DNA of 44,821 nt from Erysipelothrix sp. GTDB taxonomy: Bacteria; Bacillota_I; Bacilli_A; Erysipelotrichales; Erysipelotrichaceae. The translations under genes were made by a program, and so were the position numbers. Under the pieces are notes generated by a model. The model saw only the letters and a program-made list of their open reading frames with translations, had not been told where the DNA came from and searched no databases. Within the stretch, counting starts at the first letter, position 1, and the number at the start of each line of letters is the position of its first letter. Location: the NCBI GenBank assembly GCA_012512455.1, contig JAAZEF010000124.1, forward strand, positions 1 through 44,821, written 5' to 3'. This document shows, one piece after another, positions 1 to 44,821 of the stretch.

Positions 1-318
1 ATTTAGAGACTCCATTCTCTACCTTTCAATATTACATCTTATATTACTAACTTCAGTGAATTTACTCACATTCTCGGTTTTTGGAAATCTATATAATATT
101 CATTAATCGCAATTTCCTTCTAATATTATTATACATTAAAAACTTAGCTTTACATCTTTTGATTTTAAATGATGATTTTTATGATAACCAAATTATTACT
201 CAAATGCCAATTGATAAAATTGGATTAGAAAAAGAGTTGTTAAAAATTCCTTTAAATTATTGACATCATTTTGACATCACTCGACCCCTTTTTCCCACCA
301 TTCCCAAGATTGACACTT
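1..318. other. unassigned AT-rich stretch, possible gene remnant
   Basis: No intact gene is recognised here. A 60-codon plus-strand open frame (81-263) opens with TTG, has no ribosome binding site and ends in a hydrophilic protein-like stretch (LNDDFYDNQIITQMPIDK). Frame 1 (7-96) also reads like protein (LPFNITSYITNFSEFTHILG). Coding-like text broken across frames suggests a decayed gene, but I cannot name a family. A 9-bp direct repeat lies at its end. Confidence 0.2.
260..279. repeat. tandem 9-bp direct repeat TTGACATCA
   Basis: TTGACATCA occurs at 260-268 and again at 271-279, an 11-bp period of about one helical turn. A further TTGACA lies near 310. It could be a regulator site or a worn element end; there is nothing to decide between these. 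Confidence 0.4.
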
Positions 319-344
319 AAAAAGTCCACTGTTTAGTGGACTTT
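319..344 (-). terminator. intrinsic terminator of guaBA
   Basis: A perfect 10-bp stem (AAAGTCCACT / AGTGGACTTT, 321-330 and 335-344) has a 4-nt loop. Read on the minus strand it ends in five T, 25 bases past the guaA stop codon. Confidence 0.85.
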
Positions 345-369
345 CGTTATTTCCTTAAATAAATGGGGA

Positions 370-1563
370 CTACTCCCACTCGATTGTACCCGGAGGTTTA
401 GAAGTGATATCATACACGACTCGATTGATGCCATCGACTTCATGAATGATACGGTTGGAAATTGTGGTAAGTACATCAAAAGGAATCCTAGCATAATCAG
501 CAGTCATACCATCCACAGAATCAACAGCACGAATCGCTAAAGCATACTCATAAGTTCTTTTGTTATTAAAGGTACCAACTGTTTTAGTATTAGTAAGTAC
601 TGTAAAGTATTGCCATATATTTAATTGAGCTTTCTTGATCTCATCGCGTAATATATAATCTGACTCTTGAACCATTCTCACCTTATCCTCAGTAATAGCA
701 CCAGTGATTCTAATACCTAAACCAGGACCAGGAAAAGGTTGACGTTCAATTAATTCTTTCGGTAAACCAAGAAAAAGACCAACCTCTCTTGCTTCATCCT
801 TAAACAAAGCATCAAGAGGCTCAATAAGACTTAGGTTCATCTCCTTAGGAAGTCCACCCACATTATGATGAGACTTAATAACCTCAGAATGGTGAGTACC
901 AGACTCAATAACATCTGTATAAAGTGTACCTTGTCCCAAGAATTTTGCGCTTTGAAGTTTTCTCGTTTCCTCTTCAAAAACACTAATAAATTCACGACCT
1001 ATTATTTTACGCTTCTCTTCAGGATCAGTAATGTCCTCTAATTTACTTAGAAATCTTTTCTGAGCATTCACATAAACGAGATTAACATTAAAATGATCGA
1101 CAAAAGTTTCCTTAACCTCTAATCCCTCATCCTTACGCATCAGTCCATGATCCACAAATATACAAGTTAATTGGTCTCCAATTGCTCTTTGTAATAAAGC
1201 TGCTGTAACAGAAGAGTCAACTCCACCAGATAGACCACAAATGACTTGACTATCCTTTACTTGTGACTGAATCTTTTCAATTTGTTCACTAACAAATCTT
1301 TCAACACTCCAGTTTTTTTCCATCTTACAAATATCAAAAACAAAATGTGTTAACTCATTAAGATTTTTGAAGTTTAGTTGAGGCTTATCATTATCTAAAG
1401 GTTGGTCACTACCAACCACAACATAACCTTTAATTGAAGGTTCATCATCAATTAAATCATTCACCATTTCAGAATATACACCCAAATCTCTTATTTGACG
1501 CACAATAGACTGCGCTTGTTGTGACCCTAGATTAACAACAACAATTTTATCTTTAGCCCACAT
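370..1563 (-). CDS. guaA: GMP synthase, glutaminase domain largely deleted
   Basis: GMP synthase aminates XMP to GMP using ATP, the last step of guanine nucleotide synthesis. The 397 residues hold a complete ATP-pyrophosphatase domain (P-loop SGGVDSS at 112-118) and the dimerisation domain ending in the family's usual GTIEWE. Normal GuaA has about 510-525 residues. The missing part is the core of the N-terminal class I glutamine amidotransferase: its first strand and helix (residues 7-30), a short piece near 45-55 and its last helix (near 65-80) remain. The GxCxG nucleophile segment and the His-Glu pair are absent. I infer an ammonia-dependent enzyme, unless a separate glutaminase exists elsewhere. 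The start overlaps the end of guaB by 11 bases, so translation is probably coupled; a GGAGG lies 12 bases upstream. Confidence 0.93.
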
Positions 1564-2692
1564 AATAGTTAGGAGCCTCCTTAATGTTCTTCACATCATG
1601 AGGATGACTCTCCTGAAGACCATTAGTCGAGATTACCATGAACTTCGCATTATCCTTTAGAGATTGAATTGTAGGAGCACCACAATAACCCATACCACTA
1701 CGCAAACCACCTAATAATTGATAAGTCACCTCAGACACATCTCCCTTATAGTTGACCGTCGCCTCAATTCCCTCAGGAACTAATTTATCCAATTCCGAAA
1801 CACCACCTTGGAAATAACGATCTGAAGAACCTCTCATCATCGCAGACAATGAGCCCATCCCTACATACTGTTTAACCTTCTGTCCATAGACTTCAATAAC
1901 CTCACCAGGAGTTTGTTCACACCCAGCAAACAGACTACCTAGCATCACCGCATCCGCCCCACAAGCAATCGCCTTCACGATATCACCAGATTGTTTAATA
2001 CCACCATCTCCAATGACACCCACTTGATACTGCTTCGCAATACTCGCCACATCTGAAATGGCCGTTAACTGAGGAACACCCACACCAGAAATGACACGAG
2101 TTGTACAAATTGATCCCGGGCCAATTCCAACTTTCACACAACTACAACCCGCATAAATTAAATCGGTCGCACCTGAGGCACTAATAATATTTCCACCCAT
2201 GATATCTAAATCTGGGTAAGCTTCATGAACTAATTTAATCGTATCAATTACACCCTGTGAATGACCATGAGCTGAATCAATCGTCACAATATCAACCCCC
2301 GCCTTCACTAAAGCCTCTACACGCTGTAATGTCAATTCTCCCACACCAACAGCAGCACCACACAACAGTCTTCCACTTTCATCAACCGCAGCCTTCTCTA
2401 AGTTAACAACAGGCGTCATTTTTACGTTATTGACCATCTCAGCCTGTTTCTCAATAGGCATATTCTTATGAATAATACCCAAGCCACCCAACTGAGCCAA
2501 AGCAATTGCCATCTGTTGTTCAGTCACTGTATCCATCGCTGCCGAAACAAGCGGCATTTTTAAAGTGATCTTAGACGTCAAACGTGTCGTCAATTCAACC
2601 TGATTAGGCACCACACTCGAATATGCTGGCACTAACAAAACATCATCAAAAGTATACCCTTGTTTAACAATTTTTCCATTCAAAGAATCCAT
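1553..2692 (-). CDS. guaB: IMP dehydrogenase lacking the CBS (Bateman) domain
   Basis: This enzyme oxidises IMP to XMP with NAD+, the rate-setting step toward GMP. At 379 residues it is about 110 shorter than the usual 485-490. The catalytic barrel is intact: [10 protein letters not shown] with the nucleophilic Cys at 196, the VTIDSAHG segment (136-143) and the flap region [10 protein letters not shown]. The chain passes directly from the helix near 80-90 to the [14 protein letters not shown] strand, exactly where the two regulatory CBS motifs normally sit. CBS-less IMP dehydrogenases are known and active, so loss of allosteric control is the likely effect. The ATG at 2692 is chosen because GGAGG precedes it by 6 bases; the frame stays open to 2752 but that part is not protein-like. 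It is cotranscribed with guaA. Confidence 0.93.
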
Positions 2693-2714
2693 AATTACCT
2701 CCACTATTTGCATG

Positions 2715-2744
2715 ATTTTATCATAAACAAAGCCAATAAAACAA
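2715..2744 (-). promoter_or_regulatory. probable guaBA promoter
   Basis: Minus strand TTGTTT, an 18-base spacer, then TAAAAT, about 22 bases before the guaB start. The overlapping TTACTT-17-TATGAT is an alternative reading. Confidence 0.5.
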
Positions 2745-2775
2745 GTAAACATGATATACTGAGCAAGGTGATAAA

Positions 2776-3573
2776 ATGAAAGAGATTAAATTAATAGCCT
2801 TTGACATAGATGGCACACTAATCAAACGTGGTAGTCAACAGATTCCTCAAGATGTAAAAGATGCTATTAAAGAATTACAAAACAAAGGGATTATCATTGT
2901 TGTCGCAACAGGAAGATCCTCCTATTTCATTCAAGATGATGTAATAGAAACAATTCAACCTGACTTTTATGTGACAGTCAACGGTCATTTAGTCGTTGAT
3001 AAAAACATGGAACCCGTCTATAAAAATCCAATTAGCCTAGAAGAAACTCACTTGTTAATCAATGAAGCTAAACGATTAGGATTTTCCATAGGACTAAAAA
3101 CACAAAATTATATTGATGTCTATCATCAATTTGATTACTTCGCTCCAAGATATCTATCAAACGATATGAGTAAGCTACACATCTTACGTAATTTCGAAGA
3201 CAAAGAGCTACCAACAGAAGCACCCTATGGGGCATTTATGATGGGCAACGAAGAAGATATCTTTACTCTAGATACAAAATTAGAACGCTGTGTATTAACT
3301 TACGCCTATAAAAATGCTTATGAAGTATTCGATAGAGATGCCGGTAAATCAGATGGTTTAGAGTTTGTTCTCAACAAATACGGATTAAAATGGGATGAAG
3401 TGATGACCTTTGGGGATGCTCATAACGACGTTCCCATGTTAAGTAAAGCAAGTATTTCCATCGCTATGGGAGATGGACATGAAGACGCTAAAGAGGCAGC
3501 CACCTACATTACTGGATCAGTTGATGAAAACGGTATTGTTAATGCCCTAAAGCGCTATAAACTAATAGACTAA
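2776..3573 (+). CDS. Cof-type HAD family phosphatase
   Basis: A 265-residue haloacid-dehalogenase-type phosphohydrolase of the Cof/YkrA type, which dephosphorylates small sugar phosphates or related metabolites in the cytoplasm. Motif I is AFDIDGTL (nucleophile Asp10, acid Asp12), motif II is VVATGRSS, the motif III Lys region precedes GKSDGLEFVL, and motif IV is FGDAHNDVPML. The middle (about 85-185) is the C2-type cap. The length is normal. The start is preceded by AAGGTGAT, and a TATACT -10-like hexamer lies at 2755-2760, so it shares a short divergent control region with guaB. The substrate cannot be read from sequence. Confidence 0.9.
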   Translation: MKEIKLIAFDIDGTLIKRGSQQIPQDVKDAIKELQNKGIIIVVATGRSSYFIQDDVIETIQPDFYVTVNGHLVVDKNMEPVYKNPISLEETHLLINEAKRLGFSIGLKTQNYIDVYHQFDYFAPRYLSNDMSKLHILRNFEDKELPTEAPYGAFMMGNEEDIFTLDTKLERCVLTYAYKNAYEVFDRDAGKSDGLEFVLNKYGLKWDEVMTFGDAHNDVPMLSKASISIAMGDGHEDAKEAATYITGSVDENGIVNALKRYKLID

Positions 3574-3611
3574 AAAAGATTCCTGTTGACTAATATCAAT
3601 AGGAATCTTTT
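3574..3611. terminator. bidirectional terminator
   Basis: A long hairpin, AAAAGATTCCTGTTGA paired with TCAATAGGAATCTTTT, separates two convergent genes. Its A-start and T-end flanks let it serve both strands. Confidence 0.8.
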
Positions 3612-3625
3612 CAATTAATGACTAT

Positions 3626-4018
3626 TTAATCTAGTGAAGCCCAATCAGGTAAATCTGACCCTCTACGAACTAGGATTGTTTTTTGAAATTCAGTTTGATT
3701 CAAAAACTCCAAAACCGCTCTTTCATCATCATCTGTACAGCCAATTAATAACTTGACATCTAATTCTTTCTGTAAGATATCTGCACAGATCACCACCGCA
3801 TTTACTTGACGATTAGAACCATTACCCTTAAAGACACCAATATGGACATATTCATTGCCCTCATCGACATCGACTAAGTATCCATATTCCAAAGGATACA
3901 CTAAATTTGAGTAAGTCGGATGAACCCCTTTAGGATCTCGACTCTTTTCATATGTTAATGAAAACAATAAGGTATCAATCTTTTGCCAGAAGTAAGCGTT
4001 ATTTTCTAAGTGATTCAT
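3626..4018 (-). CDS. small inorganic-pyrophosphatase-like protein
   Basis: A 130-residue soluble protein resembling the small proteins of Bacillota that are annotated as inorganic pyrophosphatase. The recognisable block is HPTYSNLVYPLEYGYL followed by a GNG loop, comparable with the YPxxYGYI segment of family I pyrophosphatases. The usual Asp cluster (DxDxxD) of true PpaA is not obvious, so activity is unproven. The start is ATG at 4018 because AAGGA lies 8 bases upstream. An in-frame ATG at 4039 sits only 4 bases after a perfect -10 box and would be at or before the transcription start. Confidence 0.6.
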   Translation of the reverse strand: MNHLENNAYFWQKIDTLLFSLTYEKSRDPKGVHPTYSNLVYPLEYGYLVDVDEGNEYVHIGVFKGNGSNRQVNAVVICADILQKELDVKLLIGCTDDDERAVLEFLNQTEFQKTILVRRGSDLPDWASLD

Positions 4019-4043
4019 AATTTCCATCCTTTTTTTCATTGAT

Positions 4044-4072
4044 ATTATAACCTGTAAATCTTTTTCTGTAAA
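4044..4072 (-). promoter_or_regulatory. promoter of the pyrophosphatase-like gene
   Basis: On the minus strand: TTTACA, 17 bases, TATAAT. The predicted start near 4037 argues for translation from the ATG at 4018. Confidence 0.8.
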
Positions 4073-4146
4073 CTAATAATATATAATGTAAGAATTTTCA
4101 ATGTAATTTCAACAAGAAGTCATTCATACCCATCTTAATTAGAGTT

Positions 4147-4155
4147 TGATATAAT
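4147..4155 (+). promoter_or_regulatory. extended -10 promoter of mscL-sortase
   Basis: TGATATAAT, an extended -10 element (TG-N-TATAAT), lies 22 bases before the mscL start. No good -35 is seen, as is common for this class. Confidence 0.65.
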
Positions 4156-4177
4156 ATTAATCAAAGGAGAAGTCCAC

Positions 4178-4576
4178 ATGAAATTTATCAAAGAGTTCAA
4201 AGAGTTTATCAATAGAGGAAATGCCTTCGACCTAGCCGTCGGTGTTATTATTGGTACCGCCTTTTCCGCAATCGTCAATTCAATTGTTAACGACCTTATT
4301 ATGCCCATCGTCTCATTTTTTATCGGTGGTCTAAATCTAAGTGAAAGAGTTTGGATATTAAAAGAAGGAACCGATGAAACGACAACAATAGCCATTCAAT
4401 ATGGAAATTTTCTACAACAGATTATTAATTTTCTATTCATCGGACTCATCGTATTTATTATCGTTAAAGCACTCAATCGCTTTAAGGCCAAGGAAGAAGC
4501 TTCCACAGAAACACCAGTTACTCCAGAAGAAATTCTCTTATTAAGAGAGATTAGAGACGAGTTGAAAAACACATGA
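4178..4576 (+). CDS. mscL: large-conductance mechanosensitive channel
   Basis: A 132-residue membrane channel that opens under extreme turgor to release solutes during osmotic downshock. The N-terminal FKEFINRGNAFDLAVGVIIG is the family signature, leading into TM1 (about 17-45). TM2 is at about 72-95, followed by a charged cytoplasmic helix (PEEILLLREIRDELK) near the C terminus. Length and layout are typical. The start is supported by AAAGGAG 7 bases upstream. Its stop overlaps the start of the sortase gene as ATGA. Confidence 0.96.
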   Translation: MKFIKEFKEFINRGNAFDLAVGVIIGTAFSAIVNSIVNDLIMPIVSFFIGGLNLSERVWILKEGTDETTTIAIQYGNFLQQIINFLFIGLIVFIIVKALNRFKAKEEASTETPVTPEEILLLREIRDELKNT

Positions 4577-5265
4577 AAAAAAGACGAAACACTTTATTAA
4601 CAGTTTTTGGGATACTTCTTATTTTAATAGGGATATTTTTAGCAATATTACCCTCACTAACTAATAATCTAGTTAAAAATGAAAGTCACAAAGTTGTTGA
4701 AACACTTGAAGAATTAACAGCTGAAGACTTAAAAGAAAATGATTTAGTAGAAGGTGTCTTCGATTATGAAGCCATCAATAACATCTCTGCCACGAAAACA
4801 TTAATCAATAGACCAAACTACAACGCCGATCAAATCATTGGCCAACTAGTCATTCCTGAACTAGACATTAATTTATCCCTCTTTAATTCTTTGACCGATG
4901 GTAACTTATTAGCAGGCGTTACTACCATGAAAGCAGGTCAAGTTATGGGAGAAGCAAACTACACGATTGCAGGTCATTACACAGACACTAAAAATGTTCT
5001 ACTCAATCAATTAGTCAATGCCCAAAAAGGACAAACCATTAAACTTACCAATAAAGAATCTATTTACGAATATGAAATTATTGACTTAATTAAGGTCAAG
5101 TCAACAGATACATTCATGTTAAATGATAGCCAAACACAACACTATGGCCATCATATTCTCAGTATCATGTCCTGTTACTATTATGATACGGATCATCGTT
5201 GGTTTGTTATAGGGGAACTAGTCGATACCTACGCTTACTCACAAGACAAAATGATACAAAAATAA
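4573..5265 (+). CDS. srtA: class A sortase
   Basis: A 230-residue membrane-anchored transpeptidase that cleaves LPxTG-type sorting signals and attaches surface proteins to peptidoglycan. One N-terminal membrane segment (about 8-27) follows KKRR, giving the type II topology of class A enzymes. The catalytic triad is visible: His135 (AGHYTD), Cys201 (LSIMSCYY) and Arg209 (DHRW). A separate class A feature is that the catalytic domain directly follows a short linker. It overlaps mscL by four bases, so the two are cotranslated. No LPxTG substrate is encoded in this window, so it looks like a housekeeping enzyme. Its presence implies a peptidoglycan wall. Confidence 0.92.
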   Translation: MKKRRNTLLTVFGILLILIGIFLAILPSLTNNLVKNESHKVVETLEELTAEDLKENDLVEGVFDYEAINNISATKTLINRPNYNADQIIGQLVIPELDINLSLFNSLTDGNLLAGVTTMKAGQVMGEANYTIAGHYTDTKNVLLNQLVNAQKGQTIKLTNKESIYEYEIIDLIKVKSTDTFMLNDSQTQHYGHHILSIMSCYYYDTDHRWFVIGELVDTYAYSQDKMIQK

Positions 5266-5296
5266 AAGGTGAATATTTGATACTCACCTTTTTTAT
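5264..5296. terminator. bidirectional terminator
   Basis: A stem AAAAGGTGA / TCACCTTTT (5264-5272 and 5284-5292) with T-rich flanks separates the convergent sortase and cysK genes. Confidence 0.75.
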
Positions 5297-5302
5297 TTGC
5301 TT

Positions 5303-6235
5303 TTAATCTTCAAAGATTGCTGTTGAGAAATAGCGATCGCCACCATCAGGCATGACCACAACGATGTTCTTACCAGCAAACTCTGGACGCTTTGCGACTT
5401 CAACTGCCGCAACCACTGCCGCACCTGAAGATACACCTACTAGGACACCCTCACTACGACCAATGTTCTTAGCCATATTAATCGCAGCATCATCTTCTAC
5501 TAGGATAATCTCATCATAAATTTCTGTATTCAATATCTTAGGAACAAATCCTGCCCCAATACCAGCAATCTTATGAACCCCAGGCTCCCCACCAGATAAA
5601 ACAGGTGAATTCGTAGGTTCTACAGCAATAATCTTAAGATCAGGATTCTTCTCTCTCAAGTAGCTGCCAGCTCCTGTAATAGTACCACCAGTACCAATAC
5701 CAGAAACTAAGACATCGACCTGTCCATCAGTATCACGATAAATTTCAGGTCCTGTTGTTTCATAGTGAATTTCCACGTTAGCATTGTTCTCAAATTGGCT
5801 AGGAATAAAGACTCTATCATCTTCTTGAGCCATTTCTAATGCTCTAGCAATCGCAGCCTTCATACCACCAGTACCAGGTGTAAGCTCTAATTTAGCCCCA
5901 TAACCTTTTAGTAGTTTACGACGCTCTACAGTCATTGTCTCAGGCATAACTAAGACGACCTCATAACCTAAAGCAGTTCCAATAGAAGCTAAACCAATTC
6001 CTGTATTACCAGAAGTTGCTTCCACAATAATTGAACCAGGTTTAAGGACACCTGCTTGTTCTGCCTTTTGAATCATGTTCAATGCGATACGATCTTTAAC
6101 TGATCCCGCGACGTTGAAGTACTCAAGCTTCGCAATAATCTTAGCGCTAATTCCCTCTTGTTCTTGGACGTGTTTAAGTTCTAACAGTGGTGTATTACCA
6201 ACTAATTCCTTGATGCTATGTTTAATGTTTGACAT
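5303..6235 (-). CDS. cysK: cysteine synthase (O-acetylserine sulfhydrylase)
   Basis: A PLP-dependent enzyme making cysteine from O-acetylserine and sulfide. The 310 residues are full length. The PLP lysine is Lys47 in NVAGSVKDR; the substrate loop is TSGNTG; the PLP phosphate loop is GIGTGGTITG; and the C-terminal PDGGDRYFS is typical of CysK rather than cystathionine beta-synthase. The ATG at 6235 is chosen for its GGAGA box 4 bases upstream; an open frame continues to 6316 but crosses the promoter. It is divergent from an Rrf2 regulator, an arrangement that suggests control by that protein. Confidence 0.95.
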   Translation of the reverse strand: MSNIKHSIKELVGNTPLLELKHVQEQEGISAKIIAKLEYFNVAGSVKDRIALNMIQKAEQAGVLKPGSIIVEATSGNTGIGLASIGTALGYEVVLVMPETMTVERRKLLKGYGAKLELTPGTGGMKAAIARALEMAQEDDRVFIPSQFENNANVEIHYETTGPEIYRDTDGQVDVLVSGIGTGGTITGAGSYLREKNPDLKIIAVEPTNSPVLSGGEPGVHKIAGIGAGFVPKILNTEIYDEIILVEDDAAINMAKNIGRSEGVLVGVSSGAAVVAAVEVAKRPEFAGKNIVVVMPDGGDRYFSTAIFED

Positions 6236-6278
6236 ATGTTCTCCTTTTTTATACAATTCATATATATTTGGTATGGTT

Positions 6279-6307
6279 ATTATAGAAATATCCCCAAAAT
6301 TTGTCAA
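6279..6307 (-). promoter_or_regulatory. strong promoter of cysK
   Basis: Minus strand TTGACA, 17 bases, TATAAT: a perfect consensus promoter 43 bases before the cysK start. A perfect promoter usually needs repression, and the adjacent Rrf2-family gene is the obvious candidate. Confidence 0.9.
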
Positions 6308-6337
6308 TCCAAACACATCACAAGAAAGGAAATAAAT

Positions 6338-6766
6338 ATGCGACTCTCATCCAAAACAAGATATGGCCTAGCTTGTACACTCTATTTAGCTAATAGTAGT
6401 GACAAAGTATCCGTCCAACAATTATCAAGTGACCTTCAATTATCCCCCCTATATTTACAACAAGTTATGAGTGCCTTAAAGAACGGTAACATCGTGAATT
6501 CCATTAAAGGAAGTGGTGGCGGCTATGAACTCACTAGAAAGTCACAAGATATTACTCTTTATGATTGTTTATTAGCACTTGAGCCCACTTTATTTGAAGA
6601 CACTGAAACAGCAACACCTAATGTTGATTATCATAATGTCTTAGATATGATGGTCTTTACACCCTTAAATGAAAAGTTAATTGAGTTTTCTCAATCACTC
6701 AATTTAGAACAATTAAGCCACAAATTAAAAGAACACCAAAGCGATGCCCTGATGTTCTATATCTAA
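6338..6766 (+). CDS. Rrf2 family transcriptional regulator, CymR-like
   Basis: A 142-residue DNA-binding protein. Residues 1-80 form the Rrf2 winged helix-turn-helix (start MRLSSKTRYGLACTLYLA, then a recognition-helix region and wing GSGGGYELTR). The C-terminal dimerisation helix is at about 110-135. The three clustered cysteines of Fe-S types such as IscR are missing, so this belongs to the CymR-like group without a cluster. In Bacillus subtilis, CymR represses cysteine genes in complex with CysK. Placement divergent from cysK makes the same job likely here. The start at 6338 follows AAAGGAAATAAAT; the longer open frame from 6236 is not protein-like. Confidence 0.88.
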   Translation: MRLSSKTRYGLACTLYLANSSDKVSVQQLSSDLQLSPLYLQQVMSALKNGNIVNSIKGSGGGYELTRKSQDITLYDCLLALEPTLFEDTETATPNVDYHNVLDMMVFTPLNEKLIEFSQSLNLEQLSHKLKEHQSDALMFYI

Positions 6767-6774
6767 TATAATCT

Positions 6775-8094
6775 TTATTCTTGTTCACTCTCTGATTCCT
6801 CAGGGAGTTTTTGTATACCTACTTTAATGACCACTCGATGATCAGCCTCCAAGATTTCAAAAGCATAACCATTCCATTCAAATATATGATGATCATTAGG
6901 TGTCGGTAAACGACCCAATTGTCCAATCATAAACCCACTAATCGTATCATAGTCATCTAGTGGTAAATCACAATAAATCATTTCCTCAACACGATCCAGT
7001 GGCACATCACCATCAACAATATAAGAATCATATGCTATCTCAAGGATTTCATCATCCTCTTCTTCGTCATACTCATCAAAGATATCACCCACGATTTCCT
7101 CTAAGAGGTCCTCAATGGAGACAACCCCAGCGGTACCACCATGTTCATCGACCACAACCGCAATATGAATATTCTTTGTCTGTAAGTCATAGAATAATTC
7201 ATCCGCATAAATCGAATCAGGAACATAATAAGGTTTTCTCATAATCTCAATAATATTAAACTCTTCATCAGACTTATTTTGATGAAAGTACAATAAATCT
7301 CTTAAATGAATGACACCAATAATGTTATCAATTGATTCTTCATAGATAGGATATCTTGAGAAACGACCACCAAAGACAATCTTAAGTACTTCCTCATACG
7401 TTGACTTAACATCTACCGCATCTACTTCCGTACGATGGGTCATAATATCGGAGACTGGCGTGTTATCAAAATTAAAGATGTTATTAATCATGTTCTTTTC
7501 GTTCTCACGAATTGCGCCCTTTTCTTGAGCAACATCTGTCATTAATCTAATTTCTTCCTCTGTCACATTCGAATCATCCTCATGTGGATCAAAACCTAAT
7601 AATCTGACCACAAAGTTTGTCGAAAGTGATAAGAAACTTACAAATGGTCCTGTAACCTTAGACATCCCATTAATAAAACCGGTGACTGAATAACTAATTT
7701 TTTCAGAATCACGAATCGCTAATCGCTTAGGAACCATCTCACCTAATACGATTGAGAAGTATGAAAGAATTAACGTAACAGCAACTGTCGATAAAGGATT
7801 AAGTATCGATAAACTCCAGTTGGTCATACCATGAATCCATATCGCAATATCACCCGCAAAAGCATCGGATGCGAAAGCGGCAGATAAATAACCTGCAAGT
7901 GTAATTCCTATTTGTATTGTACTTAAAAATTTATTCGAATCAGATAATAAGCGTGATAAGACAATTGATTTCTTGTCTCCTTGTTCAGCCTTCACTTTGA
8001 CCTTGTTCTCATTAATGGAAATAAGCGCTGTTTCACTCATCGCAAAAATACCATTCACTAGGGTTAAAATGACAATCACAATTATTTGTGTCAT
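6775..8094 (-). CDS. CNNM/CorC-HlyC family transport protein
   Basis: A 439-residue membrane protein of the hemolysin-like CorC group, related to Mg2+ efflux CNNM proteins. An N-terminal DUF21 membrane domain (about 1-150) carries the family marks FAMSETALISI and GEMVPKRLA. A CBS pair follows (about 200-330, ending VVVDEHGGTAGVVSIEDLLEEIVGDI). The acidic linker (DEYDEEEDDE) leads to the C-terminal CorC_HlyC domain (about 350-430). The family is linked to magnesium or cobalt homeostasis; the name hemolysin is historical. Its ATG overlaps the stop codon of a 19-codon leader ORF, and its ribosome binding site (GAGGTG) lies inside that ORF. An mgtE gene also occurs in the window. Confidence 0.9.
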   Translation of the reverse strand: MTQIIVIVILTLVNGIFAMSETALISINENKVKVKAEQGDKKSIVLSRLLSDSNKFLSTIQIGITLAGYLSAAFASDAFAGDIAIWIHGMTNWSLSILNPLSTVAVTLILSYFSIVLGEMVPKRLAIRDSEKISYSVTGFINGMSKVTGPFVSFLSLSTNFVVRLLGFDPHEDDSNVTEEEIRLMTDVAQEKGAIRENEKNMINNIFNFDNTPVSDIMTHRTEVDAVDVKSTYEEVLKIVFGGRFSRYPIYEESIDNIIGVIHLRDLLYFHQNKSDEEFNIIEIMRKPYYVPDSIYADELFYDLQTKNIHIAVVVDEHGGTAGVVSIEDLLEEIVGDIFDEYDEEEDDEILEIAYDSYIVDGDVPLDRVEEMIYCDLPLDDYDTISGFMIGQLGRLPTPNDHHIFEWNGYAFEILEADHRVVIKVGIQKLPEESESEQE

Positions 8095-8150
8095 ACTAAC
8101 ACCTCAAAATACCAACAACAACTTCGACTCAGGTCACTACTATCAGACAT
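8091..8150 (-). CDS. 19-residue leader peptide overlapping the CorC-type gene
   Basis: The ORF reads MSDSSDLSRSCCWYFEVLV and its TGA overlaps the next gene's ATG as ATGA (8091-8094). It has its own AGGAGA box 7 bases upstream and lies about 30 bases after a good promoter. The ribosome binding site of the downstream gene is made of its own GAG-GTG codons, so ribosome movement over the leader must affect access to it. The Cys-Cys-Trp-Tyr-Phe run would be sensitive to supply of rarer aminoacyl-tRNAs. It matches no leader I know. It could act as an attenuator or simply as a coupling device. Confidence 0.65.
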   Translation of the reverse strand: MSDSSDLSRSCCWYFEVLV

Positions 8151-8176
8151 AATTCACTCTCCTATTTAATACTGTT

Positions 8177-8204
8177 ATTTTATCATATCAACATAGTTTG
8201 TCAA
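8177..8204 (-). promoter_or_regulatory. promoter of the leader ORF and CorC-type gene
   Basis: Minus strand TTGACA, 16 bases, TAAAAT. The leader start codon is about 27 bases downstream. Confidence 0.75.
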
Positions 8205-8232
8205 AAATTTAATTTAAGTGTTGCTCTTTAAC

Positions 8233-8246
8233 GTTTAACATTAAAC
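8233..8246. promoter_or_regulatory. palindrome GTTTAACATTAAAC
   Basis: A perfect 6-bp inverted repeat around CA, lying between two divergent genes. The complementary form GTTTAATGTTAAAC occurs at 37109-37122 over another promoter, so both are probably sites for one regulator. Confidence 0.5.
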
Positions 8247-8302
8247 ATTTAATCTTACATGATGTTTCAAAAGATTTTTTAAGATTTTTTACTCATAAAT
8301 CA

Positions 8303-8331
8303 TTGCTTGTTACCATGGCGCTTGTTACAAT
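8303..8331 (+). promoter_or_regulatory. nrdDG promoter with direct repeats
   Basis: TTGCTT, 17 bases, TACAAT. The 9-mer GCTTGTTAC occurs at 8305-8313 and 8320-8328, a 15-bp period covering the spacer and part of the -10, which would suit an operator. Confidence 0.55.
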
Positions 8332-8365
8332 TAGAGCGCAAGTAATAAAGAAAGAGGAGCAAACA

Positions 8366-10744
8366 ATGACACAAAATACTATAGAAAAAACAAACACAAC
8401 TAAACAAGCTGTGACCCTAAAAGTCGACGATCAACCAATTCACATCATTAAACGAGATGGAAAAGTTGTAGACTATCAACCCGAAAAAATTGCCCTCGCT
8501 ATTAAAAAAGCATTTGATGCAGTTAATAACAGTCAATATCAAAACAATGACGTCTACCGTGTTCATCATACCGTAACTGAACTGATTGAACAAAAAAATC
8601 GAATTGAAATAGAAGAAATTCAAGATACCATCGAAAAAACACTCTTAAACTTTAATTACCAAGATGTTTATGAAGCTTTTTCTTCGTATCGTGATCGCCG
8701 CGCTAACAGCCGTCAAAACTTCTTATCAAAACAACATAAATTCCTAAAGTCGGTTGAACAACTTTCAATCAAAGACTCCGGAGATGTTGATGAGAAAAGA
8801 GAAAACGCAAATATTAATGGTGATGGCGCCATGGGCATGATGTTGCAGTATGGATCCACAATTTCTAAACAGTTCTCAAAGTCGTATCTAATTTCTAAAG
8901 AATTTGTTGACGCACATGAGGAAGGAACAATCCACATTCATGACATGGACTTTATTCCTATGGGTACGACAACCTGTTGTCAAATCGATTTAGAAGCACT
9001 TTTTGAGAATGGCTTCTCAACTGGACATGGACATTTAAGAGAACCTAAGGACATTGCTTCCTATAGCGCATTAGCTGCGATTGCCATTCAATCGAATCAA
9101 AATGATCAACATGGCGGACAATCAATTCCCGCATTTGACCACGCCCTTAGCTAAGGAGTTGTTTGTACTTTTAGAAAACAACTTAAACAAATGGTCTCAG
9201 ACTATTATGATATTCACGAAGAAACTAAAGATTATCAACCAATTATTGAAGTCATTAATCAAATTGAAAGTTTAGACTCTGACTTTGATGAAGTAAAATC
9301 AATTATCAATGATGATAAACTTACCAACAAACTTATTGATAAAGCCTTAGCTAAAACAGACCGTATTACTTATCAAGCTATGGAAGCATTTATTCATAAC
9401 TTAAACACCATGCATTCACGTGCCGGTGCCCAAGTTCCTTTTTCTTCCATAAACTTTGGAACTGATACTTCTAAAGCAGGTAGATTCGTTACTAAAAACT
9501 ATCTTTTAGCTTTAGAAGCAGGTCTTGGTAAAAATGAAACACCAATTTTCCCTATCGCAGTCTTCAAGATCAAAGAAGGTATCAATTACTATGAAGATGA
9601 CCCTAACTATGACCTCTTTGTCCTCTCATGTGAAGTGAGCGCCAAGAGAATGTTCCCTAATTTCTCATTCTTAGATTCATCATTTAATAAGCCTTATTAC
9701 CAAGAAGGTAACTATAAGACAGAAACTACTTATATGGGATGTCGTACTCGTGTCATGGCTGATGTCACAGATCCTGACAATGAAGTTGTTACAGGTCGTG
9801 GTAACCTCTCATTTACCTCAATTAACTTACCTCGTTTAGGATTAAAACATGGACTTCTATCTAAACATAAATCAACAGATTGGAACAGTTTCTATGAGGA
9901 ACTTAATCATCTCTTAGAAATAACTAAGGACCAGTTGTTGGAACGCTTAGAGATTCAAAAGAATAAAAAAGTCTTTAATTTCCCATTCTTAATGGGACAA
10001 GGCGTTTGGAAAAACAGTAAGAATCTTAAAGCAACTGATCGTTTAGGTGACTTGTTAAATACCGGAACACTGACCGTTGGCTTTATTGGACTGGCAGAAT
10101 GTTTAGTAGCAATGATTGGAGAACACCATGGTGAAAGTGATTATGCTCAAGAAAAAGGTGTAGAAATCATTACTCATATGAGAAAAGTACTCGATAAGTA
10201 TTCTAAGGAATATTCTCTTAACTTCTCATTAATTGCGACACCAGCCGAAGGACTATCAGGACGCTTTGTTGCTATTGACCAAACAATCTTTGGTTCAATT
10301 GAAGGTATCACTAACAAAGATTACTATACTAACTCCTTCCATGTTCCTGTTTACTACCCTATATCAATTGAAGAGAAACTTAAAAAAGAAGGTCCTTATC
10401 ATGCATTAACCAATGCGGGACATATCTCATATGTTGAACTTGATGGCGATACAACTAACAATGTGGAATCCTTTATTGAAGTTGTTCATATGATGAAAGA
10501 GAATGATATTGGATATGGAGCTATTAACCACCCTATCGATAGAGATCCTGTTTGTGGTTATACAGGAATCATTGAAGATGTATGCCCACAATGTGGAAGA
10601 AGCGAACATCAAAATGAATATAACTTCGAAAGAATTCGTCGTATCACCGGCTATCTTGTTGGAACATTAGATCGTTTCAACAATGCTAAAAAAGCTGAAG
10701 AAGAAAGCCGCGTCAAACATACTTTTAGTAGTCATGAAAATTAG
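8366..10744 (+). pseudogene. nrdD: anaerobic ribonucleoside-triphosphate reductase, in-frame TAA
   Basis: The class III enzyme makes dNTPs without oxygen through a glycyl radical. Reading through one TAA (9152-9154, codon 263) gives a continuous 792-position protein with no frame change. It has an ATP-cone (about 27-115), the ten-stranded barrel, the Zn-site cysteines (VCGYTG and VCPQCG) and the glycyl radical loop RITGYL near the C terminus. The stop lies inside the conserved block between QSIPAFDHALS and GVVCTFRKQL, so 262 residues are cut from 529. The next in-frame ATG (9191) has no ribosome binding site. It is either a nonsense mutation, a sequence error or a read-through site. The start at 8366 follows AAAGAGGAG. 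nrdG overlaps its end by 11 bases and is intact. Confidence 0.85.
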
Positions 10745-11267
10745 AACTTCAAATTTAATCTTTGATTCAATTGTTGATGGACCATCCTTAAGGACGGTCC
10801 TCTTTACCCAAGGTTGTTCACACCATTGTCCAGGGTGTCATAACACAGAAACATGGGACCCAACCAAAGGTCAACTTAAAGATGTCGATGATTTATTTAA
10901 TCAAATCATTAATCATGGCACCAAAGCAATGACCTTCTCTGGAGGAGAACCCTTTGAACAACCCTTAGCCTGTGCTTCTTTAGCTCAAAGACTTAAAGAA
11001 CAAGGTTTCAATCTTTGGTCATATAGTGGGTATACTTGGGAACAAATTCAACAAGACGAAGATAAAAAACAACTATTGAAACATCTAGATGTACTTGTTG
11101 ATGGTCGATTCATTTTAGCCCAAAAATCTTTAACTTTACGCTTCAAGGGATCTTCTAATCAGAGAATTATCGATGTCCAAGAATCAATCAAACAAAATAA
11201 AATTGTGCTCTATTCATTAAACAAGAAAAGAGACTTTAGACAAAAAAGAGAAGGTATCTATATTTGA
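10734..11267 (+). CDS. nrdG: NrdD-activating radical SAM enzyme
   Basis: A 177-residue activase that uses a 4Fe-4S cluster and S-adenosylmethionine to place the glycyl radical on NrdD. The radical SAM motif is CSHHCPGC (CX3CX2C), preceded by the usual DGPSLRTVLFTQG and followed by the GGEP motif (FSGGEPFEQP). Length is normal or slightly long. The ATG at 10734 lies within the last codons of nrdD (11-base overlap) and has no ribosome binding site, so translation depends on ribosomes finishing nrdD. The nonsense codon in nrdD could therefore reduce nrdG output too. Confidence 0.92.
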   Translation: MKIRTSNLIFDSIVDGPSLRTVLFTQGCSHHCPGCHNTETWDPTKGQLKDVDDLFNQIINHGTKAMTFSGGEPFEQPLACASLAQRLKEQGFNLWSYSGYTWEQIQQDEDKKQLLKHLDVLVDGRFILAQKSLTLRFKGSSNQRIIDVQESIKQNKIVLYSLNKKRDFRQKREGIYI

Positions 11268-11277
11268 CCTTCTCTTT
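11245..11277. terminator. bidirectional terminator after nrdDG
   Basis: A perfect 11-bp stem AAAGAGAAGGT / ACCTTCTCTTT overlaps the nrdG stop codon. T-rich flanks on both strands serve the convergent permease gene as well. Confidence 0.85.
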
Positions 11278-11280
11278 CTT

Positions 11281-14200
11281 TTATTCAACTGACTTTAAGG
11301 CTGATAACATATCGATTCGATTGATTTTTCTTCTCATAATTAACTCATTAATATAAGCAAATACAATCGTAAGGATACTGGAACCTATTATCGCAAATGG
11401 AGTAATTTCACGAACAAATCCAAAATTATCCAACTCGGCAGATAATACCACAAAGCGATGGAGCCAAATTCCAAAGATAATACCTACTAAGATGCCTATT
11501 AGCGTCAAAATAATACTCTCTCTAAAAATATACGTACCCGTTTCTTTAGGATAAAAGCCTAAGACTTTTAAGGTAGCTAATTCACGCTCTCTCTCATTAA
11601 TATTCATTGACGATAGATTATACATCACGACAAAGGCTAAGATAGCTGCTACGGCGACAATGACCACCATTACAATATAGAATGAATCTGTTGATTGATC
11701 ACTTATCTCTAAAATCTCATAACGATTTAGTACAGAATATATGCCCTCATTCTCTAATACTAAAGCTCTTAAGTCTTCAATGGTTTCTTTACTTGAATCT
11801 TCTACTATCACAAAAGTACTATTATTCTCTACATCAATCCCTGCTTTTTCAGCTAAGGTTTCACTAATAAACAAGCCATGTTCCACATAGTATTCAACTA
11901 CATAATTAACTTTTAGGGACACATTTAAATCTAAATCCCTATTAACTAATGTGATGACATCACCATTTGACACATCTAATAATGCGGCTGCTTTTTTGGT
12001 CAATATGACCCCATCATCATCTAAAGTAAGGTCTCTTCCATCTAATGATGATAAATGATACATACTTTCAAAGGATTCTTCATCCTCAAAAATAGATACT
12101 GTCACATCAACATTCTCTAATCGACCTCTAAAACTCATCGCATTACTAGTCTCTTTAACACCAAAATCAGATAATTGCTTATTTAAGTAGTCAAGATCAA
12201 TGACATCAGGATCGTAAGTAATTAAAGCATCATATTGTTGTAATTCCATAAACTGTTGCTTGGGAATATCCATAATTGAATCATTCAAACCTAGTCCTGT
12301 TACTAACAATCCTGTACAGCCTGCTATTCCGATGACACTCATAAAGAATCGTGACTTATTACGGACAATGTTTCTAACCGTTACTTTTTGTAAGAAAGTT
12401 AGACGTTTCCAAATAAAGGTTACCCTTTCTAAAAAGACGCGCTTACCTGCAGGTGGAGCTTGAGGTCTCATCAGTTGAGCAGGACTTCTTTGAAGTACTT
12501 GATAAGTATTTAAGAAGGCTACAACGACGGTGGATAAAATTGATAAAATAAATGGTAACCAAAAATATTGTGAGACAAATGATACTTTAATATCAGGCAA
12601 ATTATAAAGAATACGATACGCATTATAAATAATGGTGGGAAAGAAAGTATAGCCCAGTAGTACCCCAAGTAGTAAACCAAATATCAGCGTCGCATATGAG
12701 AAAACCATAGTCTTCTTTTGAATATCTCTTTTGGTATAACCTAGTGCTTTATAGACACCCATTAACATCACTTGTTCTGCGACCATCCTACGAATGGTTG
12801 TCATTGAGACCAAGGCCGCAATTAGAAAGAAAAAGAGTGGGAATACTTGACCGATATTTTCAATTCTGCGCGAGTTATCGCCAAAAGCTTGATAACTAAG
12901 TACATAATCAGGACGCTCTAATAGATAAGTACTTGGCATATCTAATTCGTTTAACTCAGATAATGCTTCATCGATTTCTTCTTGAGCTTCTTTTCTATTA
13001 TTTTCAACCTCAATATAACCTTCTTCAATAGTTTCTAAGGCCTCATTTAACTGAGTTTGGCCATCTCTTAAATTAATAGCACCATCTTCTAATTGATTAA
13101 CTCCTTGATTCATTTGAATAAAGCCATCATTCATCTCAATTTGAGCATCTTGTAAGTCTAAATAAGTCTGCTTTAACATAACTTCATTGGACTCTATTAA
13201 TTCTTTTCCTTCATTTAATTCCTGTTCACTTCTTGTTAGGATTTCTAATTGATGTGGAATATCTAATGTTGTATTCAAATTCTCTCGTGTAATTCTGGCA
13301 TCTTCATTAACGTCTAAACTAACATTAGCTTCTAAGGCAATCTGTTTCATAGCTTCATTAAGTGTCGTATTGGCTAACACAATACCCTGATTTAGTTGTT
13401 CACGTTGATTCAATAAGAAAAACTCATTTTCTAAATCATCTAAAGCTTCTACTTCAACTGGAAGATTATCTCCAACTAATTGAAAATCTTCACTTGTCTG
13501 AGTAAGTTCTAAATCTAAGGAGAAACTATCATGTATCGCTTTTAAGTCTTGGAAATTATCTTCTAAAGTACGATCACCCAAAATACTATTCAACAAGTTT
13601 TGTTGGTCATAGAGTAGTTTCAATTCTTCAATTCCCGTATTCAGTTCTGATAAACCTTCGAGCAACTGATTGATGGCACCTTTAGCCTCTTCTAATTGAA
13701 TTCTATTCTCCTCTAAAACTGCTTTTTGTGTTTCTAACTCAACTAAGCCTGCCTCAACATCACTTAAACCCTGTGTTAATTGATTCTGTGTATCTTGTTG
13801 ATAAGAAGTCACATTTTGTCTTAAGAGTCTTATTGTTTCTATAGGATTTTCTCTTATTTGAGATGTTTTATTCATTTCTTGATATAAAGAAGACACACCT
13901 TGATTAAATGAAAGTAGACCTTCATCTAGTTCTTGTTGACTCTTTTTTACTTCTTGTTGGGCATCCTCAAGTTCTAAGATAGCCTTCTCTATTTCTTTAT
14001 CCAATGTTTCTTGAGCTTCTTTTATCTCATTTGTGGGTTCTACTAAAATTGACTCATAGCGATGTGCTGCCATATCATCACTCAATTGTTCTAATTGAGT
14101 AATTTTATCATTTAATGAAGACTCATAATCAACATGATAGGACTTGTCATGTGGTAACTCATCAAACTGTATCGCAACCACACTATAAATATCTTGTTCC

Positions 14201-14796
14201 TCTAAAGTAGACCAATTAACATAGCCAAAACTATCTAATGAGCCATCACCTAAGTTAGTATTGCCACGATTAACATCAATATAGTATACAGATTGAATAA
14301 AACCGACAATTTCAAAAGATTGTAGTCGATAATTCTCATCATCTATGAGCTCTATTTTATCCCCAATCTCATATTGATAGATTTCTTTTAACTGATCATC
14401 AACGACAATTTCATTATCACTTTCAATATCTCTACCCTCTTTGACTACGTATTGATCCAAATCACCTTGTGTACTATAGAGACGAATCACTAGGTGGCTA
14501 TCATTATAATCAAAGAGAACATCGTGATAGGTTTGTGGTTCTATTTTAGCATGAGGAAAATGAGATTCTAAAAATGAAATTGATTCATCAGTCATCCCTA
14601 ATGAAGTGGTAACATGTAAATCAGCGAGTTGTAGATCTTCATAATATTCATTTCCCACTTGACGCATATAGTGTCCAGTGACTTGAATACCAATGAAAAA
14701 AGAGACTCCTAAGGACAGAATCACAATGATGGAGATAAATTGAGCAATGTTGTTTTTTATATCCCTAACAATATCTTTAAATAAACTTTTCTTCAT
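11281..14796 (-). CDS. FtsX-type ABC permease with long coiled-coil insert
   Basis: A 1171-residue membrane protein. A first membrane helix (about 18-40) is followed by an extracytoplasmic domain (about 45-245), then a very long Gln/Glu/Leu-rich coiled coil (about 250-635) with repeated motifs of the type LEEAKGAINQLLEGL. A first FtsX domain with three helices (about 645-780) precedes a helix near 815-840, a second MacB-like periplasmic domain (about 840-1030) and a last FtsX domain (about 1035-1160). This layout fits large Bacillota permeases that work mechanically on the outer face or move lipids and peptides. Substrate unknown. It is the second gene of an ATPase-permease pair, one base after the ATPase stop. 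Confidence 0.88.
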   Translation of the reverse strand: MKKSLFKDIVRDIKNNIAQFISIIVILSLGVSFFIGIQVTGHYMRQVGNEYYEDLQLADLHVTTSLGMTDESISFLESHFPHAKIEPQTYHDVLFDYNDSHLVIRLYSTQGDLDQYVVKEGRDIESDNEIVVDDQLKEIYQYEIGDKIELIDDENYRLQSFEIVGFIQSVYYIDVNRGNTNLGDGSLDSFGYVNWSTLEEQDIYSVVAIQFDELPHDKSYHVDYESSLNDKITQLEQLSDDMAAHRYESILVEPTNEIKEAQETLDKEIEKAILELEDAQQEVKKSQQELDEGLLSFNQGVSSLYQEMNKTSQIRENPIETIRLLRQNVTSYQQDTQNQLTQGLSDVEAGLVELETQKAVLEENRIQLEEAKGAINQLLEGLSELNTGIEELKLLYDQQNLLNSILGDRTLEDNFQDLKAIHDSFSLDLELTQTSEDFQLVGDNLPVEVEALDDLENEFFLLNQREQLNQGIVLANTTLNEAMKQIALEANVSLDVNEDARITRENLNTTLDIPHQLEILTRSEQELNEGKELIESNEVMLKQTYLDLQDAQIEMNDGFIQMNQGVNQLEDGAINLRDGQTQLNEALETIEEGYIEVENNRKEAQEEIDEALSELNELDMPSTYLLERPDYVLSYQAFGDNSRRIENIGQVFPLFFFLIAALVSMTTIRRMVAEQVMLMGVYKALGYTKRDIQKKTMVFSYATLIFGLLLGVLLGYTFFPTIIYNAYRILYNLPDIKVSFVSQYFWLPFILSILSTVVVAFLNTYQVLQRSPAQLMRPQAPPAGKRVFLERVTFIWKRLTFLQKVTVRNIVRNKSRFFMSVIGIAGCTGLLVTGLGLNDSIMDIPKQQFMELQQYDALITYDPDVIDLDYLNKQLSDFGVKETSNAMSFRGRLENVDVTVSIFEDEESFESMYHLSSLDGRDLTLDDDGVILTKKAAALLDVSNGDVITLVNRDLDLNVSLKVNYVVEYYVEHGLFISETLAEKAGIDVENNSTFVIVEDSSKETIEDLRALVLENEGIYSVLNRYEILEISDQSTDSFYIVMVVIVAVAAILAFVVMYNLSSMNINERERELATLKVLGFYPKETGTYIFRESIILTLIGILVGIIFGIWLHRFVVLSAELDNFGFVREITPFAIIGSSILTIVFAYINELIMRRKINRIDMLSALKSVE

Positions 14797-14797
14797 C

Positions 14798-15505
14798 TTA
14801 CCACTCTATTTCATTAGCTGATAATGGATTTTCATTGTAGTAATTATCAGCAACAGAACCATTACGAATAGATATGACATGATCAGCCATTTGGGCAATA
14901 GAACGATTATGAGTAATTACAACGACAGTCATATTGTATTGACGACTAGCATTTTGTAATAGGGACAAAATCTGTTGTCCAGTAGTTGTGTCGAGTGCTC
15001 CTGTAGGTTCATCACATAATAGTAATTTGGGATTCTTGGCCAGTGCTCTTGCGATAGCGACCCGTTGTTGTTCTCCACCTGATAATTGTGATGGAAAACT
15101 ATCTAAACGATGGCTTAATCCCACATCATTTAAGACTTCTTGTGGCACTAAAGCATCTTTACATATTTGAGTAGCAAGTTCGACATTTTCTAAAGTCGTC
15201 AAATTATTTACTAAATTATAAAACTGAAACACAAAACCAATGTCATCACGACGATAGGTATTTAGTTTCATTTCATTGTATGGTGCGATGTTGTTGTTGT
15301 CGACAAACAAGCGACCATCACTCACTTTATCCATTCCACCTAATAAATTGAGAATGGTTGTTTTACCGGCTCCCGAGGGACCAACTATAACGGTAAATGA
15401 ACCTTTTTCTATTGTAAAGGAAGCCTTATCGACTGCTTTTATTTCACTATCCCCGACATAAAAATAACGACTAACATCTAAAAACTCTATATAAGATTGG
15501 TTCAT
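14798..15505 (-). CDS. ABC transporter ATPase, MacB/LolD type
   Basis: A 235-residue nucleotide-binding subunit partnering the FtsX-type permease. Walker A is GPSGAGKT (about 42-49), the Q-loop lies in GFVFQFYNL, the signature is LSGGEQQRVAIARAL, Walker B is LLLCDEPTGALD, and the H-loop is VVITHN. All catalytic residues are present. FVFQFYNLVNNLTTLENVELA and DEPTGALD are typical of the MacB/LolD/FtsE clade, which powers permeases by long-range motion rather than by classical import. The start follows AAAGGGTGTGAAG. A TATAAT lies about 30 bases upstream with a weak -35. Confidence 0.93.
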   Translation of the reverse strand: MNQSYIEFLDVSRYFYVGDSEIKAVDKASFTIEKGSFTVIVGPSGAGKTTILNLLGGMDKVSDGRLFVDNNNIAPYNEMKLNTYRRDDIGFVFQFYNLVNNLTTLENVELATQICKDALVPQEVLNDVGLSHRLDSFPSQLSGGEQQRVAIARALAKNPKLLLCDEPTGALDTTTGQQILSLLQNASRQYNMTVVVITHNRSIAQMADHVISIRNGSVADNYYNENPLSANEIEW

Positions 15506-15554
15506 TAAACTTCACACCCTTTGCCCTATTATTATACTTGAATTAAGGTCACTT

Positions 15555-15583
15555 ATGACAAAAACAATCAATTATGATAAAAT
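15555..15583 (+). promoter_or_regulatory. promoter of the second CorC-type gene
   Basis: ATGACA, 17 bases, TAAAAT, 26 bases before the start codon. Confidence 0.6.
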
Positions 15584-15609
15584 TATGCTTATCAAAGGAG
15601 AATTGATTC

Positions 15610-16857
15610 ATGGATGACCCGCGGTACTTGTTAATTTTTATTATAATTTTTATTTTAGGAGCACGTTTCTTTATCGTTTTTTGCCAATATATCCTGCAAC
15701 TTTCAAAAACATCTCATTTAGAGAATATGTCGGATGCTCATGAGGCCAAAGCGACAACAGTGCTCAATGTATTAGAGAATGCAACTCGTTATGTTTTAAC
15801 ATTCAAGGCTACCAAAATGTTGTTATCACTACTTACGACGGTCTTAGTACTAGAAGTCGTTAATTCACAATGGCCAATACTAGAGATACTCATCTCTTGG
15901 TTTGTCTTAATGAGTTTTACCGAAATACTTCCACGTAGTGTTGCGAAAGTTAATCCTGAAAAATATGCCATTAAACTTATAAATATCATCAAATTTGTTT
16001 TAACAATATTTAAGCCTATTTATTGGGTATTTCAAATTGTTAAGTCTTTTTGGTCCCTATTCTTCAAAACCAAAAAAGAAACACACTATAGCGAACAAGA
16101 ATTACTTGATATTGTTGAAAAAGCCCAAAGTGAAGGTTCTTTAGAGGAAGAAGAGGGAGATCTAATTCGTCGTAGTATCGAATTTAATGATTTAGATGTC
16201 TATTCAATCTTGACGCCACGTGTCGATGTGGTTGCGATTAATTTTGATTGGCCACTAGATAGAATTACGGATGTAATTGAAGAAAGTGAGTACTCACGAT
16301 TACCAGTTTATAAAAACTCAATTGATACCATTGTTGGTGTAATCCATGTGAAGGATTTCCATAGAATGCTCCAACAAAAACTTAGTTTCGAATCTATTAT
16401 TAAACCTGTCGTATTTACCCCTACTTATTATGAAGTGTCCAAATTACTTCGTCAGTTTCAAGTTTCTAAATCACATATGGCCGTCGTGGTCGATGAATAT
16501 GGCGGTACCGCAGGTATTGTAACTTTAGAAGATATCATTGAAGAACTAGTCGGTGAGATTTGGGACGAACATGACGATGTTGAATTAGATATCCAATCAA
16601 TTAATCCTGTCCAATATCTAGTGTCAGGTAATACTTCACTAGAACATTTCTTTGAAACATTTAATATCGAAACTGAAGATTCAGATTATGATTCCACTCG
16701 AGTTGGTGGTTGGGTGTTAGATGAAATGAATAAAATTCCTAAAGTAGGAGAACAATTTTCTTTTGAACAAATGAAGATCACCGTCATGGATGCGGATGAT
16801 CGACGTGTTTATCGTATCATGGTAAATTTAGAGCCACCTAAGGAGACTGACGAATGA
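15610..16857 (+). CDS. second CNNM/CorC-HlyC paralogue, degenerate membrane domain
   Basis: A 415-residue paralogue of the protein at 6775-8094. The CBS pair (about 190-320, ending AVVVDEYGGTAGIVTLEDIIEELVGEIWDEHDD) and the C-terminal CorC_HlyC domain (about 330-410) are well kept. The N-terminal DUF21 membrane domain is divergent: the SETA motif of TM1 is replaced by FFIVFCQYILQLSKTS and the GEMVPK motif by TEILPR. Both motifs help form the ion site in CNNM proteins, so transport may differ or be lost while nucleotide sensing remains. The start is preceded by AAAGGAG. Its end overlaps the peptidase start as ATGA. Confidence 0.85.
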   Translation: MDDPRYLLIFIIIFILGARFFIVFCQYILQLSKTSHLENMSDAHEAKATTVLNVLENATRYVLTFKATKMLLSLLTTVLVLEVVNSQWPILEILISWFVLMSFTEILPRSVAKVNPEKYAIKLINIIKFVLTIFKPIYWVFQIVKSFWSLFFKTKKETHYSEQELLDIVEKAQSEGSLEEEEGDLIRRSIEFNDLDVYSILTPRVDVVAINFDWPLDRITDVIEESEYSRLPVYKNSIDTIVGVIHVKDFHRMLQQKLSFESIIKPVVFTPTYYEVSKLLRQFQVSKSHMAVVVDEYGGTAGIVTLEDIIEELVGEIWDEHDDVELDIQSINPVQYLVSGNTSLEHFFETFNIETEDSDYDSTRVGGWVLDEMNKIPKVGEQFSFEQMKITVMDADDRRVYRIMVNLEPPKETDE

Positions 16858-18821
16858 AAAAACCAATAACTATTGAACAACTAACTACTTTCAAATTTTT
16901 AAGCAACTTACAAGCAAGCCCCAATCAACAAAAAGCTCTTTTTACTGTCACAGACATGGATGAAAAGAAAGATACTTATCATCACAACCTATGGCTTTAT
17001 GAAAATGATCAACTTTTACAATTAACCTCATCAAATAAGGATGGACTTTCTATATTTGATGATAATGAAACCATTCTTTTTGCTTCTAGCAGAAATGAAT
17101 CAAAAGATAATGAAACAACATCTTTTTATCGTATTTCAACACAGGGCGGGGAAGCTAAAAAAGCTTTTGATTTAAAAGTAATCGTTAGTAAAATCGAGAA
17201 AATAAAAGACCATAACTATCTAATTCAAGCACTTAGCGATATTAAAGATCCCGATTTGTTTAATTATGATGATAAGAAAAGAAAAGAAGTTTTAATAAAT
17301 CGTAAAGATGACGCTTATTATGACATCATTGAGGGACTTCCCTTTTGGTTTAATGGAGCTCAATTAATTGATCAAAAGAGACAACGTCTTTTTATCTATG
17401 ATGAAATTAAAAATGAACTAACTCCACTTACTGACATAAACTTTAATGTGAATTCTTTTCATATGACTGATTCTCACATCTTAGTCAATGGTAACTCGTA
17501 TACAGATATTAATCCTTTATATAGTCATCTTTTAGAGATTGATTTAATGACATTAGAGACAACACCTTTAATTGATTCAACAGAGTGGGATATGGGATTG
17601 ATACATGTATTGAATGATGAAATCATTGTTCAAAGTGGTTCACTACATACCAATATGTTAAATCAAAACAGTCAATTTAGAAAAGTAGATCGTCTTAATA
17701 AGACCCTTGTGGACTTAGATAATCAAGAACTACTACTTGGTAATTCTATTGGTTCAGATGTTCGCTTTGGGACTTCTAAGAGCACACTCTTAATTGACAA
17801 TACAATAGTATATAATGCGACTATCAGAGATCATAGTGAACTTATGCAATTTGATGGCTTACAATCAAAGACACTTTTATCTTTTGATGGCTCTATTGAT
17901 GGTTTTGTGAACATTGAGGGTCAATGGCTTATCATTGGTCAACATCAACAGACTCTTTCAGAACTTCATATCATTGAAGAACAAGTAGTGAAGACACTTT
18001 CTAATTTTAATGATTTAAGTGATCACTATATATCTATCCCACAAACATTTGAATTTGAATCAAATAATGACAACTTAACTGGCTATGTCTTATTACCTCA
18101 AGATTTTGATCCCAATAAAACATATCCTGCGATACTTGATATACATGGTGGACCTAAAACTGTTTATGGAAAACTTTTCTATCATGAAATGCAAGTTTGG
18201 GCTAGTATGGGAACAGTAGTCTTTTATACCAACCCTCATGGTTCAGATGGCGTAAATGATGCTTATTCTGACATCTTTGGTCGTTATGGCTCAATTGATT
18301 ATGATGATTTAATGACCCTTACTGATGAAGTGTTACAACGCTATCCTAACATCGATACCAATCGATTAGGTGTCACTGGTGGTTCCTATGGTGGATTTAT
18401 GACCAATTGGATTATCGGCCATACCAATCGCTTCAAAGTTGCTGCTACCCAGCGTAGTATAAGTAATTGGATCTCGTTCTATGGAGTTTCAGATATTGGT
18501 TATTTCTTTGTGGAAGATCAAACCCATGGTGGCATCTATTCTGATGATCAAATCATTAAAGCATGGGAACAATCTCCATTAAAGTATATTAATCAGATGG
18601 AGACACCTACTTTAATTGTTCATTCAAAACTTGATTATCGTTGCCCAATTGACCAAGGTTATCAATTATTTACGGCACTCAAGAATAAAGGTGTTAATAC
18701 CAAGATGCTCGTATTAAATGAAGAAAATCACGACTTATCACGAAGTGGTAAACCAAAAGCTCGTTTAGTTCGTCTTCGTGAAATCACAGAATGGTTACAC
18801 TCTTATCTTAATAAAGCTTAA
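16854..18821 (+). CDS. S9 family prolyl-oligopeptidase-type peptidase
   Basis: A 655-residue cytoplasmic serine peptidase of the acylaminoacyl-peptidase/prolyl oligopeptidase type, hydrolysing short peptides. An N-terminal beta-propeller region (about 1-390) precedes an alpha/beta-hydrolase domain. The triad is Ser511 (GGSYGG), Asp594 (SKLDYRCP) and His626 (EENHDLSRSG). Blocks such as DIHGGPKTVYG and FYTNPHGSDG (oxyanion region) are typical. There is no signal peptide. It overlaps the upstream CorC-type gene by four bases; the pairing has no clear functional reason. A terminator follows closely. Confidence 0.92.
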   Translation: MKKPITIEQLTTFKFLSNLQASPNQQKALFTVTDMDEKKDTYHHNLWLYENDQLLQLTSSNKDGLSIFDDNETILFASSRNESKDNETTSFYRISTQGGEAKKAFDLKVIVSKIEKIKDHNYLIQALSDIKDPDLFNYDDKKRKEVLINRKDDAYYDIIEGLPFWFNGAQLIDQKRQRLFIYDEIKNELTPLTDINFNVNSFHMTDSHILVNGNSYTDINPLYSHLLEIDLMTLETTPLIDSTEWDMGLIHVLNDEIIVQSGSLHTNMLNQNSQFRKVDRLNKTLVDLDNQELLLGNSIGSDVRFGTSKSTLLIDNTIVYNATIRDHSELMQFDGLQSKTLLSFDGSIDGFVNIEGQWLIIGQHQQTLSELHIIEEQVVKTLSNFNDLSDHYISIPQTFEFESNNDNLTGYVLLPQDFDPNKTYPAILDIHGGPKTVYGKLFYHEMQVWASMGTVVFYTNPHGSDGVNDAYSDIFGRYGSIDYDDLMTLTDEVLQRYPNIDTNRLGVTGGSYGGFMTNWIIGHTNRFKVAATQRSISNWISFYGVSDIGYFFVEDQTHGGIYSDDQIIKAWEQSPLKYINQMETPTLIVHSKLDYRCPIDQGYQLFTALKNKGVNTKMLVLNEENHDLSRSGKPKARLVRLREITEWLHSYLNKA

Positions 18822-18823
18822 TA

Positions 18824-18852
18824 AAAACCCTTCACATCAAATGAAGGGTTTT
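18824..18852. terminator. bidirectional terminator
   Basis: A perfect 11-bp stem AAAACCCTTCA / TGAAGGGTTTT with a 7-base loop sits between the convergent peptidase and flavodiiron genes. Confidence 0.88.
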
Positions 18853-18858
18853 ATACTT

Positions 18859-20064
18859 TTATTTGTTAGCTAAGAAATCTTCTACAAATTGATCAACTAA
18901 AGCTTCTTGATCAGGTTTAAGTGCGGACATAATATTTAATGGTTCTACTATTTCCACTAAGTTTTTACCAGATTGAAGGTATGCTTGCATCTCTGGTAGT
19001 GCTTTTCCACCCCAGCTGGAATTACAGACTAAGCCTACTTTTCTGTTTTGGTAATTAGTGTGTAATAGTTCTCTGACCAAGGCATCCATCTTAGGATAAA
19101 GAGTTGTGTTATAGTTTTGAATACCAAATATCGCATGGGAGTGTTCATGAAGTTTGGAAATGATATATGAGAAATCTGTATTAGAAACATCATACATCAC
19201 AATATCTCTGACTCCTTTTTGAGCTAATTTAGAAGCTATTAAGTTCATGACAAGCTCAGTGTTACCATACATCGTACTGTAGACTAAGATAACTCCCTCT
19301 TTTTCTGGTGTATAAGATGACCACAGATCATACTTGTTCATCATTAATTCAACATCTTCTTTAGTACGATAAATATGTCCATGTAATGAACAAATCATAT
19401 CAATCTCAATTGCTCTTAATTTCTTGAAGAGATTTTGAACATTACGTCCATGACGTCCTACAATATTAATATAATAGCGACGAGCTTCATCTAACCAATC
19501 TTTATGGAAATCAACTTCATCAGCATATAAATTTCCATTAAGGACCCCAAAGTTACCAAAGGCATCCGCTGAGAATAAGATCTTATTTTCTACATCATAT
19601 GTATTCATTACTTCTGGCCAATGGACTAATGGTGCTAGTAAGAAACGTAAGGTACGTGATCCTAAGGAAATCTCATCACCATCTCTTACCACAACATAAT
19701 TTGCTGATAAGTCAGCTTCATAAAACTGTTCTAAGAACATAAATGTTTTCGTATTACCTACTAGTTTTACATCAGGATACAATTGAGCTACTCTTTCAAT
19801 TGAGCCACAGTGATCAGGCTCCATATGATTGATCACTAAATAATCTAATGGACGATCTCCTAAAATATGTTGAATGTTGTCAATAAATTGTTCACTAACA
19901 TCTGGATCCACCGTATCCAATAAACATGTTTTTTCATCAGTAATCAAATATGAGTTATAGTTTACTCCTGATGTAAGTGGAAAAATGTTTTCAAAGCGAG
20001 GTAAGCGACGATCGCCTACTCCTACCCAATATAAATCCTTTGAAATCTTAACTGTATTATGCAT
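18859..20064 (-). CDS. fprA: flavodiiron protein (A-type flavoprotein)
   Basis: A 401-residue cytoplasmic oxygen or nitric oxide reductase that protects anaerobic enzymes. The N-terminal metallo-beta-lactamase-like domain (1-250) has the di-iron ligands HxExDH (His80, Glu82, Asp84, His85), a later His in LVHWPEVM, an Asp in SADAFG and a His in SLHGHIYR. The C-terminal flavodoxin domain (about 255-400) starts with the FMN loop YSTMYGNTE. No rubredoxin domain is fused, so an external electron donor is needed. The start has GGAGG 5 bases upstream. It is divergent from a CDGSH protein, another low-potential redox protein, sharing a 88-base control region. Confidence 0.94.
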   Translation of the reverse strand: MHNTVKISKDLYWVGVGDRRLPRFENIFPLTSGVNYNSYLITDEKTCLLDTVDPDVSEQFIDNIQHILGDRPLDYLVINHMEPDHCGSIERVAQLYPDVKLVGNTKTFMFLEQFYEADLSANYVVVRDGDEISLGSRTLRFLLAPLVHWPEVMNTYDVENKILFSADAFGNFGVLNGNLYADEVDFHKDWLDEARRYYINIVGRHGRNVQNLFKKLRAIEIDMICSLHGHIYRTKEDVELMMNKYDLWSSYTPEKEGVILVYSTMYGNTELVMNLIASKLAQKGVRDIVMYDVSNTDFSYIISKLHEHSHAIFGIQNYNTTLYPKMDALVRELLHTNYQNRKVGLVCNSSWGGKALPEMQAYLQSGKNLVEIVEPLNIMSALKPDQEALVDQFVEDFLANK

Positions 20065-20086
20065 AAATACCTCCCTAATTGAGACA

Positions 20087-20095
20087 ATTATATCA
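20087..20095 (-). promoter_or_regulatory. extended -10 promoter of fprA
   Basis: Minus strand TGATATAAT, identical to the element before mscL and before the SatD-like gene; no convincing -35. Confidence 0.65.
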
Positions 20096-20102
20096 TAAGA
20101 TT

Positions 20103-20131
20103 TTGCTAAAAAAGTCCAAAAGAGATATATT
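20103..20131 (+). promoter_or_regulatory. promoter of the CDGSH gene
   Basis: TTGCTA, 17 bases, TATATT, 21 bases before the start codon. Confidence 0.65.
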
Positions 20132-20152
20132 ATAGAAAGAAGGAGAAAAAAT

Positions 20153-20395
20153 ATGTCAAAACAACCAAAAAGTCCTCAAAAGCTACCTTATTTAGTTGAT
20201 GTAGAAAAAAACAAAAGCTACCTTTGGTGTAGTTGTGGAGAATCACAAAGCCAACCGTATTGTGATGGAACTCATCGTGGAAGCGACTTTAAACCCATTA
20301 GATTCAAGGCTGAAACGACTCGTAAGACTTCTCTTTGTGGCTGTAAGCATACTAAAAATCCGCCCTATTGTGACGGAACGCATCAAGATCTTTAA
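20153..20395 (+). CDS. two-repeat CDGSH iron-sulfur protein
   Basis: An 80-residue protein with two CDGSH motifs: CSCGESQSQPYCDGTH (residues 26-41) and CGCKHTKNPPYCDGTH (62-77). Each has the pattern CxC...PxCDGTH that binds one 2Fe-2S cluster with three Cys and one His. Small two-motif CDGSH proteins are found across bacteria and take part in electron transfer or iron/redox balance; the exact partner is unknown. The start has AAGGAG 7 bases upstream. The divergent flavodiiron gene makes an electron-transfer link plausible but unproven. Confidence 0.93.
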   Translation: MSKQPKSPQKLPYLVDVEKNKSYLWCSCGESQSQPYCDGTHRGSDFKPIRFKAETTRKTSLCGCKHTKNPPYCDGTHQDL

Positions 20396-20410
20396 TTTTT
20401 CTAATAGGAC

Positions 20411-20439
20411 TTGTCAAATGGTGCAATTTTAGGTATCAT
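20411..20439 (+). promoter_or_regulatory. promoter of tRNA-Thr
   Basis: TTGTCA, 17 bases, TATCAT, ending 16 bases before the tRNA. Confidence 0.8.
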
Positions 20440-20455
20440 ATGAGAGCAGTCAATT

Positions 20456-20529
20456 GCCGGTATAGTTTAATGGTAAAACAGAGCAATGGTAATGCTCAGC
20501 TCCAAGTTCGATCCTCGGTACCGGCACCA
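20456..20529 (+). tRNA. tRNA-Thr (anticodon GGT)
   Basis: Acceptor GCCGGTA/TACCGGC, D-arm GTTT-AATGGTA-AAAC, anticodon stem GAGCA/TGCTC with loop ATGGTAA (anticodon GGT) and T-loop TTCGATC form a standard cloverleaf, with CCA encoded. G1-C72 and C2-G71 agree with threonine identity. One oddity: the T-stem CCAAG/CTCGG has an A51-C63 mismatch. It stands alone with its own promoter and terminator. Confidence 0.95.
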
Positions 20530-20542
20530 TGAGACAAATAAC

Positions 20543-20564
20543 CCCACTTATTAGTGGGTTTTTT
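20543..20564 (+). terminator. terminator of tRNA-Thr
   Basis: Stem CCCACT / AGTGGG with loop TATT followed by six T. Confidence 0.85.
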
Positions 20565-20604
20565 AATACAAAAATTCTCGTGGGGATACAAACTTGAAAA
20601 GCGA

Positions 20605-21714
20605 TCAATCATTAGGCAAGATTTGATGGTCATCTAAAATGACTTCAAGTTCTAAATGAATATCATGAGAGTTAAGAAGTTCAATAAGTTCTAAATGGAT
20701 TTTACTCAACAGTGTTTCATCACCTCCATCAAGCACTAGATCAAAACGCAGACCATGATTATTAATTCTTCTTAAATCATGGAAATCAGCATTTGGATAA
20801 TGTTGCTTTAGATAATTACCAATTAATTCTTCTGACTCTAATAGTTGTTGGTCCTCAAAATTAACAGGATCAAGATGGATAGACAGTCGGACATTCTCTT
20901 TCTCTAACAGTTGTGATTCAATGGAATCAATGATGTCATGGGCTTCATTTAAGCTTAAACGATCATCTAATTCAACATCCACACTCGCATAGATTCTGTT
21001 TTTACCATATTGATGTACTAACAAATCATGATAACCCAAAATTCTCTTATCTTGACTAAGTAGTTGATCTATCACATCTAATAGTTGTTGATCTGGTCGA
21101 TGTCCAAGTAAATCATTCACAAATGAACGAATCATATTCATAGCACTCCAAATGATAACAAGCGATAAGAATAAGCTAAAATAAGCATCTAATTTCCAAC
21201 CAAAATTATGTTCCAACAACATTGCGATAAGTACTAAACATGACATGAAAATATCAAAAAAAGCATCCATCGCATTAGCCTTAATAATCTCAGAATTAAG
21301 TTTTTTACTCTGATAATTTAAGTAAATTGTAAGAATAATTTTTAAAACAATCGATAGTATTAAGATAAAGAGAATAGATACATCAAAATGTATTGAACTA
21401 GGATTAAACAGCAACACAATCGATTTTCTAAGTAGATCAATCCCCAAATAGCCCATTATTAACACAACAATAAGACCACCAATTGTTTCCATCCGCTCAT
21501 GACCATAAGGATGTTTTTCATCGGCTGGTCGTGAGGCATAGTAAAAACTAAAGATTGAAATAAGTGAATTCAATGAATCTGATAAACTATTGATACCATC
21601 CGCTAACAAGGTAGTAGAATTTGAGATTAATGATCCCATAATCTTAACAACTGTTAAACCAAGATTGGTAAGTAAAGAAATGATACTTGTTTTGATTTCT
21701 GATCTTTTTTTCAT
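20605..21714 (-). CDS. cation diffusion facilitator, probably Mn2+/Fe2+ exporter
   Basis: A 369-residue membrane protein exporting divalent metal in exchange for protons. Six helices occupy about 10-205. The TM2 metal site is in LLADGINSLSDSL (Asn42, Asp46), followed by the family's HPYGHERMETIGG loop. The TM5 site is NAMDAFFDIF, a DxxxD pair; the Zn-type members have HxxxD, so Mn2+ or Fe2+ is favoured by established family rules. A cytoplasmic ferredoxin-like domain (about 210-285) follows, and the last 80 residues are a further His/Asp-rich domain that is longer than in short family members. Monocistronic; the start lies close to the divergent promoter at 21735. Confidence 0.92.
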   Translation of the reverse strand: MKKRSEIKTSIISLLTNLGLTVVKIMGSLISNSTTLLADGINSLSDSLNSLISIFSFYYASRPADEKHPYGHERMETIGGLIVVLIMGYLGIDLLRKSIVLLFNPSSIHFDVSILFILILSIVLKIILTIYLNYQSKKLNSEIIKANAMDAFFDIFMSCLVLIAMLLEHNFGWKLDAYFSLFLSLVIIWSAMNMIRSFVNDLLGHRPDQQLLDVIDQLLSQDKRILGYHDLLVHQYGKNRIYASVDVELDDRLSLNEAHDIIDSIESQLLEKENVRLSIHLDPVNFEDQQLLESEELIGNYLKQHYPNADFHDLRRINNHGLRFDLVLDGGDETLLSKIHLELIELLNSHDIHLELEVILDDHQILPND

Positions 21715-21734
21715 GTGTTGATTATATCATTAAA

Positions 21735-21763
21735 TTGATAAGAATTTGTACATAGCATATAAT
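21735..21763 (+). promoter_or_regulatory. promoter of the two-helix membrane protein gene
   Basis: TTGATA, 17 bases, TATAAT. The predicted transcript start near 21770 excludes the in-frame start codons at 21746 and 21764. Confidence 0.8.
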
Positions 21764-21790
21764 ATGAATATCTCTAGAAAAGGAATGCGT

Positions 21791-22363
21791 ATGTTTAAAA
21801 AGAATGAAGATGGCTATTCAATGACAACTAGACTCAAAATGTCTTTGGGTCAATTAGAAGCAAGTAAATCACTAAAAGCTGGTGATATTTTAGAGTTGGT
21901 TATTGATGATAAACAAGTCCAATTTTATAAAAACAATCAGCTTTTTGGTCACTTAGAAGAAAGTGATAGCCGACAAGTTATCAAGTATTTTCACAATTAT
22001 AAAAATGCTCTGATACAATCTATCCATCCCCAATTTGGTGTGATGGTCACTATTAATGTATCATCATTAGAATTACCTACTTTATCTTTAGAAGAAATCG
22101 ATGAAAAAAAAGCAAAAAAAGAAAGAAGAAGAGAGCGTCGCTATCGCTGGCATGATGCCAACCGCTTTACACCCTTTCGTTTCTTTCTTTATCTAACAAC
22201 TACTATACTTTCATTAATATCTTTGATATATGCCATAATACTTAAAGATGGCACACTAATTATCATGATGGGTATCGTCTTCTTAAGCTCCATTTACTTA
22301 GTTATTGACCAAGTTAAACTACATGCTAAGCTAAGAAATAATAACGACCCATCAGAAACTTAA
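21791..22363 (+). CDS. unknown membrane protein with two C-terminal helices
   Basis: I do not recognise this 190-residue protein. The first 115 residues are a soluble, mixed alpha/beta domain with the opening MFKKNEDGYSMTTRLK. A very basic stretch (KKAKKERRRERRYR, near 119-132) precedes two membrane helices (about 142-180). The basic stretch would hold the N-terminal domain in the cytoplasm. The start is set at 21791 because AAGGA lies 6 bases upstream and earlier ATGs fall before the predicted transcript start. The gene ends tail-to-tail with the GNAT gene, overlapping by four bases. Confidence 0.7.
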   Translation: MFKKNEDGYSMTTRLKMSLGQLEASKSLKAGDILELVIDDKQVQFYKNNQLFGHLEESDSRQVIKYFHNYKNALIQSIHPQFGVMVTINVSSLELPTLSLEEIDEKKAKKERRRERRYRWHDANRFTPFRFFLYLTTTILSLISLIYAIILKDGTLIIMMGIVFLSSIYLVIDQVKLHAKLRNNNDPSET

Positions 22364-22806
22364 TTTCTATTAGAAGGTTCTTGACTATACATCATGACTT
22401 GTAATTCTTGTTGGTTTTCATCATCCATATTTAATCCTAAAACCACAAAACCATTATCAGTAAAGAATTCACTAGCCTCTTTATTCTCTCGATATACCTC
22501 AACACTAAGTTGTTGGTATTTTTCAATCGCATAATCAAGGAGTTTTTCGCCAATTCCTTTTTTTTGATATTCCTTAGCTACATTAAGAGCCGCAATCACC
22601 ATATTTTCTTTCACCGAAATAAAACCAACAATCTTACCATCTAGCTCATAGACAAAAGATTTATTCTCTAGTAATTGTTCTCTCATAAATTTCTCATAGT
22701 TTTTTACAAAATAACTAGACTCAATAAAAGGATGAGAAGCAATACTTGACTCAAGCCAAATGGACATCGTATCATTTAGATCACGTGTAATAAAAGATCT
22801 AATCAT
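22360..22806 (-). CDS. GNAT family N-acetyltransferase
   Basis: A 148-residue acetyl-CoA-dependent acetyltransferase of unknown acceptor. The acetyl-CoA loop is QKKGIGEKLL (matching Q/RxxGxG), with the preceding strand IAALNVAKEY and the later VYRENKEASEFFTDNGF block typical of the fold. It starts inside the end of maf. ATG at 22806 is preferred because GGTG lies 6 bases upstream; ATG at 22812 is possible. Last gene of the long minus-strand operon. Confidence 0.85.
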   Translation of the reverse strand: MIRSFITRDLNDTMSIWLESSIASHPFIESSYFVKNYEKFMREQLLENKSFVYELDGKIVGFISVKENMVIAALNVAKEYQKKGIGEKLLDYAIEKYQQLSVEVYRENKEASEFFTDNGFVVLGLNMDDENQQELQVMMYSQEPSNRN

Positions 22807-23371
22807 TTTCATCACCAACTTTCATTTCATCAAATACTTCCTTCAATTTATCCACAGGAAGTCCCATAACATTAAAGACATCACCCTCGATATTTGTAAT
22901 GAAATGATGACCATCAAGATGATCTTGAATACCATATGAACCTGATTTATCTAAAATCGGATAATTGGTTACATAATTTTCAATCCAGGCATCAGTCAAT
23001 TCATCAAAAGTAACTTTCGTAATATCATGAAACGACATATGTTCATGTCCATAAAGTAAACAGACCGCACTAATCACTTCATGTGTCTTATTGGACATCT
23101 TTTTCAACATCTTTTTAGCATCCATTAAATCTTTTGGTTTATTTAAGACTTCTTGATCTAAAACGACCACCGTATCAGCAGCTAAAATCAAGGCATCATT
23201 AATGTCTAGAGCACTAGCCTTACGTAAGGCCAGTTTCTCTAAAGCAAAAGGTAATGGTAAATCATCATCCAGTTGTTCATCAATAGAGACACTAATAACC
23301 TCAAAAGGAATATTTAATGTTGCTAGGAGTTCTTTTCTACGAGGTGACTGTGATGCTAGTATGAGTCTCAT
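22799..23371 (-). CDS. maf: Maf-type nucleoside triphosphate pyrophosphatase
   Basis: A 190-residue house-cleaning enzyme that hydrolyses noncanonical or excess dTTP/UTP-type nucleotides. The family start LILASQSPRRKELL (3-16) and the catalytic ILAADTVVVLD are clear, with KSGSYGIQDH and the DVFNVMGLPV end. Residues match the YhdE/Maf dTTP/UTP group more than the m7GTP group (inference). Its ATG overlaps the coaD stop as ATGA, and AAGGA lies 7 bases upstream. Confidence 0.93.
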   Translation of the reverse strand: MRLILASQSPRRKELLATLNIPFEVISVSIDEQLDDDLPLPFALEKLALRKASALDINDALILAADTVVVLDQEVLNKPKDLMDAKKMLKKMSNKTHEVISAVCLLYGHEHMSFHDITKVTFDELTDAWIENYVTNYPILDKSGSYGIQDHLDGHHFITNIEGDVFNVMGLPVDKLKEVFDEMKVGDEND

Positions 23372-23856
23372 CGTTTGTCCTTAGCAAAATATTGACGTAA
23401 AGCATCTTCCACATGAGGATCAACAAATGTACTGATATCACCATCAAACATCGCAATTTCTTTCACTGCTGTCGATGAGATAAATGAAAACTCTGGTTCT
23501 GACACAAAGAAAATAGTCTCAATTTCATGATCTAGATGCATATTCGCAGTCGCATTCTGTAATTCCTTCTCATAGTCCATGACCGCACGAATACCACGTA
23601 CAATCACACCTGCCCCTACTTCTTTAGCTAGTGCTACTGTAAGTTGAGTAGATGTTGTTATAGTCACATTATTTAAATGTGCACAGCTCTTTTGAATCAT
23701 GGCCAAACGATCATCCAAATTAAATGTAAAATTCATTTTATCAGGATTAAACATAATCGCTACAACAACTTCATCAAATACTTTCGCACTACGTTCAATG
23801 ATATTTAAATGACCTTTAGTAATAGGATCAAATGAGCCTGGATAGATGGCCTTCAT
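23368..23856 (-). CDS. coaD: phosphopantetheine adenylyltransferase
   Basis: Makes dephospho-CoA from 4'-phosphopantetheine and ATP, the penultimate step of coenzyme A synthesis. The 162 residues are full length. The nucleotidyltransferase start is YPGSFDPITKGHLNII (TxGH motif, 13-16 region), the substrate region includes RGIRAVMDYEKEL, and SFISSTAVKEI is the second ATP motif. It sits within a chain of overlapping genes: its start overlaps the end of the NYN gene by four bases. Confidence 0.96.
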   Translation of the reverse strand: MKAIYPGSFDPITKGHLNIIERSAKVFDEVVVAIMFNPDKMNFTFNLDDRLAMIQKSCAHLNNVTITTSTQLTVALAKEVGAGVIVRGIRAVMDYEKELQNATANMHLDHEIETIFFVSEPEFSFISSTAVKEIAMFDGDISTFVDPHVEDALRQYFAKDKR

Positions 23857-24614
23857 GATGAATACCTTCTTGATTTATTACGAATAAAGACATGTTTAAT
23901 TGAAGGATTTGCTGTTGGACGCTCATCAATATCAAAGCCATCCAAACTCTTAATTAATGGTGTTAATTTATAAAATCCGTAATTACGTGGATCAAAATCT
24001 GGTCGACGCTTATTGATTAAGTTACCAACATCAGCTAAGAAAGCATATCCGCTATCATCTGCTAAGTCATTAATCGCTGCTGTCACTAAATGCTTCAAAG
24101 TTTCACGATCTTTATCATCAATAGTAGAATAACCATTCTCTACTCGACGATTGATAACTGATAAATAAATGAAACGATCACAAGCTTTGATAAATGCCAT
24201 GGGGGTTTTTTCTTCTCCCATTCCGATGACTGTTTTTCCTGCCTCACGAAGTCTTGTCGCCAAGCGAGTAAAATCAGAATCAGAACTTACGATACAAAAA
24301 CCTTCAATATCTGATGTATATAAAATATCCATCGCATCAATAATTAAAGCTGAATCCGTAGCATTTTTACCTGTCGTATAAGCAAACTGTTGAATGGGCG
24401 TAATCGCATTTTCTAGTAACTCTTTTTTCCATCCTTCAGCATTGGAACGAGTCCAGTCACCATAAATTCTCTTAATAGTTGGATTACCATACTTATTTAC
24501 TTCTTCCATCACGTTGTTAATATTGTTATGTGACGCGTTATCTCCATCAATCAGTACTGCGAATCGTAAATCAGATCTCTCTGAAGTACTATTTGTTATT
24601 GTTTGGGTTGTCAT
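23853..24614 (-). CDS. NYN domain RNase-like protein with OST-HTH domain
   Basis: A 253-residue protein. The NYN (PIN-like) nuclease domain covers about 15-150; acidic metal-binding positions are visible at LIDGDNA (Asp23, Asp25), DSALIIDAMD and SSDSDFTRL. Residues about 165-245 form an OST-HTH/LOTUS domain (YAFLADVGNLINKRRPDFDP...), an RNA-binding winged helix. This NYN-LOTUS pairing is widespread in bacteria (limkain-like proteins) and is thought to act on RNA; targets are unknown. The ATG at 24614 has GGAGGTG 4 bases upstream and lies 26 bases inside the preceding gene, so the two are coupled. Confidence 0.88.
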   Translation of the reverse strand: MTTQTITNSTSERSDLRFAVLIDGDNASHNNINNVMEEVNKYGNPTIKRIYGDWTRSNAEGWKKELLENAITPIQQFAYTTGKNATDSALIIDAMDILYTSDIEGFCIVSSDSDFTRLATRLREAGKTVIGMGEEKTPMAFIKACDRFIYLSVINRRVENGYSTIDDKDRETLKHLVTAAINDLADDSGYAFLADVGNLINKRRPDFDPRNYGFYKLTPLIKSLDGFDIDERPTANPSIKHVFIRNKSRRYSS

Positions 24615-25842
24615 TAGACACCTCCATTCTATATTTGTGGGCGATATCAACAAAGATTGACATCACAGAACTTACACCAATTGGTGTTTCTTCAAAATAA
24701 CTTAAAGGAATTTGATGTTCCATTATTAGTCTCACAATATCTCTTAAAACTAATGATTCATGACAATAAATAATGGCACTTTCAATTTCTAGTGTGTTCT
24801 TGTTAATCATAACTTCCAAGCCGCCTTGGGTCTCATGTATCCTTGAGAAATACTTCAATTCATCCGCATTGATTCTTAAAGTCACACGGTCTTCACTCAG
24901 TTCTTTTTGTTGAATATGAACATAGGCCGGAGTTAAATGAATTGTTTGACTTATAAGTTTATCCTCAAACGAAATAAGATCTTCTGTCGAATCATAATCC
25001 TCAAGTTTCTCTAAGCCTAAATCAAAATCATTCGCCACATGCTCATAAGATTTAAGTAAGACCGTAAAAGATTCCTTAATAACTTCTTTCTTAGGTGGAA
25101 ATATTTGGTCATTGATTTTCTCAATTTCCAACATCCCATATGAACTATGTTCCTCTACTTTTAAGATTTGTGCTTTATCAATAAGTTCAAACTTGTCTGT
25201 ATCAAAAGCATCTCTCACACTATCTCTAAACATAAGATGATCAATTTCAGTAAAGACGTTCTTAGTCATTACCCCAATTACCTTAGTAGAGAAATTACTA
25301 AACATCTTCGCTATCTCTAAATCCTTCATGGTTTTAATTTCAATAATCATCTCTTCAGGTAATAATTGAGTTGCTAAGATTTCTTCTAATGTGAATACAA
25401 ATGGATTACGATCATCTTTTTTCTCACTATAGGATGTATTTAAGACTAATCTATCGAATGAAACTTCAGTATCTTCACTTAAATAATTGATATTTAATAA
25501 TTGATTAGACTTAATTTTAATACGACCCTTTAGCACATTAATCTTATTTCGTTCTAACTGTGCACTAATCAATTTCAAATTAGTTTGCTTATTATTGTAG
25601 TTCATCGCAGTAATCATTTGATAGAATTCTTTCATCTGTTCATAATCATCCACTTGATACATAGAAGCTTCCAGTGAACCTTGATAGATGCCAAACAACA
25701 AGTCATCTTCAAAATCTAACACCGCAGAAGTATCACTAAAATTTCTCTCATCAATCACCAAGACTTTTTGGTCTCTAAACAATTCAACTAATTCTAAGGT
25801 TCTATCATTGAGACCTACAATGACCACATCAACTTTATACAT
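24589..25842 (-). CDS. pseudo-enzyme of the FAD/NAD disulfide oxidoreductase fold
   Basis: A 417-residue protein that follows the domain plan of dihydrolipoamide dehydrogenase/mercuric reductase without their motifs. The first strand VDVVIVGLNDRT stands where GxGxxG should be. The redox CxxxxC segment is missing. A TLEEILATQLLPEEMIIEI stretch aligns with the start of the NAD domain but again lacks glycines. Residues about 320-400 resemble the dimerisation domain, with ETPIGVSS in place of the catalytic HPTxSE. I infer a non-catalytic scaffold or ligand sensor. It overlaps the EIIB-like gene by eight bases upstream and the NYN gene by 26 downstream. Distant homology read by eye, so moderate certainty. 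Confidence 0.55.
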   Translation of the reverse strand: MYKVDVVIVGLNDRTLELVELFRDQKVLVIDERNFSDTSAVLDFEDDLLFGIYQGSLEASMYQVDDYEQMKEFYQMITAMNYNNKQTNLKLISAQLERNKINVLKGRIKIKSNQLLNINYLSEDTEVSFDRLVLNTSYSEKKDDRNPFVFTLEEILATQLLPEEMIIEIKTMKDLEIAKMFSNFSTKVIGVMTKNVFTEIDHLMFRDSVRDAFDTDKFELIDKAQILKVEEHSSYGMLEIEKINDQIFPPKKEVIKESFTVLLKSYEHVANDFDLGLEKLEDYDSTEDLISFEDKLISQTIHLTPAYVHIQQKELSEDRVTLRINADELKYFSRIHETQGGLEVMINKNTLEIESAIIYCHESLVLRDIVRLIMEHQIPLSYFEETPIGVSSVMSIFVDIAHKYRMEVSNDNPNNNK

Positions 25843-26263
25843 TAATCAATTTCTCCAATTCTTGCGCAAGACTTTCAGTCATTTCTTTGGTAATTAAATG
25901 AACACTCGTATTACTAGGTTTGATGACACCTAAAATACCCAACTGACGTAATTTCTCATCATCAACTAAACCACTTTGAACAACACTTACTTTAACTCGT
26001 GTCATGCAATGTTCAATCTGAGTGATATTGCCGACATCCCCTAAGGCATCAAGTATATCTTTGCCACGATGTGTCACTTCTTTTATTTCTTTTTTAACTG
26101 GTTTTCTTAAGATTAAATAAAACCCTGTTAAATAAAGTGCAATAAAAACGACACTGCCCATGATTTGAGTGGTGCTATCTAAATCAATAAGCCATAAAAC
26201 TGCTAACAAAACGACTACAACTACACTTAATAATGCGAGTCGTTGTTTCTTTACTTTTAACAT
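25835..26263 (-). CDS. membrane-tethered PTS EIIB-like protein
   Basis: A 142-residue protein with two membrane helices (about 9-26 and 33-52), a charged linker, and a C-terminal domain (about 68-140) like the EIIB domain of glucose-type PTS permeases. DILDALGDVGNITQIEHCMTRVKV aligns with the conserved EIIB block; Cys86 is at the phosphorylation position. The usual EIIC transporter and EIIA are absent, so it cannot be a sugar permease alone. It may sense PTS phosphorylation state at the membrane (inference). The start follows AAAGGAG. It leads an overlapping gene chain into coaD. Confidence 0.7.
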   Translation of the reverse strand: MLKVKKQRLALLSVVVVVLLAVLWLIDLDSTTQIMGSVVFIALYLTGFYLILRKPVKKEIKEVTHRGKDILDALGDVGNITQIEHCMTRVKVSVVQSGLVDDEKLRQLGILGVIKPSNTSVHLITKEMTESLAQELEKLINV

Positions 26264-26298
26264 AAATTCTCCTTTGACACCTTCTATTTTAACGCTTT

Positions 26299-27051
26299 TT
26301 ATCCCTTTAGTCGTATTAATACGATTTCTGGTCGATTATTGATACGCTGTTTGAATGAACTCATTCCAATACCTGCGCTAATGTTCAACCTCATTCTATC
26401 ATGAATTTGCCATAAACCTTTCGTATAACGCGGCAAAATTCCTTGTCCTGGAGCAAATAAACCATGATTTCCTATTCTAATTTGTCCACCATGAGCATGG
26501 CCACTTAACATTATATCAATCCCAAAACCTTCTTGTAATCGATAAACATCTTCTGGATGATGAGCCAACACAACATTAAAATGTTCTTTATTACAATCTA
26601 AAATTTGATAGCGATTCAATTCATCAATACCATAAAAACTTACTTGGCCATATGAATGATGATTGCCATTTAGATTTATAATTCCCAATTCAAACATCTT
26701 CTTTTCAATATTAATAAGCTTATCAATTCTCACTTCATGATTACCGCGTACATACAATACTGGCGCGATATCTTTTAAGTGTGATAAGAAATCATACAAG
26801 CTTTGATCCATCTCTTTCAATGAATCATCCATTAAGTCACCAGTGATACAAATAATAGTTGGATCACATTGTTTTGTCTGAAATAAAATACTCTTCAAAG
26901 AGACTCCTTGTTTGGGATAATGGATATCACTTAAATGAACAATATTCATTGTTTCACTTGCAGGTATCTCATGTTTTCTAATGGTGAGATTAAAGTTTTC
27001 ATGAGCACTTATAATTCCTAGTAGAAATGAAGCGATTGTTGATTTTATCAT
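26299..27051 (-). CDS. membrane-anchored metallophosphoesterase (YkuE-like)
   Basis: A 250-residue calcineurin-like phosphoesterase. Metal-binding motifs in order: SDIHYP (DxH), GDLMDD, RGNHEVR, LAHHPED and SGHAHGGQIRI. The hydrophobic N terminus (about 5-17) may act as an anchor or uncleaved signal. The set resembles YkuE-type enzymes that act on lipid-linked or other phosphodiesters; the substrate is not evident. Its stop is 35 bases before the EIIB-like start, so the two are probably cotranscribed. Confidence 0.88.
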   Translation of the reverse strand: MIKSTIASFLLGIISAHENFNLTIRKHEIPASETMNIVHLSDIHYPKQGVSLKSILFQTKQCDPTIICITGDLMDDSLKEMDQSLYDFLSHLKDIAPVLYVRGNHEVRIDKLINIEKKMFELGIINLNGNHHSYGQVSFYGIDELNRYQILDCNKEHFNVVLAHHPEDVYRLQEGFGIDIMLSGHAHGGQIRIGNHGLFAPGQGILPRYTKGLWQIHDRMRLNISAGIGMSSFKQRINNRPEIVLIRLKG

Positions 27052-27099
27052 GAATTTATTATGACATAGATAGCCTTTTTCAACAAGTTTGAAATCTTA

Positions 27100-27108
27100 T
27101 GTTATAAT
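27100..27108 (+). promoter_or_regulatory. extended -10 promoter of the DUF4236 gene
   Basis: TGTTATAAT (TG-N-TATAAT), 27 bases before the start; TCAACA lies 17 bases upstream as a weak -35. Confidence 0.6.
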
Positions 27109-27135
27109 TATTTTAATCATATAAGGAGTGAAAAA

Positions 27136-28185
27136 ATGGGTATCAATTTTAGAAAACGAATAAAACTCGGTAAGTTTGCGAATCTCAACTTAGGTAAAAC
27201 AGGAGCAGGTGTCTCATTTGGGATACCAGGAGCACGTCTATCTGTGAACTCAAAAGGTAGAACTCAGGCCACATTAGGTATTCCTGGAACTGGTCTATCT
27301 TACACCAAAGTATTAGGTACCAAGAAAACTAAAAAGAAAGTTGCTAAAGCATTGGACAATAGTGAGCAACCTGCACTTGAAAGCTATGAAGAGGCACTTT
27401 ATGCATTAAGTCATATCCATACTGAAGCAGCTGACTTCATTAATTTTAATGGTCCTATCATCCGTTATCAAACACGTGAAGTGGGTCCCTTACAACAACA
27501 GGCACTGGAGAATTTAGAATCATACAAGCCATCTTTCTTTGATAATCTACTTAAAAAAGATAAAACAAATGAATTAAAACAAAAGATTTATGATGCGATT
27601 GAAGAAGACAACAAGAACAGAGAATGGCATACTCTAGACAAATCATTCCAAGAAGCTCTTATGAACAAAGAACCTCAGGCATTCAATCAATTTTTAGAAC
27701 AGAATAATGCCTTTGATGTCTTTGATGATGATTGTGAAAGTTACTCACTAGAGTTTGATATTGAAGAAGATGTTGTTAATGGACTCTTAATTACCATCCA
27801 TACTAACATCCAAGAAGATGTCTTAAATCAAGTGGTCACCCAAAATAGTAATGGTGCCATAAGGACCAAGAAACTAAGTATTGCTGACTTTAATGAAAGA
27901 TCACTAGCTTATATATCTTCATTAGTACTAGGCTTTGTTAAGGAAGCTCTTGCTTTCTTACCATTAGAAGAAATTCATGTGAACGTTAATGATCATAGCT
28001 TAAATGCTAACACTGGTTTAGCGGATCAAAAGAACATTGTCGCTGCTGAATTTACTAGAGAACAATTAGGTAAACTCAATTTTGACGCTATCAATCCGAT
28101 CGAAGTCTTTACACAAGGCGCGATTGATATTGATTTTGACAAAAGAAAAGGATGGGGTCCTGTTGAGCTCATTGAAGTCGACTAA
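27136..28185 (+). CDS. DUF4236 domain protein
   Basis: A 349-residue protein. Residues 1-56 are a clear DUF4236 domain: MGINFRKRIKLG, then LNLGKTGAGVSFGIPGARLS and a Gly-rich TLGIPGTGLSY repeat-like end. This short beta-rich domain is common at the N terminus of bacterial proteins of unknown role. A basic linker (KKTKKKVAKAL) is followed by an acidic globular region (about 75-345) that I do not recognise. There are no signal or membrane segments. The start has AAGGAG. Monocistronic as far as can be seen. Confidence 0.8.
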   Translation: MGINFRKRIKLGKFANLNLGKTGAGVSFGIPGARLSVNSKGRTQATLGIPGTGLSYTKVLGTKKTKKKVAKALDNSEQPALESYEEALYALSHIHTEAADFINFNGPIIRYQTREVGPLQQQALENLESYKPSFFDNLLKKDKTNELKQKIYDAIEEDNKNREWHTLDKSFQEALMNKEPQAFNQFLEQNNAFDVFDDDCESYSLEFDIEEDVVNGLLITIHTNIQEDVLNQVVTQNSNGAIRTKKLSIADFNERSLAYISSLVLGFVKEALAFLPLEEIHVNVNDHSLNANTGLADQKNIVAAEFTREQLGKLNFDAINPIEVFTQGAIDIDFDKRKGWGPVELIEVD

Positions 28186-28194
28186 TCATTGTGA

Positions 28195-28224
28195 TTGATA
28201 TATATTGTATACTAAGATACAATA
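28195..28224 (+). promoter_or_regulatory. HxlR-gene promoter with overlapping operator
   Basis: TTGATA, 17 bases, TACAAT. A perfect 8-bp inverted repeat, TATTGTAT-N6-ATACAATA (28203-28224), covers the spacer and -10. It is 20 bases before the HxlR start codon and is the expected autoregulatory site. Confidence 0.75.
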
Positions 28225-28243
28225 ATACCAAGAGGTGATTTCA

Positions 28244-28552
28244 ATGAGTGTCTGTCCATATGTAGAAACTACATTTCAAATATTAGGTAAAAAATGGTCA
28301 GCAATGATTATTCATTATGTCTACAGTTGCGAGAAACATCAAACTAATTTTACAGATATAAAACACAACATCAGTAATATTACACCTCGTGCTTTGTCAT
28401 TAAGACTTAGCGAGTTGGTTGATTATAAAATACTGTGTCACAGTGAACATAATGGACATCCTACCTACCGCTTAACCAAACAAGGTATCGAATTAGCGAA
28501 AGCATTTGAACCTATTCAACATTGGGGTAGTGAATATTTAAAGGTGAATTGA
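28244..28552 (+). CDS. HxlR family regulator, YodB-like thiol sensor
   Basis: A 102-residue winged helix regulator. The start MSVCPYVETTFQILGKKW closely parallels YodB of Bacillus subtilis, whose N-terminal Cys senses quinones and diamide; here that is Cys4. The recognition region ITPRALSLRLSELVDYKIL and wing NGHPTYRLTK are typical. Two further cysteines (near 31 and 64) are present, but not the C-terminal pair of YodB, so it may act by one-Cys chemistry. ATG at 28244 follows AGGTG by 6 bases. A perfect inverted repeat covers its promoter, indicating autoregulation. Confidence 0.9.
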   Translation: MSVCPYVETTFQILGKKWSAMIIHYVYSCEKHQTNFTDIKHNISNITPRALSLRLSELVDYKILCHSEHNGHPTYRLTKQGIELAKAFEPIQHWGSEYLKVN

Positions 28553-28560
28553 AATACATG

Positions 28561-28598
28561 GGGTAACAAGATATAAAAATATCTGGTTATCCTTTTTT
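28561..28598 (+). terminator. terminator of the HxlR gene
   Basis: A 14-position stem (GGGTAACAAGATAT / ATATCTGGTTATCC, one mismatch and one G-T pair) followed by six T. Confidence 0.85.
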
Positions 28599-28643
28599 AT
28601 TTGACTCTATAATTATCGTATGATAGTACACACCATCATAATT

Positions 28644-28742
28644 ATGTTATTAGGAATATTTAACTCAATCTTCACACCCATCGTTTTGTTTCTGATATCA
28701 AGAGAACTTAAGAAACTAAATGAAAGCAAATCAGATAATTGA
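28644..28742 (+). CDS. candidate short hydrophobic peptide, type I toxin-like
   Basis: A 32-codon ORF encodes a peptide with one membrane span (LGIFNSIFTPIVLFLI) and a charged tail (SRELKKLNESKSDN). The layout (short, one helix with a Pro, charged C terminus) resembles Fst/Ldr-type toxins. It lies between two terminators: the HxlR terminator ends at 28598 and a second perfect terminator overlaps this ORF's stop, so a separate short transcript is expected. A TATAAT lies at 28608-28613. Against it: no ribosome binding site is visible, and short hydrophobic ORFs arise by chance in T-rich DNA. An upstream in-frame ATG at 28620 would add eight residues. Confidence 0.35.
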   Translation: MLLGIFNSIFTPIVLFLISRELKKLNESKSDN

Positions 28743-28753
28743 TTTGCTTTTTT
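28723..28753 (+). terminator. terminator after the short hydrophobic ORF
   Basis: A perfect 11-bp stem AAAGCAAATCA / TGATTTGCTTT with loop GATAAT, then further T (six in a row, 28748-28753). The T-run is on the plus strand, so it ends a plus-strand transcript; the minus-strand barstar gene ends within it. Confidence 0.85.
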
Positions 28754-29036
28754 GTGGACTAATTTTTAATTGTATCTTATCATTCGCCAAAGATGCTTCC
28801 ATCAAGGTGATAATCAATTGCTCTCCATACTCTGGTTGATTAATAATCAAATCATCAGTATAAATTAGAACAATATTTAATTTTGTCGAATCATTATATC
28901 CTGTCAACATATCAAATAAGGCATCTAAATTATGACCATAATAATCTGGAAAATCAAAACGTTCCTTTAAATAGATATGGGTTTGTTTTTTTGATTTCAT
29001 TACTTTACCATTTAAGACATACACAAATTTACTCAT
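28731..29036 (-). CDS. barstar-family ribonuclease inhibitor
   Basis: A 101-residue intracellular inhibitor of the neighbouring barnase. The binding helix FPDYYGHNLDALFDMLTG (29-46) keeps the residues that in barstar contact the barnase active site (Tyr, Asn, the two Asp), with Phe in place of Trp38. The start at 29036 follows GAGGAAA and lies 8 bases inside the barnase gene, so inhibitor synthesis is coupled to nuclease synthesis. Confidence 0.92.
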   Translation of the reverse strand: MSKFVYVLNGKVMKSKKQTHIYLKERFDFPDYYGHNLDALFDMLTGYNDSTKLNIVLIYTDDLIINQPEYGEQLIITLMEASLANDKIQLKISPQKSKSII

Positions 29037-29445
29037 AAATTTCCTCAAAACTTTCATAATGATCATCAGTATAAAATATTAAGCCATCACTAGAGAACAC
29101 CAATCTTTTCGCATTTCGATATCCGCCTTGATAATCTATATCTGCCTCAAAATAAATTCTCCCCTCTTTTTTCGGCAATAGACCCTCAAAGTTACCAAAA
29201 CGATCGCCACCAATACTTTTTTGGTCAGTCACTTCCCAAAGATTACCCTTCGATTCAATCCAACCTAAGTCTCTAGCTTCTTGTTTAGTAATGTAATTAC
29301 TAGGTAATTCCCCATGACTTCTAAGATAAGAAGCCACTTCTTCTTTAGTTGTATAGGTATCGTTGTTTTCATCAATTAGAGTACAACTTGTAAGTAAACT
29401 AATAAACAAAAACACCAATAACCATCGATTTATTCTTTTTAACAT
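29029..29445 (-). CDS. barnase-type ribonuclease with lipoprotein signal
   Basis: A 138-residue guanyl-preferring RNase of the barnase family. The N-terminal signal (KRINRWLLVFLFISLLTSC) ends in a lipobox, LTSC, with Cys21, so the product should be lipid-anchored outside the cell; classic barnase is freely secreted. The mature domain aligns closely with barnase: LPSNYITKQEARDLGW, SIGGDRFGNFEG, and catalytic Glu100, Arg110/Arg114 and His129 (TDDHYESF). The start lacks a good ribosome binding site; a TACAAT -10-like box 6 bases upstream could give a leaderless transcript. Barstar follows with an 8-base overlap. Confidence 0.93.
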   Translation of the reverse strand: MLKRINRWLLVFLFISLLTSCTLIDENNDTYTTKEEVASYLRSHGELPSNYITKQEARDLGWIESKGNLWEVTDQKSIGGDRFGNFEGLLPKKEGRIYFEADIDYQGGYRNAKRLVFSSDGLIFYTDDHYESFEEIYE

Positions 29446-29452
29446 GTCTTCA

Positions 29453-29481
29453 TTGTAACAGAACTTAATCTATAATATAAT
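29453..29481 (+). promoter_or_regulatory. promoter of the PNP-ABC operon
   Basis: TTGTAA, 17 bases, TATAAT, 24 bases before the PNP start codon. Confidence 0.8.
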
Positions 29482-29505
29482 GACTTTAATTGAGGTGGAT
29501 GACAA

Positions 29506-30327
29506 ATGAACACAAATTATTATGATAAAATTTTTGAAACAGTCCATTACATACAATCTAAAATAGACAAAGTTCCCGAAATCGCGATGGTCTTAGGAAG
29601 CGGATTAGGTGAATTAACAGAAAGAGTTAATAATCCGATAGTTATGGATTATAAAGACATTGTTAATTTTCCCCAAAGTACTATTAAGGGTCACAAAGGA
29701 CAACTTGTCATAGGTGAATATTGTGACAAGCAAGTCTTAATGATGAACGGAAGATTCCATTACTACGAAGGTTACTCTATGAAAGACATTGCGTTTCCTA
29801 TTTATGTAATGAAGTTTTTAGGAGTTAAAAAACTTATTATTACAAACTCTTGTGGCGCAATCAACCCAGAGATTCAACCAGGTGATTTAGTCTTAATTGA
29901 TGACTTTATTTCCCTAGTCAGCGATAATCCATTATTTGGAATTAATGATGATCGCTTAGGACCTCGCTTTGTCGATATGACTCAACCATATAGTCAAGAA
30001 ATAAAAGATAAGTTTCATTCTGCCGCAAAATCATTAAATATCAATTTAAGAGAAGGTGTCTATGGTTTTTTCCAAGGTCCCTACTATGAAACACGCGCTG
30101 AAATCAGAGCCTTTGGTCAAATGGGATGTGACTTAATCGGGATGTCAAGTGTCCCCGAGACAATAGCCGCCAACCATTGTGGACTAGAAGTTGCCGCAAT
30201 ATCTTGTGTAACTAACATGGCCACAGGACTTCAAGATAAAAAACACAGTCATGAACATGTTGTTGAAGTTGCCAATCGTGTCTCAAAGACACTCATTTTG
30301 TTGATAGAGAAAATGATATCACTATGA
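29506..30327 (+). CDS. punA: purine nucleoside phosphorylase
   Basis: A 273-residue class I (trimeric type) phosphorylase that splits inosine, guanosine and deoxy forms to base and ribose-1-phosphate. Motifs: VLGSGLGEL (phosphate loop), GHKGQLV, GRFHYYEGY, ITNSCGAINP, and GMSSVPETIAANHCGLEV with the base-site region. The catalytic Asn lies in CVTNMATG. The start follows GAGGTGG. It heads a four-gene overlapping operon with a GNAT-like protein and an ABC exporter. Salvage of guanine fits an organism whose GMP synthesis genes (guaA, guaB) are trimmed. Confidence 0.94.
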   Translation: MNTNYYDKIFETVHYIQSKIDKVPEIAMVLGSGLGELTERVNNPIVMDYKDIVNFPQSTIKGHKGQLVIGEYCDKQVLMMNGRFHYYEGYSMKDIAFPIYVMKFLGVKKLIITNSCGAINPEIQPGDLVLIDDFISLVSDNPLFGINDDRLGPRFVDMTQPYSQEIKDKFHSAAKSLNINLREGVYGFFQGPYYETRAEIRAFGQMGCDLIGMSSVPETIAANHCGLEVAAISCVTNMATGLQDKKHSHEHVVEVANRVSKTLILLIEKMISL

Positions 30328-30701
30328 AAATAATCTATCGCATGAATACACAACTCAATGTATTACAGTTACAAGAATTAGTTCATTCAGTCTATCTAGA
30401 AGATGTTTCCTATAGTGTATTAAAGAACACAATGGATCACTCTCTTTTTACAATCGGTGCCTTCGATGGTTCAACATTAGTAGGCATCATACGTGTTATT
30501 GGTGATGGTCATCATTTCATTTTGATACAAGATTTACTAGTTCACCCTAGTTATCAAACCACTTCTATAAAAGATGATTTAGTAAAACGAGTATTAAATC
30601 GTTATAAAGAAGTAGACCAAATTTATATGTACACTCAAGATGATACTAAGAATAAATTTAAGTCATCTGAAACCAAAGTAATTAAGAGAATTGAACTTTA
30701 A
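30324..30701 (+). CDS. GNAT-like protein with degenerate acetyl-CoA loop
   Basis: A 125-residue protein of GNAT fold. The FDGSTLVGIIRVIGDG strand and LIQDLLVHPSYQ match the family, but the acetyl-CoA loop that should be QGxG reads QTTSIKDDL. Acetyl-CoA binding may be weakened or altered. Its ATG overlaps the PNP stop as ATGA. Acceptor unknown. Confidence 0.75.
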   Translation: MKIIYRMNTQLNVLQLQELVHSVYLEDVSYSVLKNTMDHSLFTIGAFDGSTLVGIIRVIGDGHHFILIQDLLVHPSYQTTSIKDDLVKRVLNRYKEVDQIYMYTQDDTKNKFKSSETKVIKRIEL

Positions 30702-30704
30702 AAA

Positions 30705-32384
30705 ATGAAGAAATTACTAGTTTATTTTCATGGATTTAAAATAATGGCAGTTCTTGCCCCTACATTTAAGTTAATAGAAGCTCTACTTGAACTAACAATT
30801 CCCTTAATCACCGCCTTAATAATTGACCAAGTGATCGGGACCGCAAATCAAGAGCTTCTTTTGTTTTATGTTGCTCTTATGTTAGTAGTTGGAATAATTA
30901 GTTTTGGCTTCTCAATTCTTGGACAATACTTCTCAGCCAAAGCAGCCATTGGATATACTAAAAACTTATCCCAAGATTTATTCGAGAAAACAATCAGCTT
31001 AAACCAAAGTTCCTATGACCAATTCTCTTTAGGTAGTTTAGTCTCCTATATTACAAACGATACTTTTCAAATACAAACAGGCTTAAATATATTCTTTAGA
31101 CTATTTTTAAGATCACCCTTTATCGTCTTTGGCTCACTACTCATGGCATCACAAATAGATAGAAGAGCCACCACATATTTTATCAGTATGATAATCATCT
31201 TATTTGTTATACTCGTCGGTATCATTATCGTAACCACCCCTTATCAACAAAAAATTAGACAACACTTTGACCAACTCGTCACCACCACCCGTGAGACCAT
31301 GCAAGGAATCCGTGTCATACGTGCCTTTCAACAAGAAAAAAGAGAAAAACAAGCTTTTAAAAGCCTCAATAATCAATTAACTAAAACACAACAAATCACT
31401 GGATATATCTCGATTTTGACACATCCCCTCTCCTTTATAACGATAAATATTACCCTTATCTTACTGATTAACCAAGGAGCTGTTTTCATTAACGAAGGCA
31501 CTTTAACACAAGGACAAATCGTCGCATTAGTCAACTATTTATTGGCCATCCTTGTCGAACTCGCAAAATTAGTTATGCAGACGATAAGACTCAATAGAGC
31601 CTGGGTAAGTGCCAAAAGAATTGTAAACGTCCTAAACATTACACAAGAGAATATTTCTATACCTGTATCATCTCAGAGTTATCTCACTTTTAATGATGTA
31701 AGTTTTCGTTATCCAAAGGCCAGTTCTGATGTTTTATTCAATTTAAATTTTGAAATCAAAGAAAATTCATTCTTTGGTATTATAGGCGGCACAGGTTCTG
31801 GTAAAACAACCATCATCAAATTAATCAGTGCTCTATATGAGCCAACAAAAGGTCAAATTGTATACAATACACAACAACTCTTAGATTCAATAAGTGTGGT
31901 ATCAGGCAATGTAGCACTCTTTAAGGGAACAATACGCTCCAACCTATTAGTCGCTAATGAATATGCAAGTGATAGTGACATGTGGCAAGCTTTAGAGGAT
32001 GCTCAAGCAACTGAATTCATAAAAAGTCTTGATGAAGAAGTTAGTGCCTTTGGTAGAAACTTTTCAGGAGGCCAAAGACAACGCTTAACAATAGCTCGAG
32101 CATTATTAAAAGAATCCTCAATTTTAATATTTGATGATGCGACATCGGCACTTGATTTTTTAACAGAAGCCAAATTACTCAATACGATTAAAAACTATCA
32201 CGATAAAACCATTATCATGATATCTCAACGTACTCGCAGTTTAGAACAAGCTGACCATATTTTAGTCATGGAAGGTGGACACCAAGTAGGATTAGGAACT
32301 CACCAACAACTATTACAAAGTAATGAGATATATCAAGAGATTTATCAATCACAACAAATAGCGGAGGGTTTCAATCATGATTAG
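30705..32384 (+). CDS. ABC exporter half with degenerate ATP site
   Basis: A 559-residue fused membrane/ATPase protein. Six helices (about 15-300) precede the nucleotide-binding domain. Walker A GGTGSGKTT (near 360) and signature FSGGQRQRL are intact. Walker B is ILIFDDATSALD, with Asp for the catalytic Glu. The switch His is Gln (ISQR), and the Q-loop is shortened to VVSGN with about ten residues missing before it. These are signs of the non-hydrolysing half of a heterodimer such as LmrC/BmrC. It pairs with the next gene, which overlaps it by eight bases. Start is three bases after the preceding stop and has no good ribosome binding site, so it is coupled. Substrate unknown; multidrug or peptide export is likely. 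Confidence 0.9.
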   Translation: MKKLLVYFHGFKIMAVLAPTFKLIEALLELTIPLITALIIDQVIGTANQELLLFYVALMLVVGIISFGFSILGQYFSAKAAIGYTKNLSQDLFEKTISLNQSSYDQFSLGSLVSYITNDTFQIQTGLNIFFRLFLRSPFIVFGSLLMASQIDRRATTYFISMIIILFVILVGIIIVTTPYQQKIRQHFDQLVTTTRETMQGIRVIRAFQQEKREKQAFKSLNNQLTKTQQITGYISILTHPLSFITINITLILLINQGAVFINEGTLTQGQIVALVNYLLAILVELAKLVMQTIRLNRAWVSAKRIVNVLNITQENISIPVSSQSYLTFNDVSFRYPKASSDVLFNLNFEIKENSFFGIIGGTGSGKTTIIKLISALYEPTKGQIVYNTQQLLDSISVVSGNVALFKGTIRSNLLVANEYASDSDMWQALEDAQATEFIKSLDEEVSAFGRNFSGGQRQRLTIARALLKESSILIFDDATSALDFLTEAKLLNTIKNYHDKTIIMISQRTRSLEQADHILVMEGGHQVGLGTHQQLLQSNEIYQEIYQSQQIAEGFNHD

Positions 32385-34125
32385 AACAAAAAAAGAAATT
32401 CTATTAAGAATGTTATCACTTTTAAGTCCCTATCGTTGGATTGTTTTAATCATCTCTATCTTATCAGTAGCTCAAGTTACCCTAACACTCTATTTACCAG
32501 TACTAATTGGTCAATCAATAGACTTAATGATTTCTAAAGGACAAGTTGATTTTGTTAGCCTACAACAATTATTAAAACAAATGGTCATTATTATTATACT
32601 GAACACTTTAGTCCAATGGATTCTTCCACGTATTTACCAAAAAATAACTTATGAAATAACTCGTGATTTAAGACAAGCAACTCTAGAGAAACTTCACAGT
32701 ATGCCCCTAAGTTATATCGATCGTCATAGCACTGGCGACTTAGTAAGCCGCTTAACTACAGACACAGAACAATTCAATGATGGCTTATTAATGATCTTTG
32801 AACAATTGATTATCGGTCTTTTAACTATTATCTTCACATTAGTAATGATGTTCAATATTAATGTCATCATGATGATTGTCGTCACCCTCTTGTCACCCAT
32901 ATCCTTATTAACATCACGATTTATTGCCAATAAGAGTTATGAGTATTTCTCATCAAGTGCCAAACAACGAGGAGCACTTTCTGAATTAGTAGAAGAGAGT
33001 ATTACCCAGAAAGAAACCATCACACTTTTTAACTATCATACTCAAAGAGCAAATCAGTTTAGACATATTAATGATAACTATAGTGATTTATCATTTAAAG
33101 CAACCTTTTATTCTTCTACCGTAAATCCTACCACCCGCTTTATCAACTCCTTAATTTATGCGGGAGTGACAGGTATAGGAGCACTCTTAATTCTAAATGC
33201 TTCATTAAGTGTCGGTGGACTTACTGTCTTTTTAAACTACGCCAAAGAATATACCAAACCGTTTAATGATATTTCCAATGTCTTTGCTGAACTACAAAGT
33301 GCCATGGCCTCAGCAAATCGTCTCTTCGATATCCTAGATGGACCTACTGAACTCGAAAGTGGAAATCATATTTTTGATAAAGATAACTTAAGTGGTGATA
33401 TAACATTTGAACATGTTGATTTCTCCTATGACCCCAATATCACTTTAATTGAAGATTTAAATCTTAATGTTAAGGCAGGTCAAAAAGTCGCTATCGTGGG
33501 ACCTACCGGGGCTGGTAAATCAACTGTCATTAACTTATTGATGAGATTCTATGAAGTAAACAGTGGTCATATCACATTAGACCAACAAAAAATAACAGAC
33601 TACACCAAAGCTTCATTACGCCAACAAATTGGGATGGTCCTTCAAGATGGTTGGATAAAGTCAGGTAGTGTTGCTGATAACATAGCATATGGATTTCCTA
33701 ACGCATCGAGAGAGCAAGTGATATCAGCAGCCAAAAGAGCCTTTGCTCATCAGTTTATTGAAGCATTACCACAAGGCTATGATACCATATTAGAATCAGG
33801 TGGAAATTCATTATCCAAAGGACAACAACAATTACTATCAATAGCTCGATTATTCGTTTCAATCCCTAATGTCTTGATTTTAGATGAGGCTACTTCTTCA
33901 ATCGATACTAGAACAGAGATTCAAATTCAAAAAGCCTTCCATGCTTTAATGGAAGGCAGAACAAGTTTTGTGATTGCTCATCGTTTATCAACCATCCAAG
34001 ATGCCAATCTTATATTAGTAATGGATCAAGGTCAGGTTGTAGAACAAGGGAATCATGAAGAATTAATGAACAATAAAGGCCTTTATTATAAAATGCAGAT
34101 GGCAAACAACATTAATATTATTTAA
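32377..34125 (+). CDS. ABC exporter half, hydrolysing partner
   Basis: A 582-residue exporter half. Six helices (about 15-310) precede the nucleotide-binding domain: Walker A GPTGAGKST (near 374), Q-loop GMVLQDGW, Walker B VLILDEATSSID and switch VIAHRLSTI are canonical, so this half provides the catalytic Glu and His. Its signature is LSKGQQQLL, with Lys for the first Gly, which in a heterodimer belongs to the degenerate site. GGAGGG lies 8 bases upstream inside the partner gene. The 3' end overlaps the convergent ppk1 gene by eight bases with no terminator. Confidence 0.93.
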   Translation: MIRTKKEILLRMLSLLSPYRWIVLIISILSVAQVTLTLYLPVLIGQSIDLMISKGQVDFVSLQQLLKQMVIIIILNTLVQWILPRIYQKITYEITRDLRQATLEKLHSMPLSYIDRHSTGDLVSRLTTDTEQFNDGLLMIFEQLIIGLLTIIFTLVMMFNINVIMMIVVTLLSPISLLTSRFIANKSYEYFSSSAKQRGALSELVEESITQKETITLFNYHTQRANQFRHINDNYSDLSFKATFYSSTVNPTTRFINSLIYAGVTGIGALLILNASLSVGGLTVFLNYAKEYTKPFNDISNVFAELQSAMASANRLFDILDGPTELESGNHIFDKDNLSGDITFEHVDFSYDPNITLIEDLNLNVKAGQKVAIVGPTGAGKSTVINLLMRFYEVNSGHITLDQQKITDYTKASLRQQIGMVLQDGWIKSGSVADNIAYGFPNASREQVISAAKRAFAHQFIEALPQGYDTILESGGNSLSKGQQQLLSIARLFVSIPNVLILDEATSSIDTRTEIQIQKAFHALMEGRTSFVIAHRLSTIQDANLILVMDQGQVVEQGNHEELMNNKGLYYKMQMANNINII

Positions 34126-36124
34126 GCTTATCTCTAAAATAGTCATATAAAACATCTTGGCTGTGTTTTAAATGAGACTGCATGTTCTTTAAATATTGCC
34201 CATCAGCTAATAAATAATGACCTTCTGTCCTTTCATCCATCTCAACCGATAATATTTTTTCAATCATGGACTTTAAGTCTTGTTGTTTTATTTTCGCAAA
34301 CACTTCAATACGACGAGTTGTATTACGATGCAACAAATCACCTGAACCAATATAATATCTAGCCAACGAAGCATTACCAAATTTATAAATTCTAGAATGT
34401 TCTAAGTAACGTCCCACAATACTTTTAACAGTGATGTTCTCACTAATGCCCTCTATCCCTGCCACAAGACAACAAATACCACGCACCAAGAGATCAACCT
34501 TCACCCCTGCTTGGGAAGCCTCAATCAATTTATTCATAATTAACTCATCATTAAATGAGTTCATCTTCATGACAATATGACCTTGTCGTCCAAAAGAAAT
34601 TTCTTCATCAATTTCCTTAATTATAAGATCTCGATATAGATGAGGTGCTATCCACAATGATTGTGTCTTAGTAACAAATGTATTATCAGATAAATTCTCA
34701 AATAATAACATCGCATCCTCACCCACTGCTTGTTCAGTCGTCACTAAAGCAAGATCGGTATACTGACGTTGGGTCTTTTCATTAAAGTTACCCGTCCCTA
34801 TATAAGTGATATAGCGATCGTCTTTCATCTGTATTACACATACCTTCGCATGGACTTTATAGTTAGGAATACCATAAATAACCTCACAGCCAGCTTCTTC
34901 AAAAATTTTTGAATATTCAATATTACGTTCCTCATCAAAACGGGCTCGTAGTTCTAAACAGACCGTGACTGCTTTGCCTTTCTCTTTAGCATATAACAGA
35001 GCCGAAACGATACGACTCGGATTAGCTAAACGATAAAGTGAAATTTTAATAGTTTCCACAAGAGGATCTAATGCTGCCTCATGAAGTAATTGAACAAAAC
35101 TATTTGAAGAATGATAGGGATAAGCTACTAAATAATCCCTTGTTTTTAATGAATCCATAAAACGCTGGGCTGAGAAATCAAATTGTTGAATGCTTACTTT
35201 CTCAGGATAAACTACTGCCTTAAATTCATCTTTTAGCTCATTGTATAATTCAAAGCCGACCGACAAATCTAATTTATATTGATTGACTACCGTAAGTTCC
35301 TTAGCACATTCAATCTTTGTTCTTAAGTAACTCTTAAAATTTTTAGAAATCATGCGATCTAACTGTAATCTCACTGGACCTAAACTTTGTCTATTAACCA
35401 CCAAATCTTCCATTTGGCCACGATAATCTACATCATCATCAATAAGACTAATTTCCACATCTATATCAGCATTACGAGTAACTCTGATTGCTACTGCTTC
35501 ATGAATTTTATATTTGTTGTAAATCTCTTCTAGATACAACTCGATCACATCAATTGAAGATACCACACAATGCATACTGTCCACAAAATAATGAAAGTGG
35601 GCAGGAAGATGGTGAAGTGAAATTAAACCATATCGTTATTTCTTTTGTTTCGTTTGAAGTGTTAATATCAGATACAATTGACCATTTTGAAGAAAAGGAA
35701 AAGGATGATCTCCTCTTAGAATATGAGGAAAAATAAACGGTTTGACATTATTTTCCCAAATTTCTTTGAGTTTCTTATCATCTTTTTTCTCTAAATTCTT
35801 AATATCAACAAACGATAAACCGATTTGTTTAAATTCTTCTTGAAGATGTCGATAAGTGTACTGTACTTGAGGTTCAAAATCGTTCAACCAATCCATGATT
35901 TTTAAGACTTGATGATGATGTTCATCATTATCTAAATAGCGCTCTAGAAAACTTTGGTCCAACAGTGAACCAACACGCACTCTAAAAAACTCATCTAAAT
36001 TACTCCCATAGATTGCCATAAAACGTAGACGCTCCAAAAGAGGTGTATTTTTATCTAGTGCTTGCTTTAAGACACGCTCATTAAATTTAAGCCATGATAT
36101 TTCACGATTTTCAAAGTGTGACAT
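34118..36124 (-). pseudogene. ppk1: polyphosphate kinase 1, in-frame TAA
   Basis: PPK1 makes long-chain polyphosphate from ATP at the membrane. Reading through one TAA (35636-35638, codon 163) gives a continuous 668-position protein, slightly under the usual 690. The N domain opens with NREISWLKFNERVLKQA. The catalytic part includes PYHSSNSFVQLL, the phosphorylated His in NYKVHAKVCVI and LEHSRIYKFGN. The stop follows LQTKQKK, and the frame continues RYGLISLHHLPAHFHYF before the rest. The C part could begin at GTG 35584 or ATG 35575, but neither has a strong ribosome binding site. A nonsense mutation, sequence error or read-through are the options. It lies downstream of a Ppx/GppA gene by three bases. 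Confidence 0.85.
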
Positions 36125-36127
36125 GAT

Positions 36128-37045
36128 TTAGTCCTTTTTTAACACATGCTTTATTAAGTAACCCTCACGAACACCAGATTGGGAAACAACGACTTCTTTG
36201 ATGTCAAAATACTTCATTATTTCTCTTAAGACAATAAGACCTGGTAGAATCGTGTGGACACGCTCAGAAATAACTTTAAGGATGATGGCCTGGGCCTCAT
36301 AAGTACCATCACTAATTCTATTGATAATGTTTTCTACATCACTTAAAGTCATACTATTAGACTCATAATCATTTAACAAGTAATGATGTAGTTTAAGTGT
36401 TGCTCTAATGGACCCACCAACACCTACCATCTTTTCAACATGATTAATCTCAAGTCCTTCATAATTATCTTTTAACTGTTGACGAACAAACTTCTTTATT
36501 GCCTTTTGTTCCTTGGCATTAGGTAAGATTCCCTCTACATATTCTTTATATAGGCCCAATGAACCTAAAGCTATAGATTCACTTGAAAAGATTTTATCAT
36601 CTTTGAAGTGAACTAACTCAGTAGAACCACCGCCGATATCAGTCATAAGACCTTGATTGACTTGGGTATCAACACGTGAACCTAGAAAACCTAAACGACC
36701 CTCCTCTTTACCGCTAATGAGATGGATATCAAAGTTGGTCTGTTGTTTTATGATATCAAGTACTTCAGAAGAATTATTAATTTTTCTTAATGATGCTGTA
36801 GCGAAAGGAAACATCGTTTCAATCGATAAATTATCTAAAATTAAACGAAATCTCTTTAGAATTCTGAGTAGATTCTGTAAACCGGCTTCACTCAATTCAT
36901 TATCCTCAATATGACTCGCTAGACCTGCCATTTCTTTTTCAGAAAATAGAAACCTAAAGCCAGATTGATGTAGTGTTTCATCTATTAATATCTTGTAGAC
37001 GTTCATACGTATGGTATTTGAACCAATGTCGATAATAGCTAACAT
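36128..37045 (-). CDS. ppx: exopolyphosphatase / ppGppase (Ppx/GppA family)
   Basis: A 305-residue actin-fold phosphatase that degrades polyphosphate or pppGpp. Nucleotide motifs: IIDIGSNTIRM at the N terminus, SGKEEGRLGFLG with the catalytic Glu, and MTDIGGGSTELVHF. It is the short form without the C-terminal HD domain. ATG at 37045 follows AAGGAGA by 9 bases; an in-frame ATG at 37069 lies before the predicted transcript start. It is cotranscribed with ppk1; with ppk1 broken, its polyphosphate substrate would depend on another kinase. Confidence 0.92.
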   Translation of the reverse strand: MLAIIDIGSNTIRMNVYKILIDETLHQSGFRFLFSEKEMAGLASHIEDNELSEAGLQNLLRILKRFRLILDNLSIETMFPFATASLRKINNSSEVLDIIKQQTNFDIHLISGKEEGRLGFLGSRVDTQVNQGLMTDIGGGSTELVHFKDDKIFSSESIALGSLGLYKEYVEGILPNAKEQKAIKKFVRQQLKDNYEGLEINHVEKMVGVGGSIRATLKLHHYLLNDYESNSMTLSDVENIINRISDGTYEAQAIILKVISERVHTILPGLIVLREIMKYFDIKEVVVSQSGVREGYLIKHVLKKD

Positions 37046-37067
37046 AATTAACCATCTCCTTTGGTCC

Positions 37068-37076
37068 ATTATACCA
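37068..37076 (-). promoter_or_regulatory. extended -10 promoter of ppx-ppk1
   Basis: Minus strand TGGTATAAT (TG-N-TATAAT), 22 bases before the ppx start. Confidence 0.65.
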
Positions 37077-37094
37077 CGCCTTAATACTTACTAA

Positions 37095-37123
37095 TTGTAC
37101 ATTTGCTAGTTTAATGTTAAACT
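37095..37123 (+). promoter_or_regulatory. PAP2-gene promoter with palindrome over the -10
   Basis: TTGTAC, 17 bases, TAAACT. A perfect 7-bp inverted repeat AGTTTAATGTTAAACT (37108-37123) covers the -10. The core matches the palindrome before nrdD (8233-8246). Confidence 0.65.
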
Positions 37124-37147
37124 GATTTTAAAATAGAGGAGAACAAC

Positions 37148-37672
37148 ATGGAATTAGAAATACTAAAATGGATACAAGCTGTTTTTTCAAATGAGTTTCT
37201 TGATCAATTCTTTATAACCTTCAGTAGTTTTGGTGATTGGGGTCAAATTTGGATTGTCTTAATTATCATCTTGTTGATAAACAAAAAAACCCGCAAACTT
37301 GGGGCTTTGATGGCAATTTCATTAATTGCTGAATTTATTCTAAATGATCATATCTTAAAACCACTTATCGCCAGAGCACGTCCCTTTGAAGTCTATGATG
37401 TCGCACTAATTTTAGAGACACCTACTTCTTATGCTTTTCCTTCAGGACACACCGCTTCTTCTTTTGCGGTAGTGATGGTCGCGGTATTTAAAAACTATCG
37501 TTATAAAGTACCTTTAGTCTTATTGGCCTCATTGATGGCCTTTTCAAGACTCTATCTATTTGTCCATTGGCCTACTGACATTTTAGGTGGTATTGTTGTA
37601 GGAACACTAGTTGCCTTTATCGTCGTTAAGATTGATGAGAAGCGGACACAGGGAGCTGTTGCTTCAACTTAA
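37148..37672 (+). CDS. PAP2-family membrane phosphatase
   Basis: A 174-residue, multi-helix membrane phosphatase of the undecaprenyl-diphosphatase/phosphatidate type. The three-part signature is complete: KPLIARARPF (KxxxxxxRP), YAFPSGHTASSF (PSGH) and SRLYLFVHWPTDILGG (SRxxxxxHxxxD). It probably recycles undecaprenyl pyrophosphate for wall synthesis or acts on phospholipid phosphates. The start follows GAGGAG. Its 3' end overlaps the convergent histidine phosphatase gene by 47 bases. Confidence 0.92.
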   Translation: MELEILKWIQAVFSNEFLDQFFITFSSFGDWGQIWIVLIIILLINKKTRKLGALMAISLIAEFILNDHILKPLIARARPFEVYDVALILETPTSYAFPSGHTASSFAVVMVAVFKNYRYKVPLVLLASLMAFSRLYLFVHWPTDILGGIVVGTLVAFIVVKIDEKRTQGAVAST

Positions 37673-38252
37673 AGGTTTTAGTCACTGGATTATAATCGAC
37701 AATAAATATATGACCTAATCCATTAGGCATACTTGGAGAACGATATTGTTCTCTTTTCTTTTCATTAAATATCCAATCAAAAAGTCGAGCAGTTCCCGAA
37801 TGAGAAACAATCGTAACTGAGTCTAAATTATCTTCAATTAATTCATCACAAAGTTGTATTAATTGATCCATATTACGTTTACTAAACTCATCCAAAGTTT
37901 CGCCTTCTTCATATGATTTTTCATTAAGAAATCCTTCATAAAAAGGTTCTGAAACCACATCAATAGGTTGAGCTTCAATTTTACCAAAATTGACTTCATT
38001 AAATCCTTCATAAGAACCATGTAATTCTTGGCTATCACCAAACAATATCTCAAATGTATCCTTTGCTCGTTTTAATCCACTCGTCACGTAACGATCAGTC
38101 TGTGGATAGGTAACTTCTTTCTTTAATTGCTTAAGTTGTAAAATCCCCACTTCACTTAAATCGATATCATTCCAACCGGACATAACTCTTTTTTTATTAT
38201 ATTCGGTTAAACCATGACGTACAGTAACAATCTTTAATTCCTTGACTAATGA
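37626..38252 (-). CDS. histidine phosphatase (phosphoglycerate mutase-like)
   Basis: A 208-residue phosphatase of the cofactor-dependent mutase fold. The catalytic RHG is in VTVRHGLTEYNKK; the second His is in TIVSHSGTARL; SGLKRAKDTFEI gives the second Arg. It is more likely a broad phosphatase than glycolytic mutase because the mutase-specific insertions are absent. ATG at 38252 lies 6 bases after GGAGG; the ATG two codons earlier touches that box. It overlaps the end of the Cys-tailed protein gene by seven bases. Confidence 0.88.
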   Translation of the reverse strand, partial: SLVKELKIVTVRHGLTEYNKKRVMSGWNDIDLSEVGILQLKQLKKEVTYPQTDRYVTSGLKRAKDTFEILFGDSQELHGSYEGFNEVNFGKIEAQPIDVVSEPFYEGFLNEKSYEEGETLDEFSKRNMDQLIQLCDELIEDNLDSVTIVSHSGTARLFDWIFNEKKREQYRSPSMPNGLGHIFIVDYNPVTKTFKLKQQLPVSASHQS

Positions 38253-38521
38253 CATTGACATCCTCCACTTCCACAAGCACAACCTGAACTAATTAATGAC
38301 TCTAAATCCTCATCACACCAAAAAGACAAATCTTTAATAGTAGGAAAAGAACCTTTCATCTTTAAGTCACCATTAATATAAGTCTCTGTAATTTGATCAC
38401 TAACTTCTAATACTGAGACTTTGATATCATAACTACAACAGATGTCATCTAATAAATTTAATAAACGTTTATCTTCAAACACTGTGAGATTAGGATTATG
38501 TTTAATCATAATTTCTTGCAT
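38246..38521 (-). CDS. unknown 91-residue protein with Cys-rich tail
   Basis: I do not recognise this protein. A small alpha/beta domain (about 1-75; strand LTVFED, helix KRLLNLLDDICCSYDI, strand VSVLEV, then GSFPTI) could be thioredoxin-like, with the FPT in the place of the cis-Pro loop (inference). The end, SGCACGSGGCQCH, packs four Cys and a His into 11 residues, suggesting metal or cluster binding. The start follows GGAGG by 5 bases. It sits between an MFS transporter and a histidine phosphatase, overlapping the latter. Confidence 0.75.
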   Translation of the reverse strand: MQEIMIKHNPNLTVFEDKRLLNLLDDICCSYDIKVSVLEVSDQITETYINGDLKMKGSFPTIKDLSFWCDEDLESLISSGCACGSGGCQCH

Positions 38522-38548
38522 AAAAACCTCCTTCTAACAATAACTTCA

Positions 38549-39706
38549 TCATTCTTTTGAAAAGAAGCTCAATACTAATGGTATCACACATGAGAGACCT
38601 GCGACCAATAAGATTTGATTGATTTCAAAGATTTGAATCAAATATCCCGATAAAATAGGTGTCAATATAATTGGGATGTTGGATGTAATCGCAGTCATGA
38701 CCATGTGACCTGAAGAACGAAGCTCTAAAGGTGTTAACAAAGTAACCATTCTTTTCTGTGACAACAACATGAAAGGAAAAATAATTCCTTGTAATAAAGA
38801 AATAATAATAATTTGATGTGTCGAATCTGCTAGACCATAAAGTACAAAGCGAATGACTAAAAGAAACGATGTAAATATAAGTATTTTTTTACCACCAAAA
38901 CGATGAATGAAATAACCACCAACAGCCATCAATAATAACTCACTGATAGAGGATACGGTCCAATAATTACTTATTTCTTGACTTGTCGCCTTTAGTTCTA
39001 ATAGGCGATCTATTACAGTAAGTCCATTTAAGTTATTAATCATAAAGAGCCAAAAGAAAATGATTATCATTAAAACATATTGCTTATTTTGAAATAACTT
39101 TCTGACATCTAACCAATTAAGAGATAATGAGGCACTAACCTTTTCAGGAGCTTTAAGAAACATCATTAATAAGGCATCGCCTATCATCAACAAACCAAAT
39201 GTGATTCCAATACCTTGATAGCCAAAATTAATCACCAAAAACGATACAACAAAGGAACCTAAGGCCCAACCAAATGAGCCAAATAAGCGAACGATACCAA
39301 AATGTTTTTGAGTGTGTTCATCTATTTCATAGATCCAACTTTCCAATAAGTTGGAGGCGATCCTAAAAAATGCGACTGCTAGCAATATTAAAACAAAGTA
39401 AGCTACAATCTCATTTTTAAACCATGATGAATAACCAAAAAGACCCAAGATACCAAAAATAAGATGGGCCACAATAGTCATAGACTTTATCATTTGGTAG
39501 CGATCACTTAGATATCCTGTGATCAATTGAATAACTATGCCTAAAATAGCGGATGCGCTTAAGACAATTCCTCGCATAGAAGAGTCCATGCCCAGACTTT
39601 CCATATAGGGTATGATTTGCGTATATAATAGCCCATAGCCAATAAAAGCAATGAACATAATGGATGAACTAGTAATTATTGATTTCTTTTCTTGTTGCTT
39701 AGTCAT
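38549..39706 (-). CDS. MFS transporter, MFS_1-like
   Basis: A 385-residue, twelve-helix major facilitator. Marks: FIGYGLLYTQIIPYMESLG in TM1, GYLSDRYQMIKSM (the family's loop 2-3 DR motif), RLFGSFGWALGSFVVS in TM5 and RFGGKKILIF between TM8 and TM9. The pattern resembles the LacY/nucleoside-permease-like MFS_1 group; the substrate is unknown. ATG at 39706 has AGGA 5 bases upstream. It heads a three-gene minus-strand unit with the Cys-tailed protein and histidine phosphatase. Confidence 0.88.
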   Translation of the reverse strand: MTKQQEKKSIITSSSIMFIAFIGYGLLYTQIIPYMESLGMDSSMRGIVLSASAILGIVIQLITGYLSDRYQMIKSMTIVAHLIFGILGLFGYSSWFKNEIVAYFVLILLAVAFFRIASNLLESWIYEIDEHTQKHFGIVRLFGSFGWALGSFVVSFLVINFGYQGIGITFGLLMIGDALLMMFLKAPEKVSASLSLNWLDVRKLFQNKQYVLMIIIFFWLFMINNLNGLTVIDRLLELKATSQEISNYWTVSSISELLLMAVGGYFIHRFGGKKILIFTSFLLVIRFVLYGLADSTHQIIIISLLQGIIFPFMLLSQKRMVTLLTPLELRSSGHMVMTAITSNIPIILTPILSGYLIQIFEINQILLVAGLSCVIPLVLSFFSKE

Positions 39707-39736
39707 ATGCATCCTAGTGTTATTTTTCACATAAGC

Positions 39737-39765
39737 TTTCAATTTGTTAATAAATCATGTATGAT
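39737..39765 (+). promoter_or_regulatory. promoter of the DUF1622 gene
   Basis: TTTCAA, 17 bases, TATGAT, 28 bases before the start codon. Confidence 0.55.
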
Positions 39766-39793
39766 TGAAGATGGTATTAACGAAGGAGAGTAT

Positions 39794-40126
39794 ATGCACG
39801 AAATTTTAGAAATTACGATTCCTATCGTAATGGTTATCTTAGAGTTAATTGCTGTGATTGTAATAGTTATTGGAACGATTAAGTCTGTTATTATCTTTAT
39901 TCAAAATTATTTCACAGATAAAGAAAATAGCATTATTCGTGAAATGGCGTCTAGTATGTCACTAGCTTTAGAGTTTATTTTAGCAGCTGAAATTTTACAG
40001 ACAATGATAGTAGACGATCGCAATCAATTGATTACAATGAGTGTTCTATTAATTCTGAGAATTATTATTACATTTGTTCTTCATTGGGAACTAGAGTCTA
40101 CTAGTAAACACAAAACTCTAAACTGA
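39794..40126 (+). CDS. DUF1622 family membrane protein
   Basis: A 110-residue membrane protein with three helices (about 5-35, 48-68 and 76-98). The MASSMSLALEFILAAEIL block is the conserved centre of DUF1622, a family without a known role. ATG at 39794 follows AAGGAGA by 4 bases; the open frame extends upstream to 39692 without protein-like content. It ends tail-to-tail with the SatD-like gene with a nine-base overlap. Confidence 0.85.
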   Translation: MHEILEITIPIVMVILELIAVIVIVIGTIKSVIIFIQNYFTDKENSIIREMASSMSLALEFILAAEILQTMIVDDRNQLITMSVLLILRIIITFVLHWELESTSKHKTLN

Positions 40127-40756
40127 ACGACGATATTGTTCTAAGATCACAGTGAGCTCACGCTTCATTCTAATGAGGTTGTAGTAGCCACTGTTTTTTA
40201 ATTGTTGATTCAAGTTTTGTGGTGACAATTTCAATACTTCCGCAATGTCTTTTTGAACAAAGGTATCCATATATCCATAATTTAATAATAAATATGACAC
40301 CAAATCTGCTTGTGACTTTCGCCACCTAGAGATTATAAAATCGCACATTCTTAATGATTCGTTAATCATCTTTTCAAAAGAGTTCTTAGTATCAAAGTTA
40401 AACTGAATAGTCGCATTACCATAGTCATCATGTTGATTCAAGATATCAAGTGCACTATCTGCCAGAGTAATCGCTTTGCTGATATTAAAAGTACCATCAC
40501 CTAAACGTTCTACAAAAGAGACCCCGAAACGTACATTCATATCCGTTAAACTAAAGCGACACTTATCGATAATTTCTAAGACATAAATACCTTTATGGGT
40601 GATACATTCAGCATTTAAAGAATCGATTCGACGCCATGGCTGATAAAAGTCCAACTGGTATTGTTGATTGATTTTAGCTAATAACAAATCTAATTGAGCT
40701 GACATTTTTAATAGCGATTTTTGACTATCAATAATCTGCATTTTAATAAGAAACAT
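40118..40756 (-). CDS. SatD-like protein
   Basis: A 212-residue cytoplasmic protein resembling SatD. It has an IIDSQKS start, a central VRFGVSFVERL segment like the nucleotide-cyclase-like part of that family, and a C-terminal helix-turn-helix (QKDIAEVLKLSPQNLNQQLKNSGY). SatD was named in streptococcal acid tolerance studies; its biochemical role is not established. The start follows GGGTGG, and an extended -10 promoter lies 21 bases upstream. The neighbouring membrane gene is DUF1622, not the SatE family seen in streptococci. Confidence 0.55.
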   Translation of the reverse strand: MFLIKMQIIDSQKSLLKMSAQLDLLLAKINQQYQLDFYQPWRRIDSLNAECITHKGIYVLEIIDKCRFSLTDMNVRFGVSFVERLGDGTFNISKAITLADSALDILNQHDDYGNATIQFNFDTKNSFEKMINESLRMCDFIISRWRKSQADLVSYLLLNYGYMDTFVQKDIAEVLKLSPQNLNQQLKNSGYYNLIRMKRELTVILEQYRRSV

Positions 40757-40776
40757 ATGACACCACCCTTTTGTAT

Positions 40777-40785
40777 ATTATATCA
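40777..40785 (-). promoter_or_regulatory. extended -10 promoter of the SatD-like gene
   Basis: Minus strand TGATATAAT, 20 bases before the start codon. Confidence 0.65.
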
Positions 40786-40795
40786 AAAAAGACAA

Positions 40796-41299
40796 CTATT
40801 TATTAGTATTTATTGATTCATATGCATCTCTTAATTCACCAGTAGAAAGTTTTATTACTCCGCAATATTCAAAGCCAAAATGACTTATCAGCTTTTTCAT
40901 CGCTTTGTTATCTTTATGGGTATCAATTCTAATCGCAGGAAAAGTATTTTCTTGTAAACAATGTCTCATCAATTCACGACCTACACCTTGACCAGCAAAC
41001 TCTTTTTTAACAGCAAAACGGTGAATATTTGAATACTTCCCTGCTGTAAGCCATTGCCCATCTATTTCTGTGTAATTTGGATCATCCTCTTTAACTAAAG
41101 CACAGACTCCTATCACAGCGTCATCTTCACTTAACACATATAGATATTTCTTTTCTATATCATCAATAAATTGTTGAGAAGAAGGTGCGTGTTCTTGCCA
41201 TTGATCAATTCCTTGTGATTTCAATTGCTCTTGACCATCTTTAATAATTTCTAAAATAATCGCTAGATCATCAAAAGTCGCGAGTCGAAAATTCTTCAT
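40796..41299 (-). CDS. GNAT family N-acetyltransferase
   Basis: A 167-residue acetyltransferase. The acetyl-CoA loop AGQGVGRELMRHCL is complete (Q/RxxGxG), with IHRFAVKKEF before it and the RIDTHKDNKAMKKLISHFGF strand-helix after it. It resembles small GNAT proteins that act on metabolites or peptides; the acceptor is unknown. AGGAGA lies 4 bases upstream. The start is 29 bases inside the preceding LOG-Nudix gene. Last gene of the fumC-led operon. Confidence 0.9.
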   Translation of the reverse strand: MKNFRLATFDDLAIILEIIKDGQEQLKSQGIDQWQEHAPSSQQFIDDIEKKYLYVLSEDDAVIGVCALVKEDDPNYTEIDGQWLTAGKYSNIHRFAVKKEFAGQGVGRELMRHCLQENTFPAIRIDTHKDNKAMKKLISHFGFEYCGVIKLSTGELRDAYESINTNK

Positions 41300-42323
41300 A
41301 CAATCTCCTAATTATTTCTTGTTGAACAAATCCATATTTAAATGTTTTATCATCCATCATTTGATTAATAGTATCTAATGTGACCCATTTAACTTCTGTA
41401 ACTTCATTAGAAATACTAAAGTCGAATGAATCAATGTTTTGGTATAACAAATAGACATCTACTAACATTTGACGATGTTTCATTTGAAAAAATTCATGTT
41501 GTTGAGTTAACTGACAATCTAACCCTAATTCCTCTTTTACTTCACGAATCGCTCCATTTATTGAAGTTTCCCCAGCTAATACAGATCCACCTGCAGAGAT
41601 ATCCCATAAATTAGGATGAGCGACATGTGGGGCTCTTTTTTGAATCAAAACTTCTTTTTGATCATTAACAATCGCAATCATAACAACCTTATGGTATTGA
41701 TTAGCCATTAATTCAACACCACGAGGATGTATTAAAGCTGTTGGGTTACCATATTCATCATATACATCCCACATCTCTTCTTGATTGTATTGAGCCATCC
41801 ATTCTAAGACCTTTTCATGGTCTTCATGAAAAAATACTTGTGTCTTTAATGATGAAGCAATTAATTCATCTTCAATTCCCCTATTAAGTTGTTGTAGAAG
41901 ACCATCATAATAACCATCCACATTAATTACACCTATTGGCTTATTATGAATCCCTAACTGTACCCAACTCATCATGTCCATCATTTCTTCATAGGTACCT
42001 ACACCTCCTGGCATGATTAAAAACCCATCAGCCATGGACATTATTTTTTCGATACGCTGAGTCATTGAATCAACATAAATAAACTCATCACAATAAGGGT
42101 AAACAAGTTCTTTGGCTACTAAGAAATGTGGCATCACACCAATCAGTTGACTTGATGATGGAGCAATCTTATCCGCGATTACTTTCATATAACCGACATT
42201 CGCACCACCATAAATAACATCAATTTTCTGTTCTATTAAATAATCACTTAATGAGTTAAAGGCATCTAAATATTTTTGTTGTGGATCAAATCGTGAAGAA
42301 CAATAAATAGCTATCTTTTGCAT
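41271..42323 (-). CDS. LOG-family phosphoribohydrolase fused to Nudix hydrolase
   Basis: A 350-residue two-domain protein. Residues 1-180 are a LOG (lysine decarboxylase-like) domain: IYCSSRFD, VIYGGANVGYM and the signature MPGGVGTYEEMMD, which cleaves nucleoside monophosphates to base and ribose 5-phosphate. Residues about 182-345 are a Nudix hydrolase of the YfcD/IDI-like type: WDVYDEYGNPT, then the full Nudix box GETSINGAIREVKEELGL (GX5EX7REUXEEXGU). I infer consecutive steps: a nucleotide derivative to monophosphate, then base release. It overlaps the ogt stop by one base (TAATG). No frameshift is seen at the junction, so the fusion is real in this sequence. Confidence 0.88.
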   Translation of the reverse strand: MQKIAIYCSSRFDPQQKYLDAFNSLSDYLIEQKIDVIYGGANVGYMKVIADKIAPSSSQLIGVMPHFLVAKELVYPYCDEFIYVDSMTQRIEKIMSMADGFLIMPGGVGTYEEMMDMMSWVQLGIHNKPIGVINVDGYYDGLLQQLNRGIEDELIASSLKTQVFFHEDHEKVLEWMAQYNQEEMWDVYDEYGNPTALIHPRGVELMANQYHKVVMIAIVNDQKEVLIQKRAPHVAHPNLWDISAGGSVLAGETSINGAIREVKEELGLDCQLTQQHEFFQMKHRQMLVDVYLLYQNIDSFDFSISNEVTEVKWVTLDTINQMMDDKTFKYGFVQQEIIRRLYEEFSTRDF

Positions 42324-42775
42324 TAAAGAACCCCTTCCAATTTTAATAAGGTCTCTTTAACTTCGACACCTCCTGTATAGCCTCCAATATGACCATTTTT
42401 ATTAATGACTCGATGACAAGGGACAATGATCGGTAATGGATTTTTACCATTCGCATTACCAACTGCACGAAATGCGGTTGGTTGTTCTATACGTTGAGCC
42501 AGTTGTTCGTAATTAATAACTTGACCATAGGGTATATCTAATAATTGTTGCCACACCTTTTTTTGAAATGGTGTTCCAACTAATTGAATGGGTAAATCAA
42601 ATGAGGTTCTCTCTCTTTTAAAATACTCCTCAAGCTGCTTAAAAGCCTCTACATGTAGTGGAGAAAAATCGCTATCTTGTTGTGTTGTTTCATTTATTGA
42701 TAATTGGACAATATAATCATCGTCTATTTCTATTCCGATAAAATACGGACCGATTTGTTTTGTTTTTAAACTCAT
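42323..42775 (-). CDS. ogt: methylated-DNA-[protein]-cysteine S-methyltransferase
   Basis: A 150-residue suicide repair protein that takes the methyl group from O6-methylguanine onto a Cys. The active site is PIIVPCHRVI; the helix-turn-helix with GTPFQKKVWQQLLDIPYGQV and RAVGNANGKNPLPI is complete. Shorter than Ada, with no regulatory domain, so it is the Ogt/MGMT type. Its start overlaps the mgtE stop as ATGA. Confidence 0.95.
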   Translation of the reverse strand: MSLKTKQIGPYFIGIEIDDDYIVQLSINETTQQDSDFSPLHVEAFKQLEEYFKRERTSFDLPIQLVGTPFQKKVWQQLLDIPYGQVINYEQLAQRIEQPTAFRAVGNANGKNPLPIIVPCHRVINKNGHIGGYTGGVEVKETLLKLEGVL

Positions 42776-44118
42776 AATAAATACTCCATAAAAGTGGTTG
42801 ATAAACCTAAAAAGACAAGAAAGCCAAAGCTGTCTGTCAATGTCGTTACTAGAACACTTGAGGCTATAGCAGGATCAATGTCCATTTTGTTTAAAACAGA
42901 GGGAATTAAATATCCTAATGCTGCAGCAAATAACATAGATAATAACATCGATGCGCCTACAATAATGCCTATTTGTAAATCTTGACCAATGAAAGTACCT
43001 AAGAAAAAGGCAAGAATCGATATAATAATTCCATTGATAAAGGCAGCTTTCATTTCACGATTAAAGACTAATCTTTCATTGCTTTTATCTAATTTACCTG
43101 TCGCCAAAGAACGAATTGTAAAGGTGTAAGTCTGACTTCCAACATTACCACCCATCCCCGTTACAATAGGCATCAGTGCCGCTAATGCGACCACTTGAGC
43201 GATTGTTGATGAGAAGTAAGCTACAATGCTTGATGAAACAGTTGCTGTTAGTAAATTAATAATGAGCCAAGGAATTCTTGATCTAACCGTTTCCTTAACA
43301 CTTGAGTCAGCATCTTCATCCGCATCGATACCAGCTAATTGGTGGATGTCGGCAGTTGCTTCTTGGGTAATAACTTCAATAATATCGTCAAAGGTAACAA
43401 TTCCTAAAATATGGTTATCATCATCAATGACAGGTATGACGGGTAAATTATACTTATCGAATACCTTAGCAACATCTTCTTGGTCCATATCATAATGTAC
43501 TGAAATGACGTTAGGATTCATGATGTCAGAAATCGGGACACTAAATTCTGTAGTCGCTATATCTGATAAACTGACGACTCCCTTAAGCGTGTTTTGTTTA
43601 TCTGTGACATACAATGCGTATTGAGATTCAACTTGGTCTTTAATCTCTTGAAGATACTCTAAGACTTGTTGAACTTTTTTATTATCATAAAGATTAATAA
43701 ATTCAGTAGCCATAATACCACCTGCGGTATCTGGCTCATAGGTCATTAAGAGTTCAACGTCACTTTTGTTTTCTTGAGTTAAGGCAGCCATTAGGTCATC
43801 GACAATTGATTTGTCTTCAATTGTTTCAAACATGTCTACCAATTCATCAGAGGACATTTCTTCTAAGACAGCTGAATGTCTATTTTGTTGGACTCTTAAT
43901 AACAGTTCATATTTATCTTCTTGTTCTTCTTCGTCTAACAGTTGACCTATCATATCATTAGGTAAACGATTAATAATCTTATAAATAATTTCCTCTTCTA
44001 AATTATCATCATTGATAACATCTAAAAGATCGGAAGGATAGATATAAGGTATCTGTTGTTCCAATTCTTGATTCGAAGCATATAGAAGTAAATTTAATAA
44101 ATCATTCTGTTTCGTCAT
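42772..44118 (-). CDS. mgtE: magnesium channel MgtE
   Basis: A 448-residue Mg2+ channel. An N-terminal superhelical domain (about 1-125) precedes a CBS pair (about 130-255, with the Mg2+-sensing acidic patches) and a plug helix. Five membrane helices (about 280-445) include the conserved pore GMGGNVGSQT and the end ASSVLVTTLTDSFGFLVFLG. The start at 44118 (MTKQND) is preferred by family length but its GGAG is 11 bases away; earlier in-frame ATGs reach 44178 inside fumC. It overlaps fumC by 17 bases. Confidence 0.93.
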   Translation of the reverse strand: MTKQNDLLNLLLYASNQELEQQIPYIYPSDLLDVINDDNLEEEIIYKIINRLPNDMIGQLLDEEEQEDKYELLLRVQQNRHSAVLEEMSSDELVDMFETIEDKSIVDDLMAALTQENKSDVELLMTYEPDTAGGIMATEFINLYDNKKVQQVLEYLQEIKDQVESQYALYVTDKQNTLKGVVSLSDIATTEFSVPISDIMNPNVISVHYDMDQEDVAKVFDKYNLPVIPVIDDDNHILGIVTFDDIIEVITQEATADIHQLAGIDADEDADSSVKETVRSRIPWLIINLLTATVSSSIVAYFSSTIAQVVALAALMPIVTGMGGNVGSQTYTFTIRSLATGKLDKSNERLVFNREMKAAFINGIIISILAFFLGTFIGQDLQIGIIVGASMLLSMLFAAALGYLIPSVLNKMDIDPAIASSVLVTTLTDSFGFLVFLGLSTTFMEYLL

Positions 44119-44821
44119 GTGCTTGTTGTCTCCATGCTTCATATTCCGCTTCATTAAAATAGCCCATTTCCACTCCAACTTCCTTAAAGGTTTTATTTTT
44201 CTGATATGCTTCTTTAACTATGATGGCGACGGTTTCATAACCAAGGATTGGATTCAATGAAGTAGCACTCATAAGGTTCGCGTCCACATTATATTTTAAT
44301 TGCTCTTCATTAGCCTTTAAGTCACGTAAACAAAACTTCACGAAACTATGCATACTATCACTGATTAAATGAGTACTCTCTACCATTTTATTAATAATTA
44401 GTGGCATCATGACATTAAGCTCAAAGTTACCTTCTTTGTTAGCACTCATAATGGTATCCATATTGCCCATTACATTCAATGTCACCATCAACATCGACTC
44501 ACATTGAGTAGGATTGACTTTTCCTGGCATGATAGATGAACCTGGTTCATTTGCTGGTAAAATTAATTCACCATAACCTAAACGTGGTCCTGAGCCTAGA
44601 AAACGTATGTCATTAGCAATTTTATATAGTGTTGAACAAAGATTCTTTAGTGCTCCTGCGGTATGAGCCAATGCGATCTTTAAGGATAAGTGTTCGAATT
44701 TATTATTATGGACACGATAATTAAAGCCAGTTACTTGTACTAATGACTTAGATAGTGCCTCTAAATAACCTTTTGGTGTATTGATACCTGTACCGACAGC
44801 ACTACCACCTAAAGCCACATC
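44102..44821 (-). CDS. fumC: class II fumarate hydratase, C-terminal part
   Basis: Only the C-terminal 239 residues lie in the window; the frame is open through the right edge, and the GTG at 44816-44818 is an internal valine. FumC interconverts fumarate and malate. The signature GSSIMPGKVNPTQCE is present, along with GGSAVGTGINTPKGY and the C-terminal LMSATSLNPILGYETVA block, which favours fumarase over aspartase. It is the first visible gene of an operon running through mgtE, ogt, LOG-Nudix and GNAT. Confidence 0.9.
   Translation of the reverse strand, partial: DVALGGSAVGTGINTPKGYLEALSKSLVQVTGFNYRVHNNKFEHLSLKIALAHTAGALKNLCSTLYKIANDIRFLGSGPRLGYGELILPANEPGSSIMPGKVNPTQCESMLMVTLNVMGNMDTIMSANKEGNFELNVMMPLIINKMVESTHLISDSMHSFVKFCLRDLKANEEQLKYNVDANLMSATSLNPILGYETVAIIVKEAYQKNKTFKEVGVEMGYFNEAEYEAWRQQAHDETE

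Follow-up and report, generated by a model that had tools for sequence, protein, structure and literature searches.

Class III anaerobic ribonucleotide reductase is encoded in a draft genome of Erysipelothrix sp. by an nrdD gene that carries a single in-frame TAA in a reading frame that is otherwise conserved, and this raises the question whether the stop belongs to the organism or only to its deposited sequence. The window, the whole stretch of 44,821 nucleotides that was analysed, is contig C101 of a draft assembly that comprises 1.37 Mb in 124 contigs and has a contamination value of 6.57%.

The interrupted nrdD gene and its intact partner nrdG

The following features of the window are relevant for the interpretation of the stop:
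8227..8246, + strand: 20-bp element TTTAACGTTTAACATTAAAC, upstream of nrdD; a second exact copy exists elsewhere in the assembly
8366..10744, + strand: nrdD, class III anaerobic ribonucleotide reductase, interrupted by TAA; assigned by reading frame and profile matches
9152..9154, + strand: in-frame TAA, codon 263 of 793 of nrdD; seen directly in the sequence and absent from all other homologues examined
9191..9193, + strand: first ATG of the nrdD frame after the stop; not preceded by a Shine-Dalgarno sequence and unconvincing as start of a second chain
10737..11267, + strand: nrdG, activating enzyme, intact; shares 8 nt with the end of nrdD and scores above the NrdG cut-off
35636..35638, - strand: second in-frame TAA of the window, inside ppk (34118-36124, - strand), a lesion of the type seen in nrdD

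The initial annotation had described an in-frame TAA in a gene conserved on both sides of it and an intact, coupled nrdG, and this observation was confirmed. The N-terminal part of nrdD (262 aa) contains the ATP-cone and positions 1-115 of the NRDD profile, and the C-terminal part contains positions 129-562 of the same profile and the glycyl-radical domain. Read through, NrdD is a full-length class III reductase that reaches 1031.8 bits with PRK07111 (cut-off 764) and contains PF13597 completely, in addition to the ATP-cone. The active-site cysteines Cys 204, 422 and 459 are in place, in the same columns as in relatives, three cysteines of the zinc region (730, 740 and 743) match the columns of the aligned relatives, and the glycyl-radical loop RRITGYLVG is kept. 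In its ATP-cone, its NRDD domain, its active-site and zinc-region cysteines, its glycyl-radical loop and its adjoining nrdG, the window gene is like the known NrdD (PRK07111 / TIGR02487) and NrdG pair, but the deposited sequence lacks the uninterrupted reading frame of such a reductase. A chance open frame was rejected, as the homology crosses the stop in one frame and homologues have no stop there.

At the site of codon 263, homologues mostly have Pro, Lys, Glu, Asp or Ser within the segment FDxxLA-x-GV, and a stop was found at this site in none of the homologues examined. The stop thus falls at a tolerant position of an otherwise conserved stretch, and among these sequences only this assembly has it. 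A stop shared by relatives was considered and rejected, as the '1 TAA' flags that some relatives received in the genome search point to other positions. Compared with 23 homologues, the window nrdD differs at 2 of 194 otherwise invariant positions, which lies within the range of 0-8 seen in intact homologues, and by this measure the gene shows no sign of long decay. The earlier proposal of a very recent inactivation is therefore supported in its first part, the recency, but not in its second, for which a consensus error is the likelier explanation.

Other ribonucleotide reductase genes

A further class of ribonucleotide reductase, the presence of which had been named as a point to be checked, exists in the genome: class I is represented by NrdB with an ATP-cone and by NrdA fragments. 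The small subunit NrdB, with the ATP-cone at its N-terminus, is encoded at L095:754-1964 (G000:C50, - strand); nrdA comes next and is cut off by the end of the contig. The only other exact copy of TTTAACGTTTAACATTAAAC in the assembly lies upstream of nrdBA (L095, about 2035-2054), bringing the total to two, and the upstream region of nrdD in the relative G009 contains a version of it with 4 mismatches. No match to the NrdR zinc ribbon was detected in the genome.

A second copy of nrdD in the assembly was rejected, as the only paralogue, on contig C76, lacks the active-site cysteines. This NrdD-like open reading frame of 625 aa (L038:3264-5141, G000:C76, + strand) contains an ATP-cone and part of the NRDD domain, is devoid of the three active-site cysteines, the zinc region and the glycyl-radical loop, and has a 62% match to its C-terminal part in the same-genus genome G001. 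We read it as a catalytically dead paralogue that may be regulatory or decaying.

In-frame stops in other genes of the assembly

We scanned 1.35 Mb of the assembly (64 kb being N) for in-frame stops with coding sequence on either side and found about 15 stops of this one kind in about 14 genes, nrdD included. Besides nrdD, about 13 genes are interrupted: ileS, rpoD (two stops), topA, trmFO, recG, tkt, pepF, a cysteine-desulfurase homologue, a DNA methylase gene, an AbiEi-like gene, fmt, the gene for pyruvate:ferredoxin oxidoreductase (PFOR) and ppk, where the names AbiEi-like, fmt and PFOR are what we take these genes to be from our own reading of the sequence, without a search. For ten of the interrupted genes, the read-through product contains the Pfam families expected for the gene, either flanking the stop or spanning it. 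TAA and TAG account for most of the internal stops, and two are TGA.

A second intact copy of rpoD, ileS or topA was not present in the assembly, and none of about forty relatives had an interrupted rpoD or ileS orthologue. Bacteria are not viable without the products of rpoD, ileS and topA, and because the organism needs these products, the stops in the three genes can only be real if translation passes them. Stops in essential genes make up 4 of the roughly 15: ileS and topA have one each and rpoD has two. If, as a rough general estimate, about a quarter of the coding sequence in so small a genome is essential, randomly scattered errors would yield about the observed share, and dispensable genes would not be hit clearly more often than errors alone explain, so that real mutations need not be invoked. 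Lesions comparable to the one in nrdD, as expected for consensus errors, are found elsewhere in the assembly and also in essential genes. Two further lines of evidence were dropped: a count of frameshifts as a means to distinguish errors from mutations, as the error-tolerant gene model returned mostly ordinary neighbouring genes and its sensitivity was too low, and the type of base change, as only two ancestral codons (GAA in tkt and probably TAT in ileS) were available. A literature search on stops in draft genomes found nothing.

Direct evidence on one of the stops was obtained from the contigs themselves. Contig C58 overlaps with its final 398 bp the beginning of C118 at 94% identity, and the tkt stop site reads TAA in C118 and GAA in the strain-variant contig C58. 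At the position of the ileS stop, both the same-genus genome and G009 have TAT. Contig ends overlap either by exactly 127 nt or with about 97-98% identity and few mismatches, as expected for a de Bruijn assembly of mixed strains. A sense-codon variant was found for tkt only, and no contig in the assembly overlaps the nrdD stop at 9152-9154 of C101.

Origin of the stop in nrdD

We consider it likely, with a probability of roughly 0.8, that the TAA at codon 263 of nrdD arose as a consensus or assembly error and is not biology, because similar stops hit about fourteen genes, including genes that no cell can lose. Viable mutations would avoid essential genes, and as the stops do not, they are better explained as errors. 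Most economically, the nrdD stop shares its origin with the other stops of the assembly, a conclusion that we draw from the genome-wide set, with the sense codon shown for tkt and the nrdD site covered by a single contig. The TAA is thus present in the sequence but probably not in the organism. In the likeliest course of events, a short-read draft assembled from mixed, closely related strains would have received a wrong stop in codon 263, whereas the living organism would have an ordinary intact nrdD that is expressed together with nrdG, and the intact NrdD would work as a normal class III reductase beside the class I enzyme. Isolated in-frame stops that occur regardless of essentiality, and a sense codon in a strain-variant contig as seen for tkt, are shared with consensus errors in other mixed-strain drafts; for the nrdD of the window, the likeness derives from the assembly as a whole. 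An argument against an error is that nrdD, unlike rpoD or ileS, is dispensable in principle, as a class I reductase is present. The initial annotation had offered inactivation, read-through and a split enzyme as mechanisms, and its list did not contain the consensus error that is best supported by the about 15 stops, several of them in indispensable genes. Before a single in-frame stop in a draft genome is given a biological reading, it should be weighed against the whole assembly.

Alternatively, the stop could be a real, very recent nonsense mutation in a class III reductase that is being lost, with the class I enzyme supplying dNTPs when oxygen is available, although this appears rather unlikely to us. 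Such a mutation would be tolerable because the class I genes are present in the genome. Also in its favour, the same-genus genome G001 has no match to an nrdD orthologue beyond 1.6e-11, and the rest of nrdD is as well conserved as it would be after a fresh lesion. A single stop in an otherwise conserved gene, combined with another reductase class in the genome, is also typical of recent nonsense pseudogenes, but comparable stops in rpoD, ileS and topA would not be tolerable. Since the nrdD stop is part of a genome-wide set that includes essential genes, it needs no separate cause, and the intact nrdG and the upstream element that the nrdD promoter still has in common with nrdBA likewise argue against ongoing loss. 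If the stop were real, it would represent an early step in the loss of the class III reductase from a lineage that retains the class I enzyme.

Partial decoding of UAA and UAG as an amino acid, by which NrdD, RpoD, IleS and TopA would still be made, would account for survival despite stops in essential genes, and it agrees with the prevalence of TAA and TAG among the internal stops. The set of recovered tRNAs is incomplete, which leaves room for a suppressor, but none of the tRNAs in this set decodes UAA or UAG. Moreover, most long open reading frames (441 of 703) ordinarily end in TAA, two of the internal stops are TGA, the replaced residues differ between Glu in tkt and Tyr in ileS, and the strain variant of tkt has a sense codon. 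An alternative genetic code was rejected, as the long open reading frames end in TAA, TAG and TGA in 441, 138 and 124 cases, respectively. Read-through of nrdD, for which positive evidence was not obtained, is therefore highly improbable, and it is equally improbable that a bacterium with the standard code routinely reads through UAA and UAG in rpoD, ileS, topA and nrdD and tolerates about fifteen internal stops genome-wide. A similarly low probability applies to a split enzyme, in which a chain of codons 1-262 and a chain starting at ATG 9191 would come together as an active reductase. In its favour, each half is a long open frame, and the genome contains a split glycyl-radical enzyme, the PFL on contig C41, but in that case the second chain has a clear Shine-Dalgarno sequence and the split recurs in relatives. 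The break in nrdD interrupts the NRDD domain between positions 115 and 129 of its profile, the enzyme would lack 12 residues (264-275), no Shine-Dalgarno sequence precedes ATG 9191, and none of the close homologues is split at this site, so that neither a start signal for a second chain nor a conserved split was found. The consensus error remains the explanation that we prefer.

Split PFL, possible glycyl-radical spare parts and GuaA

The PFL core on contig C41 (L086:14405-16700, G000:C41, - strand) ends with GKD followed by TAA, and downstream of it a glycyl-radical subunit of 77 aa has its own Shine-Dalgarno sequence and ATG. Many relatives, G001, G009, G017 and G024 among them, have a stand-alone glycyl-radical open reading frame of about 80-110 aa, while the domain is fused in others, and with this recurrence the interpretation of PFL as a broken gene was rejected. 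The split can be likened to a permanent version of the spare part YfiD/GrcA (PMC8683613). Small open frames of about 100-130 aa in five relatives (G019:C40, G040:C111, G045:C59, G054:C27 and G058:C38) match the last 40 residues of NrdD, including the glycyl-radical loop, with 64-77% identity. By analogy, they may perhaps be spare parts for NrdD, as YfiD is for PFL.

GuaA, which is also encoded in the window (370-1563, - strand), has a length of only 397 aa. A glutaminase (GATase) match was not found for it in Pfam, and the synthetase and C-terminal parts are present, which suggests that this protein is possibly an ammonia-dependent GMP synthase.
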